64,000 bases of DNA from positions 2,790,001-2,854,000 of the forward strand of contig NZ_CP126446.1 of the NCBI RefSeq assembly GCF_030166655.1. Direction: 5' to 3'. The DNA is from Pontibacillus chungwhensis (GTDB lineage Bacteria; Bacillota; Bacilli; Bacillales; BH030062). Within the stretch, counting starts at the first letter, position 1, and the number at the start of each line of letters is the position of its first letter. Below the pieces are notes generated by a model, which was not told the DNA's origin, did no database searches, and worked only from the letters and a program-made list of their open reading frames with translations. A program made the translations under genes and the position numbers. Below, piece after piece: positions 1 through 64,000 of this stretch.

Positions 1-31
1 TAATGAAGCAACACGAATAATATAGCACGGT

Positions 32-57
32 CCCCTATGTTTGTACAAGGGTTTTTT
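32..57 (+). terminator. Rho-independent terminator of an upstream gene
   Basis: An imperfect hairpin (CCCC...TGT, ACA...GGG) is followed by six T residues. It probably ends a plus-strand gene lying left of the window; the TAA at bases 1-3 could be that gene's stop, but this cannot be tested here. Confidence 0.55.
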
Positions 58-292
58 GATAAAAATCTTAAATTTATTCAATCCAGACCTTATATGGAGC
101 GCTCGCAAATTATTTTTTGTCTGTACGTGTAGCGTTACTTTGATGTAGGCTCGAGCATTCTCAGGCCCAAAACACTTCACCAAAAATGACACGTTTCCTT
201 TCACCCCACCTTAGACTTATCATGCGAACGGAAACATCTCAACTTCGATTCCCAGTAATCCTCCGCTGCTCCCAAACCAGATCTACACATAA
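58..292. other. Intergenic stretch without recognisable gene
   Basis: No convincing coding frame, RNA gene or repeat is visible between the left-edge terminator and the terminator of the Na/Pi symporter gene. The sequence is AT-rich with scattered stop codons in all frames. Confidence 0.5.
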
Positions 293-324
293 AACAAGCC
301 CAGAGCAACTGCTCTGGGCTTGTT
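293..324 (-). terminator. Terminator of the Na/Pi symporter gene
   Basis: A perfect 14-bp stem (AACAAGCCCAGAGC / GCTCTGGGCTTGTT) with a 4-nt loop lies just beyond the stop codon of the minus-strand gene. It is followed on that strand by a short T tract. Confidence 0.8.
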
Positions 325-332
325 AAGAGATA

Positions 333-1970
333 TTAGTTTTGCTTGCCACCTAATACTTCTTCTGCAATATTTACAGCGTGGTCACCGATTCGTTCTAGGT
401 TACTAATAATATCAACAAATACGATACCAGCCGGTCCGGTACATACTCCTTCATTCATACGAAGGATATGCTTCTTACGGTAAGAACGCTCATATTGATC
501 AATTTGATTTTCCTTTTGAACAACAGCTAACGCTTCTTCACGGTCCATTGTTTCAAGGGCCTTCATAGCTTGTTTAACTGTAATTAAGGTTAAATTAATC
601 ATATCATTTAAATCTTCTTGCGCTTGTTCTGTTAGATGAACTTTATTTGAAATCTTATAATCTACAAGTTCTACAAGGTTTTCAAAGTGGTCACCAATAC
701 GTTCAATATCACGAACAGAATCTATAAGGGCAGAGTGTTTATGACTTTCTAATTCCGTTAATGAGTAGCTTGATAAGCTCACTAAATACTCTGTAATGTT
801 CCGGTCTAAATTGTTAAGGGCTTCTTCATACTGAAGGGCCATATCAGCGTGCTTCCGCTGATGATTATTTAGATAGTGACTTGTCTCTTCCAGTCCTTTA
901 TACGCAAAGTCACCCATTCTCATTACTTCTTCTTTCGCCTGATCTAAAGCAAGGGATGGAGACTGTTCAATAAAGATCGGGTCGAGATGCTTTGGTTTCT
1001 GATCTACAGCTGTGTCCTCTCCAGGAATAAGCTTCGTCACAATATACGCTAAAGCACCAATGAACGGGAACTGTACTAGCATGTTTGAGAAGTTAAAGAT
1101 CCCGTGTGCGAACGCAATCGTCATGGCTTCGTTTAATCCAATTAAATCTCTAAGGTATTCAATAAATGGAATATAGACTTTTAATAGGATTAAGAAAATC
1201 GTTGTACCAACTACGTTGAAGATAACGTGAGTGAAAGCTGCACGCTTCGCCGCCACACTTGCGCCAATAGCAGCAAGTACAGCCGTAATCGTTGTACCGA
1301 TATTGTCACCAAACAATACAGGAATGGCTGCATCAATATCGATTGCACCTTGTTCAAACAAGCCTTGTAACACACCAATGGTTGCACTTGAACTCTGTAC
1401 GACTACAGTGAACAACGTACCAATGACAACACCAAGGATTGGCTGGTCACTCATACTTACCGTTAAGTCTTGAAACGCCTCAAGACCTCTTAATGGTTTC
1501 ATTCCATTACTCATCAGTTTCAACCCATAGAATAAAGCACCAAAGCCAAATAGCGTCTGACCAAGGTAAGTGATCTTCTTACTCTTGAAGAAGAATAGAA
1601 GTAGGGCACCTACAGCCAAGATCGGTAAACCATATTCTTTTAATTCGATACCAATAATGAATGCGGTAACCGTTGTACCGATATTGGCACCCATAATGAC
1701 TCCGATAGCCTGACGCAACGTCATAAATCCAGCGTTAACTAGTCCAACAGTTAGTACAGTTGTACCTGAACTACTCTGTATTAACATCGTTACAAGCATA
1801 CCAGCTAGTACACCCATAAACGGATTCGTGGTGAATTTGTCTAGAATATCTCGAAGGCGATCACCAGCAGATTTCTGAAGACCGTCTCCCATGTATTTAA
1901 GTCCGAATAGGAAGATTCCTAAACCACCAACAAATTGAAAGATCATCTCTTGAACATTAATACCTTCCAC
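333..1970 (-). CDS. Na/Pi symporter with C-terminal PhoU-like domain
   Basis: Sodium-dependent phosphate transporter of the NptA/PNaS family, acting in the cytoplasmic membrane. The N-terminal ~330 residues hold two inverted membrane repeats, each with the family signature: QSSSGTT followed by GANIGTT, and QSSSAT followed by GDNIGTT. The C-terminal ~200 residues are helical and PhoU-like, with repeated ERIGDH motifs, suggesting regulation of transport by phosphate or by associated proteins. I chose the GTG at 1970 (545 aa) because AGGGGAG lies 8 nt upstream; an in-frame TTG at 2030 has no ribosome-binding site. It is a single gene with its own terminator. A second, shorter symporter without a PhoU domain (yqeW) lies at 33.2 kb. 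Confidence 0.93.
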   Translation of the reverse strand: MEGINVQEMIFQFVGGLGIFLFGLKYMGDGLQKSAGDRLRDILDKFTTNPFMGVLAGMLVTMLIQSSSGTTVLTVGLVNAGFMTLRQAIGVIMGANIGTTVTAFIIGIELKEYGLPILAVGALLLFFFKSKKITYLGQTLFGFGALFYGLKLMSNGMKPLRGLEAFQDLTVSMSDQPILGVVIGTLFTVVVQSSSATIGVLQGLFEQGAIDIDAAIPVLFGDNIGTTITAVLAAIGASVAAKRAAFTHVIFNVVGTTIFLILLKVYIPFIEYLRDLIGLNEAMTIAFAHGIFNFSNMLVQFPFIGALAYIVTKLIPGEDTAVDQKPKHLDPIFIEQSPSLALDQAKEEVMRMGDFAYKGLEETSHYLNNHQRKHADMALQYEEALNNLDRNITEYLVSLSSYSLTELESHKHSALIDSVRDIERIGDHFENLVELVDYKISNKVHLTEQAQEDLNDMINLTLITVKQAMKALETMDREEALAVVQKENQIDQYERSYRKKHILRMNEGVCTGPAGIVFVDIISNLERIGDHAVNIAEEVLGGKQN

Positions 1971-2153
1971 AAATAATGCTCCCCTCATCCAAGATTTTTG
2001 TCTATTTGTGTAGTTTTTTAAAACCCTCAACCATTATTAATTAAAGGTAAACGTTTTGTAAAGGCATTTCATAAGAATCTATTCAAAATTTACATTAGCT
2101 TAACATTCGGTAAAAAAACCTTGTCTTTTTTTCAGTTTTCTTACCATTTTGTA

Positions 2154-2183
2154 TTGCTTCCACTCTTTCAGTTTAGCTATGAT
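2154..2183 (+). promoter_or_regulatory. Probable sigma-A promoter of yqgB-like gene
   Basis: TTGCTT and TATGAT are separated by 18 nt, and the start codon lies 33 nt downstream of the -10. Both boxes are imperfect. Confidence 0.45.
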
Positions 2184-2216
2184 AGAAGTGATAAACAACA
2201 AATAGGTGGTAAAAAC

Positions 2217-2699
2217 ATGAAATTATCACAACAATTTTTGTACAGCCTTTACTCATTTAAGCGTGTATCCGCGTTCAGGATGTTAAAGGTTGGAAAACCG
2301 ATAGGATATGTATTTTTCCTTACATTACTAACGATGATTCCTGTTTTATTAGGAATGATTTTCGACACACGTTCGACAGAAGCTATTGGAACACTCCCAT
2401 TACCTGTTGAACTTCTCATCTTGTATGTCATTAGTACGAGCATTAAGTTTATGGATGTGTCTATCCTTGCCTTTATAGGACTTGGGCTTAATACATACTT
2501 AAAACGAAAAAACATTCAATACAGACATACATGGGCATTGTCAGCCTATGCCATTACGATCCCTACATTGGTATTAGCTATTGTAGAAAACTTAGGTCTT
2601 GTGCTTTCTGGAGATTACGTTTTATACATGGCCTTTTCTACGGTTATGTTATACATCATCCTCCAGGCAATCCCAAAGCCTAAAGCAAGAACCACATAA
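2217..2699 (+). CDS. yqgB: DUF1189 family membrane protein, YqgB-like
   Basis: A 160-aa integral membrane protein of unknown function. Hydrophobic segments are visible around residues 27-47, 65-90 and 105-150. It resembles the DUF1189 family, and its place near yqfZ and ispG matches B. subtilis yqgB. The ATG at 2217 is preceded by AGGTGG at a good distance; the reading frame is open 32 codons further upstream, but the candidate promoter at 2154-2183 lies inside that extension, so the shorter form is preferred. A strong bidirectional terminator follows directly. Confidence 0.8.
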   Translation: MKLSQQFLYSLYSFKRVSAFRMLKVGKPIGYVFFLTLLTMIPVLLGMIFDTRSTEAIGTLPLPVELLILYVISTSIKFMDVSILAFIGLGLNTYLKRKNIQYRHTWALSAYAITIPTLVLAIVENLGLVLSGDYVLYMAFSTVMLYIILQAIPKPKARTT

Positions 2700-2734
2700 A
2701 AGCTCCGAAGTCTTAAAGACTTCGGAGCTTTTTT
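2700..2734. terminator. Bidirectional terminator
   Basis: A long near-perfect palindrome (AAGCTCCGAAGTCTT / AAGACTTCGGAGCTT) followed by a T run separates two convergent genes, the DUF1189 gene and the chemoreceptor. Confidence 0.9.
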
Positions 2735-4469
2735 AACTTGCTTGATGTTTCCTTTCGGCTATGGCCCCAAGTTCTTGAGACACGGATACTAATTGATCTC
2801 GAACCTCATTCGTTTCGTTCATTTGACTTTCTTGTAAATCTGCCGCTTCTACTAATTGTTTAGCTGAAGATAAAGTTTCTTGAGTCGTTTGATGAAATGC
2901 GGTAAACACTACCTCCATTTTAGGCAGCATCTCCTCAGCTTTCGACACCTGAATTTTAGAATGGTTCAATTTTCCATTGAACGATTCAATGTAAGAAGAA
3001 ATTTGATCAAAGGATGATTTAGAATCATGAGCATGTTCTAAATGATTTGTAAGTTGATCATACATCTCATGAAATTCAGTTGTTAAATACTGACTAATCT
3101 CCAACGTTTCGTTCATCTTATCGTTTATCTCGACAGCTGCTTCTTTTGAGCTATCTGCAAGCTTCCTTACTTCATGAGCAACTACAGCGAACCCTTTACC
3201 TTCTTCACCAGCACGTGCTGCTTCTATCGTTGCATTTAACGCCAATAGCTTTGTGCGTTCCGCAATATCTTGAATCATTTTCCCAGCTTCACCTATGTTC
3301 ATGGAATGTGCTTCAAATTCATTTATTTTAGAAGTCATTTGCTTAAACCCGTCATGATAAGTATCTAATGTTTTCATAATGGACGTTACCCCTTTATTTC
3401 CTTCATCAATCGAAACATTAATACTTTCCTGATCCTCATACATTTCATTAAAAGATTCCAACAAAACATGAAGGGAATGTTTCAGCTTCTCGAAGACATC
3501 TTTCTGTTCTTCAAACGCCCCCTCGGTTCCCTCTGTACCTTTTATCACTTTATGTAATTCTTCTTTCATATCCGACTGGGATAGAGCTAACTGTTCTGAA
3601 GAAGCTGACAACTCATTATTCGTTCCCCCTAAATGATGAACCGCCGTTTGAATGTTATGGAGCATTTCTGTAATTGTATGGATTAGTTCTTGATAACTTT
3701 TTGATAACGAGCGAATCTCGGGTATCGTTGAATTAACCGTATCTGGTGGTGTAAACTCCCCATCTCTCGCTTTACGCATGACTTGTTGAAGTGCGATTAA
3801 TGGCTTAAACATTTGCCTCATGAAAAAGAGGACGAATACGAAAATGCCAATTAAGCATAAGACGCCAGCCGTGAGCGAATATTTAGCCAGCTGGTGAACA
3901 GAATACATATAATCCGCTACCGGTACACCAATTAGGAAAACCCCTTTCAGCTCTTGTACCGACCCGTAAGCAAACATGTATTCTTCTTCTTTCCACGTGG
4001 CAATACGTGAACCATCTTCCTCTTTCTTAATATCTTCGATCAAACTCTCCTTAAAAGACGCTTCCTTACCTTGATATGGATAGGAGATCACACCTTCTTT
4101 GGTAATTAAATTTGTAGAAGCAGAGAAACCATCTTGGACTAATTCAGATTTCTGAGAAGATATATACTCATTCATCCGTTCTTTAAAAACGTCTTCTTCC
4201 CCTACTAAGGCAAACATCATATTCTCGGCATTCTCTCTCGTTACATCCACTTCGCGCTCTAAACGTTCACGAACCAATTCAAGTTGGCTTTCTTTTGCCT
4301 TCGAATAGGAAAGCCAACTAACGAGTGAAATCGAACCAATAAACAGCACACAAATTACGATCGAAACTCTAGCTTGAAAAGAGAGAGATAAACGCGGCTT
4401 ACGTGCACTTTTAAAGCGACGTTTCTTTTGGAATCGTGGTACTTTATTGAAGAAAGATAATAATGACAC
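2733..4469 (-). CDS. Methyl-accepting chemotaxis protein
   Basis: A membrane chemoreceptor that would signal to CheA/CheW. Order of parts: a basic N-terminus, TM1 near residues 35-58, an extracellular ligand-binding region of about 140 residues, TM2 near 197-220, a HAMP domain, then a long coiled-coil signalling domain. The conserved hairpin-tip region contains [20 protein letters not shown]. The ligand is not predictable. The start is ambiguous: GTG at 4469 has GGGGTG 6 nt upstream, while an in-frame GTG at 4478 overlaps that site. It stands alone, with no chemotaxis genes nearby, as is common for orphan receptors in Bacillaceae. Confidence 0.92.
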
Positions 4470-4565
4470 TTTTGACACCCCGCAAGAAAATATTTCTTAT
4501 TCATCCAAAAGTATGAATGCGAAATATTAACGTGGTGTAAAGATGCACGTAAGAATACGTAAAAT

Positions 4566-5192
4566 TCATGACTTTCTTACCAGGATTCTGGTCCCGTCCA
4601 CCTGATCGACAATGATCTCTTCATCTTTATCTATCCAATGCCCATTCGATACCGCACTATATTCCTGTTCTTCTATCTTAATGGTTCCTACTGGCCTAAG
4701 CTGAGTTAAGGTAATCCCACTCTTGCCCACTAAAGAAGCATAAGTCTCATTCATAGAATTGTATCCCGCTTCAGATGAGAGCTTATCCACAAGTGTAATC
4801 TTGGTCCAAAGATCCCTCTTTGGAAAGACTCTCAAGAATAACAAAGAACCTATGGCACCGATTAGAACTCCGCAAACGCCATAAGCACCAGTTACCCAGT
4901 CAGGCGCACTCATACCTACCACTAACAGCATACTGATGCTCCCTACTGTCGTGAGTGTGCCATCATTTATAACTTTAGCGTCTAATATAATTAACGAAAG
5001 ACTAATAAAATAGACAATCATCATAACGATAAACATACTAGGGTCTAAATGAGTTAGGAAATAAAAGGTAATAAAAGCAATGCCAACGACACCAAATATC
5101 CCCCGCATGTTTACTAATAGTTCCCCAAATAAAAATAAGGTACCAAGTCCAGTAATGACTAAAGCAAGCCAAGCCATTTCAATCGCAATCAC
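4566..5192 (-). CDS. NfeD-family membrane protein (short form)
   Basis: A 208-aa protein with about five or six membrane segments in the first ~135 residues and a C-terminal NfeD-type beta-barrel (OB-like) domain from about residue 150. The motif 'LVGKSGITLTQLRPVGTIKI' and the closing 'ILVRKS' are typical. It lacks the ClpP-like protease domain found in the larger NfeD protein at 30.6 kb. NfeD proteins usually partner flotillin-like proteins at the membrane; no flotillin gene is adjacent here, so the partner is unknown. Start is GTG with AGGGGTG 7 nt upstream. Confidence 0.8.
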   Translation of the reverse strand: MIAIEMAWLALVITGLGTLFLFGELLVNMRGIFGVVGIAFITFYFLTHLDPSMFIVMMIVYFISLSLIILDAKVINDGTLTTVGSISMLLVVGMSAPDWVTGAYGVCGVLIGAIGSLLFLRVFPKRDLWTKITLVDKLSSEAGYNSMNETYASLVGKSGITLTQLRPVGTIKIEEQEYSAVSNGHWIDKDEEIIVDQVDGTRILVRKS

Positions 5193-5319
5193 TTCCGCCC
5201 ACCCCTTTTTCTCTTATTTAATATAGGTATACGTTTCATTATATTATTTTGTTTCAAAAAGAATGAAATTCCACATGTTTGTAGAACTAGTATTACAGGC
5301 AAAAAGGGAGATGAGCGAT

Positions 5320-5706
5320 ATGAATCCGATTCTGAAGAAAATGCTTTTCATTATTACAATGATTCTATTTTTTGTTAGTATTGGACATGACCTTACGACA
5401 GGAACCTTTCCTAAAGAACTTATTTCCAAGGCAGAAGATCATCAAACAATTGAAAACGAAACGAACACTAAACCCCTCACCCCAACAGGAGGTCAAGAGC
5501 GTTTTCGCGTCATTGAGCACAAAGTGTCAGCCGGGGACACGGTCTTGTCTATTATGGAGAAGTTGAATGAGGATGGACCGCCTGTTACAATTCAACAAAT
5601 GCTAACTGATTTTGAAGCTCTGAATGATGGCCAAGATCCGAATAGTATTAAGATGAACAAGGTCTACTTATTCCCTTATTACCACAAAAACGAAAAACCT
5701 TTGTAA
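5320..5706 (+). CDS. yqfZ: LysM-domain protein, YqfZ-like
   Basis: A 128-aa protein with one N-terminal membrane or signal segment (residues ~7-23) and a C-terminal LysM-like domain (from about 67, 'EHKVSAGDTVLSIMEKL'), so probably peptidoglycan-associated on the outer face. It sits directly before ispG as yqfZ does in B. subtilis. The ATG at 5320 is preferred because GGGAG lies 9 nt upstream; the in-frame ATG at 5311 is too close to that site. The exact role is unknown. Confidence 0.75.
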   Translation: MNPILKKMLFIITMILFFVSIGHDLTTGTFPKELISKAEDHQTIENETNTKPLTPTGGQERFRVIEHKVSAGDTVLSIMEKLNEDGPPVTIQQMLTDFEALNDGQDPNSIKMNKVYLFPYYHKNEKPL

Positions 5707-5723
5707 ATTTGAAGACTCGTGAC

Positions 5724-5752
5724 TTCATATTTTTTTCGTTTGCCCTTATAAT
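5724..5752 (+). promoter_or_regulatory. Probable sigma-A promoter of ispG
   Basis: TTCATA and a perfect TATAAT are separated by 17 nt, about 55 nt before the ispG start codon. Confidence 0.55.
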
Positions 5753-5807
5753 GAGTGTGGTATCTTAATAATTATGAATTATCGCATTTGTAAAAAGGAG
5801 CGATTAT

Positions 5808-6920
5808 ATGCCTATTACACACAGAAAAGATACGCGCCCTGTACGCGTAGGCGACCTTGTGATTGGTGGAAGTAATAAAGTCGTTATTCAGTCTATGACA
5901 ACAACTAAAACACATGATGTTGAAGCTACAGTAGCTGAAATTGAACGACTAGAAGAAGCTGGCTGCCAAGTCGTCCGCGTTGCTTGCCCAGATGAGCGAG
6001 CAGCAGACGCGATTTCTGAAATAAAGAAACGCATTAATATTCCACTTGTAGTCGACATTCACTTTGACTATAAATTAGCCCTAAAAGCAATTGAAGGTGG
6101 AGCTGACAAAATCCGCATTAACCCTGGTAACATCGGGAAACGCTGGAAAGTTGAAGCTGTTGTTAACGCAGCGAAAGCTAAAGGCGTACCTATTCGTATT
6201 GGCGTAAACGCAGGGTCACTTGAGAAACGTATTCTGCAGAAATATGGTTTCCCAACTGCTGAAGGCATGGTTGAAAGTGCCTTACATCACATTCAAATAT
6301 TAGAGGAGTTGGACTTCCACGATATTATTGTATCGCTGAAAGCCTCTGACGTTCGCTTAGCCATTGATGCATACGAAAAGGCCGCTGAACAGATCTCTTA
6401 TCCATTACACCTTGGTATTACAGAGTCAGGAACTCAATTCGCAGGTACCGTTAAGAGTTCTGCAGGTCTTGGTGCCATCCTTAACAAAGGAATCGGAAGC
6501 ACAATGCGCATTTCATTAAGTGCAGACCCAGTAGAGGAAGTAAAAGTTGGTCGCGAACTGCTTAAATCATTCGCACTTGCAGATAATGCTGCTACACTTA
6601 TCTCTTGCCCTACATGCGGGCGTATTGAAATTGATCTAATTTCAATTGCAAATGAAGTTGAAGAATACATTTCAACCATTAAAGCACCAATTAAAGTTGC
6701 CGTTCTTGGTTGTGCCGTTAACGGACCTGGAGAAGCCCGAGAGGCTGATATCGGGATTGCCGGTGCACGCGGTGAAGGATTACTATTCCGTCACGGAGAG
6801 ATCATTCGAAAAGTTCCAGAAGAAACAATGGTCGAGGAACTAAAGAAAGAAGTCGATCGCATTGCGGAAGAATATTTTGCTGAAAAAGCAAAAGAAGCTG
6901 CTGAAGCTGAAGTAAAATAA
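5808..6920 (+). CDS. ispG: 4-hydroxy-3-methylbut-2-enyl diphosphate synthase
   Basis: IspG (GcpE) catalyses the penultimate step of the MEP isoprenoid pathway, reductively converting MEcPP to HMBPP with a [4Fe-4S] cluster. The 370-aa length matches the short two-domain bacterial form: an N-terminal TIM barrel (e.g. [18 protein letters not shown]) and a C-terminal cluster domain with SCPTCGR and [11 protein letters not shown] supplying the three cluster cysteines. The start is set by AAAAGGAG upstream of the ATG. The last enzyme of the pathway, IspH, is encoded 4.6 kb downstream. Confidence 0.97.
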
Positions 6921-6926
6921 AGCATT

Positions 6927-6956
6927 AAAAAAGCTGGCCCAGGGCCAGCTTTTTTA
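6927..6956. terminator. Bidirectional terminator
   Basis: AAAAAAGCTGGCCC / GGGCCAGCTTTTTT forms a strong stem with T tracts on both strands. It serves ispG (+) and the convergent DUF4190 gene (-). Confidence 0.9.
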
Positions 6957-6958
6957 TT

Positions 6959-7423
6959 TTAAAACGGAGCGAATACTAACGTAAGGACTACGGATATAGC
7001 ACCAGCTACAATAGCTGTATTTCCGAGGGTTTCAGCCCCTCTTCGTCTAGCCATAAATCCTACAATGATTCCTGCTGCGCCAAGAATCACTGGTAAGATA
7101 AAGAAAGACACCACAGAAAGCACAACCGCTAACCAACCCATACCCGCATGCACATCATTGTCCATGTCAGATTCTCTCTCATTGGATTTGATTGGCTCTC
7201 GAACAGTTTTTGCATCAACCGCAGCTTCCTGAGCGAATTCCACATCTCCAGTCCCTGCGTATACACCGCCGTCTGCTACCTCTACCTCATTGTAGGCTTC
7301 ATCGTATGATTGACCATCGTCAATCTTCTTCATTTCACTTTCTTGTTCATCGCCGTAACGAGGCGCTTCTTCTGTGTGTTCTATATCATCAAGTTCTTTT
7401 TCACGCTTATCTTCATGTTCCAT
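6959..7423 (-). CDS. yqfX: DUF4190-like membrane protein, YqfX-like
   Basis: A 154-aa protein of unknown function. The first ~95 residues are strikingly acidic and look disordered (Glu/Asp-rich); the last ~60 form two membrane helices separated by the short loop 'GFMARRRGAETLGNTA', typical of DUF4190. The position beside ispG matches yqfX in B. subtilis. GAGGGATG lies upstream of the ATG. The acidic tail may reflect salt adaptation (inference). Confidence 0.75.
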   Translation of the reverse strand: MEHEDKREKELDDIEHTEEAPRYGDEQESEMKKIDDGQSYDEAYNEVEVADGGVYAGTGDVEFAQEAAVDAKTVREPIKSNERESDMDNDVHAGMGWLAVVLSVVSFFILPVILGAAGIIVGFMARRRGAETLGNTAIVAGAISVVLTLVFAPF

Positions 7424-7516
7424 GATACATCCCTCGCTTTCTGTAGAGGTGCTCTCTTATCTTGTGAGAAATGCGAGTGAACTATGATGGTACATTCTTC
7501 AAGCTTCTTTACCTCA

Positions 7517-7545
7517 TCAAAAAAGAGTCCCTAAAAGGGACTCTT
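7517..7545 (-). terminator. Terminator of the lytic transglycosylase gene
   Basis: AAGAGTCCCT / AGGGACTCTT stem directly beyond the stop codon, followed by a T run on the minus strand. Confidence 0.85.
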
Positions 7546-7550
7546 ATCTA

Positions 7551-8258
7551 TTAAGGTGCGACTGCAACAGCATCATGCGTTTTGGTTTTTTGTTGAATCT
7601 CCACCGCATACCAGCTCTTGGCGTGGCCATTTTCCTTCTTATATTGTTCTAACCCTCCCATACCACGATGATAAGCAGTTAGGGCTTCATTCCAGTTTCC
7701 ATATTCATGGTGAAGATAATCAAGATAAATTAAAGATAATTGCATGGAATAATACGGATCAAATAGCAGTTCTTTTTTATAAGGTAAATCGCCCATATCA
7801 GCGATCCAAGGAGCTGTGTTTGTCATAAACTGAGCCATGCCGTAAGCATGTCCATATTTCGTCTCAGGACCTACAAGCGTTGGATCAAACGTGCCTCCGG
7901 TCTCTACTTTTAGCAATTCATATACAAGATAAGGATTCATATCATAGCGGTTTGCTTCTCTTGCTAAATAAAGAGCCCAGGATTTTTTGAATTCTCCCCC
8001 ACTCTCTGAAACCATTCGATCGGCCGTTTTTTCAAGGCCTGGCCACATATCATAACCATTCTTCTCTTTAAATTCTGTCGGCATTTCATTTAAGTATGAA
8101 TTTCGGGATTCTAAGTCATTGACCTGTTTTTGCAGGCCTTCGTTTTCTGTTTGCAGCGCTTTTGTCTGTTCACCATAAAAATACATAACCACAATAAAAA
8201 ATAACGTAATATATAAACAAACCAAAAGGAGCTGTACGTAAGGTCTTGCACGATCCAC
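7551..8258 (-). CDS. Membrane-anchored lytic transglycosylase (SLT domain)
   Basis: A 235-aa cell-wall enzyme predicted to cleave the glycan backbone of peptidoglycan. One N-terminal membrane anchor (residues ~8-27), a short coiled coil (~32-57), then a lysozyme-like SLT domain. The likely catalytic glutamate is E119 in LLKVETGG, followed by the family motif 'GHAYGMAQFM' and 'LTAYHRG'. Start is GTG preceded by GAGGAGGGG. It is transcribed alone and divergently from the DUF2624 gene. Confidence 0.87.
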   Translation of the reverse strand: MDRARPYVQLLLVCLYITLFFIVVMYFYGEQTKALQTENEGLQKQVNDLESRNSYLNEMPTEFKEKNGYDMWPGLEKTADRMVSESGGEFKKSWALYLAREANRYDMNPYLVYELLKVETGGTFDPTLVGPETKYGHAYGMAQFMTNTAPWIADMGDLPYKKELLFDPYYSMQLSLIYLDYLHHEYGNWNEALTAYHRGMGGLEQYKKENGHAKSWYAVEIQQKTKTHDAVAVAP

Positions 8259-8451
8259 AAAATCCCCTCCTCTTTTTCAAAAATTTCTCTCTAAACGCCT
8301 ATGGGTCGAAAGGACCTAGACTATACTAACGGTAGTCCGAATCAAATGCAATAAAAATACTCAATAACCAAAACCCTCCACCTTTTTAACACATTCTTCT
8401 AACTTCACTCATAGGCTACTATGTAAAGAAGTGAACAAATGAGGTGATGTC

Positions 8452-8733
8452 TTGAAAAAAATGATCTCACAGGTTGTTAAACAAAAAATCCAAAACTTAT
8501 CTGTCCATGACCTTTTAGAACAAAGTCGACAGTTTAACGTCCCCCTTACAAAAGCTCAAGCCACTGAAATCGTGTCCTTCCTAAAAAGTTCAAATCTTAA
8601 CCCATTGGATGAAAAGGACCGTATGAAAGCTTTAAAAAAGTTAGCTCAAATCACTGATCCCAAAACAGCACAAAAGGTCAATAAAATCTTTCAGGAAATG
8701 ATTAAGGAAAACGGACTTTCACACTGGTTTTAG
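8452..8733 (+). CDS. yqfT: DUF2624 family protein, YqfT-like
   Basis: A 93-aa, soluble, Lys/Gln-rich helical protein of unknown function, matching the DUF2624 (YqfT) family found upstream of nfo in Bacillaceae. The start is TTG with GAGGTGAT 4 nt upstream; the first codons read Leu(fMet)-KKMISQVV. It has its own terminator, and nfo has its own promoter, so the two are probably separate units. Confidence 0.75.
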   Translation: MKKMISQVVKQKIQNLSVHDLLEQSRQFNVPLTKAQATEIVSFLKSSNLNPLDEKDRMKALKKLAQITDPKTAQKVNKIFQEMIKENGLSHWF

Positions 8734-8763
8734 CGCCACGTTTAGACGGGGCGTTTTCTTTTT
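8732..8763 (+). terminator. Terminator of yqfT
   Basis: A hairpin GCGCCACGT / ACGGGGCGT (one mismatch, one wobble) is followed by TTTTCTTTTT. Confidence 0.6.
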
Positions 8764-8772
8764 GGCTTCTAT

Positions 8773-8801
8773 TTGACCAATAGCTCCAATTTATTTATAG
8801 T
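8773..8801 (+). promoter_or_regulatory. Sigma-A promoter of nfo
   Basis: TTGACC and TATAGT, each one base off consensus, lie 17 nt apart. The predicted transcript starts about 47 nt before the nfo ATG. Confidence 0.65.
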
Positions 8802-8855
8802 AGGAGAAGTTACGAATACTTATTGCATATACGTATAATAAGGAGCTGACCAACT

Positions 8856-9755
8856 ATGTTGAAGCTAGGATCTCATGTGTCTATGAGCGGAAAAAAGATG
8901 CTTCTTGGAGCAAGTGAAGAAGCTGCCTCCTACGGCGCTAACACATTTATGATTTACACAGGTGCGCCACAAAATACTCGTCGTAAAGCTATTGAAGAGT
9001 TAAATATAGATGCAGGAATTGAACATATGAACCAACACGATATAGAAGAACTTATCGTTCATGCTGCTTATATAATTAACATCGGCAATACGGTGAAACC
9101 TCACGTCTATGAGCTGGGTGTGGATTTCTTATCAAACGAAATCGAACGAGTTGAATCACTGCAGAAGGCTTCTCAAATCGTTTTACACCCCGGTTCTCAC
9201 GTTAGCCAGGGTGAAGAAGTCGGCCTTAACCAGATTATTAAAGGTTTAAATGAAGTATTTGAAAATCACCCAAATACCAATTGCCAGATCGCCCTTGAAA
9301 CGATGGCAGGTAAAGGCAGCGAGATCGGACGTAACTTTGAACAAATCGCCAAAATTATAGATGGCGTAAAGCACAACGAACATTTATCTGTTTGCTTTGA
9401 TACTTGTCATACACATGACGCAGGCTACGACATCGTTCACGATTTCGACGGTGTACTGAACCATTTCGATAAAACAATTGGACTTGACCGCTTAAAAGTT
9501 CTCCACATCAATGACAGCAAAAATGAACGCGGTGCAGGAAAAGACCGTCATGAGAACATCGGGTATGGGCATATTGGGTTTGACGCATTAAATTATATCG
9601 TTCACCACCCGCAACTAAACGACCGTCCTAAAATTCTAGAAACGCCTTATGTAGGAGAAGACAAAAAGAACAAGAAACCTCCTTATCAATATGAAATAGA
9701 AAACTTACGAAACCAAACCTTTACAGATTGGCGTTCAGACTTACTTCAATCATAA
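8856..9755 (+). CDS. nfo: Endonuclease IV
   Basis: AP endonuclease of base-excision repair, cutting 5' to abasic sites. The 299-aa length is normal for this TIM-barrel family with three metal ions. Visible metal-ligand motifs include [44 protein letters not shown] and the C-terminal LETPY. AAGGAG precedes the ATG. In B. subtilis nfo is also next to yqfT and the cshB helicase gene. Confidence 0.96.
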
Positions 9756-9762
9756 GAAAAGG

Positions 9763-9806
9763 AAACCATGACTTTGTTATTCACACAAAGTGATGGTTTT
9801 TTTATT
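9763..9806 (+). terminator. Terminator of nfo
   Basis: AAACCAT-g-ACTTTGT pairs with ACAAAGT-g-ATGGTTT around a 7-nt loop, followed by a T tract. Confidence 0.85.
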
Positions 9807-9928
9807 TTGAACGGCATGTATTGTAACTATCCTTTATCTCATGACTTTAAACCTATATCGGGATATTTTTATATTTCCGTTAGCTTTTTCAAGTGTGAGG
9901 CGAGCGTAAACGTGGATCAATCAAGACA

Positions 9929-9967
9929 AAAAAAGCATCAAATTGCATGTGCAATTTGATGCTTTTT
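9929..9967 (-). terminator. Terminator of cshB
   Basis: A 17-bp perfect stem (AAAAGCATCAAATTGCA and its complement) with a 2-nt spacer lies just beyond the cshB stop, with a T run on the minus strand. Confidence 0.85.
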
Positions 9968-9972
9968 ATAAG

Positions 9973-11301
9973 TTATTTTCTCTTATTTCTCTGCCTTGCT
10001 TGTTGTTTATTTAATTTCTTTTTAATTTCTTCCTGCTTATACTTCATTTTCTTCTTATAACCAGGCTTAACTTTTTTCGGACGCTTGACGCGCTTCCATG
10101 CTTCTTTATCCGTGTCATTCTCATCTAGCTTACGAGTTGATCGCTGATTACGATCTTTAATAGGAACGAACTCCCCATTTTTTATATCATAGCTATCAAA
10201 CGTTAACCCAGATGACTCAAGCTTCTTAATAAGGGATTCATCCGTCTCTGTATAAAGGTTAATAGCTGTCCCTTCTAAGCCTGCGCGCGCTGTACGACCA
10301 ACACGGTGGATATAGAACTCTTCTTCTTTTGGTAGGTCCGCATTTATAACATGGCTGACCCCTTGAATGTCAATACCACGAGCAGCTAAGTCTGTAGCGA
10401 CGATATATTGGTAACGAAGGTTTTTGATATCTTTAACAACACGTTTTCTTTCGCGTGGTGTCAGTCCGCCATGAATGACGCCAACTTCTAAACCTTTGTC
10501 CAATAGCTCTTGAGCTAATTCATTGGCTCTTTCTTTCTTATTGGCAAATATAATTGCCAGATAAGGATGAATGAGCTTCGTAATACTCATAATCATATCG
10601 GCTTTATCTCGATGACGAAGAGGAATCAGACGGTGTTCCATTTTTTCAGGTGAAGGCTTAGCTTCATCGGCTTGAATATACGTTGGGTTCTCAAGGTATT
10701 TCTTCAAGAACGGCTTTAACTTAACCGGAATAGTTGCTGAGAATACGAGTAATTGCAAGTCCGCTTGCATACGAACCAGAATTTGGTCCACGTCTTCAAT
10801 GAAACCTAAATCAAACATCAAGTCGGTTTCATCGATTACAAATGAAGAGGCTTTGTAAACGTCTAGCGCTTCTTCTTTTACCATATCAAGGATTCGTCCT
10901 GGTGTCCCCACGACAATCTGAGGCTGCTCTTTTAGCTTTTCAATTGTCTTCTGCTTGTCTGTTCCACCTATTAATAGCTTAGCTTTTAAAGCATCACCAT
11001 GACCCAAAAGCTTTAACATCTTGCGTACTTCATCGTAAATTTGGTTTGCTAACTCCCGTGTAGGAGCTGTGATTACGGTTTGTACTTCTTTACGCGAAAC
11101 ATCTATGCCATTTAGTAAAGGGATTAAATAAGAATGGGTTTTCCCTGAACCTGTATGAGATTGTCCAATTAGACTTTCTCCTCTTAAAACAGAGGGAATT
11201 ACTTTTTTCTGGATCGGTGTAGGTTCATGGAAACCTAATTGATCCACCATATCAATCATCTCTTCATGAAGAGCCATTGATTTAAATGTTTGATCTGTCA
11301 T
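9973..11301 (-). CDS. cshB: DEAD-box RNA helicase CshB
   Basis: ATP-dependent RNA helicase (442 aa) linked in Bacillus to cold adaptation, RNA turnover and ribosome assembly. Motifs in order: Q motif (PTPIQKKVIP), Walker A SHTGSGKT (~48-55), PTREL, TPGRIL, motif II, SAT, and VI HRVGRTARAG. Motif II reads DETD (157-160) instead of DEAD, a conservative change in the Walker B box. The C-terminal tail is very basic (Lys/Arg-rich), fitting RNA binding. It is divergent from ispH; the yqfQ gene found here in B. subtilis is absent. Confidence 0.93.
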   Translation of the reverse strand: MTDQTFKSMALHEEMIDMVDQLGFHEPTPIQKKVIPSVLRGESLIGQSHTGSGKTHSYLIPLLNGIDVSRKEVQTVITAPTRELANQIYDEVRKMLKLLGHGDALKAKLLIGGTDKQKTIEKLKEQPQIVVGTPGRILDMVKEEALDVYKASSFVIDETDLMFDLGFIEDVDQILVRMQADLQLLVFSATIPVKLKPFLKKYLENPTYIQADEAKPSPEKMEHRLIPLRHRDKADMIMSITKLIHPYLAIIFANKKERANELAQELLDKGLEVGVIHGGLTPRERKRVVKDIKNLRYQYIVATDLAARGIDIQGVSHVINADLPKEEEFYIHRVGRTARAGLEGTAINLYTETDESLIKKLESSGLTFDSYDIKNGEFVPIKDRNQRSTRKLDENDTDKEAWKRVKRPKKVKPGYKKKMKYKQEEIKKKLNKQQARQRNKRK

Positions 11302-11428
11302 ATTCGTACTCCTTTTCGATACGCTGTTGCTTTCTCAATTATAGTAGAGTTCCTTTAATTATACCATCTTTAAAAGGACGAAACGTAAGGATTTTTACAG
11401 CCTTGTCTTTTAAGTAAGTTGTCTAACT

Positions 11429-11457
11429 TTGTATTCTGCCCTATTTCCCTTTATAAT
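11429..11457 (+). promoter_or_regulatory. Probable sigma-A promoter of ispH
   Basis: A perfect TATAAT lies 17 nt downstream of a weak -35 (TTGTAT), about 54 nt before the chosen ispH start. This placement argues against the longer open frame beginning at 11469. Confidence 0.5.
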
Positions 11458-11510
11458 ATGAGGGAGATATGATATTTTCGAACTCAAGAGGAGTAAGAGG
11501 GGGAACAAAG

Positions 11511-12458
11511 ATGGAAGTCATTAAAATAGCTCCAAGAGGCTATTGCTATGGAGTAGTTGACGCTATGGTCATAGCTCGTAACGCCTCAAAGGATCCAAAC
11601 TTACCTCGTCCTTTATATATTTTAGGTATGATTGTACACAATCAGCATGTAACAGAAGCTTTTGAGAATGAAGGCGTTGTAACGTTAGATGGTAAGAATC
11701 GTTTAGACTTATTAGAAGATATTCATGAAGGGACTGTCATTTTCACAGCCCATGGTGTATCACCTGAGGTGAAAAAGAGGGCAGAAGAGAAAGGGCTAAC
11801 CGCTTTAGACGCTACATGCCCTGATGTCACACGCACACATGACTTAATCCGTGAAATGGTTGCCGAGAATTACGAAATTGTTTATATCGGTAAGAAAGGG
11901 CACCCAGAACCTGAGGGGGCTGTTGGTGTTGCACCAGGTCATGTGCACCTTATTCAAAATGAAGAAGATATAGATAACTTGAGCCTTTCAAGTGATAAAA
12001 TCCTTGTAACGAATCAAACAACGATGAGTCAATGGGATGTCTACGATATTATGGAGAAGGTTAAAGAGAAATATCCTCAAACAGAAATTCACCAAGAGAT
12101 CTGCATGGCTACTCAAGTCCGTCAAGAAGCGGTGGCTGAGCAAGCCGGAGATGCTGATCTTACTCTTGTAGTAGGAGACCCTCGAAGTAACAACTCATGT
12201 CGTCTTCAACAAGTGTCAGAAGAGAAGGCAGGAACAACGGCTTATAGAATTGCTGACGTAAGTGAAATTGAACTTCCATGGCTAGAAGGAGTGGAGAAGG
12301 TTGCAATCACTGCAGGTGCTTCAACGCCAACTCCTTTAGTTAAAGAGGTCATTCGCTTTATTGAGAACTTTGATCCAAACAATGAAGAAACGTGGGAACG
12401 CACTTCTAAAGTAGAGCAAAGAAAAATCTTGCCTAAAGTTAAAACGAAAAAAGCCTAG
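11511..12458 (+). CDS. ispH: 4-hydroxy-3-methylbut-2-enyl diphosphate reductase
   Basis: IspH (LytB) makes IPP and DMAPP from HMBPP, the last MEP-pathway step, using a [4Fe-4S] cluster. The three cluster cysteines are C12 (GYCYG), C103 (ATCPDVT) and C198 (EICMATQ). Active-site H43, H81 (AHGVS) and E133 (HPEPEG) are also present. The ATG at 11511 gives 315 aa and is preceded by GAGGGGG; 14 extra in-frame codons upstream lie at the likely transcription start and are not counted. Confidence 0.96.
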
Positions 12459-12460
12459 TC

Positions 12461-12491
12461 AAAAAGGATGCCTCTTCAGGCATCCTTTTTT
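12461..12491. terminator. Bidirectional terminator
   Basis: AAAAAGGATGCC / GGCATCCTTTTTT with a 6-nt loop separates the convergent ispH and peroxidase-like genes. Confidence 0.9.
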
Positions 12492-12493
12492 AA

Positions 12494-12991
12494 TTACAAT
12501 CCTAGCCCTATTGAAATTTGGTTTGTGTAACTTGTGTAGGCAATTACATGATTGACTTCTACAATTTGCGTTTCAGATAAACCAATCTCTTTCAAAGCTA
12601 ATACATCTTCTTTATTTACCTGGACCGGTTTTGCAGTTAATTTTAGCGCATACCGTAGCATTCGGGTTAAGGATTCATCGAAATATCCCTCTTCAAAACC
12701 AGAGAGCTTTGACAGAATATCTTCATCATCCGTAAGCTCCTCCAATAACTGACCATGACTCTTTGTACAATAATCACACCCATTACGCATAGACACAAAC
12801 GTAATGAGAGATTCTCTTTGTATTTCTGTCAGAAACGTTTCTTTTACGGCTTGTTGTATAGGAGAAAATGCCTCCAATAATGATGGGCTGTTAGCGATAA
12901 GTCTATTAAATAAAGGCATTGGTTGCTCCATATTTTTTAAAGCTTCGTGCTCTCTTATCTCTGTTTGCTTAGCTGGTTTAATCCAAGGCAT
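12494..12991 (-). CDS. AhpD/carboxymuconolactone decarboxylase-family protein
   Basis: A 165-aa helical protein of the peroxidase-related AhpD-like group. The redox motif is NGCDYCTKSHGQLL: a CxxC pair followed by a His, as in AhpD-type alkylhydroperoxidases. Later in the protein is the second family helix 'VEVNHVIAYTSYTNQISIGLGL'. The substrate is not known; a role in detoxifying organic peroxides is inferred from the motif only. It lies 14 nt after yqfO on the same strand and could be co-transcribed. Confidence 0.82.
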   Translation of the reverse strand: MPWIKPAKQTEIREHEALKNMEQPMPLFNRLIANSPSLLEAFSPIQQAVKETFLTEIQRESLITFVSMRNGCDYCTKSHGQLLEELTDDEDILSKLSGFEEGYFDESLTRMLRYALKLTAKPVQVNKEDVLALKEIGLSETQIVEVNHVIAYTSYTNQISIGLGL

Positions 12992-13005
12992 ATGGCAATG
13001 CTCCC

Positions 13006-14127
13006 CTACATAAATTGAAATGGCTCTGTATGAGCTTTTGAAATTATAACTTCAGTTGCTACTTGCTTTTGTTCAAACGCATTCTTTAAGTAATCATAAA
13101 CAGCCTTCTTCATCACTTTTTCAACATGATGTCCAGGGTCAATGACATTTAACCCCATGCCAAGAGCGTCATGAGCGACATGGAAATAAAGGTCGCCAGT
13201 CACAAATACATCTGCTCCTTTGCGTTTCGCTGCAGAAATATATTTATTACCATCCCCGCCCAGGACGGCCACTTTCTTCACTCGTTTATCCTTATCCCCC
13301 ACAAAACGTAATGAAGGGACATCGAAGGCCTTTTTCACTCGTTCTGCGAATGATTCCAGGGTCATAGCTTCCTCTAGTTCCGCCATCCGCCCAAGGCCTC
13401 GTTTTTCACCTTGGAGTTCTAGAGGGTAGATGTCATAAGCAACTTCTTCATATGGATGAGCTTGTTCCATTGATTGAAGAACTTTATTTAAGATCGAACG
13501 GGGCACGATGGTTTCCATACGGACCTCTTCGACTTTCTCTAGTTCTCCTCTTGTACCTATGTAAGGATTCGTGCCATCTTCAGGCTTAAAAGCCCCTATA
13601 CCTGGTGTTTGGAACGTACAATGACTATACTCCCCTATATGCCCTGCTCCGGCATTACCAAGCGCTTCTCGAACCTCCTCTTCATGCGTTTCCGGTACGA
13701 AGACGACAAGCTTATAAAGGGACTCTCTTTCTGTTTCAATTAATACATCTTTTACTTTCACACCTAAGGCCTCACACATTGCATCGTTCACACCACCCCA
13801 TGCTATATCCAAATTGGTATGAGCAGCATAAACCGTAATATCATGCTTGATAAGCTTCTGTACAATACGCCCCTTCTCATGGTCAGGGTTGATCTGCTTT
13901 AATGGTTTGAATAGCAAAGGGTGATGGGCAATTATTAAATCTACCCCTTGCTCAATGGCTTCATCAACTACATTTTCTAATACATCGAGGGTAACCATGA
14001 CCTTATTTACTTTTTTATTTAGTGTACCCACATGTAAACCAATCGGATCTCCATCGAAAGCAAGTTGCTTTGGACTCCATTCCTCGAACCATTTGATAAT
14101 ATCTTGACCAGTGGCTACTTTACTCAC
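13006..14127 (-). CDS. yqfO: Nif3-like dinuclear metal centre protein YqfO
   Basis: A 373-aa member of the Nif3/YbgI family, which forms hexameric toroids with a two-metal centre; the related GCHI-2 activity (GTP cyclohydrolase I type 2) is debated. Metal-site motifs are IIAHHPLLFKP, AAHTNLD and the C-terminal GDLYFHVAHDA...DPGHHVEK. The middle ~110 residues are the PII-like insert of the long Bacillus form. GTG at 14127 has GGAGGAG 7 nt upstream and overlaps the end of trmK by 8 nt, so translation is probably coupled. Confidence 0.9.
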   Translation of the reverse strand: MSKVATGQDIIKWFEEWSPKQLAFDGDPIGLHVGTLNKKVNKVMVTLDVLENVVDEAIEQGVDLIIAHHPLLFKPLKQINPDHEKGRIVQKLIKHDITVYAAHTNLDIAWGGVNDAMCEALGVKVKDVLIETERESLYKLVVFVPETHEEEVREALGNAGAGHIGEYSHCTFQTPGIGAFKPEDGTNPYIGTRGELEKVEEVRMETIVPRSILNKVLQSMEQAHPYEEVAYDIYPLELQGEKRGLGRMAELEEAMTLESFAERVKKAFDVPSLRFVGDKDKRVKKVAVLGGDGNKYISAAKRKGADVFVTGDLYFHVAHDALGMGLNVIDPGHHVEKVMKKAVYDYLKNAFEQKQVATEVIISKAHTEPFQFM

Positions 14128-14830
14128 TTGCAATCTCCTCCTTAATCCAACTTAATTGAGTTTCGAATTCTCTCACTTTATCTTCATCAGGATTCTTCGC
14201 TCGTTCCATCTGACTTAAAACAAACTGTAGTTTATTTGCTTCCCCTTGCCACTTCAAAATAAACGGCGCTGTCTTCTCTTGTCGTAAGAATGGACCAAAG
14301 AACAGATCCTTCTCACGTTCCTCACCATAAGGCTTCTCAGGATCACTCGTGCGGTCTCCTACTAACACTTCGTAGATATGTCCATCTTCTTCTAGAATGG
14401 TCTCTTCTGTAAGCTCATATCCATTATGTAAGAACCAATTACGAACAACTTGAGCATCTACATTTGGCTGGGCTACAATTCGCTCTACTTTCCCTAACTT
14501 CTCCTTCCCTTCTTCTAGAATGGTACGAATTAACTTACCTCCCATCCCTGCTATGGTAACAAGTTCCGCTTCATCTTGTTCTAAAACAGCAAGACCATTG
14601 CCCTTTCTCACACTTACTTGCTCGTTTAATTGTTGTTTATCAATATGGCCCTTTGCCGATTGGAAAGGCCCTTCATTGACCTCTCCCGCAATAGCACGGA
14701 CTAAAGGATTACGTTCACAAACGTAAGCAGGCAAATAAGCATGGTCAGAACCAATGTCTGCAAAAGTGACCCCACTATATATAAATGATGCTACTGCCTT
14801 TAGCCTTCTCGATAATTCCGTTTGTTTCAT
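14120..14830 (-). CDS. trmK: tRNA (adenine-22-N1)-methyltransferase
   Basis: TrmK (YqfN) methylates N1 of A22 in bacterial tRNAs using S-adenosylmethionine. The Rossmann SAM-binding motif FADIGSDHAYLP and the following VTIAGMGGKLI are visible; the C-terminal third is a coiled coil typical of the family. The ATG at 14830 (236 aa) is preceded by GGTGAGAG; upstream in-frame codons to 14872 lack a binding site. It overlaps yqfO, as in other Bacillaceae. Confidence 0.92.
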   Translation of the reverse strand: MKQTELSRRLKAVASFIYSGVTFADIGSDHAYLPAYVCERNPLVRAIAGEVNEGPFQSAKGHIDKQQLNEQVSVRKGNGLAVLEQDEAELVTIAGMGGKLIRTILEEGKEKLGKVERIVAQPNVDAQVVRNWFLHNGYELTEETILEEDGHIYEVLVGDRTSDPEKPYGEEREKDLFFGPFLRQEKTAPFILKWQGEANKLQFVLSQMERAKNPDEDKVREFETQLSWIKEEIASE

Positions 14831-15015
14831 TTCTCTCACCACTTTACTAAAATCTAATATTAGTCTTACCACACCTCAGACAAAAAGTACAAGGGATTTT
14901 CGAGTACCCCATCAAATTGTCTCTCTCTTAGGCGAAGTGTGGTTATTCAAGCCTAAGGATAAAATGAGACAATGTTGTATTGCAATCAATCATGAAAGAG
15001 GGAAGAAAAAAAAAG

Positions 15016-15046
15016 AAAAGCTCCCTGCTTATGCAGGAAGCTTTTT
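15016..15046 (-). terminator. Terminator of cccA
   Basis: AAAAGCT-c-CCTGC pairs with GCAGG-a-AGCTTTT around a TTAT loop directly beyond the cccA stop. Confidence 0.85.
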
Positions 15047-15050
15047 CTCA

Positions 15051-15434
15051 TTATTTCTTTTCAGATAGCCATTTCGCGACAGCTTCTGTCTTTTCAGCAT
15101 TCAAATTCTGCGCTGGCATACCGCCACGGCCATTCTGAATGATCCCCTTGATATCTTCTTTGGAAAGTTTACTTCCTACGGTCTGAAGGTTAGGACCTAC
15201 CTGACCAGATAAGTCTTGACCATGACACCCTGCACACGTCTGAGAGTAGATGGCTTCAGGATCAGCTGCCCCGGCATCACCACTACCGCCTTCTTCAGCT
15301 GTTTTCTCCCCTTCGCCTTCTTTACCTTCCCCCGCTTGATCCATTTGGTTTAATCCCACAAAACCAATAATAATCATAAGGGTTATACCAAGTACAGCAA
15401 TTAAAGCATAAGGCATAACTGGGTTTCGTTTCAT
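15051..15434 (-). CDS. cccA: Cytochrome c-550
   Basis: Membrane-anchored c-type cytochrome (127 aa) carrying electrons outside the cytoplasmic membrane. TM anchor at residues ~8-29, then a linker of ~30 residues built almost only of Glu, Gly, Asp and Ala, then the haem domain: C67-A-G-C70-H71 with probable axial ligand M106 (RGGMPAQ). AAGGAGGAAA precedes the ATG. It lies just downstream of sigA as in B. subtilis. The very acidic linker fits an external protein of a salt- or alkali-adapted cell (inference). Confidence 0.93.
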
Positions 15435-15535
15435 GCTTATTTCCTCCTTATGTAATCCCCATTTCCACGGTTAGGACAAACTACATATATTTTACTTGAA
15501 AACGCTACTATAGAAAAGGGAAAAAGATGTTAAAT

Positions 15536-16072
15536 CTAAAAAAAGATAAATAACAACCACATCACAATGCCTATAACACCTGATGCGATTAGGTAAAACA
15601 CTTTTTTCCAAACACCTAATAAAATCCATAATAAACAGTTAAATAAAATCGTTATATGAAGCAAGCTCACTACTTGAGCACTTTCTTTTACTAAATAAAC
15701 AGAAATGATCAAGAACAATAATAAGAAAACAATAATGGAAATATGTACATAAATGGAATTTGTCTTTTTAAAATACGAATAACCGACGGCAGTCATAATT
15801 AAAAAAATCAAATGTAAACCTGTTTGCATTAGCATGGATATTTCAGTAAAATAAATGACAAGAAATGAAATCGGAAGAAGTGCTAACAGAATCATGACAA
15901 GAATCGACGTCAACCATGCCTTTAACGGAAACGCTTTCTTTTCTGACGACGAATCATCTTCTCCTTCCGTATATAAAGCTAGTAAAAAGTCGCAATATTC
16001 TTTCGGGAGCAGCTGATGATTTTTCCAGTATCGTATTTCATCTACAACCACTTGTTTACGAGTGTCATCCAA
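15536..16072 (-). CDS. Hypothetical multi-pass membrane protein
   Basis: A 178-aa protein that I do not recognise. The first ~50 residues are soluble ('DEIRYWKNHQLLPKEYCDFL' resembles a short cytoplasmic helix motif), followed by about five closely spaced, Leu/Ile/Phe-rich membrane segments up to the C-terminus (...WLLFIFF). AAGGGGTG lies upstream of the ATG. It sits between the sigA terminator and cccA, so it is probably its own unit. No catalytic motif is visible. Confidence 0.7.
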   Translation of the reverse strand: MDDTRKQVVVDEIRYWKNHQLLPKEYCDFLLALYTEGEDDSSSEKKAFPLKAWLTSILVMILLALLPISFLVIYFTEISMLMQTGLHLIFLIMTAVGYSYFKKTNSIYVHISIIVFLLLFLIISVYLVKESAQVVSLLHITILFNCLLWILLGVWKKVFYLIASGVIGIVMWLLFIFF

Positions 16073-16100
16073 TAAGCTTCACCCCTTGAGATTCAAGGAT

Positions 16101-16154
16101 AAAAAATACACAGCCACTGTGCACCTCAGATGGGGTACACAATGACTGAGTGTA
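16101..16154 (-). terminator. Terminator of the dnaG-sigA operon
   Basis: A long stem with several G-U pairs (roughly AGTCATTGTGTACCCC against GAGGTGCACAGTGGCT on the minus strand) is followed by ATTTTTTAT. It lies 17 nt beyond the sigA stop. Confidence 0.75.
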
Positions 16155-16170
16155 TAGCATTAAATATACT

Positions 16171-17295
16171 CTATTCCAAGAAGTCTTTTAATCGTTTGCT
16201 ACGACTAGGGTGGCGAAGTTTACGAAGTGCTTTCGCTTCAATTTGACGAATACGCTCACGCGTTACGCCAAATACTTTCCCTACTTCTTCAAGTGTGCGA
16301 GTACGTCCATCGTCAAGTCCAAAACGTAAACGAAGAACGTTTTCCTCACGGTCTGTTAATGTGTCAAGTACATCTTCCAATTGTTCTTTTAGTAACTCAT
16401 AAGCTGCGTGGTCGGAAGGAGATGTTGCCTCCTGGTCTTCAATAAAATCACCTAAATGAGAGTCGTCCTCTTCACCAATTGGTGTTTCTAATGAAACGGG
16501 CTCTTGAGCAATCTTCAAGATCTCACGTACTTTGTCTGGAGTAAGCTCCATCTCTTCAGCAATTTCTTCAGGAATTGGCTCACGTCCAAGGTCTTGAAGT
16601 AATTGACGTTGTACACGGATTAACTTGTTAATCGTCTCCACCATGTGAACCGGAATACGAATTGTACGCGCTTGGTCTGCTATAGCACGAGTGATGGCCT
16701 GACGAATCCACCACGTTGCATACGTACTAAATTTGTAACCTTTACGATAATCGAACTTCTCAACAGCTTTAATCAGACCCATGTTTCCTTCTTGAATTAA
16801 ATCAAGGAACAACATGCCCCGTCCAACATACCGTTTTGCGATACTAACAACTAAACGAAGGTTTGCTTCAGCCAGACGTCGCTTTGCTTCTTCGTCTCCG
16901 TTTTCAATTCGCTGGGCTAAGTTAATTTCTTCTTCAGCAGATAATAGGTCCACACGCCCAATTTCTTTTAGATACATACGTACAGGATCATTAATCTTAA
17001 CACCAGGCGGGACACTTAAGTCGTTTAAATCAAACTCTTCTTCTTTGTCCAATTGCTTCATGCTTGGATCTGCTTCAGAGTCTCCAATAATTTCAACGCC
17101 CTGGTCACTTAGATATTCATAAAATTCATCCATGGCTTCTGAATCTAGCTCATAACTGGATAAACGCTCAGCTACTTCTTCATAAGCTAAAATACCACGC
17201 TTTTTCCCTAATTCAAGCACCTGTTCCTTCGCTTGTTCTAGGGTTAGCTCATTCTCTGTTGATTTTGAACTTGATGGCTGTTTTTGCTCTGCCAT
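16171..17295 (-). CDS. sigA: RNA polymerase primary sigma factor SigA
   Basis: Housekeeping sigma-70 factor (374 aa). The acidic N-terminal region 1.1, region 1.2 ([14 protein letters not shown]), region 2 ([31 protein letters not shown]), region 3 and region 4.2 with the helix-turn-helix ([20 protein letters not shown]) are all complete. ATG at 17295 has GGAGGGGG upstream. It follows dnaG by 36 nt and shares its promoter, as in B. subtilis. Confidence 0.98.
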
Positions 17296-17331
17296 GAGTC
17301 CCCCTCCTTCCAAACTTCCTTCTAAACCAAA

Positions 17332-19155
17332 CTATTGGGATCTTAACTGCTTTTTCATCTCAATGATTCTCATCGCAATTTGGGCAGCTTTCACTGGATC
17401 ATTTTGGCGCTCCGCTTCTTTTTGTTCCAGCTCAAGAGATGAAATGCTTTCCTGCTCACTTCTTTTATTTGAAATGACACGAATATAATCATTGACTTCT
17501 GCATCACTGAGATCAGGCTGAAGCTTTAACATAGCAATTTCACTTACTAAACTTTGCAGGGAGGCATCCGGTAATTGTTCTATAAATTGACCCGGATTCG
17601 CTTCATACCCTTCTTCATAGTAAGCGTAAAGATATGTCACAATGACTTGATGTTCATTCAAATTAAAAGCTCCACCTATATGTTCTTGGACTTTATAAGA
17701 CACAGAAGCATCATGCAACATATAATAGATCAATTGCCGCTCAGCATTATGAAATGCTGGAAGCAATTTCTGTTTTTTTCTAGAAGTTTCTTTGTAATTA
17801 TTAGTATAGCTAGTCTCAGGATTCTTATCCTTATCAAGTCCTTGCTTTTTTCGGCGATTTATGATTTCTTGTTCTAACACTTCTAAAGAAAGGTCATATT
17901 CACCTGCAAGCTCTCTAAGATAGTGATCCCGCTCCAGTGGTTTACTGATTTTAGAGATCTCATCTAAAACACGTTCGATGTATTGAATACGATCTCCTTC
18001 ATTATTCAGATTAAACCCCTGTTTTAAATGGTTGATCATAAAACCTGTATACGTAACAGCAGCTTCTAACACATGCTTTCGAAAGCTTTCACTTCCGTAT
18101 GACCGTATATAATCATCAGGGTCTGAACCATCTTTCATTTGGGCTACTCGTACATCACAGCCTACTTTCTTTAGTATGGTAGCTGCCTTGTATGATGCAT
18201 CCTGACCAGCTCGGTCGGCATCATAACATACAATAACCCGCTCCACATAACGACGAATCAGTTTCGCCTGTGGCTCTGTAAGAGCTGTCCCTAATGTGGC
18301 TATGCCATGTTTAATACCACCTTGGTACGCAGATATAACATCCATTTGTCCTTCAAATAAGACAACCTCATTTTGCTTTCGTATCTCAGCGCGAGCTAAA
18401 TCAAAATTATAAAGTAACTTCCCTTTTTGGAATAAATCCGTCTCTGGGCTATTCAAATATTTAGGATCGCCGCCATTTACACTACGTCCACTAAATGCAA
18501 CTGTCTTTCCTTGATGGTTTCGAATGGGAAAAATGACTCTACCTCTAAAGCGGTCACCGTAATGACCATCTTCTCGATATGAGAGCAAGCCTCCTTTAAC
18601 CATCGTTTGAGGATGGAAACCTTTATTCTCTAAGAATTTCATTGTAAATTCTTTCGAGTTAGGAGCAAAACCTAACTGAAAAGCATCAATCACTTCATCA
18701 GTTAAGCCCCTTTCTACAAGATGTTCATATCCATCTTTACCTTCTTTTGTATGTCTCAACAAATGATGGTACAATTTAGTTAACCATCCATGCGCTTCAA
18801 GTAGCGTCTGATTCTCCTGATGCTTTGGATCAGTTTCCTCTCGATCGCTATTTTCTTGGTCTGGCACTTGATGGCCACTTTTATCAGCGAGAATTCGAAT
18901 GGCTTCCTGAAAAGAAACACCTTCAATCTCCCGAATAAAGGTAAGAACATTCCCACCCTTTCCGCATCCAAAGCAATGAAAAATTTGCTTATCGGAAGAA
19001 ACGGAAAAAGAAGGAGTTTTCTCATTATGGAATGGACAAAGCCCAAAGTAATTTCGACTCTTCTTTGTCAGTTGCACATATTCACCGACAACGTCAACGA
19101 TGTCGTTTGAATTGCGAATTTCCTCAATGACACTTTCTGGAATGCGATTAGACAT
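17332..19155 (-). CDS. dnaG: DNA primase
   Basis: Synthesises RNA primers at the replication fork. The N-terminal zinc finger has C40, H43, C61 and C64; the TOPRIM core shows LFEGQMDVI and CYDADRAGQDA; the C-terminal helicase-binding domain follows a Lys-rich linker (~430-460). Length is 607 aa from the ATG at 19155, which has GGTGATT upstream. The longer in-frame start at 19206 lies within the predicted promoter and is rejected. It forms a two-gene operon with sigA. Confidence 0.97.
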   Translation of the reverse strand: MSNRIPESVIEEIRNSNDIVDVVGEYVQLTKKSRNYFGLCPFHNEKTPSFSVSSDKQIFHCFGCGKGGNVLTFIREIEGVSFQEAIRILADKSGHQVPDQENSDREETDPKHQENQTLLEAHGWLTKLYHHLLRHTKEGKDGYEHLVERGLTDEVIDAFQLGFAPNSKEFTMKFLENKGFHPQTMVKGGLLSYREDGHYGDRFRGRVIFPIRNHQGKTVAFSGRSVNGGDPKYLNSPETDLFQKGKLLYNFDLARAEIRKQNEVVLFEGQMDVISAYQGGIKHGIATLGTALTEPQAKLIRRYVERVIVCYDADRAGQDASYKAATILKKVGCDVRVAQMKDGSDPDDYIRSYGSESFRKHVLEAAVTYTGFMINHLKQGFNLNNEGDRIQYIERVLDEISKISKPLERDHYLRELAGEYDLSLEVLEQEIINRRKKQGLDKDKNPETSYTNNYKETSRKKQKLLPAFHNAERQLIYYMLHDASVSYKVQEHIGGAFNLNEHQVIVTYLYAYYEEGYEANPGQFIEQLPDASLQSLVSEIAMLKLQPDLSDAEVNDYIRVISNKRSEQESISSLELEQKEAERQNDPVKAAQIAMRIIEMKKQLRSQ

Positions 19156-19188
19156 ACAATCACCATGTTTACTTTTTATTCTAGAAGA

Positions 19189-19216
19189 AGTATAAAAACC
19201 CTTCAAAATTCGACAA
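19189..19216 (-). promoter_or_regulatory. Probable sigma-A promoter of dnaG-sigA
   Basis: On the minus strand TTGTCG and TATACT are 16 nt apart, with the start codon about 35 nt downstream. The -35 directly abuts an AT-rich inverted repeat (19215-19224 with 19238-19247). Confidence 0.5.
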
Positions 19217-19622
19217 GATTTTTTTGAGAGAACCCTTAAAAAATCTTATTGTGTATAGGACTTAAGGCGATACGCTAAAAGCCCTACCCTAAGAGACCAT
19301 TAATCATGCTTTCTTTCCCTAGAGATCGATGCTCTCCTACCAGGTCATGTTCGACAAACCCATAAAAGGATGCCGGCTATAGTCAAGTATTCTACATTCC
19401 TGTCAGGAATCCTTCTCAAAGAATATAAGTTTTAACTTTCTGAAAAGTCGCTACTTCTATTCAAATGACGGGACATAGCATCCATTCCCCACTATTCCAT
19501 TATGCAAACCATAGAAACATTTTTTCACAAAATACAATTATAATACAATAAAGATTGAATTACCACGATTTTTTTATAGAATATGAGTATAATTTTACAC
19601 GAAACTTTCACATCCACATGAC
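19217..19622. other. Long intergenic region between ppsR and dnaG
   Basis: About 400 nt without a supportable gene on either strand. In B. subtilis this slot holds yqxD, which I cannot find here. Visible features are the 10-bp inverted repeat AAGATTTTTT / AAAAAATCTT at 19215-19247 next to the dnaG promoter and AT-rich tracts around 19540-19590. No coding remnant of yqxD was recognised by eye. Confidence 0.5.
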
Positions 19623-19649
19623 AAAACACAGGTGCAGCACCTGTGTTTT
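19623..19649 (-). terminator. Terminator of ccpN-ppsR
   Basis: AAAACACAGGTGC / GCACCTGTGTTTT is a perfect 13-bp palindrome around one base, immediately beyond the ppsR stop. Confidence 0.8.
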
Positions 19650-19652
19650 ATT

Positions 19653-20459
19653 TTAAGACTTTGAGTGAATTCGATTGAGAATCGTATTAGCTGTTTCTTC
19701 AACGGCTTTGTTTGAAACATCAATTACATCACATTGAATGCGGTCCACTACGGAATTAAAATGGCTAAGCTCGTGGTGGATGCGTTCCATATTAGCATAG
19801 GTCGCCTGATCATCCAATCCTAATGCTTTCAAGCGCTCTCTGCGAATATCATTAAGCTTTTCTGCACTAATCTTAAGACCTATACATTTTGAAGGATTCA
19901 CTTTAAAGAGTTCTTCAGGTGGGTCCACCTCTGGAACAATAGGGACATTGGCTACTTTCAAGCGTTTATGTGCTAAGTACTGAGAAAGTGGTGTCTTCGA
20001 AGTTCTTGAAACGCCTATTAACACGACATCTGCTTTCAGAATCCCTCTAGGGTCTCTCCCGTCGTCATATTTCACTGCAAATTCAATGGCCTCTACCCTC
20101 TTAAAGTAATCTTCATCCAACTTGTGAACTAGCCCTGGTTCTAGGCGCGGCTTCTTTCCATAATGCTTTTCAATTTGGTCTATAAAAGGACCAATAATAT
20201 CAATAGCGATCACATCATGCTCTTTCGCTTCTTGTAATAAGTACTCTCTAAATTCAGGGATGACTAATGTGAAGCCAATCATTGCTTGATGATCTTTTGC
20301 CTGAAGGACAGCCTCTTTTAGAGTGGCTTTATCCTCAATATATGGAATACGTTGAATTTCAAATTCACTGTTATTAAACTGACTAATCGATGCTTTAACA
20401 ACTAGTTCAGCTGTCTCTCCTACAGAGTCTGATACGACATAAACAATTGGTTTACCCAT
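19653..20459 (-). CDS. ppsR: Pyruvate, phosphate dikinase regulatory protein-like kinase/phosphotransferase
   Basis: A 268-aa DUF299 protein (YqfL in B. subtilis). The family carries out ADP-dependent phosphorylation and Pi-dependent dephosphorylation of PPDK or PEP synthase. The P-loop-like motif [11 protein letters not shown] (~152-162) and the N-terminal [11 protein letters not shown] are present. In B. subtilis YqfL modulates CcpN activity, and here it is again directly downstream of ccpN (19 nt apart). The target enzyme is not in the window. Confidence 0.9.
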
Positions 20460-20478
20460 CCTACTACCTCCTCACGCC

Positions 20479-21108
20479 TTATATACGTTCATCACGTCCT
20501 AGTTCAACTAGTGCTTTCGTTAAGTTCGTTTTCGTTAAACGACCAATAACTTCATAGCCTTCTGCGTCATTCTTAACAACCGGAAGCGCATCAATTTGTT
20601 TATCGATTAGCATTTGACCTGCTTCTAGCAATAGGTCTTCTTTATAACAAAGCGTAACATTCGGCATCCTTGTCATTATAATATGAACGGGAATTTCCCG
20701 TAAATCTTGATTTCCGATACTTGCACGCAATAAATCCTTACGTGATAACACACCTACTAATTTTGCATGATCATTTACTACAAAAAGGGTTCCGACATCT
20801 TCTAGAAACATCGTACAGATTGCGTCGTATACAGAGACGTTTTCATGAACGACAACAGGAATCGATTGAAAGTCTTGAACTTTAAACTTTTTTAGTTTTT
20901 CAGTTAATAGTTCTGAGCCAGTTTTGCCAGTATAAAAATACCCTACTCTCGGTCTTGCATCTAAGTATCCCGCCATGGTCAGAATGGCTAAATCCGGTCG
21001 CAGGGTTGCTCGTGTCAAACTTAAACGCTCTGCTATATTCTCCCCTGTAATCGGACCGTTTTCTTTAACAATTTCTATAATATGTTCCTGGCGTTGTGTT
21101 AAGTCCAT
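20479..21108 (-). CDS. ccpN: Gluconeogenesis repressor CcpN-like (HTH plus CBS pair)
   Basis: Transcription factor of 209 aa. An N-terminal winged helix-turn-helix (QEHIIEIVKENGPITGENIAERLSLTRATLR) is followed by two CBS repeats (from ~75), which bind adenine nucleotides. CcpN represses gapB and pckA during growth on glucose in B. subtilis. The order ccpN-ppsR is conserved. Upstream, however, the glyQS genes that normally precede it are absent and recO follows after a 266-nt gap. Confidence 0.9.
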   Translation of the reverse strand: MDLTQRQEHIIEIVKENGPITGENIAERLSLTRATLRPDLAILTMAGYLDARPRVGYFYTGKTGSELLTEKLKKFKVQDFQSIPVVVHENVSVYDAICTMFLEDVGTLFVVNDHAKLVGVLSRKDLLRASIGNQDLREIPVHIIMTRMPNVTLCYKEDLLLEAGQMLIDKQIDALPVVKNDAEGYEVIGRLTKTNLTKALVELGRDERI

Positions 21109-21262
21109 CGTTTCACCACCTCTTACTATGTGTCATACTATTTAAAATATTATATCTCATTTTAGCCATAGTTGGAAGAACAGTCCTCTCTTATTTCACC
21201 GTTCACTTCAAAATAAGCAACATAAACACCATCATTTTTGTACAACTTCTCCGTCATAAGTG

Positions 21263-21305
21263 AAAAAACCTCGCCCCCATACCCAATCAAGGTATAAAGA
21301 CGAGT
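21263..21305 (-). terminator. Probable terminator downstream of recO
   Basis: On the minus strand a stem with ATACC / GGTAT and CTCG / CGAG pairs (with internal mismatches) is followed by GTTTTTTCA. It separates recO from ccpN. Confidence 0.55.
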
Positions 21306-21374
21306 TTCCTCTTATGTGATCCGTTATGCGCTTTGCAAGAATACTGAACAGTCCTTGAAATGTCAACTATTCCG

Positions 21375-22121
21375 CTACTCTTTCAGCCAATCTAATTGAT
21401 TTAAGAACTTCTTCGACTTTAAATAATAGCCACCATAGCGATCATAATATTCGGTTATGATTTGCTTGAGTCGTTCCTTATTTTCTTGTTTTACAGATAT
21501 ATTGCCAACCCTCGTTACGTCTACTCCAAGGCATATTCGTAAAAGTTTCAAGAGGTTTGGTGAGAGACCGTAAGAATGGGGGTCTATGTGTCGGCACCTC
21601 GTACACAACGTCCCACCTTCTTGTACAGAAAAAGAAAAAGGCTCTACTTCAGACCCGCAGTTCACACAACGATGAACTTCAGGCGCAAAGCCGCCTTTAC
21701 GAAACATCTTCATTTCATACATGAACATTAGAATATCTAAATCTTTATCTTCTGTAATCCAAATAAATGTTTGTAACAGCTGTTGAAACAAAAACGGGTC
21801 AGGCTTGTTTTGTTCCTGTAGCTTATCAGTCAGTTCTGCCATATAAGAAGCATACGCTGTCTTAACGATATCTTCTCGAATGGCTCGCAAGGAATACAAT
21901 ACCTCTCCTTGCTGCAAGGTCCCCATGTTAGAGCCCATTTGCACCAAGAAGGAAGCATATACAAACGGTTGGGTAATTGCTGTTAATCGACTTTTAGGCT
22001 TTTTAGCCCCTCTTGCCATTACAGCAATTTTACCTTTTTCCCGCGTGAACAAGGTGACAATTTTGTTCGTTTCCCCGTAGTCACCTGTTCTGATTACAAT
22101 CCCCTCTACCTTTTCTAACAA
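21375..22121 (-). CDS. recO: DNA repair protein RecO
   Basis: Recombination mediator (248 aa) that loads RecA with RecF and RecR. N-terminal OB fold (EGIVIRTGDYGETNKIVTLF) and a central zinc-binding cluster (CVNCG...CTRC, ~149-174) are visible. The start is TTG with GGTGAG upstream. It follows yqzL by 23 nt in the era-yqzL-recO order of B. subtilis. Confidence 0.95.
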   Translation of the reverse strand: MLEKVEGIVIRTGDYGETNKIVTLFTREKGKIAVMARGAKKPKSRLTAITQPFVYASFLVQMGSNMGTLQQGEVLYSLRAIREDIVKTAYASYMAELTDKLQEQNKPDPFLFQQLLQTFIWITEDKDLDILMFMYEMKMFRKGGFAPEVHRCVNCGSEVEPFSFSVQEGGTLCTRCRHIDPHSYGLSPNLLKLLRICLGVDVTRVGNISVKQENKERLKQIITEYYDRYGGYYLKSKKFLNQLDWLKE

Positions 22122-22144
22122 TATAACTCACCTATCTTCTTTCT

Positions 22145-22291
22145 CTACAACTGTCGATCAAATTCTGCATAATCTTCACTGTGTTCTCTAACTGGAGAAC
22201 CTTCACTATCTGTAGTTTCCATTTCTTTCATTAATAAATAGGTTTCAATGTTTCCTGTTTGACTAAAGACCTTCCATGTAAAGTCGAGCAC
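22145..22291 (-). CDS. yqzL: Small protein YqzL
   Basis: A 48-aa conserved Bacillaceae protein of unknown function; from memory the B. subtilis homologue begins MLDFTWKVFSQTGNI, and here residues 1-15 read VLDFTWKVFSQTGNI. The GTG at 22291 is preceded by AAGGTGGGGG at a suitable distance; the frame is open 24 codons further upstream, but without a comparable binding site. It lies between era and recO as in B. subtilis. Confidence 0.85.
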   Translation of the reverse strand: MLDFTWKVFSQTGNIETYLLMKEMETTDSEGSPVREHSEDYAEFDRQL

Positions 22292-22387
22292 AAGAAACCC
22301 CCACCTTTCTATTGGATTAAGAAAATGTATGATTAATCTTAGATTGACCGTAAACGCCGGCACTCATGTGACTTAATATTTTCCAAA

Positions 22388-23290
22388 TTAATATTCGTCT
22401 TCTCTGTAACCATACTCTTGCAAGTGATTTGTACGATTACGCCAGTCTTTTTGAACCTTCACAAAAAGCTCTAAATAAATTTTAGTTCCTAGTAAAGCTT
22501 CAATATCTTTACGAGCTCTCTGTCCAATTTCCTTCAACATCGAACCTTGTTTTCCAATAATGATTCCTTTTTGACTAGAGCGTTCAACAATAATGGAAGC
22601 TTGCACGTTCAATTTTTCGTTTTCTCGCTCTTCAATTCCCTCAATGACTACCGCAATGGAGTGAGGAACTTCTTCACGAGTTAAATGTAGCGCCTTCTCG
22701 CGAATTAACTCACTGATTACAAAGCGCTCTGGGTGGTCTGTAATCATATCTTCCGGATAGAATTGTGGTCCTTCAGGCATCTTCTCAACCATTAACTTCA
22801 ATAGGTTATCAACGTTATTGCCTTCAAGGGCAGAGATCGGTACAATCTCAGCGAAGTCATACTTTGTTCGATACTCATCAATTAGTTTAATTAATTCGTC
22901 CGGGTGAACCTGATCTAATTTATTCACAATCAAGAAGACAGGTTGCTTTACTTTTTGAAGCATATTGATAATAAATTCATCACCACGTCCAAAGCCTTCC
23001 TTCGCATTCACCATAAATAATACTAAGTCTACTTCGTTTAAGCTTTGTTCAGCGACATTCACCATAAAGCTGCCTAATTTATGTTTTGGTTTATGGATCC
23101 CTGGCGTATCTATAAATACCAATTGGGCGTCATCTTGTGTGTAAACCCCTTGAATTTTGTTACGAGTTGTTTGTGCCTTATCACTCATTATGGCAATCTT
23201 CTGGCCAATAACCCGATTCATAAATGTGGATTTTCCTACGTTTGGTCGTCCGATAATGGATATAAATCCTGATTTGAAATCTGATTCCAT
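22388..23290 (-). CDS. era: GTPase Era
   Basis: Essential ribosome-assembly GTPase that binds 16S rRNA near its 3' end. G1 [10 protein letters not shown]3 [11 protein letters not shown]4 NKLD and the C-terminal KH domain ([13 protein letters not shown]) are complete; 300 aa is the usual length. GGAGG precedes the ATG. In B. subtilis cdd lies between dgkA and era; here a 198-nt gap with only the dgkA terminator remains. Confidence 0.97.
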
Positions 23291-23455
23291 GTTGTATCCT
23301 CCATGCTTTGATGATTATTCCTTAAATCAATCTTGATTTTTTTCTATTTTACTACAAATTCGCCTTCATTTCATGTAATCGACAAAAGCAGTTACGATGT
23401 TACAAGAAAACAAAAAGGTTATTGTTTCCCCTTTTGATTTTTAACAATTAACAAC

Positions 23456-23487
23456 AAAAAAGACCCGGAAAAGAGTTCCCAGGTCTT
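23456..23487 (-). terminator. Terminator of the phoH-to-dgkA gene group
   Basis: AGACC-t-GG / CC-g-GGTCT stem (minus strand) followed by a TTTTTT tract, directly beyond the dgkA stop. Confidence 0.75.
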
Positions 23488-23488
23488 C

Positions 23489-23860
23489 TTAGAATAGTTT
23501 AGGAAGAAATATAATACAAGCAATAATTACAGAAGCTAGCGCGGCAACTAGTACCGCTCCAGCTGATATGTCTTTAATTTCCCCTACCAAGGGGTGATAA
23601 TTTGGCGATAAGAAATCCATAATTCGCTCAATTACAGAATTAATCATTTCTAAAATAATGACAATAGCCATTATAGTAATGACCGCAACCCACTCCCATG
23701 CTACTAAACCAAAAAAAAGACCCGCTAGTATCACAAGAGCTGATACGGACAAATGAATTCTAAAGTTTCGTTCCGTTTTAAGTACGTTCCATAGACCGTT
23801 AAAGGCAAAGGAAAAACCGATGAGCTTTTTTTTACTCGTTCCGTTTGAGCCCGAACTCAT
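23489..23860 (-). CDS. dgkA: Diacylglycerol/undecaprenol kinase DgkA
   Basis: A 123-aa trimeric membrane kinase. Gram-positive members phosphorylate undecaprenol to recycle the cell-wall lipid carrier. Three membrane helices and the signature EMINSVIERIMDFLSP are present. The ATG at 23860 has AGAGGAAA upstream and overlaps the end of ybeY by 29 nt, which suggests coupled translation. Confidence 0.92.
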   Translation of the reverse strand: MSSGSNGTSKKKLIGFSFAFNGLWNVLKTERNFRIHLSVSALVILAGLFFGLVAWEWVAVITIMAIVIILEMINSVIERIMDFLSPNYHPLVGEIKDISAGAVLVAALASVIIACIIFLPKLF

Positions 23861-24302
23861 GTAAAATTTCCTCTTGTCTTGTGAACATTTTCTTTTCATC
23901 CTCTTTATTCATGTGGTCATACCCAAGCAGGTGTAAAAACCCATGAAGAGCTAAAAAGCCAAGTTCACGCTCATAAGAATGGTTATATTCCTCAGCCTGT
24001 TCCTTTGCTCTGTCTACAGATATAACAATATCTCCAAGAAGAAGTGGCATTTCAGCCCCCATGATTTTCATTTCTCCTTCTCCCTCTTCTTGCATCGCAA
24101 ACGAAATCACATCCGTCGGTTCATCCTTCTGACGGTAGTTACGGTTAATAATTTGAATTTCGTTATTGTCAACGAACGACACCGATAACTCAGCTTCATC
24201 TGTGACATTTTCCTTTTTTGAGGCGAAGTCCAAAATACGCTGGATTAAATCAACATAATTCTCTTCTACTGAGTTTGTTTCATCGTGAAAATCAATGTAC
24301 AT
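23832..24302 (-). CDS. ybeY: Endoribonuclease YbeY
   Basis: Metal-dependent RNase for 16S rRNA 3'-end maturation and ribosome quality control (156 aa). The zinc motif HGFLHLLGYDH (H3-x5-H pattern) is intact and follows the conserved 'TDVISFAM'. It begins 2 nt after pgpH and overlaps dgkA. Confidence 0.95.
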   Translation of the reverse strand: MYIDFHDETNSVEENYVDLIQRILDFASKKENVTDEAELSVSFVDNNEIQIINRNYRQKDEPTDVISFAMQEEGEGEMKIMGAEMPLLLGDIVISVDRAKEQAEEYNHSYERELGFLALHGFLHLLGYDHMNKEDEKKMFTRQEEILHEFGLKRNE

Positions 24303-24304
24303 AT

Positions 24305-26443
24305 TTATGCCTCCTTTACGGCCGCTTTTGTTTCTGGATATTGAATTCTTGAATGAAATATACCTTGTAACGTTTCACAAATCGCTGTTTGTATACGCTC
24401 TAGGTCTTTTAATGTTAAAGGACTATCGGATAATTGTCCATCCAGAAGACGGTCAATGATAATTGAGTGAACGAGATTTTCAATATCTTCTGGCGAAGGA
24501 GATTTCATAGACCTCACAGCAGCTTCTACCGAATCACAAATGCAAACAATGGCTGCTTCACTGGACTGTGGCTTTGGTCCAGGGTAACGAAATAAATCCT
24601 CTTGAACATCTTCATCCCCCTGTTTAGCTTTATGATAAAAATATTTCAACAAGGTTGTACCATGATGTTGTTCAGCAATTGCTATAATTTCCTCAGGCAT
24701 CTTATGTTTCCGTAGCATCTCAGCACCGATATAAGGGTGACTAATAATGATTTCTGCGCTTTTATGAGGCTTTAATTCATCATGGGGATTTTTCATGCCC
24801 ATCTGATTTTCAATAAAGTACTGAGGTTCTGACGTTTTCCCCAAATCATGATAATAAGCGCCAACCCGAGCGAGTAACCCGTTTGCTCCGACCGCTTCAC
24901 ATGCGGCCTCACTCAAATTGGCCACCATCACACTATGGTGATACGTCCCAGGCGTCTGGGTTAAGATCTTTCGGAGAAGAGGGTGATTCGGGTTAGACAA
25001 TGTAATGAGCAACGTATCTGATAGCATACCCAAACCGGCTTCGAAAAATGGCAATAACCCAAATGTAAGGACGGATGATAAAAAGGCAGCTAATACAGCA
25101 TACCCTAGCGTTATGGCTAAGTTTGAAACAGAAATCGGCTCATAAGTCAGCATGACAAAGGCACTAACCAATAGCATATTGACTACCGTAACTCCGAATC
25201 CCGTTTTCAGGATAGAGGTCTTATCTTTTACATTATGTAGAAAGATAATCGCAGCTAACTGGGAAAATAGAAAATAAATACCGGCTTCTACATTTAAAGT
25301 TCCAGGAATTTGATCATTAAAGAAAATTGTACCAAAAACCGCAAATAAAACACTCGAAAAAACAGCGATTCTCTCATGAATAAGAAGCTTTAATAACATT
25401 GCGCCAGCAGCTACAGGCACTGCATAGTATAAATCATCAATTGAAGTCTGAAAGAGACTCCCTACCTTCATCAAAAGAAAGACAAGAATGCTTATAAAGA
25501 GAACGGCGAGTACCTTCGGATGATCCAACTGGTCCAGTTCTTTCATTCTTCTTAACTCATAGAAAAGGATACCTAGCGACAAAATAATGACGACGATGAG
25601 TCCTGTATAAGGATACCAATTGTTTTTCCCATCGAGTAACCCTACTAACTCTAAGCGTTCGTAGACATCATTAGAGATGGTCTCCCCTTGAAAGACTAAC
25701 ACCTGACCTTGTCTAATCATGACCGGTTCCACATCGTTTGCTGCTTCGTTTTGGGCTTGGATCTTCTTATCCTCATCGATAAATGAATTACGAACCACTA
25801 AGAATTCTGTCAGAGATTGGACTGCTTCTTTCAGAGAGGGATCAAAGCTACTAAACTGCAGTTCGTTTAAAACCTCTTTACGGGCTTCTTCCACCCCTTC
25901 CTCTCTCACACCTGCACGGAGAACGTCTGTTAAAGCTTTTTGAAGCATTTCTTCAGCCACATTCCTCTGATCAGCAGGTGCTTGCAATAAATGCTTTAAG
26001 ACCTCTTTATCCACTTGTTTGGTGATATCTTCTGAAAGCATGGATTGAAGTTTAGCCACATCACTCTTTTGTTCCTCTAAAGCTTCCGAATCTTTATCTT
26101 TTTCATCATTTTGGCTTTCCACAACCCTAACCGCGTTAAAGATCTCTTCCATGTAATTGATGCGGGTATTGGTGATAAAGTTTCTGATGGTGTAGACATC
26201 CTCAACCGATTCCATTGCCTCGTCCCGTTTTTCTTGAGTTCGGTCTTTATCTTCTACATTTACAGGGGAGAGAATGGTATCCTTTGCTGTGTCTAGCCTT
26301 TTCACATCATAGGTCTTGGTTTGAACATTTGAAAAAGCAAGCAAAAACATGACCAGAGCCAATATTGCTAAAGATGCCCCCGTGGTAACCCACAAATTCT
26401 GAAACACATTTCCCTTGATGAACTGATTCCACCAGTTTCTCAC
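24305..26443 (-). CDS. pgpH: Cyclic-di-AMP phosphodiesterase PgpH (7TM-HD)
   Basis: Membrane phosphodiesterase hydrolysing c-di-AMP, a signal tied to potassium and osmotic balance. Layout: TM1 (~15-37), a large extracellular 7TMR-HDED domain (~40-265), seven TM helices (~270-470), then the cytoplasmic HD domain (HHSVMVANLSE, YYHDLGKT, HPYIGAEM, EQHHGTT). GTG at 26443 has GGAGGGG 6 nt upstream and gives 712 aa, close to B. subtilis YqfF; the ATG at 26470 lies in a terminator hairpin with no binding site. Confidence 0.94.
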   Translation of the reverse strand: MRNWWNQFIKGNVFQNLWVTTGASLAILALVMFLLAFSNVQTKTYDVKRLDTAKDTILSPVNVEDKDRTQEKRDEAMESVEDVYTIRNFITNTRINYMEEIFNAVRVVESQNDEKDKDSEALEEQKSDVAKLQSMLSEDITKQVDKEVLKHLLQAPADQRNVAEEMLQKALTDVLRAGVREEGVEEARKEVLNELQFSSFDPSLKEAVQSLTEFLVVRNSFIDEDKKIQAQNEAANDVEPVMIRQGQVLVFQGETISNDVYERLELVGLLDGKNNWYPYTGLIVVIILSLGILFYELRRMKELDQLDHPKVLAVLFISILVFLLMKVGSLFQTSIDDLYYAVPVAAGAMLLKLLIHERIAVFSSVLFAVFGTIFFNDQIPGTLNVEAGIYFLFSQLAAIIFLHNVKDKTSILKTGFGVTVVNMLLVSAFVMLTYEPISVSNLAITLGYAVLAAFLSSVLTFGLLPFFEAGLGMLSDTLLITLSNPNHPLLRKILTQTPGTYHHSVMVANLSEAACEAVGANGLLARVGAYYHDLGKTSEPQYFIENQMGMKNPHDELKPHKSAEIIISHPYIGAEMLRKHKMPEEIIAIAEQHHGTTLLKYFYHKAKQGDEDVQEDLFRYPGPKPQSSEAAIVCICDSVEAAVRSMKSPSPEDIENLVHSIIIDRLLDGQLSDSPLTLKDLERIQTAICETLQGIFHSRIQYPETKAAVKEA

Positions 26444-26471
26444 CCAATTCCCCTCCATTATTCTAAACATA

Positions 26472-26500
26472 GAAAGAAGACCCTTAAAAAAGGGTCTTTC
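26472..26500 (-). terminator. Terminator or attenuator between phoH and pgpH
   Basis: AAGACCCTT / AAGGGTCTT stem with TCTTTCT beyond it on the minus strand. Because downstream genes follow closely it may reduce rather than stop transcription. Confidence 0.6.
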
Positions 26501-26503
26501 TAC

Positions 26504-27463
26504 TTACTTTTCGTCCTCATAAGCGTCAATAACTCGTTGAACTAATGGGTGACGGACAACGTCTGACTGTTCTAAATAGGAAAAAGCAATTCCTTTAATA
26601 CCAGACAACCGTTTTTCTGAAGTTTTCAATCCTGATGTAACACCTTTTGGTAGATCGACTTGAGTGATATCGCCCGTTATGACCATTTTTGATCCAAAAC
26701 CAAGACGAGTGATGAACATTTTCATTTGTTCTGGCGTCGTATTCTGAGCCTCATCTAAAATAACAAAGGCATCGTCTAACGTCCGGCCTCTCATGTACGC
26801 TAAAGGAGCAATTTCGATCGTTCCCCTCTCCATAAGCCTTGCCGTGTGTTCTGTACCAAATAAATCATGAAGCGCGTCATATAAAGGCCTTAAGTAAGGA
26901 TCGACCTTTTCCTTTAAATCTCCTGGTAAAAAGCCGAGGCTTTCCCCCGCTTCGACAGCTGGTCTTGTTAATATGATTCGTTTGACTTCGTTATTCTTTA
27001 ACGCTTGCACAGCCATTACAACGGCAAGATAGGTCTTCCCAGTACCTGCTGGACCAATTCCAAAGACCAGGTCATGTGTTTTCATACCCGAAACATAGTT
27101 CCGTTGCCCTAATGTCTTTACTCGAACCGGTTTCCCTTTTGCATTTCGAATGATCTCGTCTTCAAATAACGTTTCAAACTGTTGAATTTCATTCTTCTTA
27201 GCCAGATCGATGGCATAGATAACATCACGTTCAGAGATCGTTAAGCCTTTACGAACGATTTTAAGCAACTCATGAAATACTTGTTCTACTAAAAGAACAT
27301 GATCTTTATTTCCAGATACACTGACATGTTCGCCTCTCGTAACAATGGATACACTTAATTGAGACTCCATTTGTTTCAGATTGCGATCGCCTGTCCCAAA
27401 TAAGGCTAACGCTTCATTCGGATTATCTAATTGAATGTCGATTGTACGTAAATCTTCCTGCAT
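26504..27463 (-). CDS. phoH: PhoH-family ATPase
   Basis: A 319-aa PhoH-like NTPase, probably acting in RNA metabolism; many relatives lie next to ybeY as here. An N-terminal KH-like part is followed by Walker A GPAGTGKTYLA (~133) and Walker B FVILDEAQNTTPEQ. AAGGAG precedes the ATG. It follows yqfD by 3 nt, so the sporulation genes yqfC and yqfD may be co-transcribed with it. Confidence 0.93.
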   Translation of the reverse strand: MQEDLRTIDIQLDNPNEALALFGTGDRNLKQMESQLSVSIVTRGEHVSVSGNKDHVLLVEQVFHELLKIVRKGLTISERDVIYAIDLAKKNEIQQFETLFEDEIIRNAKGKPVRVKTLGQRNYVSGMKTHDLVFGIGPAGTGKTYLAVVMAVQALKNNEVKRIILTRPAVEAGESLGFLPGDLKEKVDPYLRPLYDALHDLFGTEHTARLMERGTIEIAPLAYMRGRTLDDAFVILDEAQNTTPEQMKMFITRLGFGSKMVITGDITQVDLPKGVTSGLKTSEKRLSGIKGIAFSYLEQSDVVRHPLVQRVIDAYEDEK

Positions 27464-27466
27464 GCT

Positions 27467-28654
27467 TCAGTCTCCTTGAGTGATAGGTTGAGGTTTTGAT
27501 ATATCTTCATGAACTTTGAAATATAGGATTAATTTAACTTTACCATTCTCTTTCTGACGGTGCAAAACTTTTTGGGTGATAATTTTGGAATTTTGTGGGA
27601 GGTTCTGTTTTAGTTCCTTTTCTGCTTGCTGAATTCCTATTTTCAGTGCTTGTTCGTCTGTTCTTAACTCCTCATAGAGCTCAGCCTCTGAGATTTCCTT
27701 AGAAGAGAAACCAATAGGCAGTTTCCACTTAAAGAAGTAGAACGGTTTGTTGTATTCCTCTTCGTGGATCCTTTTAAACTCAGGTTCTTTAAATCCCCAA
27801 ACAGGCACCCTAAAACCACCAAGTTGCACACCATAATGGGTTTCTTTTTTACCTGTCGTCACTTCATACTCCACTTGAAGAGGCACAACGACTTCACTTT
27901 TATACCACGTTTCTGCAATCACTTCTCCTTCGGCGTGAACCAATGTAGGCTCTTCTTCTCGCCCGATTGCGCCTGAGACTAGCAAATCACCTGACTCCAC
28001 GTAATCGTTCAGCTCGACGGCTGGTGCTCCTTTTTCAACATACATATCAACGATAATTCCTTTTTTGCGCGCATATAAACTTTGGGGACCCCCTTGTTCA
28101 GGTTCCGTTACAATGGTCTTTTCCACACCTTCTAAATGATACGTAGTACCCTTCTCTGTTACTCCTACCCATAACAGTTCAGGCACATCTGCTAACAGCT
28201 TCTGTTGCATCTCCCCAGGTGTTTCAATGGTAAATTTCCACGCCCCTCTTTTAATTCCATAGTCTTCTAAATTCTCTTTAATTTTATACTCTACTTCTGG
28301 TGTAACGCCTTCGATCTTAATCCCCCATACCATATTAGAGAGAAGAAAAATCGCAATCATTCCTAATAAAAAACCCGCTACAAGTGACCTTCTCTTAAGC
28401 AATGAACGCAACATAAACGGAAGACCATGTCTCTTTTTAAAACGGATTTTATAATCCATTTGCTTTCGTAATCGTTTAAGACTCGCCACATCTTCTAATC
28501 GTACATTGGCTTCACATGTAAACTCGTCTATTTTTTTCACATTCCAAACTGAAATTCCATTCTCAACGCAGCGGTTGAGAAAGAACTCCGGAAACTTCCC
28601 TTCAATCCTTAGTGTCGTGTACCCTGTAAAGAAGACTCCTTGCGTGATTTTCAT
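27467..28654 (-). CDS. yqfD: Sporulation protein YqfD
   Basis: A 395-aa membrane protein of the YqfD family, made in the mother cell under sigma-E in B. subtilis and needed for engulfment. One membrane helix near residues 92-112 splits a short cytoplasmic N-terminus from a large extracellular beta-rich region (POTRA-like start 'IKIEGVTPEVEYKIKENL'). AGGAGG precedes the ATG. Paired with yqfC as in other endospore formers. Confidence 0.9.
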   Translation of the reverse strand: MKITQGVFFTGYTTLRIEGKFPEFFLNRCVENGISVWNVKKIDEFTCEANVRLEDVASLKRLRKQMDYKIRFKKRHGLPFMLRSLLKRRSLVAGFLLGMIAIFLLSNMVWGIKIEGVTPEVEYKIKENLEDYGIKRGAWKFTIETPGEMQQKLLADVPELLWVGVTEKGTTYHLEGVEKTIVTEPEQGGPQSLYARKKGIIVDMYVEKGAPAVELNDYVESGDLLVSGAIGREEEPTLVHAEGEVIAETWYKSEVVVPLQVEYEVTTGKKETHYGVQLGGFRVPVWGFKEPEFKRIHEEEYNKPFYFFKWKLPIGFSSKEISEAELYEELRTDEQALKIGIQQAEKELKQNLPQNSKIITQKVLHRQKENGKVKLILYFKVHEDISKPQPITQGD

Positions 28655-28670
28655 ACGTGCCTCCTAACCT

Positions 28671-28958
28671 TTAGCCATTTTGATCTATAAATGTGACTTC
28701 ATGAATGGTTCCCTCAAGCAAAATCTCTTCCGGAAGCATCATCCGAAGCACAAATCCTTTTCCTTTGATTAGCAACTGCCCCTGCTTCAATTTCAAACGC
28801 AATTCCTCATCCGAAAAAGAAATTAACCCCTTATGATTCTCCACATATGCATGAATTTGACCAATGGTCGTAATTCTGGGTAGTTCGAGGATGACATCAG
28901 TTGGTAAATCAAGTTGTTGCGATAGCCAATTCCCTATACGTTGTTGCCATTTTTTCAT
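28671..28958 (-). CDS. yqfC: Sporulation protein YqfC
   Basis: A 95-aa member of the YabP/YqfC family, a sigma-E-controlled sporulation protein of unresolved role. The pattern 'PRITTIGQIHAYVENHKGLISF' is typical, and the C-terminus is beta-rich. AGAGGGGGC lies upstream of the ATG. It is 16 nt upstream of yqfD. Confidence 0.87.
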   Translation of the reverse strand: MKKWQQRIGNWLSQQLDLPTDVILELPRITTIGQIHAYVENHKGLISFSDEELRLKLKQGQLLIKGKGFVLRMMLPEEILLEGTIHEVTFIDQNG

Positions 28959-28991
28959 TCCAGCGTGCCCCCTCTCACATACATATCTATG

Positions 28992-29028
28992 AAAAAAGCA
29001 CGAAATGTATCACTACATTTCGTGCTTT
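28992..29028 (-). terminator. Terminator of the yqeZ-floA operon
   Basis: AAAGCACGAAATGT / ACATTTCGTGCTTT with a 6-nt loop; T run on the minus strand. It closes the yqeZ-floA-orf unit before yqfC. Confidence 0.85.
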
Positions 29029-29037
29029 CGGTAAGGG

Positions 29038-29565
29038 TTATTTTTTTAATGGAGAGCGGTATGGATTTCTAGATCTTGGCTTCCCTAATACTTCAGCCAT
29101 CACGACACTTTCTGCAAGTTTCTTCTTCGAAAGGTTTTGAACACCGGTTACTTTGATGGAAGGTTGATTGGTTGTATCCTTCTTGTATGGAACTCGTTGT
29201 TCCCTCTTATAACTGGGTTGAGTAGGTTGATCAGGAATCGCATCGTGCCCTTCCTGATTCCCGCTGTAATAGGGCTGTTTTCCTTGTTTATCAACTTGAG
29301 AGTCTTTACCCTTATAATCTCTTTTAAGGCTTTTATAGCGCTCCCTTTGCTCTTCTGCATAGGTTTTCAAATCTTTCACCTTCTCTTGCTCTTGAGAAGG
29401 AGCTGGTGAAGACTGCGAGCTCGTCTGGACAGGTTGAGGTTGCTCAGCCTTCTTCTTTTCTTTTTCCTCGTTCTTACCTAAATTCGTGAGAAAAGCAAAG
29501 AGGGCAGCCACAACAGGGATCAACAGCCCCATATTGTTTACGATGATATCAATGATATCTCCCAT
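29038..29565 (-). CDS. Hypothetical membrane-anchored protein downstream of floA
   Basis: A 175-aa protein that I do not recognise. One membrane helix at ~12-29 is followed by a long, hydrophilic, Gln/Lys/Pro/Ser-rich region that is probably disordered, and a short basic C-terminal segment ('LSKKKLAESVVMAEVLGKPR') that looks like the only folded helix. It occupies the place of yqfB in the yqeZ-yqfA-yqfB operon of B. subtilis but is not obviously related. It starts 33 nt after floA with GGAGGAC and ends before a strong terminator, so it is probably the third gene of the stress operon. Confidence 0.72.
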   Translation of the reverse strand: MGDIIDIIVNNMGLLIPVVAALFAFLTNLGKNEEKEKKKAEQPQPVQTSSQSSPAPSQEQEKVKDLKTYAEEQRERYKSLKRDYKGKDSQVDKQGKQPYYSGNQEGHDAIPDQPTQPSYKREQRVPYKKDTTNQPSIKVTGVQNLSKKKLAESVVMAEVLGKPRSRNPYRSPLKK

Positions 29566-29598
29566 TTGCGATCAGTCCTCCTATATAGGACTTTCCTT

Positions 29599-30588
29599 TT
29601 AGTTGTCCTCTTCCTCATTCTCATTATTCATCTTTCCAATCACATCACGCATGTCTGTATCGGCTTGAATGTTCTTTAGATTATAATAATCCATTACACC
29701 AATATTACCTGAGCGCAAGGCTTCAGCCATTGCAAGTGGTACTTCTGCTTCCGCTTCCACCACTTTCGCTTGCATTTCCTGAACACGAGCACGCATTTCT
29801 TGCTCTTGCGCGACAGCCATAGCACGTCTTTCTTCCGCTTTCGCCTGGGCAATATTTTTGTCTGCTTCTGCTTGGTCTGTTTGAAGGATCGCACCAATGT
29901 TTTTACCAATGTCAATATCAGCAATATCAATCGATAAAATTTCAAAAGCCGTTCCAGCATCAAGACCTTTGCTTAATACGTTCTGAGATATGCGGTCTGG
30001 ATTCTCTAACACTTGATTGTGGTCTTTTGAGCTACCGATGGTACTAACGATTCCTTCACCAACACGAGCGATTACAGTATCCTCGCCAGCACCCCCAACT
30101 AAACGATCAATATTCGCGCGAACAGTGATACGGGCTTTGGCTTTCACTTCAATCCCATCCATTGCTACACCGGCAATAAACGGTGTTTCGATTACTTTTG
30201 GATTTACACTCATTTGAACCGCTTCTAATACGTCACGACCAGCGAGATCAATAGCGGCACAACGCTCAAAACTTAATTCGATATTCGCTCGTTGCGCAGC
30301 AATTAGCGCATTTACAACACGGTCCACATTACCCCCAGCCAAGTAATGACTCTCAAGCTGGTTGGTATCTACATCTACTCCTGCTTTATGCGCTTTAATT
30401 AACGGATTAATCACACGGCTTGGAACAACTCGACGTAAACGCATTCCGATAAGCGTAAAGATACTAATTCGAACCCCTGCTGCTAACGCACTAATCCAAA
30501 GCATAATTGGAATAAACGTGAACAAGACAGCAAGCGCTATAATGATAACTGCAATAAATATAATCGGTATTAACCCTTCTGATAACAT
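29599..30588 (-). CDS. floA: Flotillin-like protein FloA
   Basis: Scaffold of functional membrane microdomains (329 aa, YqfA). A hydrophobic N-terminal hairpin (~5-40) is followed by an SPFH-type domain ([39 protein letters not shown]) and an Ala/Glu-rich coiled coil (~240-290). It follows yqeZ by 12 nt; the NfeD-flotillin pairing is conserved widely. Confidence 0.96.
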
Positions 30589-30600
30589 ATCAATTCCCCC

Positions 30601-31935
30601 TTATACATTTTCCTGTTTAATTTCTCGAACAATAACTCTGGATCCTTCTACTTTCACAATTTTGACTGGAGTCCCTGCATTGATAAAACTTCCTTCGGTC
30701 ACGATATCAATTCGTTCATCGTTAAAGACCCCAGTGCCAGCAGGCCGTAATGGTGTAACAGCCTCTCCTGTGTTCCCGATTAGTTCATTTCTCGTATTTG
30801 AGGAAAGGTATCCTTTCTCAGAGGAAGTAGAGTCGCTTAAAACAATGTTTCTCAAAAATCCTTTGTCAAATCCAATTGTCTTGAATAGGATAACAGAGCC
30901 AATAATCGCTACAATAATAGCAATCAAGAGACTCATCGTCATATGACCAACGTCATCGGTGGACATAAACAATGAACCCACTACGCCACCAGTACCTATG
31001 ATCCCGAGTATCCCACCCGGGACAAAGAACTCAAGAACTATACATACAACCCCTAAACCAAATAGAATAATGGCTTCGTACCCAGCAAGGCCTGCAATCA
31101 TATGACCATAGAAAAACAATCCTAGCGCGAGTAGTCCCATGGAGCCAGCAATCCCAAAACCAGGAGAATACAACTCAGCCACAAACCCTAAGCTAGCCAC
31201 AGAAAGCAAAATCGGAACAACAACAGGATGAGTAATTAAGCGAGCAAGTCGCTCAGTAAACGTCGGGTTGGTTGTAATCACTTCAGCATCTGACAATCCT
31301 AATTCTGATAACAACTCTTCCCTTGAACTAACGACACCTTCTGCATATCCAACTTCCAAAGCCTCTGCTGCACTTAAAGTTAGATATTTCCCTTTACCTG
31401 CTTTGTATTTCGGTAAGTCAAGTTCAGGGTTAGCCATCGCTTCTGCATACAACGGATTTCTATTATTTAATTCTGCAGCGGTACGCATCTTTTTTACCCA
31501 GTCAGACTGAGCTTTTTTACTCGCTGCGTTCCCATCTGAAGTAATAACCCCAGCAGAACCCATAGTCGTATTTGGTTTCATATAGATCTGATCTGCGTTT
31601 AATGATATGTATGAGCCTGCAGATAAAGCTTCTTGTACAACAAAAGCCGTATTCGGGGTTTCGATAGATTGGAACAAGGTCGCAATTTCAGCAGCTGCGT
31701 CCACCCGTCCACCCGGAGTGTTTACTTCAAAAATAATATGATCTGCATCTCGATCTTTCGCTTCGTTCACACTTCTTTTAAGGAACGAAGCAAGCCCCTT
31801 TTCTACCGTTTCCGTAATCGGGACGACATAGACGGTTTCACCTTTTCCATCAGCTGAACTAGGCGGACTAAGAAATGAGGATATAAACAGTAATAAGATC
31901 GAAACCATCATCATAAGTCTCGTTGTCTTTCTCAT
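30601..31935 (-). CDS. yqeZ: NfeD-family membrane serine protease YqeZ
   Basis: A 444-aa NfeD1b protein: signal peptide (~1-28), ClpP-like extracytoplasmic protease domain (EVNTPGGRVDAAAEI, probable nucleophile within EALSAGSYISL, then MGSAGVI), several TM helices (~235-375) and a C-terminal OB-like domain ending VIVREIKQENV. It works with flotillin in membrane-stress defence. The upstream sigma-W-type promoter fits the known regulation of yqeZ in B. subtilis. Confidence 0.93.
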   Translation of the reverse strand: MRKTTRLMMMVSILLLFISSFLSPPSSADGKGETVYVVPITETVEKGLASFLKRSVNEAKDRDADHIIFEVNTPGGRVDAAAEIATLFQSIETPNTAFVVQEALSAGSYISLNADQIYMKPNTTMGSAGVITSDGNAASKKAQSDWVKKMRTAAELNNRNPLYAEAMANPELDLPKYKAGKGKYLTLSAAEALEVGYAEGVVSSREELLSELGLSDAEVITTNPTFTERLARLITHPVVVPILLSVASLGFVAELYSPGFGIAGSMGLLALGLFFYGHMIAGLAGYEAIILFGLGVVCIVLEFFVPGGILGIIGTGGVVGSLFMSTDDVGHMTMSLLIAIIVAIIGSVILFKTIGFDKGFLRNIVLSDSTSSEKGYLSSNTRNELIGNTGEAVTPLRPAGTGVFNDERIDIVTEGSFINAGTPVKIVKVEGSRVIVREIKQENV

Positions 31936-31961
31936 ACTTCCCCCCCTTTCTTTTTATTATA

Positions 31962-31988
31962 TACGAGTTAGGCCATCTAAACGTTTCA
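31962..31988 (-). promoter_or_regulatory. Sigma-W-type promoter of yqeZ-floA
   Basis: On the minus strand TGAAAC and CGTA are 17 nt apart (31983-31988 and 31962-31965), 27 nt before the yqeZ start codon. This equals the ECF sigma-W consensus, and the orthologous operon is in the sigma-W regulon of B. subtilis. Confidence 0.8.
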
Positions 31989-32195
31989 TGTAAAAGGTTT
32001 TTTTATCATTTTTGTGAAAATTTTTTGGTAGTATTGTTCCCTTTGCGGGTTAAGTTAGAAAAGCGGCGGATTCAATGGAGGCTATTGCGAAGAAGGGATC
32101 GGTCCGTCAACAGATCAATCATACTTAAAAGTCTTGCCTAAAATGACAAGCCTATGCTTTCTTACAGTCTAGGAAAAGACCTGGAAACATGAAAA

Positions 32196-32221
32196 AACCG
32201 CCTTTTTTAAAAAAGGCGGTT
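32196..32221 (-). terminator. Terminator of rpsU-yqeY
   Basis: AACCGCCTTTTTT / AAAAAGGCGGTT stem followed by TTTTT on the minus strand, 6 nt beyond the yqeY stop. Between it and the yqeZ promoter (about 32000-32190) no gene is visible. Confidence 0.85.
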
Positions 32222-32226
32222 CGTGT

Positions 32227-32673
32227 TTAAGATAAATGTTTTTGTACAAATTGGTTAACTAGAGAGCCATCGGCTTTGCCTTTTACTTTCGGCATAATGG
32301 CACTCATCACTTTGCCCATATCTTTCTTAGAAGAAACACCAACTTCATTGATCGTTTCCTGAACAATTGCATCTAGTTCCTCTTCTGAAAGCTGATCAGG
32401 CATATATGATTGAATGATTTCAATATCTCTCTCATCTTTTTGCGCAAGATCGTCACGACCTGCACTTTTGTACTCTTGGAGGGAATCTTTTCTTTGTTTT
32501 ATCTCACGAGATAAAACAGTTAATTCTTCTTCCTCAGTCAATTCATCTTTTCCAAGTTTTAAAGCTTCATTTTGCAAAGACGCTTTCACCATACGTATGA
32601 CGGATAAACGTTCTTTCTCTTTGTTACGTAAAGCCTCTTTCATATCTTGGTTGAGACGCTCAAGTAATGACAT
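32227..32673 (-). CDS. yqeY: GatB/YqeY domain protein
   Basis: A 148-aa helical protein related to the tRNA-binding tail domain of GatB. Its function is not established. The conserved '[17 protein letters not shown]' and '[20 protein letters not shown]' are present. AAGGTAG precedes the ATG. It follows rpsU by 15 nt. Confidence 0.92.
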
Positions 32674-32688
32674 CTACCTTACACCCTC

Positions 32689-32862
32689 TTACTTACGCTT
32701 TCTAGCGGCTTCTGATTTCTTCTTACGACGGACGCTAGGCTTCTCGTAATGTTCACGCTTACGATACTCAGCTAGTGTACCATTCTTAGATACGCTGCGC
32801 TTGAAGCGACGAAGAGCATCTTCAAGAGACTCGTTTTTACGCACGCGAGTGTTGTTTGACAT
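32689..32862 (-). CDS. rpsU: 30S ribosomal protein S21
   Basis: A 57-aa basic ribosomal protein ending in the Arg/Lys-rich tail [14 protein letters not shown]. The ATG at 32862 gives the standard length and has GGAGGG upstream; the frame continues upstream to 32940, but that segment overlaps the promoter and is not coding. Probable two-gene operon with yqeY. Confidence 0.95.
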
Positions 32863-32939
32863 GCTATTACCCTCCCTCCAAAGCAAAAAAGACAGTTTCA
32901 ATGAACACATGAGTATAGTTTCCTCACATGCCTCTGACA

Positions 32940-32968
32940 ATTATAAACCATTCTCCAGACAGATTCAA
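32940..32968 (-). promoter_or_regulatory. Sigma-A promoter of rpsU-yqeY
   Basis: On the minus strand TTGAAT and a perfect TATAAT are exactly 17 nt apart, giving a leader of about 70 nt. The rest of this gap (to 33188) shows no gene; only the ribosome-binding site of yqeW (GAGGTG at 33176) is obvious. Confidence 0.75.
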
Positions 32969-33188
32969 CTATTTTTTAAAGGATCATTCGGAGAATTATA
33001 TTGTCGTTGCTCTGTCATATCATCCACTTTAACATAAGTTGAGCGACCAGGATAGAGGAGAATGTTTAATTTTGAGAAATTGAGTCATTCCTGCTCAAAT
33101 AATTCTACATCTCCATAGCCTTTGTTTAGCCTTCTTTTCAGTCATGAAATCATACCTTGTCCATATGATGGTATAGAGGTGAACAACC

Positions 33189-34118
33189 GTGGCTGATTTA
33201 ATTACGTTATTTACTGTTTTCTTAACCATCTTTATATTTGGAATGACGGTTTTACGCATAGGGTTGTATCAATTATCTTATAGAAACATGAAATTATTAA
33301 TTGAGCGTTATGCGGATAACCCTTTTAAAGGAATGATTGCAGGCATCGTTGTAACAAGCATATTACAAAGCAGCTCTTGCACGATGGTTATTGCCATTGG
33401 GTTAGTGGCTGTAGGGGTGCTAAATTTCAAGCAGTCCATAGGAATTATTCTTGGAGCCAATATTGGGACGACGGTTACAGCGGAATTGTTAACTTTCTCT
33501 AATGCTATCCCCTTATGGCCTCTATTGATTCTTGGAGCTGCACTTTTGCTTATACCAAAACAAACATGGTTTGGAGCCGGGGGTATAGTCTTTGGCTTAG
33601 GGTGTATTTTTGTAGCATTAAACGGATTCGAGTCCTTGGCAGAACCACTTAAACAATTCCCAATCATAGAGGAAAGCCTTGTGTTCACGAATGATTTCCC
33701 CAATGCAAGCATCCTTATTGGGACCGTCATGACTGCTATTATACAATCGTCCACCGCCGCTACCGGAATCTCTATGAGCTTCTTGAATGAAGGGGTGTTT
33801 AGTTTACCATCGGCGATCGGTATTATGTTAGGAGCTAATATCGGAACATGTATTACTGCTTGGGTAGCGTCTCTAGGCAGCAACCGAGAAGCACGCCTTG
33901 TTGCAATGGCTCATATCTGGCTTAATGTACTCGGTGTCTTACTATTTGCTCCATTTATTGATGAACTTGCGGCTTTATCCCAATGGCTCTCAGACGAACC
34001 CGCCCAGCAGCTAGCTCACATATCTGTCGTCTTTAATGTATTGTCTTCCCTTATCGTCTTACCTTTCGTCCACCACTTTACTAGATTTGTTATGTTTATT
34101 CATAAGTATAAGGACTAG
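33189..34118 (+). CDS. yqeW: Na/Pi symporter YqeW
   Basis: A 309-aa phosphate symporter of the PNaS family without the PhoU-like tail. The two inverted repeats carry ILQSSSCTMVIAIGL with GANIGTT and IIQSSTAATG with GANIGTC. The start is GTG with GAGGTG 4-5 nt upstream. It lies next to rpsU as yqeW does in B. subtilis. It is about 45% shorter than the symporter at the left edge and may differ in regulation. Confidence 0.93.
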   Translation: MADLITLFTVFLTIFIFGMTVLRIGLYQLSYRNMKLLIERYADNPFKGMIAGIVVTSILQSSSCTMVIAIGLVAVGVLNFKQSIGIILGANIGTTVTAELLTFSNAIPLWPLLILGAALLLIPKQTWFGAGGIVFGLGCIFVALNGFESLAEPLKQFPIIEESLVFTNDFPNASILIGTVMTAIIQSSTAATGISMSFLNEGVFSLPSAIGIMLGANIGTCITAWVASLGSNREARLVAMAHIWLNVLGVLLFAPFIDELAALSQWLSDEPAQQLAHISVVFNVLSSLIVLPFVHHFTRFVMFIHKYKD

Positions 34119-34134
34119 CGGCAGAGGTGAGAGA

Positions 34135-34176
34135 ATGTTCCCGTTCTCTTTAATTTAGTGTAAGGTGGTTCGGGAA
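34135..34176 (+). repeat. Half copy of the palindromic element (left flank only)
   Basis: ATGTTCCCGTT (34135-34145), 16 nt of unrelated spacer, then AAGGTGGTTCGGGAA (34162-34176). The same two segments, with one base changed and a 17-nt spacer, form the left flank of the full element 185 nt downstream. Here neither the core nor the right arm is present. Confidence 0.7.
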
Positions 34177-34209
34177 TTATAAAGCCTAGGAGCTTACGTG
34201 AAATAATTA

Positions 34210-34240
34210 AAAAAGGTGCCCCCATTGAGGACACCTTTTT
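34210..34240 (+). terminator. Terminator of yqeW
   Basis: AAAAAGGTG-c-CC pairs with GG-a-CACCTTTTT, followed by T residues. It lies 92 nt beyond the stop codon, downstream of the half repeat. Confidence 0.8.
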
Positions 34241-34318
34241 AATTGGCTCTGTTAAAGTTGGTTGTTGATTTTTACACGTTACATATAAGTCCCTAATGTG
34301 GAGCACCGGAAAGTGGGA

Positions 34319-34500
34319 ATGTTTCCGTTAACGTTAGTCTGAGCGGAAGGTGGTTCGGGAAATCACTCGCTTTCCGCGGCGAGCTGGGAAGCCTCCTCGT
34401 TCGCTTGCGCTCTCTGTGGGGTCTCCCCTAGGCTCCTTCTGCCGCAGGAGTCTCGCAATTTCCCGAACCACCTTTCCCATATTGAGAAGAACGGAAACAT
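34319..34500 (+). repeat. Palindromic element, copy A
   Basis: A nested inverted repeat around a ~94-nt core. Outer arms: ATGTTTCCGTT (34319-34329) and its complement (34490-34500). Inner arms: AAGGTGGTTCGGGAAAT (34347-34363) and its complement (34458-34474). Between the arms lie unpaired 17- and 15-nt stretches. The core begins CACTCGCTTTCCGCGG and ends CCGCAGGAGTCTCGCA; it contains GGGGTCTCCCC and AGCCT/AGGCT pairs. No open frame is supportable. Similar elements are copy B and copy C. Confidence 0.85.
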
Positions 34501-34546
34501 GCCATATTAGTGAATAGAGTTGAATCTATTCTACGATCTAACTGGA

Positions 34547-34723
34547 GGGCCGTCCCATCAAATTTAGATAAGGGGTGTCTGGGGAACGGGGAGACTCCTG
34601 CGGGAGAAAGAGGTCGACGAGACCCCGCAGGGCACGAATTTTGCCCGAGGAGGCTCGACAGCTCGCCCGCGGAAAGCGAGTCGTTCCCCAGACACCCCAA
34701 GCACTAGTCAATCAAGACGGCCC
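34547..34723 (-). repeat. Palindromic element, copy B (inverted)
   Basis: Same architecture as copy A, core in the opposite orientation. Outer arms GGGCCGTC (34547-34554) and complement (34716-34723); inner arms GGGGTGTCTGGGGAACG (34572-34588) and complement (34682-34698), with 17-nt unpaired stretches on both sides. Read on the minus strand the core starts ACTCGCTTTCCGCGG and ends CCGCAGGAGTCTCCC; its middle differs from A but keeps hairpins such as GGGC...GCCC. Together with copy A it fills the 686-nt gap before deoC. Confidence 0.85.
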
Positions 34724-34804
34724 CATCTACACTTAAATGTCTCAGCTTTGAGTATTGAACAAGCCTTTAAAATAACAATACTAAACTATAACAAAGCCTT
34801 CTAA

Positions 34805-35476
34805 TTAATAATCAGAAGTACCTTGGCCACCAGAAACGATGGATACGCCAGCACTTGCACCGATGCGAGTTGCTCCGGCTTCAATGACTGCATCTGCACC
34901 TTCACGGTCGCGAACGCCACCAGATGCTTTTACACCCATGTCAGGGCCTACGGTTTCACGCATTAGTTTAATATCTTCTACTGTTGCGCCGCCACCAGAG
35001 AAACCAGTGGATGTCTTCACGAAATCTGCTCCAGCTTCTTTAGCAAGTTGACAAGCTGTAACTTTTTCTTCGTTTGTTAGAAGAGACGTTTCAATGATAA
35101 CTTTTGTTAATGCTTTGCCTTCTGTAGCGCGAACAACAGCTTCAATGTCAGATTGAACTGTTTCTTTGTCTCCGCTCTTCAAAGCGCCGATATTGATTAC
35201 CATATCTACTTCAGTAGCACCGTTTTCGATAGCTTGTTTTGTTTCATATGCTTTTAATTCTTTTGTGTTAGCACCAAGCGGGAAACCAATTACTGTACAA
35301 ACCTTCACATCTGTATCTTGAAGACGTTCATAGCAGAATGGTACCCAGTAAGGATTCACACAAACAGAGGCGAAACCATATTCTTTCGCTTCTTGGCAAA
35401 TCTGCTCTATTTTTTCTTGTGCTGTATCTGGTTTAAGCTGTGTATGATCAATCATTTTTGCTAATTTAGCATCCAT
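34805..35476 (-). CDS. deoC: Deoxyribose-phosphate aldolase
   Basis: Class I aldolase splitting 2-deoxyribose 5-phosphate into acetaldehyde and glyceraldehyde 3-phosphate during deoxynucleoside breakdown. The 223-aa TIM barrel has the Schiff-base lysine K154 (FVKTSTGF), K183 (GVKASGGV) and the acidic D91. AAGGAAG precedes the ATG. It stands beside mtaB rather than in a nucleoside operon; pdp and nup genes are not in the window. Confidence 0.96.
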
Positions 35477-35602
35477 TAATAATCTTCCTTTCTCACTCGG
35501 GTTGTCCGTACCTCTTTTATCTTAGCATTATGTCCAAAAAAATGCTATACCCTATTAAAACGCTTACCTTATTATCTCAGAATCCCCAGTTTCTCATACA
35601 TA

Positions 35603-35638
35603 GAAAAAGGCCCTGTTGTGTAGCCAACAAGGACCTTT
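35603..35638 (-). terminator. Terminator of the dnaJ/prmA-rsmE-mtaB unit
   Basis: AAAGG, then TTGTTG / CAACA pairs and CCTTTTT on the minus strand form a hairpin with a small internal loop and T run, directly beyond the mtaB stop. Confidence 0.75.
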
Positions 35639-35643
35639 ACTAA

Positions 35644-37005
35644 TTAAGAAGATAACTCAATCGATTCGTCTGTTAAACTTGGTCGATCCATCACACGGAC
35701 AAATTGCCCTTTGTTATAAGGATAGCCCGCTTGAAGGATTTTAACACGAACGATTTCTCCTACCATATCCTCCGTGCCTTCAAATACAACTTTCAAATAG
35801 TTGTCGGTGTAACCAACGTAACGATTATCGTTCTCGTCATCCTTGAATTTCTCTTCAGGTATCACTTCTAGAACTTCACTATCGTATTGAGAGGCATATT
35901 CTTTTGCCTGCTGGTTCGATAACTCAATGAGTTGGTGCACACGATCATTTTTCACTTCTTCATCTACCTGGTCATCCATTCTCGCAGCAGGTGTACCTGT
36001 ACGTTTGGAATAAGGGAAGACGTGAAGCTCAGAGTAGCCAATTTCTTGAATGAAACGATAGGTTTCATTGAACTCTTCTTCCGTTTCACCAGGAAAACCA
36101 ACAATCACGTCTGAAGTTATAGCAAGTCCTGGCAACGCTTCTTTAATACGATCCACACGCTCTTTGTAGAACTCGGTTGTGTATTTACGACGCATACGTT
36201 TAAGAACAGTGTTCGAGCCGGATTGAAGAGGGATGTGAAGGTGACGAACAATCTTATCCGATTCACGCAGCACATCAATAACATCATCTGTTATTTGACT
36301 TCCTTCAATAGAAGAAATGCGGATTCTCTTTAATCCTTTTACCCTTTTATCTAATTCACGCAATAGCATAGCGAGATTATAATCTTTCATGTCCTCGCCA
36401 TAACCACCTGTATGGATACCCGTTAACACAATCTCTTTATATCCTGCATCCACAAGCTGCTGGGCTTGATGGATCACTTCCTCAGGATCACGAGAACGCA
36501 TTAACCCTCGCGCCCATGGAATGATACAGAACGTACAGAAATTGTTACAGCCTTCTTGAATCTTTAAAGAAGCTCGAGTACGGTCCGTAAAGGCAGGTAC
36601 ATCAAGTTCTTCATACGTACGTGTCTTCATAATATTTGTTACACCATTAATGGGTTGACGCTCTTCTTGATATTGTTTAATGTATTCAAGCATTTTTCGA
36701 CGATCCTGAGTGCCCACAACAATGTCCACACCCGGAATGTCCATGATTTCAGCTGGTGAGGTTTGTGCGTAACATCCGGTCACACATATAACCGCATCTG
36801 GATTCTTACGAATAGCGCGTCTGATTACCTGACGACTCTTCTTATCTCCTGTGTTTGTTACGGTACACGTGTTAATGACGTATACGTCGGATGAGCGATC
36901 AAAGTCTGTACGCTCATACCCCTCTTCCTTGAACAATTGCCAAATGGCTTCCGTTTCATAATGGTTTACTTTACAACCTAATGTATGAAAGGCAACTGAT
37001 GGCAT
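35644..37005 (-). CDS. mtaB: tRNA methylthiotransferase MtaB
   Basis: Radical SAM enzyme (453 aa, YqeV) that adds a methylthio group to t6A at position 37 of tRNA. Three domains: UPF0004 with its cluster cysteines (GCKVN, NTCTVT, VTGCYAQ), radical SAM with CNNFCTFC, and a C-terminal TRAM domain. Starts 4 nt after rsmE with GGGGTGAT upstream. Confidence 0.96.
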   Translation of the reverse strand: MPSVAFHTLGCKVNHYETEAIWQLFKEEGYERTDFDRSSDVYVINTCTVTNTGDKKSRQVIRRAIRKNPDAVICVTGCYAQTSPAEIMDIPGVDIVVGTQDRRKMLEYIKQYQEERQPINGVTNIMKTRTYEELDVPAFTDRTRASLKIQEGCNNFCTFCIIPWARGLMRSRDPEEVIHQAQQLVDAGYKEIVLTGIHTGGYGEDMKDYNLAMLLRELDKRVKGLKRIRISSIEGSQITDDVIDVLRESDKIVRHLHIPLQSGSNTVLKRMRRKYTTEFYKERVDRIKEALPGLAITSDVIVGFPGETEEEFNETYRFIQEIGYSELHVFPYSKRTGTPAARMDDQVDEEVKNDRVHQLIELSNQQAKEYASQYDSEVLEVIPEEKFKDDENDNRYVGYTDNYLKVVFEGTEDMVGEIVRVKILQAGYPYNKGQFVRVMDRPSLTDESIELSS

Positions 37006-37009
37006 AGGA

Positions 37010-37762
37010 TCACCCCAATTCCTCTAATTGATAGGACAGAGCTGAAAGAAAATATGTAGCAGCCGTTTCTGTTCTTAAAATTCTAGGACCTAACCGAACC
37101 GCTAGTGCCCCGGCTTCCTTCAACCTCTGAACTTCTTGTTCACTGAATCCACCTTCTGGTCCGATCAACACAAGTATACGCTCATCTTTTTGAACCTTCG
37201 TAAAGACTTCCTTTAATGAGTGGAATGATGGACTCTTCGCCTCATCTTCATAAGCAAAGATTACCCAATCATATTCTACTTGAAGCGCTAACAAATCTTT
37301 TAAAGAGTGTACATTAACGACTGACGGAATCATCGTTCGATGAGACTGCTCACTCGCTTCTTTTGCAATCTTTTGATATCTTGCTATTTTCTTTTGAGAT
37401 TTCTTTTGATCCCATTTTACAATGGAACGCTCTGCTTCAAAAGGGATAAATTTGGATGCGCCAAGCTCTGTTCCCTTTTGAATCACATGCTCCATTTTGT
37501 CTCCTTTAGGTAACCCTTGAGCAATCGTAACGGTAGCCGGAAGCTCTTTATCCTCTTCCAGCCACTCTACGATCTTACATGTTACTGATTCTGAAGTGAT
37601 CTCTGTGATCTCACATTCAGCCAGGTCACCCTCTGGTGTACAACATAATATATGATGTTCAGGCTTCATGCGCATAACTTTTCCGATATGGTGAACATCT
37701 TCTCCTGTTATGACGACATGCTGATCGTTCCATCCTGATAAAGGAACAAAATAACGTTGCAC
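37010..37762 (-). CDS. rsmE: 16S rRNA m3U1498 methyltransferase
   Basis: SPOUT-class rRNA methyltransferase (YqeU). The knot signature LIGPEGGFSEQEV and LRLGPRILRTETAA is intact; the N-terminal PUA-like domain starts MQRYFVPL. GTG at 37762 (250 aa) has AGGTG 6 nt upstream and gives the family's usual MQRYF start; the GTG at 37771 overlaps that site. Confidence 0.95.
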   Translation of the reverse strand: MQRYFVPLSGWNDQHVVITGEDVHHIGKVMRMKPEHHILCCTPEGDLAECEITEITSESVTCKIVEWLEEDKELPATVTIAQGLPKGDKMEHVIQKGTELGASKFIPFEAERSIVKWDQKKSQKKIARYQKIAKEASEQSHRTMIPSVVNVHSLKDLLALQVEYDWVIFAYEDEAKSPSFHSLKEVFTKVQKDERILVLIGPEGGFSEQEVQRLKEAGALAVRLGPRILRTETAATYFLSALSYQLEELG

Positions 37763-37780
37763 AATGGGCACCTGCTTTCT

Positions 37781-38719
37781 TTATGGTTTGCGAGCAATAA
37801 TAGATGTCCAATCTTCCATTTGATTGATTTCTACAATTTCAAAGCCGGATTCAATAAGTTGATCTTTCACTAATTGACGCTTATTCATAATAATGCCTGA
37901 TGTAATAAAGTAACCGCCAGACTTTAACGTATTGAAAGCATCATCCGTAAACTGAACAATAATCTCAGCTAAGATATTCGAAACAATCAAATCAGCCTCA
38001 AGGTCTACTCCTTGAAGAAGATTATTTTGCTGTGATTCAACCTGGTCTTCTACATTATTTAATTTAGCGTTAATGGTCGTACTCTTAACAGCTATATCGT
38101 CTAGATCAAAGGCATGGACATGCTTAGCACCTAATAAGACAGAGGCAATACTAAGAACGCCAGATCCTGCTCCTACGTCTAGGACTACATCGTTTTCTTG
38201 AATGTACTGTTCGATCGCCTGAATACTCAGCACCGTTGTAGGATGTGTGCCTGTTCCAAATGCCATACCCGGGTCAAGTTCAATAATGACCTCATCGCTT
38301 GAAACCGGCTCGTATTCTTCCCAGGTAGGAATAATGGTAACCTTCTCTGAGATCTTAACAGGCTTATAATACTTCTTCCATGCGGTGGCCCAATCTTCCT
38401 CGTTCAATTCACTAATTGTCACGTGATTACGCCCAATGTTGATATCGAATTCAATCAAATTGTTAATGGCATGCTTAATTTCTTCTACCGTTTCACCTAA
38501 AAAACTATTCACAGGAAGGTATGCTTTTACATACACACCTTCTGTGGGATAGTCATCTGGATTTAATTCATAGATCTCACCCATAAACGTATCTCTTTCC
38601 TTAAACAAGTCTTGTGGGTCTTCAATTACTACCCCACTAGCCCCTGCTTCATGCAAGATATTCGATATAGGCTCAATGGCTTCATTGGTTGTATGAATAC
38701 ATATCTCAGACCATTTCAA
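37781..38719 (-). CDS. prmA: Ribosomal protein L11 methyltransferase
   Basis: PrmA (YqeT, 312 aa) trimethylates ribosomal protein L11. SAM motif VLDVGAGSGVLSIASVLLGA and SNILAEII are clear. A TTG at 38719 gives the N-terminus MKWSEICIHT, matching the family; an in-frame TTG three codons earlier is also possible. Gene order dnaJ-prmA-rsmE-mtaB is that of B. subtilis. Confidence 0.95.
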   Translation of the reverse strand: MKWSEICIHTTNEAIEPISNILHEAGASGVVIEDPQDLFKERDTFMGEIYELNPDDYPTEGVYVKAYLPVNSFLGETVEEIKHAINNLIEFDINIGRNHVTISELNEEDWATAWKKYYKPVKISEKVTIIPTWEEYEPVSSDEVIIELDPGMAFGTGTHPTTVLSIQAIEQYIQENDVVLDVGAGSGVLSIASVLLGAKHVHAFDLDDIAVKSTTINAKLNNVEDQVESQQNNLLQGVDLEADLIVSNILAEIIVQFTDDAFNTLKSGGYFITSGIIMNKRQLVKDQLIESGFEIVEINQMEDWTSIIARKP

Positions 38720-38748
38720 TGGGATCAACTCTCTTTACTCTGGATTCC

Positions 38749-39873
38749 TTATTCGCCTTTAAAGGCGCGCTTAACACGTTGGAAAATGTTATCGTGTTGT
38801 TCTTCTGTTGGCTGGTTTCCACTAATATCATGGAACTCACGTAGTAATTCTTTCTGACGATCTGTCATTTTCGTTGGTGTCACTACGCGAATCTTTACGT
38901 GCTGGTCTCCATGACCATAGCCGCGAACATTTGGAGCACCTTTTTCTTTCAGGCGGAACGTTTTACCGTTCTGAGTACCTGCTGGAATCTTAAGGTTGAC
39001 GTTCCCGTGTACGGTTGGAACCTCAATTTCGTCACCAAGCGCCGCTTGTGTAAACGTTAGAGGCATCTCACAGAAGATGTGGTCGCCTTCACGTTTATAG
39101 AACTCGTGTGGACGGATTTGAACGACAACATATAAGTCTCCAGTCGGTCCTCCATTTTCACCAGGTTCACCTTGACCAGATACGCGAATACGCTGACCTT
39201 CGTCAATACCTGCTGGAATAGAAATATGAATTGTTTTACGTTTTGTAACTCTTCCATCTCCACCGCACGTATTACACTTATCTTTAATGATTTGACCTGT
39301 TCCTTCACAGTGATGACATACTCGGCGGTTCACAACGCGGCCAAATGGAGTGTTTTGTTCTTGATTAAGTTGTCCGGCACCTTGACAGTGTGGACAAGTT
39401 TCCGGCTTCGTTCCAGGTTTTGCACCAGATCCATCACATGTTTCACATTCTTCTTCTTTTGGAATTTGGACGTCTGTTTCTTTACCGAAGATGGCCTCTT
39501 CGAAGTTGAGCGTCATTGTATATTGAAGATCGGCGCCTCGACGAGGGGCATTCGGATCGCGACGGCGTCCTCCACCACCGAAGAACATGTCAAAGATGTC
39601 TCCAAAGCCTCCAAAGTCTTCGGCTCCACCGAATCCTCCGAAACCACCCTGGTTAGGACCTGCATGGCCAAACTGGTCGTATTGTTGACGTTTTTGCTCA
39701 TCACCTAGAACATCCCATGCTTCTTGGGCTTCTTTAAACTTATCCTCCGCATTGTCTTCCTGACTGACATCTGGGTGATATTTTTTTGCTAATTTACGAT
39801 ACGCTTTCTTTATTTCATCTTTAGAAGCATCTTTCGATACACCTAAAACCTCATAATAATCGCGTTTACTCAC
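38749..39873 (-). CDS. dnaJ: Chaperone protein DnaJ
   Basis: Type I Hsp40 co-chaperone (374 aa). J domain with HPD (YHPDVSQ), Gly/Phe-rich linker (~75-105), four zinc-finger repeats ([32 protein letters not shown]) and the two C-terminal substrate domains. GTG start with GGGAG upstream. A strong terminator after dnaK separates it from hrcA-grpE-dnaK, so a separate promoter or read-through is needed. Confidence 0.97.
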
Positions 39874-39994
39874 TGAAGATCACTCTCCCGACTCTCTACT
39901 CACATAAAGTTTATATTAACACGGTTTCATAACCGATTCAAAGTTAATTCATTCACATTATTCCCAATACACGAACAAACAAAATCCATACAGT

Positions 39995-40037
39995 AAAAAA
40001 GTCAAAGCCAAGATACCCCCTGACTTTGACTTTTTTT
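39995..40037 (-). terminator. Terminator of hrcA-grpE-dnaK
   Basis: AAAAAGTCAAAG / CTTTGACTTTTT arms with a partly paired loop lie just beyond the dnaK stop; T run on the minus strand. Confidence 0.8.
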
Positions 40038-40067
40038 ATCTGGATCATCCTGGTTTGGATGCTTTAT

Positions 40068-41906
<1,839 letters not shown>

Positions 41907-41923
41907 TCATATGTAGAGCGAGC

Positions 41924-42457
41924 TTATTGATTCACCTTCACCATTGATGGTCGGATCACGCGGTCATTTAGTTTATAACCTTTTTGAAGCTCCTCTACGA
42001 CAACATTTGATTCATAGTTTTCATCTTCTACTTGCATAACAGCTTGATGCATATGAGGATCAAATTCCTCCCCAACAGCTGGAATCTCTTCTAGGCCTTC
42101 TTTTTCTAGTGCACTCTTTAGCTGTTTATAAACCATGTTCATACCTTCTGCATACTTTTCATCCTGTGCTTCCACTTGGAGCGCACGTTCAAAGTTATCA
42201 AGTGCAGGTAATAATTCCTCAATTAGTGATTGAGATTTATATTTACGGTCGTTCTCACGATCTTTCTGCGTTCGACGACGGAAATTATCATAATCTGCTT
42301 GTAAGCGTAACAAACGTTGGTACGTTTCATCCTTTTCCTGTTGAAGTTTAGCTAGTTCATCATTTTCACCAGCGTCTTCTTCCACGATTTCTTGTTCAGG
42401 ATTTTCAACGACCTCTTCTTGTTCGACTTCTTCTGTTTGTTGTTTGTTTTCGTCCAT
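41924..42457 (-). CDS. grpE: Nucleotide exchange factor GrpE
   Basis: DnaK exchange factor (177 aa). A very acidic disordered N-terminus (~1-45) is followed by the long dimerisation helix ('[17 protein letters not shown]') and the C-terminal beta domain ('[15 protein letters not shown]', '[16 protein letters not shown]'). ATG at 42457 follows GGAGGAGGTG. Confidence 0.97.
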
Positions 42458-42644
42458 GTTTGTCACCTCCTCCAGAACTCGTTCGGTCTTTTGCACCGGT
42501 TAAGAATATATCAGAAATTGAATCTAAACTAAACCGATAACCCTTCAATTTTGGGTATTTTTTATAAAAAGCCCGTTCAACCTTATATGCAAGCAAATAG
42601 CTCTAGTAAAAAAGAGAACAGACGTCCTAAATTGCCTTTATCAT

Positions 42645-43688
42645 CTATTCCCCAGTTGAACCTTTTTGATACCAAGAATGGAATGTTTCTGTCATACGGT
42701 CTGAAAGTAAATTCAATAAAGAAATGACTTTTGAGTATTCCATCCGAGTAGGACCAAGCAAAGCGATTGTTCCTAGTTGCGTATCCCCAATGGAGTAGGA
42801 TCCAGTAATGATACTGAGATCTTTCATAGCACTCACTTCATTCTCTGTTCCAATAGAAACTTTGATATCACTTGAATTGTGACGGAGTAAGTGAGCAATT
42901 TCTGTTTCTTCTTCAATCATCGAATACAATGTTCTCACTTTATCAATGTCTCTAAATTCCGGCTGCATAAGAATGTTGGTCTTACCTCCAACGTAAAGCT
43001 TCGCTGGTTGTTCATCAAATAAAGCGGCTCGCAAATACTGATAGGCCTTCTCAAAATCACTTGTGTGCTTCTTGAGTAAGGTAGCAATTTCGGTATTTAA
43101 CTTATGGTGAAGATAAATAATCGGTACACCATTAAGCCTATCATTTAATATGTTGACCATCTTCTCTAGATCAGCTGGTTTAATTTCTACAGGAATTGTA
43201 AACGAGCGGTGCTCCACATGACCTGTATCCGTTACAAGAATCGCTACAGCAGAAATCTGCGATAGGGGAATGATTTGTAATTGCTTTAATTTTGTCTCGT
43301 ATACTTCGGGTCCAAGAATAATCGACGTATAGTTCGTCAACTCGGATAACACCCGCGCAGACTGCTGAACGACTTGTTCAAATTCAACCATTTGATTGTC
43401 AAAAGCTTGTTTCACAAAAGAAATTTCTCTTCCTGACAAGTTAAATGGAGACATCAAATGATCAACATAAAAGCGATACCCTTTTTCAGAAGGAACTCTT
43501 CCTGAGGAGGAGTGCGTCTTCTCAAGAAATCCTAACTCCTCCAAATCAGCCATTTCATTTCGAATCGTAGCTGAACTATAAGATACGCTTTCTTTTTTTG
43601 AGATCGTTCTTGATCCTACAGGTTGCGCAGACTGGATGAAATCATCAATTATCACTTGTAATATCAACAATTGTCTCTCTGTTAACAT
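42645..43688 (-). CDS. hrcA: Heat-inducible transcription repressor HrcA
   Basis: Repressor of class I heat-shock genes that binds CIRCE (347 aa). N-terminal winged helix (LTERQLLILQVIIDDFIQSAQPVGSRTI), central GAF-like dimerisation part and a C-terminal region. ATG at 43688 has GAGGTG 7 nt upstream; seven further in-frame codons upstream are not needed. A CIRCE element sits 15 nt before it, so the gene is autoregulated. Confidence 0.97.
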   Translation of the reverse strand: MLTERQLLILQVIIDDFIQSAQPVGSRTISKKESVSYSSATIRNEMADLEELGFLEKTHSSSGRVPSEKGYRFYVDHLMSPFNLSGREISFVKQAFDNQMVEFEQVVQQSARVLSELTNYTSIILGPEVYETKLKQLQIIPLSQISAVAILVTDTGHVEHRSFTIPVEIKPADLEKMVNILNDRLNGVPIIYLHHKLNTEIATLLKKHTSDFEKAYQYLRAALFDEQPAKLYVGGKTNILMQPEFRDIDKVRTLYSMIEEETEIAHLLRHNSSDIKVSIGTENEVSAMKDLSIITGSYSIGDTQLGTIALLGPTRMEYSKVISLLNLLSDRMTETFHSWYQKGSTGE

Positions 43689-43702
43689 GATGATCACCTC
43701 TG

Positions 43703-43729
43703 TTAGCACTCATTGAATGCGAGTGCTAA
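43703..43729 (-). promoter_or_regulatory. CIRCE operator (HrcA binding site)
   Basis: A perfect TTAGCACTC-N9-GAGTGCTAA inverted repeat between the promoter and hrcA. It is identical to the consensus. Confidence 0.98.
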
Positions 43730-43739
43730 ATCTAATAAT

Positions 43740-43768
43740 AAATTATCAAATGCCTCGCTCCTTGTCAA
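43740..43768 (-). promoter_or_regulatory. Probable sigma-A promoter of hrcA-grpE-dnaK
   Basis: On the minus strand a perfect TTGACA (43763-43768) is followed by GATAAT at 15 nt or TAATTT at 17 nt. CIRCE begins just downstream of this -10 region, the expected operator position. Confidence 0.6.
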
Positions 43769-43775
43769 CGATATT

Positions 43776-44924
43776 TCACTGAAGCTTTTCATCTTCAATT
43801 AAAAATTGAGCAAAAACCTCATTCCCAAAGAGTCTACCTTGAGGAGTGAGAGCAATATGATCCTCTGCTTCCGTTATCCAGTTTTTCCTTTTTAAATAAT
43901 CTAATTCACCCGAGTATAGGGAGTGGATGGAACGGCCGAAGCGTCTCTGGAATTCATCTAAAGAAACTCCTTTAACTTTACGTAATCCAAGGAACATTTG
44001 CTCCTCCATTTCTTCCTTATGGTGCACAGGTTCTACATAAAGTTGAGGGACACCCGTTTCCTTAGCCTTCTTCGTATATTGATTCAATGGCTTGATGTTT
44101 ACGGTGCGCTCCCCTGGTAAATACCCATGTGCACCTGCACCAAACCCATAATAGTAATCATTGTTCCAATATGTCAGATTGTGCTTGCTTTCATATCCTG
44201 GTTTGGCAAAGTTACTAATTTCATATTGATATACACCACTTTTGTTCATCTCACTCATGAGTAATTCGTACATGTTTGCCTCTTCTTCTTCGACAGGCTT
44301 ATGGAGTTTGCCTTTTTTATGTCGAAGATAGAAAACCGTTTTGGGCTCAATTTGCAACGAATAAGAAGAATAGTGGGGCAGACCCAACTGAAGTGCTTCA
44401 TCAATCGTTTTCTTGAACTGGTCATACGTCTGGCCGGGAAGGCCATACATTAAATCTACAGACACATTGTCAAATTGCTGCTTCTCAAACAGACGAAGAC
44501 TATCGTACACATCCTGTACTCGATGGTTTCGACCTAGTTTCTCAAGTAGTTCGTCATCAAACACCTGTACTCCAAACGATATTCGATTGACCCCATATTC
44601 CTTTAACAGAGCCAATTTCTTCTCATCAAATTCACCTGGATTCGCTTCAAACGTGTATTCGAGCGGCGCATCTACATCAAAGGATTCTGCAATCATCTTT
44701 AGCAAACGCTCAAGTTGTTCATAAGATAAAGCCGTAGGAGTTCCTCCTCCTACAAAAATTGTTTTCATTGGTTTCTTTTGCTTCCCAACTGCCGTTACAA
44801 TTTCGTTCTCTAATGCCTCTAAGTACTGATCAGCAAGTTCTGGGTTATAAAAGAACTTGGTGAAATCGCAATAATGACAGATCTGGTGGCAAAAGGGTAT
44901 ATGAATATAGGCTGATGTAATCAT
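43776..44924 (-). CDS. hemW: Haem chaperone / coproporphyrinogen oxidase-like HemW
   Basis: Radical SAM protein of the HemN/HemW family. The motif C12-x3-C16-x2-C19 (FCHQICHYCDF), GGGTPTALS and the HemW-type C-terminal domain are present. The CxxxCxxC is followed by D-F; HemW binds haem rather than acting as coproporphyrinogen oxidase. I used ATG at 44924, giving 382 aa, with AAAGGA 11 nt upstream; GTG at 44933 is an alternative. Confidence 0.92.
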   Translation of the reverse strand: MITSAYIHIPFCHQICHYCDFTKFFYNPELADQYLEALENEIVTAVGKQKKPMKTIFVGGGTPTALSYEQLERLLKMIAESFDVDAPLEYTFEANPGEFDEKKLALLKEYGVNRISFGVQVFDDELLEKLGRNHRVQDVYDSLRLFEKQQFDNVSVDLMYGLPGQTYDQFKKTIDEALQLGLPHYSSYSLQIEPKTVFYLRHKKGKLHKPVEEEEANMYELLMSEMNKSGVYQYEISNFAKPGYESKHNLTYWNNDYYYGFGAGAHGYLPGERTVNIKPLNQYTKKAKETGVPQLYVEPVHHKEEMEEQMFLGLRKVKGVSLDEFQRRFGRSIHSLYSGELDYLKRKNWITEAEDHIALTPQGRLFGNEVFAQFLIEDEKLQ

Positions 44925-45045
44925 GATCGTCACGTTCCTTTAAAATAAATTAGCTTTGTTCAAGCAAAGAGAGTACTAAAAGTTCTGTGGTGGCTCATTT
45001 ACTCCCTACTGCAGTTAAACATATATGGTCGCAAAGTTGAAAGTA

Positions 45046-45077
45046 TAAAAACCGCAAGAAAAGCTCCTGCGGTTTTA
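45046..45077 (-). terminator. Terminator of lepA
   Basis: AAAACCGCA / TGCGGTTTT stem with T tract on the minus strand, just beyond the lepA stop. Confidence 0.8.
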
Positions 45078-45088
45078 ATCGTTCTCTC

Positions 45089-46915
45089 TTATTTGTCGTC
45101 AGAATCCATTTCTAAAACAGCCATAAAGGCTTCTTGTGGCACTTCTACAGATCCGACCATCTTCATACGTTTCTTACCTTCTTTTTGCTTCTCAAGAAGT
45201 TTACGCTTACGTGAGATATCTCCGCCGTAACATTTTGCAAGTACGTTTTTACGCATCGCCTTAATGGTAGAGCGAGCCACAATTTTATTTCCGATTGCTG
45301 CTTGAACAGGTACCTCAAACTGCTGTCTCGGAATAAGCTCTACTAGCTTACTTGTAATGGCCTTACCTCTGTCGAATGCGAAGTCTCTGTGAACGATAAA
45401 GGATAAAGCGTCAATTGTATCACCATTTAACCAAATATCCATTTTCACAAGATTAGACGCACGATATCCAGCTAATTCGTAATCAAACGACGCATACCCT
45501 TTTGTTTGGGACTTCAGCTGATCGAAGAAATCATAAACGATTTCTGATAATGGAATATCATACGTAATATTGACGCGATTATCATCTAGGTACTGCATAT
45601 CTACAAATGATCCGCGCTTCTTCTGACAAATCTCCATAACAGAACCTACATAGTCATTCGGTACCATTACCGTTGCATTTACAAATGGCTCACGTACTTC
45701 ATTAATTGACTGTGGATCAGGCATTAGAGAAGGGTTATCAACGGTAACCGTTTCACCATCCGTAAGCTCAACTTCATAAATAACACTTGGAGCTGTCGTG
45801 ATCAGTTGAATGTTAAATTCGCGTTCAATTCGCTCTTGGATAATCTCCATATGAAGAAGGCCTAGGAATCCACAACGGAAACCAAATCCTAGCGCTTGTG
45901 ATGTCTCAGCCTCATATTGGAGAGAAGAGTCATTCAACTCAAGCCGCTCAAGGGCTTCACGTAAATCGTTGTAATTATTCGCATCAACCGGGAACATTCC
46001 ACAGAATACCATTGGGTTCAGACGTTTATAACCTGGTAATGGTTCTGCAGCCGGTTTGTCTACACGGGTGATGGTGTCCCCGACACGTGAATCACTTACG
46101 TTTTTAATAGACGCTGTTAAATACCCAACATCCCCTACAGTTAGTTCGTTCTTAGGAGTAGGCTTTGGATTGAATACGCCTATCTCATTAACCTCAAACT
46201 CTTTTCCAGTCTGCATCATGCGAATCTTCTGACCCACTTTAACAGATCCTTCTTTTACAGCGATTGAGGCAATAACTCCACGATAAGGATCATACAAGGA
46301 GTCAAAGATTAACGCCTTCAATGGATCTTCTGGTTCGCCAATCGGAGATGGAATTCGTTCTACAATGGCTTCTAATATCTCTTCAATTCCTTTTCCGGCT
46401 TTGGCTGAAGCTAAGATAACCTCATCTTTCGTCACGCCAAGCAGATCCTCAAGTTCCTTCGTTACCCGATCTGGATCAGCCGCTGGCAAGTCTACTTTAT
46501 TGATAACAGGAATAATTTCTAAATCATTATCTAATGCCAAATACAAGTTGGCTAATGTCTGAGCCTCAATTCCCTGCGCCGCATCTACGACTAAGATAAC
46601 CCCTTCACACGCTGCTAAACTACGAGATACCTCATATGTAAAATCGACGTGACCTGGTGTATCAATCAGGTGGAATAAATAATCCTCTCCCTTATGTGGA
46701 GAGCTATATCGTAATTGAACGGCGTTTAATTTAATCGTAATCCCACGCTCACGCTCTAAATCCATCGCATCTAGAAACTGCTCTTTCATTTCCCGCTGCG
46801 TCAGAGCTTTCGTCTTCTCTAAAATACGATCGGCTAATGTTGATTTGCCGTGGTCGATATGAGCGATAATTGAAAAATTCCGCACATTCTCTTGTTTAAT
46901 CTTGTCGCTACTCAC
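45089..46915 (-). CDS. lepA: Elongation factor 4 (LepA)
   Basis: Ribosome-associated GTPase that back-translocates or remodels ribosomes under stress. G1 [10 protein letters not shown]3 DTPGHVDF, G4 NKVD, then EF-G-like domains and the unique LepA C-terminus ([22 protein letters not shown]). GTG at 46915 (608 aa) has AGGAG 8 nt upstream; GTG at 46924 is too close. The region upstream is filled with a hairpin repeat array. Confidence 0.96.
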
Positions 46916-46984
46916 ATTAATCACTCCTACTTTAATCCGAAACCATAGCTAGCTTTGATTATAGCAATGTAGAGGGAATACTTC

Positions 46985-47103
46985 AATACGAAAAGCGCAG
47001 GGGGCTTGTTTAGGACCGTACGGATAAGCAAGCGAACGGAAGTGGCATTAGCCACTGGAGTTCGCTTGCTTATCTCGCTAGGTCCTAGCCCCCGGAGCTA
47101 GAC
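46985..47103 (-). repeat. Hairpin repeat unit 1 of the lepA-yqxA array
   Basis: A ~119-nt unit starting AATACGAAAAGCGCAGG and ending CCCCCGGAGCTAGAC. It folds into a long stem: GGGGGCT (47000-47006) with AGCCCCC, TAGGACC with GGTCCTA, ATAAGCAAGCGAAC (47024-47037) with its complement (47060-47073), and AGTGGC-atta-GCCACT at the tip. Strand is arbitrary because the unit is nearly palindromic. Confidence 0.8.
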
Positions 47104-47162
47104 AATACGAAAAGCGCAGGCGGGGTGCTTATCACGCTAGGCCCTCCCCGCCGGAGCTAGAC
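47104..47162 (-). repeat. Hairpin repeat unit 2 (short form)
   Basis: A 59-nt unit with the same first 16 and last ~15 bases as unit 1 but lacking the inner hairpin. It looks like an internally deleted copy. Confidence 0.7.
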
Positions 47163-47283
47163 AATACGAAAAGCGCAGGCGACTGTTCAGCCCCGTACGC
47201 ATAAGTAAGCTGACAGAAGTTCGCGTAGCGAACTGGAGTCAGATTGCTTATGACGCTAGGTCCTAGCCCCCGGAGCTGAACAT
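47163..47283 (-). repeat. Hairpin repeat unit 3
   Basis: A ~121-nt unit like unit 1. Its inner stem has different bases (ATAAGTAAGCTGAC against GTCAGATTGCTTAT) and its tip is AGTTCGC-gta-GCGAACT, so the fold is kept although the sequence has changed. The end reads GGAGCTGAAC, complementary to GTTCAG near its start. Confidence 0.75.
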
Positions 47284-47385
47284 CACCGAAAAGCGCAGGC
47301 GCACTAAGCACAAGAGGAAGTTCGACTAAAACCGCCGCGTCACCCGCCAACGACGAACGACCCCACATCGTGTGGGGCCGACGCA
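47284..47385 (-). repeat. Partial repeat unit 4 and flank before yqxA
   Basis: Begins with CACCGAAAAGCGCAGGCG like the other units, then diverges. It contains CCCCACA-tcg-TGTGGGG (47361-47377), a hairpin beyond the yqxA stop that may help terminate spoIIP-yqxA transcription. Confidence 0.55.
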
Positions 47386-47733
47386 TTAAAAGAACACCTG
47401 AAATAAGTGATAAATGGTATAAATAACAGTATTGTACGCCCAGTTGACCGCTTTTTCTAACATAACCGCTACTTTCTGAAGACCACGTGCTTCATTATGT
47501 TCCTGGTACTGTTGCTGTTTTTCCTGAACAGAGACTTGCTGAAAATCTCTACCAAGGACCTGGACTTCATAATCCCCTGTTTCTAACTTTTCCGTTTGAA
47601 CCGCTTCTTGAAAAGTTCCATTAGAAAAGCCTCGCATTTGGATCATTCCGATACTTGCTTGATTCATTCCGACTAATACGCCACCAAGGAACAATACAAT
47701 CATAATTAGAAACGTCACTGTGAAGCGTACCAT
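47386..47733 (-). CDS. yqxA: DUF3679 protein, YqxA-like
   Basis: A 115-aa protein of unknown function with one N-terminal membrane helix (~4-24, VRFTVTFLIMIVLFLGGVLVGM) and a short soluble part. It sits between spoIIP and lepA, exactly as yqxA does. ATG at 47733 has AAGGAG 9 nt upstream; an ATG 9 nt earlier directly abuts this site. Confidence 0.75.
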   Translation of the reverse strand: MVRFTVTFLIMIVLFLGGVLVGMNQASIGMIQMRGFSNGTFQEAVQTEKLETGDYEVQVLGRDFQQVSVQEKQQQYQEHNEARGLQKVAVMLEKAVNWAYNTVIYTIYHLFQVFF

Positions 47734-47746
47734 AGGGGTCATCTCC

Positions 47747-48904
47747 TTACTGATCTTCTGCTTGCCAATAAAAATCGCTAAACACTTCTCCAACTGCATC
47801 CGCACTTCGATATAATTCGTCTAATGTATTTTCCACACCACCAAACTCAATCAGCATTGCGTTCTGAGATAAATCTTGATTGAATTTGCCATTGGTCCCG
47901 GAGCCCTTCTTTGTCATGACGCCGCGACTCAATCCAGGATAAGCCTCTTCCATCTTTTCATGAAGTTCATTTGCTAGCTTTAAATTTTGTTCATAGTGAG
48001 CGTACTCTCCTCCGACAATAAAGAAAATTCTGGCATAGGTCTTACCATCTATTTCGGCTGTTGTATGTTCCTTACCAATTGCATCTCTATGAAGATCAAA
48101 ATAATATTGCAGTTCTCTTTCTGAACTCATCGCTTCTTGAACAACAGCTCTGGACATATCATAGGATTCATAATATTCCATACCTTTATCTTTCAATTGC
48201 TTCGTTATATCCGTCTTATCAACTTTGGCTCCAATTCCATTGTCTTTTAAACTTTCAGCTAATCGATCGCCTACTAGCGTAATATTCGCTTTAGAATGAA
48301 AAGCATCTGTTGCCCCATCTGGAAGAATAGGGAAATAAGATTCTCGATTATGAGTGTGGTAGATCAACACTACATCTTTATCGCCTGTTGTTGGCAAGGC
48401 TTGGTCTTTAGGAGGACTATCTTGCGCTGGAGATTGACCTTCTTTTGGTACAACCCCTTCTTCTTCCTGATCGAATATTTCCATAGGTGGAGAAGATTCA
48501 ACCGCCATCGTCGTATAGTCTGTTCCTTCACCTGCTACAACAATTTGACCATCATATGCCGAAAAGCCGGGCAACTCTCTACCTAAGAAAGAACGAGGGT
48601 CATCTGGCTTAATGCTTGTGGCCATTTGAAACAGACCTTCTGACATTTTTATGTGTTCATAATCCTCTGGATATGCCCCTTCAAATAACCGATTCTCCAT
48701 ACTCATTAAATGTAAAAAGGATGGACCGCTAATTTGGCTCGTCCAGGTATGAAGGGTAGAAGAAGACAGGCGATAAGCAGGCTGAATAGAGGTAAGTAAC
48801 CCAATTAACAGAAAGACTCCTACTAAGCCTATTAAATAAATTCCACTACGTTTATACCATCTCTTCAGTTCTCTATGAACAAGTAGTAATCCCTTAGAAC
48901 TCAA
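47747..48904 (-). CDS. spoIIP: Stage II sporulation protein P
   Basis: Membrane-bound peptidoglycan amidase/endopeptidase that works with SpoIID and SpoIIM to thin septal wall and drive engulfment. TM anchor ~18-38, extracytoplasmic amidase domain with IYHTHNRESYFP, later HYEQNLKLANELH and MLIEFGGVENT. Start is TTG with AAAGGGTG 8 nt upstream. It is followed by yqxA. Confidence 0.93.
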   Translation of the reverse strand: MSSKGLLLVHRELKRWYKRSGIYLIGLVGVFLLIGLLTSIQPAYRLSSSTLHTWTSQISGPSFLHLMSMENRLFEGAYPEDYEHIKMSEGLFQMATSIKPDDPRSFLGRELPGFSAYDGQIVVAGEGTDYTTMAVESSPPMEIFDQEEEGVVPKEGQSPAQDSPPKDQALPTTGDKDVVLIYHTHNRESYFPILPDGATDAFHSKANITLVGDRLAESLKDNGIGAKVDKTDITKQLKDKGMEYYESYDMSRAVVQEAMSSERELQYYFDLHRDAIGKEHTTAEIDGKTYARIFFIVGGEYAHYEQNLKLANELHEKMEEAYPGLSRGVMTKKGSGTNGKFNQDLSQNAMLIEFGGVENTLDELYRSADAVGEVFSDFYWQAEDQ

Positions 48905-48986
48905 AGCAAGGTCACCCTTTCTCTTGTTTCCTGACTCTAGTAAACTCTATGAAAACTAGAGAAAGAGTAGAACCTCTGTCTATCTT

Positions 48987-50090
48987 TTATCTTGTAAAAG
49001 AATCTTCTGTGTCTGGTTCGACATCTTCATGAAGAGCTGCATTTAATCCGCTCGCCACGACATGAGCCATATCTTTCATAAACCCATCTACTTCTTTAGG
49101 TGTGACCATTAAGTTATGCCCAATTGGAGTCAAGACCTCTCGGATAAGCTTTCTTTTCTCCTGATCTGACAATCCTCCGATCATTCCTAATACAGCTTTA
49201 CGTTGGTCTTCATTTGGTAAATCCTCATCTGTAAGCTCTTTTTTCTCACCAAAGTCCATGCCAGCAGGAGTCAACGATTTGGATGGTTTCTCCTTTTCGT
49301 TCCATTCTCTCCCAAAATGCTTAAGCATATAATCAATCGTATCACTTGCAATCGTCACCGCATCGACAACAGTCGGGATCCCTAAAGAAATAACAGGTAT
49401 TCCTAGCGTTTGTTCACTTAACTCTTTGCGCTTGTTCCCAACCCCTGACCCTGGATGGATTCCTGTATTTGATAGTTGGATTGTACTATTCACCCGATCA
49501 ATGGAGCGAGATGCTAAAGCATCCACAGCGATTACAAAGTCAGGTTTTACTTTCTCAATGACGCCTACGATAATATCACTTGTTTCTAACCCCGTTACGC
49601 CCATAACACCTGGGGTAATAGCAGATACTGGACGGAACCCTTTGTCCACTGTTTCAGGTTGAAGTTCAAACATATGGTTCGTAACAAGCAGCTTATCAAC
49701 CACCATAGGCCCTAAAGCATCAGGGGTTACGTCATCATTTCCTAATCCAACAACAAGGCATCTGGCATCCGGGGCTACATTACTTTTCGTTAGCAGCTCC
49801 TCTAGCTCTCGAGCAACTACCGATGCCGTATGATGCATTAGACTTGTATCATGTTTACGAATGCCTTGGGATTCAATCGTAATGTAAGAACCAGGCTTTT
49901 TTCCGATTTGTTCCGATCCTTTTTCATCCACTTCTACATAAGTAACTTTTATATCTTCAGCTTCCTTCTTCTCCTGGACACGTACCCCTTCAGGATGCTC
50001 AGAATCTTGCTTCCCTTTTTGTGATGCCATGTCTTTAGCTTCAACAGCTAAATCGGTTCGGACTTGAAAATGATCTAGATTCACTGACAT
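48987..50090 (-). CDS. gpr: Germination protease GPR
   Basis: Spore protease (367 aa) that degrades small acid-soluble proteins early in germination. It is made as a zymogen; a short propeptide precedes DLAVEAKD. The conserved acidic residues lie in [16 protein letters not shown] and [13 protein letters not shown] sigma-G-type promoter lies just upstream, fitting forespore expression. Gene order spoIIP-gpr-rpsT is as in B. subtilis. Confidence 0.96.
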
Positions 50091-50112
50091 GCGAAACCCT
50101 CCGTTTTTTTAC

Positions 50113-50142
50113 TAGGATGCACGTCCCTTTTCTCTTTCATAC
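50113..50142 (-). promoter_or_regulatory. Sigma-G/F-type promoter of gpr
   Basis: On the minus strand GTATG (consensus gHATR) and CATCCTA (consensus CATnHTA) are 18 nt apart, 23 nt before the gpr start codon. gpr is a forespore (sigma-F and sigma-G) gene in B. subtilis. Confidence 0.7.
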
Positions 50143-50266
50143 ATGAGTGAAAATGATTATGATCCTATATTTATGTTGAAAACTGTTGTGTGCTCTGATA
50201 AAATGTCTCTTGTTCGAATAAATGCTCTTTTAAAGCAGGTTCAATTTCTCCAGGAGGTGAAAATAG

Positions 50267-50533
50267 ATGGCTAATATCAAGCAAGCTAGAAAACGTGTTA
50301 TTACACAAAACAACCAGCGCGCTCAGAACAACTCTTTCAAATCTGATGTTCGTTCTGCAATGAAGCGTGTTGACAACCTAGTTGACAACAACAAAACTGA
50401 GGAAGCTAAAGAAGCTTTCAAAGATGCTGTACAAAAGATCGATAAGGCTGTAGGCAAAGGTCTTATGCACCGCAACAAAGGTAACCGTCAGAAAGCTCGT
50501 CTTTCTCGTCGCGTTAAATCCGTTACAGCGTAA
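50267..50533 (+). CDS. rpsT: 30S ribosomal protein S20
   Basis: Basic helical 16S rRNA-binding protein (88 aa), starting MANIKQARKRVITQNNQR and ending RKARLSRRVKSVTA-like. AGGAGGTG precedes the ATG. It is divergent from gpr and has its own terminator. Confidence 0.97.
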   Translation: MANIKQARKRVITQNNQRAQNNSFKSDVRSAMKRVDNLVDNNKTEEAKEAFKDAVQKIDKAVGKGLMHRNKGNRQKARLSRRVKSVTA

Positions 50534-50564
50534 ATACGTCATTCCGTTTTTATGACCAACCAAC

Positions 50565-50595
50565 AAACGATCCTACTAAGAGGGTCGTTTTTTTA
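50565..50595 (+). terminator. Terminator of rpsT
   Basis: AAACGATCCT / AGGGTCGTTT (one G-T pair) followed by TTTTTT. The next repeat element begins only a few bases downstream. Confidence 0.85.
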
Positions 50596-50598
50596 TGT

Positions 50599-50802
50599 AA
50601 AAATTTAGAGGAGGTCCGTTACGATAAAAGTGCTTGAGGCTAGATGGGGGACAGCTCGCTTTCCTGCGGTGAGCTGGGAAGCCTCCTCGTTCGCTATCGC
50701 TCTCTGTGGGGTCTCCCCTAGGCTCCTTACCCCGCGGGAGTCTCGCCATCCCCCATCTAGCCTCCACATCATTTGTTTAACGGACCTTCAGCCTAAATTT
50801 TT
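50599..50802 (+). repeat. Palindromic element, copy C
   Basis: The largest copy. Three nested arm pairs: AAAAATTTAG (50599-50608 with 50793-50802), AGGTCCGTTA (50612-50621 with 50778-50787) and GAGGCTAGATGGGGGA (50636-50651 with 50749-50764), each perfectly complementary, separated by unpaired 14- and 13-nt stretches. The core starts AGCTCGCTTTCC and ends CGCGGGAGTCTCGCC and matches copy A closely in its middle. It lies between the rpsT and holA terminators, outside any gene. Confidence 0.88.
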
Positions 50803-50838
50803 CTCACTTCTTAGATCAAAGTTCAAAATTCCAAAACA

Positions 50839-50868
50839 AAAAAAGCGATCTTTTTAGATCGCTTTTTT
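50839..50868 (-). terminator. Terminator of holA
   Basis: AAAAAAGCGATC / GATCGCTTTTTT around TTTTTA, directly beyond the holA stop; works on both strands. Confidence 0.85.
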
Positions 50869-50869
50869 G

Positions 50870-51907
50870 TTAGGCTCTTTTCTTTTTTACGTGGACAAGT
50901 TGGTAAAGGAGGAGTTCGAAAGCGAGGTTCTTCTCCATACGTCCTTGTTTCATGGCTGCGTCTGTGTCTGTGAGTAGCTGCATGATGGTTCCTAGTTGTT
51001 TATCGTTAAAGCCCCTGGCGCGTCCAAGGGCCATTTTTATCGCAAAGGGGTGGGCTTTGATTTGTTGCGTCATTTGATTCTGGGTATACCCTTTTTGCTG
51101 TAAGAGTTTCGTTTGATAAATAAGGCGGAATTGAGATGCGAGCAATGCGAGTAATGCAATTGGTTCTTCATTTTGTTTCTCTAAGTCTTTATAGATTAAA
51201 ATGGCCTTTTCAACATTTTGATTCATCACAGCATCAACGAGCTTCAATGCCGATGATTGGGAGTTGTGGGCAGCTAACAGATCCGCGACTTCTTTGGTGA
51301 TCGTACCGCCATCTCCTACATACAAAGACATCTTTTCCAGTTCATTCTGAATAGACATGAGGTTTGTCCCATTTTCTTGAATAAAAACGTCGACAGCTGC
51401 AGATTCTATGTCTATATGTAAATCTTTTGCCAAGCTGTGCACCCAGCTGGCCATTTCGTGTTCCTTTAGAGATTGGCACGGAATCACTTTTCCAGACTTT
51501 TTCATTTGCTTCACGATTTTTTTTCGTTCATCAATTTTTTCATATGGTGCTATAAATACAACAATTGAATACTCAGCCGGTTGTTCGAGGTATTGTTGCA
51601 ATACCGAGACATCATGTTCAATTTGTAATTTATCTGGTTTAGCTTTTAAGAAACTTGGATTTTTGCATAGCAATAGCTTTCTTTCTCCGAGGAAAGGAAA
51701 GGTTTCTGCATCCATCATCACTTCTTGGATCGGAACTTCATCCAGATCGTATACGGATAAATTTACATCTTGTTCATCATCTGGGACAGCATGTTTCACA
51801 AGTGCTTGTTGAATATCCTGGATCAAATAGCTCTCTGTTCCATACAGCAGGTAAACTGGTTCAAACTGCTTTTTCTTTATTTCTTTAAGAGCGTCAAAAT
51901 ATACCAT
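50870..51907 (-). CDS. holA: DNA polymerase III delta subunit
   Basis: Clamp-loader subunit (345 aa, YqeN) that opens the beta clamp. The N-terminal AAA-like domain lacks Walker motifs as usual; PVYLLYGTESYLIQD, FPFLGERKLL and the C-terminal collar helices (ALLASQFRLIYQ) are recognisable. ATG at 51907 has GGAGG 8 nt upstream; the frame extends five codons further. Confidence 0.94.
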   Translation of the reverse strand: MVYFDALKEIKKKQFEPVYLLYGTESYLIQDIQQALVKHAVPDDEQDVNLSVYDLDEVPIQEVMMDAETFPFLGERKLLLCKNPSFLKAKPDKLQIEHDVSVLQQYLEQPAEYSIVVFIAPYEKIDERKKIVKQMKKSGKVIPCQSLKEHEMASWVHSLAKDLHIDIESAAVDVFIQENGTNLMSIQNELEKMSLYVGDGGTITKEVADLLAAHNSQSSALKLVDAVMNQNVEKAILIYKDLEKQNEEPIALLALLASQFRLIYQTKLLQQKGYTQNQMTQQIKAHPFAIKMALGRARGFNDKQLGTIMQLLTDTDAAMKQGRMEKNLAFELLLYQLVHVKKKRA

Positions 51908-52253
51908 CGTACCTTCCTCCATTCGGGTCTAACAGTATGGTATATGGAAAACGGAAGGCTTTCAAGTGTAGAATCATTCCATAATCAATTTGTAATAAAT
52001 TCCTTTAGTAAACAGAAGAGGGAAATGGTTCCCATTCCCCCCAGTCATCTATATAAACGCATCACCCGCGCCCCTAGGAAAGCCGGGTGATAACGATGTT
52101 TTGACCGATACTTATAGCCTAGCCAAAACGAAAAAAACTATGGGTGTTAACTCTTGTCAACAAAGGGAACCGTATAATAACGAAATGTTCATGCATTGTA
52201 GATTTTTTTTATGAAACCGTTTATACTAATAACTGGTATAGGAGGGGTTAAAC
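51908..52253. other. Intergenic region between holA and yqzM
   Basis: No gene is supportable in these 346 nt. It holds a perfect inverted repeat ATCACCCG / CGGGTGAT (52061-52068, 52084-52091) without a T tract, a near-perfect dyad TGTTAAC-tctt-GTCAACA (52145-52162) and TATAAT at 52173-52178. The dyad lies where a -35 box would be, so it may be an operator for yqzM. Confidence 0.45.
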
Positions 52254-52388
52254 GTGAACGAGTTCAAAAAAGAAGTTCAATCACCAACGAACGACGTTGT
52301 AGACTCTGCCAAAGGATTCGCGTTTTCGTTCATCTTTTTCTTTGTTATTTTCGCGATTGGCGCAGGGATACGACTTATCGGCAACTAG
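52254..52388 (+). CDS. yqzM: Small membrane protein YqzM
   Basis: A 44-aa protein starting MNEFKKEVQSPTNDVVDSAK, followed by one membrane helix (~21-40) and ending IRLIGN. Length, start and sequence pattern agree with B. subtilis YqzM, which also lies between holA and comEC. Start is GTG with GGAGGGG upstream. Its function is unknown. A strong terminator follows. Confidence 0.85.
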   Translation: MNEFKKEVQSPTNDVVDSAKGFAFSFIFFFVIFAIGAGIRLIGN

Positions 52389-52404
52389 CAAGGAGTAAGC
52401 CATG

Positions 52405-52433
52405 AAAGAGACTGCCAAAACAGTCTCTTTTTT
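52405..52433 (+). terminator. Terminator of yqzM
   Basis: AAAGAGACTG / CAGTCTCTTT with a 6-nt loop, then TTT. Confidence 0.85.
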
Positions 52434-52485
52434 ACGTTGATCACATTTTTTAATATAAAGGAAAGATTACTTAGTACAGAATATC

Positions 52486-54711
52486 CTATGGCAAATGACT
52501 ATAGAAGGTACCTGTCCCTTTAGAAAATTGAAAAATAACGGCCCCTTTTTGATCTGTCCGTATCATCTTCACTCCTTCCTTATTCAAGCGGTTAATCACC
52601 GAATCATGTGGGTGACCGTACTGATTATCCACGCCTGATGAAATGAGAGCCACTTCAGGTGTTATAGCTTTTAACCACTCCTCTCCAGTAGATGTGTCAC
52701 TACCGTGATGCCCAACTTTTAGAATATCCACATCCAGTTCAGGATTCAGGCGAACCATCTCCGTTTCCCCTTCTTTTCCCACGTCCCCTGTGAACATCCA
52801 TATCCATCCTCCCATTTCAAACTTCATTACTATGGAATTTTCATTTTTATCTTGTGACTCCTTAATCGGGTATAACACATCAAACCTTGTCTCTTCTATA
52901 ACAAATCGATCCCCTCCTTTTACTTTCTCCCACATTACATCACCAACAGGCAGTTCTCCTTTAAAATATGGACTAGTCAGCACTGTATCCACCCCAAATG
53001 CTTGAAGCACTTCTTCTGCGGCCCCTATATGATCCTGATCTGCATGACTAAGCACCAGCGTATCAACCTTTTGTATCCCCCGTTCATGAAGATAAGGCTG
53101 AATAATCCTTGTAAATGTTTCATCATTCTCCTCGTCTAACACACCAGCAGCATCAATCATCATAATGTGTTGTCGATTAGGCCATTCAATAATAAAACAA
53201 TCTCCTTGTCCTACATCTAACATGGCCACGCGCCCCGGCGAATGAATGTATGGAGCGATTCCTTGGCACATCAACGCTACAGACAACCCGATTCCAAATA
53301 AAAAGGCGCGCCTACGATTACTCCGTTCCCAAGCTACCATCATCCCGACAAACATGACGACAAAAATGACAATGCTGATAAACGAAAGTTGACCAATCAC
53401 CCATTTTACATACATGGTTTCATCCAACATTTCAAGGATCCTAATGAGCCATGCTGTAATTGTATGAAACGTATGATCCAAAATTTGAATGATTGAAGAC
53501 GGTAAGCAAAATATTGAGGCCACTAAGACTAAACAAAAAGGAAGCAGAAATACGGACATAACGGGAACAAAAAGAAGATTTGCTAAAAGAGAAAGAGGGT
53601 TAAATAAATAGAAAGAATGAACTTGTAAAGGAAGGACTATCAGTTGACACAACAAGGATAAACGAAGCAATGTCTCAAAAGGATTTTGTGATGACTCGAT
53701 CCATTTTCGAGACACGAGGATCCCAAATGTTACAAGAAATGAAAACTGGAATCCGAGTTGGTGTATGAGGGAAGGGTTAAGAAGAAGAACACTGCAAAAG
53801 AGAAAACTGATACTATCTGTCATCGGCCATTTTTGTTTAATAAGGGATAAGAACATGGCAATTTCCGCCATACAAACGGCTCTTATAACTGACGGCGCAC
53901 CGCCTGCTAAGAAGATATACATGGGTAGAAGAAACATGAGTACGAAGATCAACTTTCGTTTAGTAAGTAAGGATAAGCGAAGGGAAAGGTAGGAGAAGAA
54001 TGCGATGCATAACCCGACGTGAAGACCTGAAATAGCTAGTAAATGAGAAAGACCCCATTTCTGAAACAGAACCACTGTTTTCTCATCCAAATAACGATCA
54101 TCACCAAGGACAAGAGCATTCACCCAAGAAGATACATAAGGAGATAACGTATCATCTATATAGTCGAGCATTTGTTGTCGTTTAGTAAACAACCCAGCAT
54201 ACCACCCCGATCCCAGACACCCTAATGTAGAAGCATCAGCGATAATCGTCCCTCGTATCCCTTTGTAAAGCATGAATAATTCATAATCAAATTCACCCGG
54301 GTTTCTTGAAATGGCGTGGCGTTCAACCTTTCCTGTGAAAGAACAAGTCGAACCAAATTGTATAGAATGAGCGGGCATAGAGGTAAAAAGGAAAACACTC
54401 CATTTTTGTTTCGTTTCTTCGTCTTGAATAATAAATGAGGTGTACTTTTCTTCAAATAGAGGAGACGTTGTAACCGTTCCTTCTATTTCGATTGAGGAGG
54501 TAACAGCCGGGGGCGTTTCAGGTTGGAGAGAAGCGGAGAGTGAACACGTAGTATAGAGCATGAGACAGACCATTAAGAATTTTGGTTTAGCAGGGCGGAA
54601 TAGGAGGATACCGCCCAAACCAATAAATCCAAATAGCCAGCTATATGACAATGGTGCAAGGTAAACACCAAGAGCTGAAAATCCGGCTAACCAATAGCCG
54701 TTTCCTTTCAC
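52486..54711 (-). CDS. comEC: DNA uptake channel protein ComEC
   Basis: Polytopic membrane protein (741 aa) that carries single-stranded DNA across the membrane. N-terminal helices and an OB-like domain (DUF4131), the competence domain (LGDDRYLDEKTVVLFQKWGL, LAISGLHVGL) with about eight TM helices, and a C-terminal metallo-beta-lactamase-like domain (LDVGQGDCFII, LSHADQDHIGAAEE, VGHHGSDTSTG). GTG start overlaps the comEB stop (GTGA). The gene is full-length. Confidence 0.95.
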   Translation of the reverse strand: MKGNGYWLAGFSALGVYLAPLSYSWLFGFIGLGGILLFRPAKPKFLMVCLMLYTTCSLSASLQPETPPAVTSSIEIEGTVTTSPLFEEKYTSFIIQDEETKQKWSVFLFTSMPAHSIQFGSTCSFTGKVERHAISRNPGEFDYELFMLYKGIRGTIIADASTLGCLGSGWYAGLFTKRQQMLDYIDDTLSPYVSSWVNALVLGDDRYLDEKTVVLFQKWGLSHLLAISGLHVGLCIAFFSYLSLRLSLLTKRKLIFVLMFLLPMYIFLAGGAPSVIRAVCMAEIAMFLSLIKQKWPMTDSISFLFCSVLLLNPSLIHQLGFQFSFLVTFGILVSRKWIESSQNPFETLLRLSLLCQLIVLPLQVHSFYLFNPLSLLANLLFVPVMSVFLLPFCLVLVASIFCLPSSIIQILDHTFHTITAWLIRILEMLDETMYVKWVIGQLSFISIVIFVVMFVGMMVAWERSNRRRAFLFGIGLSVALMCQGIAPYIHSPGRVAMLDVGQGDCFIIEWPNRQHIMMIDAAGVLDEENDETFTRIIQPYLHERGIQKVDTLVLSHADQDHIGAAEEVLQAFGVDTVLTSPYFKGELPVGDVMWEKVKGGDRFVIEETRFDVLYPIKESQDKNENSIVMKFEMGGWIWMFTGDVGKEGETEMVRLNPELDVDILKVGHHGSDTSTGEEWLKAITPEVALISSGVDNQYGHPHDSVINRLNKEGVKMIRTDQKGAVIFQFSKGTGTFYSHLP

Positions 54712-55298
54712 AGTCTAGGTCCGTTAGCTTGAGATGGAGTAGATGAGAATAGGTTCATGGCCTCTTCTTTTAGGCGTTTAATTTCTTCTTGTGACGACCT
54801 GGCATTTGATAATCGTTCAATCAGGCCATTGATGTATTCAAGCTTCTCAAGGGACCTTGGATCAAATGATTCTTCTACTTCTACTTTCACTGTCTGTACA
54901 CCAGCATCCCGGAACAACTCAATGGCATATGGATGATTTTTATAATCTTTCGCATAATAGACCGTTTGAATACCAGCTTGAATTAAAGCCTTGCAACAGT
55001 GCAAACACGGAAAGTGCGTTACGTAAATCTCCGCCCCTTCTGTCGCTACCCCAAACTTTGAACATTGAAGTAAAGCATTCATTTCAGCATGGATTGTTCT
55101 GACGCAATGACCATCAATTACGTAACACCCTTCATCGATACAATGAACGCCTCCAGAGACGCTTCCATTATAGCCACCGGCTATCATTCGTTTATCACGC
55201 ACCACCGTTGCGCCTACCGCTAACCTCTCACACGTGCTTCTTAGCGCTAATAAATGGCTTTGAGCCATAAAGTATTGATCCCAGGAAATACGATTCAT
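54708..55298 (-). CDS. comEB: dCMP deaminase-like protein ComEB
   Basis: Zinc-dependent deoxycytidylate deaminase of the late competence operon (196 aa). Zinc ligands are H70 with catalytic E72 (HAEMNAL), C98 and C101 (PCLHCC). The C-terminal ~50 residues are an extra helical tail. It overlaps comEC. The cytidine deaminase gene cdd is missing from its usual place near era, so this is the only such deaminase in the window. Confidence 0.93.
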   Translation of the reverse strand: MNRISWDQYFMAQSHLLALRSTCERLAVGATVVRDKRMIAGGYNGSVSGGVHCIDEGCYVIDGHCVRTIHAEMNALLQCSKFGVATEGAEIYVTHFPCLHCCKALIQAGIQTVYYAKDYKNHPYAIELFRDAGVQTVKVEVEESFDPRSLEKLEYINGLIERLSNARSSQEEIKRLKEEAMNLFSSTPSQANGPRL

Positions 55299-55366
55299 AC
55301 CGATCCACCTTTTCTAATCTTCATTTTCATTCAGTGTACTTCTTGTCCTTATTTCCGTCAATCAAG

Positions 55367-55933
55367 TTAAGGAAGCTGAATATCTTCAATAAACCCTTCT
55401 AATGTCTTCTGTCCAATTCCACTAACGTCAAGAAGTTGATCTGCATTTTGAAAGGGACCATTTGTTTCCCGGTATTCTAAAATGGCCTTCGCCTTGGCTT
55501 CCCCAACTCCTGATAATGTTTTTAACTCTTCTAATGAAGCTTGGTTAACAAATACTTTATCGGAAAGACGCTCATCTGATAAACGCCCCTCCCCTTTCTC
55601 CAGAACAATAACAACCATTTCATCTTGCACGCGGAGGGCAAGATTAACGGACAAAGGATCCCCTTGAACCGTCAGGCCACCAGCACGATCAATCGCATCT
55701 TCAACACGACTCCCTTCTTTCATCTGATACACTCCTGGACTGTGCACCTCTCCTTTTACATCCACATACATGAGAGAAGTTTCTTGTTGAGGTTGATTAA
55801 GATTTATTGATTCCTCCTTATCCTTTTGCAAAATTGGAACCTCATCTGTTGGAGGCTCTTGAGGCCATAGCATCCATAAAACAAACGCAACTAAAACAGC
55901 GATCGATAGAAAATACTTGTAGATTCGAATCAT
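55367..55933 (-). CDS. comEA: Competence DNA receptor ComEA
   Basis: Membrane-anchored DNA-binding protein (188 aa). TM helix ~4-24, an SLBB-type domain (YVDVKGEVHSPGVYQMKEGS), then a C-terminal helix-hairpin-helix pair (LKTLSGVGEAKAKAILEYRE, LLDVSGIGQKTLEGF) that binds double-stranded DNA. ATG at 55933 has GAAGG 10 nt upstream. In the 82-nt gap to comER I see no AAAA-N5-TTTT pair like the ComK boxes of B. subtilis. Confidence 0.94.
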   Translation of the reverse strand: MIRIYKYFLSIAVLVAFVLWMLWPQEPPTDEVPILQKDKEESINLNQPQQETSLMYVDVKGEVHSPGVYQMKEGSRVEDAIDRAGGLTVQGDPLSVNLALRVQDEMVVIVLEKGEGRLSDERLSDKVFVNQASLEELKTLSGVGEAKAKAILEYRETNGPFQNADQLLDVSGIGQKTLEGFIEDIQLP

Positions 55934-56015
55934 AAACGATCTACCTTCTCTCATATATTTGGTAACGGAACAGTGTTATTAAGAAAAGATTAACATGTAA
56001 AGGAGGGGACCTAAC

Positions 56016-56846
56016 ATGAAGTGGGGCATTATTGGCACGGGGAACATGGGAAGAATTTTAGCAGAGGCCTGGATCGATTCAGGAATGATTGATCAAGAGC
56101 AGCTTTATGTAACAAATCGAACCCTTTCAAAGGCAAAGACGTTACAAGCGAGCTATCCAGGTATCACCATTTGCGAAGAAGCGGCTGAACTCGCAAATCA
56201 AGTCGACATGCTTTTTATTTGCGTCAAACCATTGGATATTTACCCCCTTCTCCAGAAAATACAGCCATATTTAACTAAGCAGCAGTGCTTAGTTTCCATT
56301 ACAAGTCCATACAGTGTGGAAGACCTTGAAAACGAAGTTCCTTGTCAGGTAGTGCGGTGGGTTCCGAGTATTACAAACAGAGCTCAATCAGGGGTTACCT
56401 TGTTAACGTTTGGAGAACGAGTATCCCCTTTAATGAAGGCTTATGTGGAGCAGTGTTGCAGAAGGTACTCACGGCCCGTACAAATTCACGAGAATGTTAC
56501 GCGCGTCTCATCAGATATCGTTTCATGCGGTCCGGCATTTTTCAGCTATTTACTGCAACGATTTATAGATGCCGCATGTGAAGAAACCAAAATTTCTGAA
56601 GAAGAAGCTACAACCATGGTTACTGAAATGCTCATTGGATTTGGAAAATTACTCGAGGAAGGACATTATTCATTACCTACATTACAGGAGAAAGTTTGTG
56701 TAAAAGGCGGTGTTACTGGAGAAGGAATAGAAGTGCTTGAAACAGAGACAGGTAAAATGTTTCACCATTTATTTCAAAGGACCCACCGAAAGTACAAACA
56801 AGATAAATGGGAGTTGGAAGAACAAAAAAACAAAGAGGCGGACTAA
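56016..56846 (+). CDS. comER: ProC-like oxidoreductase ComER
   Basis: A 276-aa NAD(P)-binding protein related to pyrroline-5-carboxylate reductase. The N-terminal Rossmann motif GIIGTGNMGRILAEAW and the C-terminal 'KGGVTGEGIEVLE' resemble ProC. Divergent from comEA as in other Bacillus; its role has been linked to sporulation and biofilm rather than DNA uptake. GGAGGGG precedes the ATG. Confidence 0.92.
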   Translation: MKWGIIGTGNMGRILAEAWIDSGMIDQEQLYVTNRTLSKAKTLQASYPGITICEEAAELANQVDMLFICVKPLDIYPLLQKIQPYLTKQQCLVSITSPYSVEDLENEVPCQVVRWVPSITNRAQSGVTLLTFGERVSPLMKAYVEQCCRRYSRPVQIHENVTRVSSDIVSCGPAFFSYLLQRFIDAACEETKISEEEATTMVTEMLIGFGKLLEEGHYSLPTLQEKVCVKGGVTGEGIEVLETETGKMFHHLFQRTHRKYKQDKWELEEQKNKEAD

Positions 56847-56921
56847 TCCCTCTTTGGTAGAATGGGACTCTTATAGTAATCATTCTCCATCATTAAACAA
56901 AATCCCTCTAAAAAATACAAA

Positions 56922-56960
56922 AACCGGAGAAGAGTCTTTACTCTTGTCCGGTTGATTTTT
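56922..56960. terminator. Bidirectional terminator
   Basis: AACCGGA-g-AAGAGT pairs with ACTCTT-g-TCCGGTT around CTTT, then TTTTT. Its right half is also the last codons of the convergent yqeM. Confidence 0.8.
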
Positions 56961-57696
56961 GACAGATAAAAAAGATTCGATCGTTTTCTTCTTCATCATA
57001 GCCTGCTTCTTCTTTGAAATCGCTATGAATTCCTAATACATTAAAGCCACAATCCTGGAGCCATGTTACGTAGGTGGCAACTGGGAATGTTCGTTGACTA
57101 TGATATTCATCGAATCGCTCATATAAATCGCCTTTTTGCACAAAGAAAGTTAAATCATGGGTCACAGAGTGATCTTCTTCCTCTTCATCACAGAACCAAA
57201 TGTAACTGATCTCATCCGTAACAGTCCCAAAGGTCTGGCCACTGAGATACCCATCAATATACCCTATTGAATGAACATCAAACAAAAACAAGCCACCTGG
57301 TTTTATCACCTCATAGGCATTCTTGAATGTGTTTTGAACGTCTTCTTCATTTGTCATGTAATTGATCACATCACAATAGCTAATGGCCATGTCGTATTGG
57401 ACAGGCATATCTAAAGAGGATATATCTTGCTTCAACCACTCTACAGAAGCTTTTTGTTCTGTCGATTTACGATTCGCAATAGTTAGCATGTCTTCTGACA
57501 GATCAACACCTGTCACGTTATACCCTTTTTGAGCTAAGCGAATAGAGATCTCGCCTGTTCCTGCCCCAAGATCTAAGACACTTTCTACTTGCGCACCTGT
57601 CACTTTAAGGGCAGACTGGGTAAACCGTACCCAGTCTTGATAAGGGACCTCTTCCATTAAGGTGTCGTAAATTTCCGCAAAACGGCCATAACTCAT
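56938..57696 (-). CDS. yqeM: Class I SAM-dependent methyltransferase YqeM
   Basis: A 252-aa methyltransferase with motif I VLDLGAGTGEISIRL and VTGVDLS; the substrate is unknown. ATG at 57696 follows AGGTG and lies one base after the rsfS stop. Last gene of the yqeG-to-yqeM operon. Confidence 0.9.
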   Translation of the reverse strand: MSYGRFAEIYDTLMEEVPYQDWVRFTQSALKVTGAQVESVLDLGAGTGEISIRLAQKGYNVTGVDLSEDMLTIANRKSTEQKASVEWLKQDISSLDMPVQYDMAISYCDVINYMTNEEDVQNTFKNAYEVIKPGGLFLFDVHSIGYIDGYLSGQTFGTVTDEISYIWFCDEEEEDHSVTHDLTFFVQKGDLYERFDEYHSQRTFPVATYVTWLQDCGFNVLGIHSDFKEEAGYDEEENDRIFFICQKSTGQE

Positions 57697-57697
57697 A

Positions 57698-58066
57698 TTA
57701 CACCTGGTCTTGGCCTGGAGTAATTTCCTGCATGCTGTATGAAGGCGCATCTCCCCATAAACGTTCTAAGTTGTAATAGTTACGTTCATCTTTATGGAAG
57801 ATGTGACAAACTACATCGTCTAAATCGACTAGAATCCAACGAGACTCCTCGAAGCCTTCCATACGTTTAACAATCATTCCCTGCTCTTCCGCAGCTTCTT
57901 TAATCCCTCTTGCAATGGCTTGAACCTGACGTTCGTTTGTACCATGACAAATAATAAAATAATCTGCAATTAAAGAAACATTCTGCATATCCATAGCGAT
58001 AATATCTTCTGCTCGTTTATCTTCACATGCCTGTGCGGCAATCTTCATTAGTTCCTTACTTTCCAT
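57698..58066 (-). CDS. rsfS: Ribosomal silencing factor RsfS
   Basis: Binds L14 on the large subunit and blocks subunit joining under starvation (122 aa). The conserved centre SLIADYFIICHGTNERQVQAIA and 'VCHIFHKDERNYYNLERLW' are present. It begins 3 nt after yqeK with its ribosome-binding site inside that gene's end. Confidence 0.95.
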   Translation of the reverse strand: MESKELMKIAAQACEDKRAEDIIAMDMQNVSLIADYFIICHGTNERQVQAIARGIKEAAEEQGMIVKRMEGFEESRWILVDLDDVVCHIFHKDERNYYNLERLWGDAPSYSMQEITPGQDQV

Positions 58067-58069
58067 TTT

Positions 58070-58651
58070 TTACTTCCCTTCGTGTTTGTTATTCTTCGCC
58101 TTTGTTAAAGCGTTGTACGCATAAAAGGTGTCAGGATAAATAGGTTGATTCTTACTCATCAGAAAACCGATGGTATTCTTCGTTGCCATCCAACATCCGT
58201 AATCAAGACTCACCTGAGCCGCTTCTCTCACTTCATCAATTCCCGGGAACTTACGACCAGGTTCAATGTAATCAGCAAGAAAGATCACCTTATCCAGTTG
58301 AGTCATGTGTGTACGTCCTGTTGTATGATAATGAATAGAATCCAGGATTTCTACATCTGTAATTCCAATTTCTTTCTCCACCAATAAAGCACCAACGGGA
58401 CCATGCCATAGTTCATGGTGATAATGCAATAAATCCTTAGGTAGATAAGTGGATGTAATCCATTTCTTCATTTCTTCGAGAGGTCTGTATTTCGCATAAT
58501 CATGAAAGATGGCTGCAAGTTCTGCTTTCTTCTCATCAACCCCGTATCGATTTGCTAATTCCAAAGCCGTTTCCATCACTCTAACGGTATGATCATAACG
58601 TTCTTGTTTCAAGTGAGGTTTGAGTAAAGCTAATGCCTCATTCTGATCCAT
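58070..58651 (-). CDS. yqeK: HD-domain Ap4A hydrolase-like YqeK
   Basis: HD phosphohydrolase (193 aa) of the YqeK family, which symmetrically cleaves diadenosine tetraphosphate to ADP. Metal motif: H in RYDHTVRV, HD in IFHDYAKY, and later HHELWHGPVGA. It overlaps nadD by 14 nt. Confidence 0.93.
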   Translation of the reverse strand: MDQNEALALLKPHLKQERYDHTVRVMETALELANRYGVDEKKAELAAIFHDYAKYRPLEEMKKWITSTYLPKDLLHYHHELWHGPVGALLVEKEIGITDVEILDSIHYHTTGRTHMTQLDKVIFLADYIEPGRKFPGIDEVREAAQVSLDYGCWMATKNTIGFLMSKNQPIYPDTFYAYNALTKAKNNKHEGK

Positions 58652-59207
58652 ACAATCCCCTCTCCTTTATATAAGATTCTACGAGTTCAGGTAATAAGTA
58701 GCGTGCTGATCGTCCCTCACCTATGCGTTCTCGTATTACAGTGGAAGACACTTCGAATACAGGGATGTCAATCGTTTGTATCGGAAATGGAGAGGATAGT
58801 TCATGCCCTTTCCGCTTAACACCTACAAAGGTAATCATCTCAACGAGCTCTTCAATCCTATGCCATTTGGGCAAGTATTCAACCATGTCTCCCCCCATTA
58901 TAAAGTAAAATTGAATATCCTCAAATTCATCGATTAACGTTTTCACTGTATCGAATGTATAGGAGATGCCAGATCGTTCGATTTCAATGGTATTTACTTT
59001 AAAATGGGGATTTGAATCTATTGCTAATTGCGTCATCTCAAGACGATCATTTACCAATGTATCGGTTGCTGTTTTGTGAGGGGGATCATTTGAAGGAATA
59101 AACCACACCTCATCCAATCCTAGTTGCTGGTACACCTCTTCTGCTATAAGAAGGTGACCCATATGAGGAGGATCAAATGTCCCTCCTAACAATCCAATTT
59201 TTTTCAT
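58638..59207 (-). CDS. nadD: Nicotinate-nucleotide adenylyltransferase
   Basis: NAD biosynthesis enzyme (189 aa) joining NaMN with ATP. Nucleotidyltransferase motif GGTFDPPHMGHL and the C-terminal SSTVIRERIGEGRS (ISxTxxR type) are intact. No frameshift; overlaps yqeK. Confidence 0.96.
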   Translation of the reverse strand: MKKIGLLGGTFDPPHMGHLLIAEEVYQQLGLDEVWFIPSNDPPHKTATDTLVNDRLEMTQLAIDSNPHFKVNTIEIERSGISYTFDTVKTLIDEFEDIQFYFIMGGDMVEYLPKWHRIEELVEMITFVGVKRKGHELSSPFPIQTIDIPVFEVSSTVIRERIGEGRSARYLLPELVESYIKERGLYGSE

Positions 59208-59221
59208 GCTAAACTCCTTTT

Positions 59222-59512
59222 TTACGGTAGTTTAATCTGTTTGTTCTCGTCTGATTCTCTGTAAATAACGATCGTATTTCCAATAATTTGAACGATTTCC
59301 GCTTCGGTTCCTTCACCAATTTCTTTCGCTACTTCATCTTTATCTTCAAAGCAGTTCTGTAGAATGCTGATCTTGATTAACTCTCTTTTTTCTAATACGT
59401 CAGAGATTTGATCAATCATATTTTCATTTACACCCGTTTTCCCAACTTGGAATATGGGATTGAGATGGTGTGCCTTTGAGCGTAAAAATCGTTTTTGTTT
59501 TCCAGTTAACAT
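59222..59512 (-). CDS. yhbY: CRM-domain RNA-binding protein YhbY
   Basis: A 96-aa CRM (KH-like) domain protein (YqeI) associated with pre-50S ribosomes. 'KRFLRSKAHHLNPIFQVGKTG' holds the GxxG-like loop. It overlaps the end of aroE by 7 nt and sits 14 nt before nadD. Confidence 0.92.
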   Translation of the reverse strand: MLTGKQKRFLRSKAHHLNPIFQVGKTGVNENMIDQISDVLEKRELIKISILQNCFEDKDEVAKEIGEGTEAEIVQIIGNTIVIYRESDENKQIKLP

Positions 59513-60354
59513 GTTGTATCACCTTTCAGTTGCTGTTCAAATTTAGTTAAAATATGGTCTGCCTCAACAGACATTCCTGTCCATTGTTCAAAAGCTAATG
59601 CTGCCTGATAAATGAGCATACCATGACCGTGTAAAACACGAGCGCCTTTACTTGAGGCTTCTATTAATAAGGAAGTCTCAAATGGCTTGTATACAATATC
59701 ACTAACAATAGCACGATCTCTTACATTTCTTAAAGAAATAATTTGGTTATCCTCGTTGGGACTCATTCCCACCGAAGTTGTCTGAACGATGAGGTCATAT
59801 GTTGAGAGCTCATTTTCAGCTTCAGCAAGCGAGAGAACTGAAGAATGCGTTCCTTCACAGCGAAGGCTGAGTAATGCTTCTCCACGTGATGCTGTTCGAT
59901 TCGCAATATCAATGACAGGACAACCAACCTCACTTAATGCTCTGTAGATTCCTCTGGCAGCCCCGCCTGCTCCAAGGAGCAAAACACGCGTCTCGTTTAA
60001 TTTAGTATCAGGGTATTGTTCAAGAAGAGAGCGAACGTACCCTCTTCCATCGGTATTGTAACCAATCCACTTTCCGTCTTTGACATGAACCGTATTAACT
60101 GCCCCAACAGATGACGCGTATTCATCCACTTCGTCCAGATAAGGGATAATCTCTTCTTTATAAGGAACAGTTACATTAAACCCATCTACTTCTACCAATT
60201 TTAAAGCATGAAGCTGGTCCCTTAATAATTCCGGGCTTGTCTCGAAAATTCGGTAAGCTCCTTGTTGACTATGCTGATGAAGAAAGTGTTCATGGATCCA
60301 AGGAGATTTAGAATGCTTAGCGGGATAGCCGACGAGGCCAAATAAATACCCCAT
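59506..60354 (-). CDS. aroE: Shikimate dehydrogenase
   Basis: NADPH-dependent reduction of 3-dehydroshikimate in aromatic amino-acid synthesis (282 aa). Substrate motifs SKSPWIHE and FNVTVPYKEEI, nucleotide-binding LLLGAGGAARGI. ATG at 60354 has GGAGG 8 nt upstream; the GTG at 60369 overlaps this site. Placement among ribosome-assembly genes is conserved in Bacillales. Confidence 0.95.
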   Translation of the reverse strand: MGYLFGLVGYPAKHSKSPWIHEHFLHQHSQQGAYRIFETSPELLRDQLHALKLVEVDGFNVTVPYKEEIIPYLDEVDEYASSVGAVNTVHVKDGKWIGYNTDGRGYVRSLLEQYPDTKLNETRVLLLGAGGAARGIYRALSEVGCPVIDIANRTASRGEALLSLRCEGTHSSVLSLAEAENELSTYDLIVQTTSVGMSPNEDNQIISLRNVRDRAIVSDIVYKPFETSLLIEASSKGARVLHGHGMLIYQAALAFEQWTGMSVEADHILTKFEQQLKGDTTC

Positions 60355-60372
60355 AGATAAACCCTCCACCTA

Positions 60373-61473
60373 TTAAATTAATGAGGATCGAAGAGAAACA
60401 CGAACCCCTTCTGGTAAATGCGCCGTTACTGTCACGCCACCATGTGGCACAGTAATCCAGCCAAGACCTGAGAATACAATGTCCGTCTTATCTTCTACTA
60501 CTTGAAAACTGTGAGCCTTTAAAGGAGGCAATTGAGACTTTGTTTCCTGGTCCGGAGGAGAAAGGAGTTCTCCTAAATGATTCTCATATAATTCATCCGC
60601 TTTTTCGAGCTTCGTACGGTGAATATTCAGTTGATTAGAGAAGTAGCATACGAAAGAGTGCTTATCCCCTTTGTTAAAATCGAGGCGCGCTAGCCCTCCA
60701 AAGTATAAGGTCTGGTCTTCATTTAATTGATAAACACGCGGCTTAATTTCCTTTTGAGGTGTAATGACTTTCAGATCTTTATCTGAGACATAATGAGCCA
60801 TCTGATGTCGGTTAATAACACCTGGAGTATCAAATAGAGATGATCTCTCATCCAATGGTATATCAATAAAGCCAAGCGTTGTGCCTGGGAAGTAAGACGT
60901 CGTAATGGCTTCTTTTTCCCCTGTAGAATCTTGTATTAAGTGATTAATGAACGTAGACTTCCCAACGTTCGTACACCCGACAACATAAACGTCTTTCTTC
61001 TTACGATGCTCTTCAATAGCTTCAGATGCTTCTTGCATTCCTTCACCAGTCTTTGCAGAAACAAGGAAGACATCGTTCACTTTCAGGCCTTGCTCTTTTG
61101 CAAGCCGTCTCATCCATTGCTTTACCTTGTTGTGATTGACTGATTTAGGAAGTAAGTCAACTTTATTGCCAACCAATATAATCGGCTTATTTCCAGTAAA
61201 GCGAGGCAATCCTTGAATGAAACTTCCGTTAAAATCAAAGATATCCATTACTTTCACAATCATTCCATCGGTATCACGAATTTGATTTAACATACGCAGG
61301 AAGTCGTCATCCGTTAAATCTACGTCTTGTACTTCATTATAATGTTTCAGACGAAAGCATCGCTTACAAATAACCTCTTCTCGCTCTAGAGCAGAAGGAG
61401 GAGCATATCCAGGAGCTTTAGGATCTTCCGTTTGAATTTCAGCTCCACATCCATAACAAATTACTTTTTCCAT
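60373..61473 (-). CDS. yqeH: Ribosome biogenesis GTPase YqeH
   Basis: Circularly permuted GTPase (366 aa) needed for 30S assembly. N-terminal zinc finger C6/C9 and C36/C39, then motifs in permuted order: G4 NKVDLLP, G5 SAKTGEG, G1 GCTNVGKSTFIN, G3 DTPGV, and a C-terminal RNA-binding part. It overlaps yqeG by 13 nt. Confidence 0.96.
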   Translation of the reverse strand: MEKVICYGCGAEIQTEDPKAPGYAPPSALEREEVICKRCFRLKHYNEVQDVDLTDDDFLRMLNQIRDTDGMIVKVMDIFDFNGSFIQGLPRFTGNKPIILVGNKVDLLPKSVNHNKVKQWMRRLAKEQGLKVNDVFLVSAKTGEGMQEASEAIEEHRKKKDVYVVGCTNVGKSTFINHLIQDSTGEKEAITTSYFPGTTLGFIDIPLDERSSLFDTPGVINRHQMAHYVSDKDLKVITPQKEIKPRVYQLNEDQTLYFGGLARLDFNKGDKHSFVCYFSNQLNIHRTKLEKADELYENHLGELLSPPDQETKSQLPPLKAHSFQVVEDKTDIVFSGLGWITVPHGGVTVTAHLPEGVRVSLRSSLI

Positions 61474-61991
61474 TCTTTATCCTCCCAATTGAGCATTCCA
61501 CGACTTCTCATCCAACCTAAAATTTGTCGTTCGATCTTACGATTCACCTTTGTCCATAATCCATCTGTCTGAACAATAGGTACAACGAGTACTGTGTGGA
61601 AATCAGCCCGATTACCGCCTAACACATCTGTTAAAAGCTGATCCCCTACGACCACAATCTCTTCTTTATTTAAATTCATTTCTCTTTTTGCTTTACGGAA
61701 CGCTTTCCCTAACGGTTTCCTTGCACTATGAATGAATGGAATATTTAAGGGTTCAGAGAAAAACGTTACACGACTTTCATTATTATTGGATACAACAGTT
61801 ACTTGAATATCGTTTTCTTTCATTAATTTAAACCACTGGATAATTTCTGGGGTTGCATCAGCTTGATCCCAAGCAACCAGCGTATTATCCAAGTCTGTAA
61901 TAATGCCTTTGATTCCACGTTCCTTTAGCTCTGAAGGTTTGATTTCAAATACAGATTGAACGTGTTCATCTGGCAGAAACTTTTTTAACAC
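61461..61991 (-). CDS. yqeG: HAD-superfamily phosphatase YqeG
   Basis: HAD subfamily IIIA phosphatase (176 aa). Motif I DLDNTLVAWD, motif II VVSNNNES and motif IV VVGDQLLTDVLGGN are complete. Related proteins include the mitochondrial phosphatidylglycerophosphate phosphatase; the substrate here is not known. GTG start with AGAGGTG upstream. First gene of the eight-gene operon. Confidence 0.92.
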   Translation of the reverse strand: MLKKFLPDEHVQSVFEIKPSELKERGIKGIITDLDNTLVAWDQADATPEIIQWFKLMKENDIQVTVVSNNNESRVTFFSEPLNIPFIHSARKPLGKAFRKAKREMNLNKEEIVVVGDQLLTDVLGGNRADFHTVLVVPIVQTDGLWTKVNRKIERQILGWMRSRGMLNWEDKEWKK

Positions 61992-62168
61992 CTCTTAATC
62001 ACCTCTTCTTTTGCTATTTACCGTACATTTGGACCACCTATCCATGATATAAAATTTATCATTCCCTTTCAAAAGAAAGTTTACTTTTATTAAAAGAAAA
62101 GCATATTTTATGCCTTTTTTGCTTAAGAAGAAGAAAAACCGTTCGACAAATTCCTACAACATTTCGAT

Positions 62169-62267
62169 TGTGGATAACTCTATACACAAAACACACAACG
62201 TTCCCATCCTATTTGTGTACAAATTTACCAGTTTACCCACAACTTATATACAGGTGGGTGTGGATAT
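62169..62267. promoter_or_regulatory. DnaA-box cluster between yqeG and sda
   Basis: One perfect box TGTGGATAA (62169-62177, complement of TTATCCACA) and five sites one base from TTATMCACA: CTATACACA (62180), TGTGTACAA (62214), TTACCCACA (62233), TTATATACA (62244) and TGTGGATAT (62259). Six within 99 nt is far above chance. In B. subtilis the sda promoter is controlled by DnaA through such boxes. The rest of the 61992-62413 gap shows no gene. Confidence 0.8.
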
Positions 62268-62413
62268 GCATGGTGTTGTGGGGCAATATGATTCATGATA
62301 CATTTAGTTCACACTAAAACAAAACATAATCTTATCACATATAAGTACGAATCTACATAGGCAAGTAAAATTATTCGCGGGAGGTGTCAGCCAACACTTT
62401 GTTGGTGATCGCT

Positions 62414-62554
62414 ATGGAACATTTATCAGATGAATTACTCATAGAGTCATACTATAAAGCCACAGAACTTAACCTCAGCGCAGAATTTATTAAGCTCATT
62501 GAAGAGGAATTACAACGTCGATCAATCATTCAGAATATTAAGCGAACAAGCTAA
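62414..62554 (+). CDS. sda: Sporulation checkpoint inhibitor Sda
   Basis: A 46-aa helical-hairpin protein starting [20 protein letters not shown]. Sda binds the histidine kinase KinA and stops entry into sporulation when replication is disturbed. The N-terminal [15 protein letters not shown] block matches the B. subtilis protein as I remember it. GGTGAT overlaps the usual SD position, while a stronger GGGAGGTG (62379-62386) lies 27 nt away behind a small hairpin. In-frame TTG/GTG codons at 62399, 62402 and 62405 are alternative starts. Confidence 0.92.
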
Positions 62555-62556
62555 AC

Positions 62557-62592
62557 AAGCCGCCTATTGCTACGTGCAATGGGCTTTTTTTA
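62557..62592 (+). terminator. Terminator of sda
   Basis: AAGCC...ATTGC pairs with GCAAT...GGCTT around TACGT, followed by a T tract. Confidence 0.75.
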
Positions 62593-62632
62593 TATTCACA
62601 AAATCGTCACAGTCTTTTTAAATAGTATAAAG

Positions 62633-62662
62633 TTGCTTCTTACCTCTTTTTTTTATTACAAT
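62633..62662 (+). promoter_or_regulatory. Possible promoter of the mrp operon
   Basis: TTGCTT and TACAAT are 18 nt apart, about 80 nt before the mrpA start codon. The -35 is weak. Confidence 0.35.
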
Positions 62663-62742
62663 GGAGTGGATATTAGCATCTTGAAAACCGTATGTTAAAA
62701 GGGTACATTCTTTTATTCATATCGAGGGAGGACTTAGACTGA

Positions 62743-64000
62743 ATGTTAACCGCTATTTTTTTACCACTGATTTTAGCACTGTTTATCCCATTCCTGAGTA
62801 AATGGAAAAACTCCATTCATACAGGGTGGTTTGTGCTACCTATTCCCTTTAGTATATTTGTTTACCTTATCACTCAGGTAGGTACACAATTTTCCCCTTT
62901 TGAGCGATCGTACGCTTGGATCCCGTCACTACAAATCAATTTTGACTTGTATTTAGACGGCCTTAGTTTACTATTTGGTTTGCTCATTAGTGGTATTGGT
63001 TCACTTGTTGTACTGTACTCTATCTACTATTTACATAAAAGTGAGCAACTAGGTCATTTTTACGTGTACTTACTCATGTTTATGGCAGCCATGTTCGGTG
63101 TCGTATTCTCTGATAACGTATTTGCACTTTATACGTTTTGGGAACTTACTTCCCTTTCTTCCTTTCTTCTAATCGGATACTGGAATCACAGGAAGGGCTC
63201 AAGGTACGGGGCGTTAAAATCAATGTTGATTACCGTATTTGGAGGCCTTAGTTTACTGGGTGGACTATTACTGTTAACCATTGTCACGGATACCACGAGT
63301 ATTCAAGCTATGATGGATCAGAAAGAAACAATTGTGAATAGCCCTCAATTCGGGTGGATCTTAGGATTCGTTTTCTTGGGTGCTTTTACAAAATCCGCAC
63401 AGTTCCCATTCCATATCTGGCTACCTGACGCAATGGAAGCTCCTACTCCTGTTAGTGCATACCTTCACTCAGCCACGATGGTTAAAGCCGGTATCTTTTT
63501 AATTGCTCGCTTTTTACCTATCTTCTCGATGAATGAATGGTTCTTTATTATCGTTAGCACAGTAGGAATTGTGACATTATGCTGGGGCTCCTATATGGCA
63601 GTTCGTCAAACAGACCTGAAAGGGATCTTGGCGTTCTCTACAATTAGTCAACTTGGTATGATTATGGCCATGCTTGGATTTGGAACAAAAGTAGCCGTCT
63701 TTGCTGCTGTCTTCCACATTTTAAACCACGCTACATTTAAAGGTAGCTTGTTCATGGTCGCCGGAATTATTGACCACGAAACAGGGACGCGTGATATCCG
63801 CAAATTGGGCGGACTCATGACCCTTATGCCAATCACAGCTACACTGGCTGTTTTTGGAACCTTTTCTATGGCAGGGGTACCTTTACCGTTCTTAAACGGA
63901 TTTTATAGTAAAGAACTCTTCTTTGATGCCGCACTTCATTTAGAAGCAGAAGGGCTTGCGCATACATTGGCTACGCTCATTCCATACCTGGCTGTTTTTG
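62743..64000 (+). CDS. mrpA: Na+/H+ antiporter subunit A (MrpA), 5' part
   Basis: First ~419 codons of a large antiporter subunit, cut by the window end. MrpA belongs to the multi-subunit Mrp cation/proton antiporter, related to complex I subunit NuoL, and supports growth at high pH and sodium. Visible are many TM helices, the conserved FWELTSLSSFLLIGYW, KSAQFPFHIWLPDAMEAPTPVSAYLHSATMV (positions ~225-255) and HILNHATFKGSLFM. GGGAGG lies upstream of the ATG. mrpB-G would be expected to follow. Confidence 0.93.
   Translation, partial: MLTAIFLPLILALFIPFLSKWKNSIHTGWFVLPIPFSIFVYLITQVGTQFSPFERSYAWIPSLQINFDLYLDGLSLLFGLLISGIGSLVVLYSIYYLHKSEQLGHFYVYLLMFMAAMFGVVFSDNVFALYTFWELTSLSSFLLIGYWNHRKGSRYGALKSMLITVFGGLSLLGGLLLLTIVTDTTSIQAMMDQKETIVNSPQFGWILGFVFLGAFTKSAQFPFHIWLPDAMEAPTPVSAYLHSATMVKAGIFLIARFLPIFSMNEWFFIIVSTVGIVTLCWGSYMAVRQTDLKGILAFSTISQLGMIMAMLGFGTKVAVFAAVFHILNHATFKGSLFMVAGIIDHETGTRDIRKLGGLMTLMPITATLAVFGTFSMAGVPLPFLNGFYSKELFFDAALHLEAEGLAHTLATLIPYLAVF

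What the first reader, a model, noticed from the sequence alone, without database searches (positions are those of the whole stretch)
34319..50802. Three dispersed elements whose inverted arms differ between copies but always pair perfectly
Copies A (34319-34500), B (34547-34723, inverted) and C (50599-50802) share one architecture: outer arm of 8-11 bp (with a further 10 bp in C), an unpaired stretch of 13-17 nt on each side, inner arm of 16-17 bp, and a core of about 95 nt. The inner arms can be aligned: AAGGTGGTTCGGGAA, GGGGTGTCTGGGGAA, AGGCTAGATGGGGGA. They differ at 8 of 15 columns, and in each copy the opposite arm carries the complementary base. This looks like covariation, so a folded RNA or DNA cruciform appears to be conserved rather than the sequence. 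A transposon with fixed terminal repeats would not look like this.
Basis: partly seen in the sequence, partly recalled or inferred. Interest (0 to 1): 0.82.

Follow-up and report, generated by a model that had tools for sequence, protein, structure and literature searches.

The report
Mobile DNA hairpins with co-varying arms
The three hairpins belong to a very common repeat of Bacillus-like bacteria, often carried by a small transposon, whose two arms change together so that they still match, and the pattern of changes points to pairing kept at the DNA level rather than to a folded RNA.

Summary
Observation confirmed. A, B and C share one architecture with different, complementary inner arms. 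This genome gives 126 model matches; the family is in 44 of 61 sampled Bacillales genomes, 37 of 51 genera. No Rfam family reaches its threshold on A, B or C. Covariation is real: on a core-based tree of 105 copies, 162 arm changes hit both partners and 43 one; 147 same-branch coincidences against 14.7 expected.

The RNA reading is not supported for the arms. Of 1712 arm cells 1660 are Watson-Crick, 9 G·T, 13 A·C, 30 other; 94 of 162 compensated changes are transversions, which cannot pass through G·U.

"Not a transposon" is wrong for A+B: they fill one 554-bp element (34245-34798) with GGCTCTGTTAAAG-type inverted ends and a 7/8 target duplication. Of 27 such elements in held loci, 13 have perfect 8-bp duplications; flank identity peaks at 8. 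C and most clusters lack these ends.

Best reading: a palindromic DNA module, partly MITE-borne, with a homogenised core and arms maintained at DNA level. Transposase and host function unknown. Ten literature searches turned up no description.

The parts
34237..34244 (.). left target-site duplication TTTTAATT (7 of 8 with the right one)
34245..34257 (+). left terminal inverted repeat GGCTCTGTTAAAG of the A+B composite
34319..34500 (+). hairpin A: outer arm, internal loop, inner arm, ~94-nt core, and mirror half
34347..34363 (+). A inner arm, left (pairs with 34458-34474)
34458..34474 (+). A inner arm, right
34547..34723 (-). hairpin B, convergent to A
34572..34587 (+). B inner arm, low-coordinate side (pairs with 34683-34698)
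34683..34698 (+). B inner arm, high-coordinate side
34786..34798 (-). right terminal inverted repeat of the A+B composite (2 of 13 mismatched)
34799..34806 (.). right target-site duplication TTCTAATT
34135..34176 (+). truncated relative of A: outer arm, loop and left inner arm only
50599..50802 (+). hairpin C, between rpsT (50267-50533) and a holA-like gene (gene names recalled from the translations); no GGCTCTGTTAAAG end within 230 bp at up to 3 mismatches
50636..50652 (+). C inner arm, left (pairs with 50748-50764; the innermost pair is A·C-type mismatched)
50748..50764 (+). C inner arm, right

Best explanation
A, B and C are copies of one dispersed palindromic DNA module: a ~95-nt core at the tip of a long stem. 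The module is spread through Bacillaceae genomes at least partly as cargo of a non-autonomous MITE-like transposon, as a monomer of about 180-210 bp or in longer forms of about 400-740 bp, several with two convergent hairpins. Shown: GGCTCTGTTAAAG-type terminal inverted repeats and 8-bp target-site duplications on a minority of copies, high copy number, occupancy of the same sites in related species, and in-place inversion and remodelling. Shown: the arms co-vary, and only Watson-Crick pairs are tolerated; G·U is no better than any other mismatch. Inferred: an unidentified transposase acts in trans on the ends. Inferred: the stem matters, or is repaired, as DNA, either by template switching or fold-back copying of one arm from the other when the hairpin extrudes, or because only well-paired hairpins are mobilised. 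Inferred: gene conversion or constraint keeps the core near-identical.
For: Copies: 126 matches in this genome, from 150 scored candidates of 923; 44 of 61 Bacillales genomes. Ends: 27 distinct TIR-bounded, core-containing elements; mean flank identity 0.82 at length 8 against 0.41 shuffled (maximum 0.51), with only shoulders at 7 (0.55) and 9 (0.50); 13 of 27 perfect. The window's A+B composite is one of them (7 of 8). In this genome 21 of 100 clusters have the end motif on at least one side, against 4 of 100 in the reversed-orientation control. Ends work with other cargo: two Aneurinibacillus plasmid elements of 787 and 618 bp with the same ends and 8/8 and 7/8 duplications carry a small gene instead of the hairpin core. 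Covariation. DNA level: among 1712 arm cells 1660 WC, 30 other mismatches, 13 A·C, 9 G·T; 94 transversion to 68 transition WC-to-WC changes. Single elements show no clear orientation preference to tandem genes, called from open frames: 27 same, 17 opposite, of 44. Dynamics: at rpsT-holA, G005 carries a C-type copy with other arms and G006 a fused remnant; between G003 and G002, 2 of 5 compared composites are inverted in place. A published precedent for template switching maintaining stems exists (PMC8794818; abstract and introduction seen).
Against: Most clusters (79 of 100) show no GGCTCTGTTAAAG end within 230 bp at up to 3 mismatches, C among them, so mobility by these ends is shown only for a minority. 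No autonomous element with these ends was found. On the tree, non-partner columns also coincide above expectation (1.8 versus 0.6 per pair; partners 9.2), so the independent-branch expectation is too low in part. Core helices show 39 A·C against 6 G·T on the + strand, which would be G·U on the other strand, but 31 of the 39 are one pair; a transcribed core is not excluded. Template switching is inferred: neighbouring pairs change on the same branch only slightly more often than chance (24 versus 17.6, p=0.04). That arms differ more than cores reflects core homogenisation (core 4%, arms 16-17%, loops 24-27%). The model was built from the same genome's copies (36 of 41 aligned), and the alignment is fitted to it.
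Confidence: 0.66

Rival explanations
1. A family of structured non-coding RNAs (or RNA 3' elements); the stem is conserved because the RNA must fold, and covariation arises by selection through G·U intermediates.
For: Strong covariation. Folding 6.5-7.9 sd below shuffles. A conserved core across 37 of 51 genera. Core A·C on + is G·U on -.
Against: Arms: 9 G·T versus 13 A·C of 1712 cells. Transversions outnumber transitions 94 to 68 among compensated changes. Gene orientation 27:17. TIR and 8-bp TSD on a minority of copies. Copies up to 96% identical in this genome and 94.5% over 674 bp in G003.
Confidence: 0.15
2. REP/BIME-like repeats mobilised by a RAYT (Y1 HUH transposase) that recognises the hairpin as single-stranded DNA.
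For: Palindromic, dispersed, convergent pairs (17 of 18 pairs). Y1_Tnp genes occur in 55 of 61 of these genomes, some of the longer, RAYT-like kind (the label is recalled).
Against: None of 20 such loci (about 1.5 kb each side, 14 genomes) contains a copy at E <= 0.1 (the model is less sensitive outside the genus). G014 and G021 have 22 and 16 copies and no Y1_Tnp match; G036 and G040 have Y1_Tnp genes and no copies. An 8-bp duplication is not expected of Y1 enzymes (recalled).
Confidence: 0.08
3. The core is a unit that inserts into the loops of many pre-existing hairpins, so the arms pair because each target already was a hairpin, not because they co-evolved.
For: Nested insertions at fixed spots in the core recur, including Rfam Bacillaceae-1. 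Arms differ between lineages while the core is kept.
Against: Within this genome the 38 perfect arm types are mostly one or two pair changes apart (24 of 38 have a neighbour at distance 1 and 11 at distance 2). Loops and outer arms are shared between copies. Core-less hairpins with the same arms were not searched for systematically.
Confidence: 0.1

Closest known systems
bcr1 of the Bacillus cereus group (Bcr1, 167-bp model in PMC2267715)
   Same: A hairpin-forming dispersed repeat of similar length, classed with bacterial MITEs (passages of PMC2267715 and PMC3733652).
   Different: The bcr1 sequence was not compared. The present family is in other Bacillales and has a shared core, lineage-specific co-varying arms, and in part GGCTCTGTTAAAG ends.
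Bhal-1 / Bhal-2 stem-loop families of Bacillus halodurans (PMC2267715)
   Same: Multi-copy stem-loop repeats in a related genus (table rows seen).
   Different: Models of only 74-76 bp, and their sequence is not in the passages read, so identity or overlap could not be tested.
Bacterial MITEs in general (RUP, NEMIS, Nezha; named in PMC3733652)
   Same: Short, non-coding, inverted ends, high copy number.
   Different: Here the inside is a modular hairpin whose arms co-vary between copies, and other hairpins nest at fixed spots in its core.
Rfam RF01690 Bacillaceae-1 RNA
   Same: A multi-copy repeat of the same genomes; some copies sit inside the core of this element.
   Different: Distinct sequence; most copies checked in this genome are elsewhere (11 of 14), and Bacillus subtilis has it too (control).
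REP/BIME with RAYT
   Same: Dispersed palindromes, often in inverted pairs (recalled).
   Different: Far longer; no RAYT link seen; 8-bp duplication and TIRs on part of the copies.

Membership tests
MITE (non-autonomous DNA transposon) | terminal inverted repeats | tested here: met
   Met for part of the copies: 27 elements bounded by GGCTCTGTTAAA-type ends with at most 3 of 24 mismatches; 21 of 100 clusters in this genome on at least one side (4 on both) versus 4 of 100 control. Not seen on the other 79 clusters, including C.
MITE (non-autonomous DNA transposon) | fixed-length target-site duplication | tested here: met
   8 bp, 13 of 27 perfect, mean 0.82 versus 0.41 shuffled; much lower at other lengths
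MITE (non-autonomous DNA transposon) | no coding capacity, high copy number | tested here: met
   126 matches. In one search the longest open frame in core-bearing elements of up to 599 bp was 119 aa.
MITE (non-autonomous DNA transposon) | partner autonomous element with the same ends | tested here: inconclusive
   none found in own genome, 12 relatives, held loci, or 10 plasmid neighbourhoods looked at
Structured ncRNA | covariation above phylogenetic expectation | tested here: met
   147 same-branch coincidences versus 14.7 expected; non-partner control 1.8 (expected 0.6) versus 9.2 per partner pair. R-scape itself was not available.
Structured ncRNA | G·U tolerated on the functional strand | tested here: not met
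   arms: G·T 9, A·C 13 of 1712; core inconclusive
Structured ncRNA | strand-specific transcript | not testable with these tools
   no RNA-seq available
Known Rfam family | match at gathering score | tested here: not met
   none on A, B or C; over A and B only chance-level matches (best E 0.32) far below gathering; none on the cores of 15 related loci except RF01690 nested in L246
REP/BIME-RAYT | elements flank or co-occur with the RAYT gene | tested here: not met
   0 of 20 loci; discordant co-occurrence
bcr1, Bhal-1/Bhal-2 | sequence similarity to the published repeat | not tested
   sequences not available in the passages read

The most novel reading that the evidence does not exclude
A Bacillales-wide class of self-maintaining DNA palindromes. 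A conserved core caps a stem whose arms are rewritten from each other by DNA template switching. The result is mobile hairpins that keep perfect pairing while their sequence drifts, that host nested hairpins in their core, and that imitate RNA covariation so well that some catalogued 'structured RNAs', such as Bacillaceae-1, may be mobile DNA hairpins of the same kind.
Probability: 0.22. Interest if true: 0.78.

Novelty: new variant of a known kind. Interest (0 to 1): 0.52.

Why it matters
Covariation is commonly treated as strong evidence of a functional RNA fold. This family shows strong covariation across dozens of copies without the G·U signature of RNA, and part of the copies lie inside a transposable element. 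It is therefore a natural test case for telling DNA-level from RNA-level pair maintenance. It is also an abundant repeat across Bacillaceae, without a matching Rfam family and not found in the literature searches made here, that occupies and rearranges intergenic regions.

Tried and rejected
RAYT mobilisation: Y1_Tnp searched in 61 genomes, 20 loci fetched and scanned, no copy. IS1182 as partner: one copy lies just upstream of an IS1182 transposase on a Peribacillus plasmid, without GGCTCTGTTAAAG ends at up to 3 mismatches in the stretch held; not pursued. Autonomous element with the same ends: own genome pattern, 12 relatives, held loci, plasmid hits to the end sequences (44 and 20 records, 10 neighbourhoods looked at). 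Four Geobacillus/Parageobacillus hits lie at one shared plasmid backbone region; one of them has a broken transposase beside it, and the Priestia flexa hit lies 0.9 kb from an IS6-family gene whose surroundings show no such end. Integron attC-like site: considered from memory only and dropped because copies are dispersed singly. Terminus avoidance: uneven in this genome but not in the listed matches of G003, so no claim. 'Arms evolve faster than the core' looked striking, but loops differ still more, so it was withdrawn as evidence for arm hypermutation. In one search arms of 83 copies from named genomes paired better with their own partner than with swapped ones (mean -16.8 versus -11.5 kcal/mol), but 22% of swaps were as good as the own median, so this test is weak outside the Pontibacillus/Halobacillus type. 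Literature: ten searches; nothing listed looks like a description of this repeat by title and start of abstract, but searches listed only 20 of 286 and 20 of 47 papers; core-sequence strings gave 0 papers. Passages were read of PMC2267715, PMC2864571 and PMC3733652, and abstract and introduction of PMC8794818.
Full report
What is in the sequence. A (34319-34500) and C (50599-50802) lie on the + strand and B (34547-34723) on the - strand. Their inner arms are exact reverse complements, and each folds 6.5-7.9 sd better than dinucleotide shuffles. No Rfam family matches them at gathering score; over A and B only chance-level matches appear with lax settings (best E 0.32). The genome is most likely a Pontibacillus: two near relatives have contigs of the same length as named P. 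salipaludis and P. chungwhensis contigs. This is an inference.

How common it is. A covariance model built from 36 copies of this genome gives 126 matches at E <= 0.001 here, two of them the two strands of one place, from 150 scored candidates of 923. It gives matches in 44 of 61 Bacillales genomes and 37 of 51 genera, with one congener (G004) lacking it at this threshold. Across genera the core is recognisable while the arms differ between lineages; several genera share a GTTGATT outer arm. In one search the flanking arms of 83 copies paired better with their own partner than with swapped ones (mean -16.8 versus -11.5 kcal/mol), but 22% of swaps reached the own median. The contrast is clear in the Halobacillus and Pontibacillus type; Peribacillus-type copies have short paired arms with a long internal loop.

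Is the covariation real? Yes. On the model alignment of 108 copies, all 17 arm pairs have changes on both sides, and no column shuffle reaches the observed score. On a tree of the core alone (105 copies), the two partners of a pair change on the same branch 147 times against 14.7 expected if independent. Partners coincide 9.2 times per pair; non-partner columns 1.8 times, themselves above their expectation of 0.6, so relatedness and tree error explain part but not most of it. There are 38 distinct perfect arm sequences among 69 perfect copies of 108. The alignment is fitted to the model, which favours pairing somewhat, but the arms are end-anchored.

RNA or DNA? In the arms (16 pairs, 107 distinct copies) 1660 of 1712 cells are Watson-Crick. 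The rest are 30 non-wobble mismatches, 13 A·C and 9 G·T. If an RNA strand were under selection, G·T should exceed A·C on that strand; it does not. Among compensated changes, 94 are transversions and 68 transitions, although only transitions can pass through G·U. Imperfect copies therefore look like fresh mutations without wobble tolerance. In the core, 39 A·C against 6 G·T would be G·U on the opposite strand, but 31 of these are one pair; the core also has 127 other mismatches under the structure used, partly from misalignment between subfamilies. Single elements show no clear orientation to neighbouring tandem genes, called from open frames (27 same, 17 opposite).

A transposon, at least in part. 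In Pontibacillus and other genera the module is bounded by GGCTCTGTTAAA-type inverted ends. I collected 27 distinct such elements in all held loci: monomers of 180-211 bp and longer forms of 406-742 bp, including the A+B composite of the window (34245-34798). The 8 bases outside the two ends agree at 0.82 on average, against 0.41 after shuffling partners; 13 of 27 are identical. Identity falls to 0.55 at 7 and 0.50 at 9 and is near background at other lengths. That is a target-site duplication of 8 bp. In this genome 21 of 100 clusters have the end motif on at least one side, against 4 of 100 for the reversed-orientation control. C and the other clusters do not, so they are older, truncated, or carried by other ends; G003 composites end differently. 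No autonomous partner was found. The ends are not tied to the hairpin: two Aneurinibacillus plasmid elements (787 and 618 bp) with the same ends and 8/8 and 7/8 duplications enclose a GNAT-family gene and a hypothetical gene instead. So the hairpin looks like one cargo of a set of ends moved in trans.

Dynamics. Pairs are almost always convergent (17 of 18). Related species carry elements at the same sites, often with other arms, subtype or orientation. Between G003 and G002, whose unique flanks are 92-96% identical, five sites were compared: in two the inside is inverted (one over 670 bp at 86% identity, one recognisable from two shorter reversed matches), one has its inside replaced, one lacks the element within a larger deletion, and one is collinear. 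Among core-nearest neighbours the core differs by 4%, the arms by 16-17% and the loops by 24-27%. So the core is homogenised or constrained; the arms are not unusually fast.

How it most likely works. Shown: mobile ends on part of the copies, high copy, co-varying stems without wobble, in-place inversion. Inferred: a transposase in trans; pairing kept because the extruded hairpin lets one arm template the other, or because only well-paired hairpins are mobilised. Template switching that restores stems is described by Monttinen and Loytynoja (PMC8794818; abstract and introduction seen). Direct support here is weak: 41 of 69 branches with compensated changes carry more than one, and adjacency is only slightly enriched (24 versus 17.6, p=0.04).

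What it is not, as far as tested. RAYT-driven REP: 0 of 20 Y1_Tnp loci carry a copy, and presence does not track. A described repeat: ten literature searches turned up none, though long lists were seen only in part, most subscription papers are not held, and Bhal-1/Bhal-2 of B. halodurans (PMC2267715, table rows seen) could not be compared.

A side result. Rfam Bacillaceae-1 lies inside the core of these elements in several places: L246 1991-2057 and own-genome 539243-539309 and 982878-982944. In G003, 26 of 57 listed copies lie within 700 bp of a listed element, where 3% would be expected. In this genome 11 of the 14 copies checked, of 23, are not near one. Its status as an RNA deserves the same test.

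Noticed in passing
window 46984-47376: Tandem array of ~56-nt repeats (D1, D3) next to an Rfam Bacillaceae-1 hit (47310-47376); by eye, a similar ~120-bp unit is inserted at one fixed spot in the core of several hairpins of this family.
   Followed up: partly
L246 1991-2057; G000:C1 539243-539309, 982878-982944: Rfam Bacillaceae-1 (RF01690) sits inside the core of these palindromic elements, so this catalogued sRNA may be a nested mobile hairpin; most copies checked in this genome lie elsewhere.
   Followed up: partly
L405 1924-2710 and L409 2201-2818 (Aneurinibacillus plasmids): Elements with the same GGCTCTGTTAAA ends and 8-bp duplication (8/8 and 7/8) enclose a GNAT-family gene and a hypothetical gene and no transposase: small gene cassettes moved by the same ends.
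   Followed up: partly
G000:C1 1.75-2.75 Mb and 0-0.25 Mb: Copies are nearly absent: 3 of the 108 best matches lie in 1.75-2.75 Mb and none below 0.25 Mb; the listed matches of G003 do not show this.
   Followed up: partly
L032 (Peribacillus plasmid) 1480-1700: A copy lies just upstream of an IS1182-family transposase gene, beside a terminator-like hairpin.
   Followed up: no
L257 vs L275; L246 vs L273: Orthologous non-coding composites of two close species are inverted in place between the same flanks.
   Followed up: partly
window 34135-34176: A lone left half of hairpin A with an identical inner arm, probably a truncated third copy.
   Followed up: no
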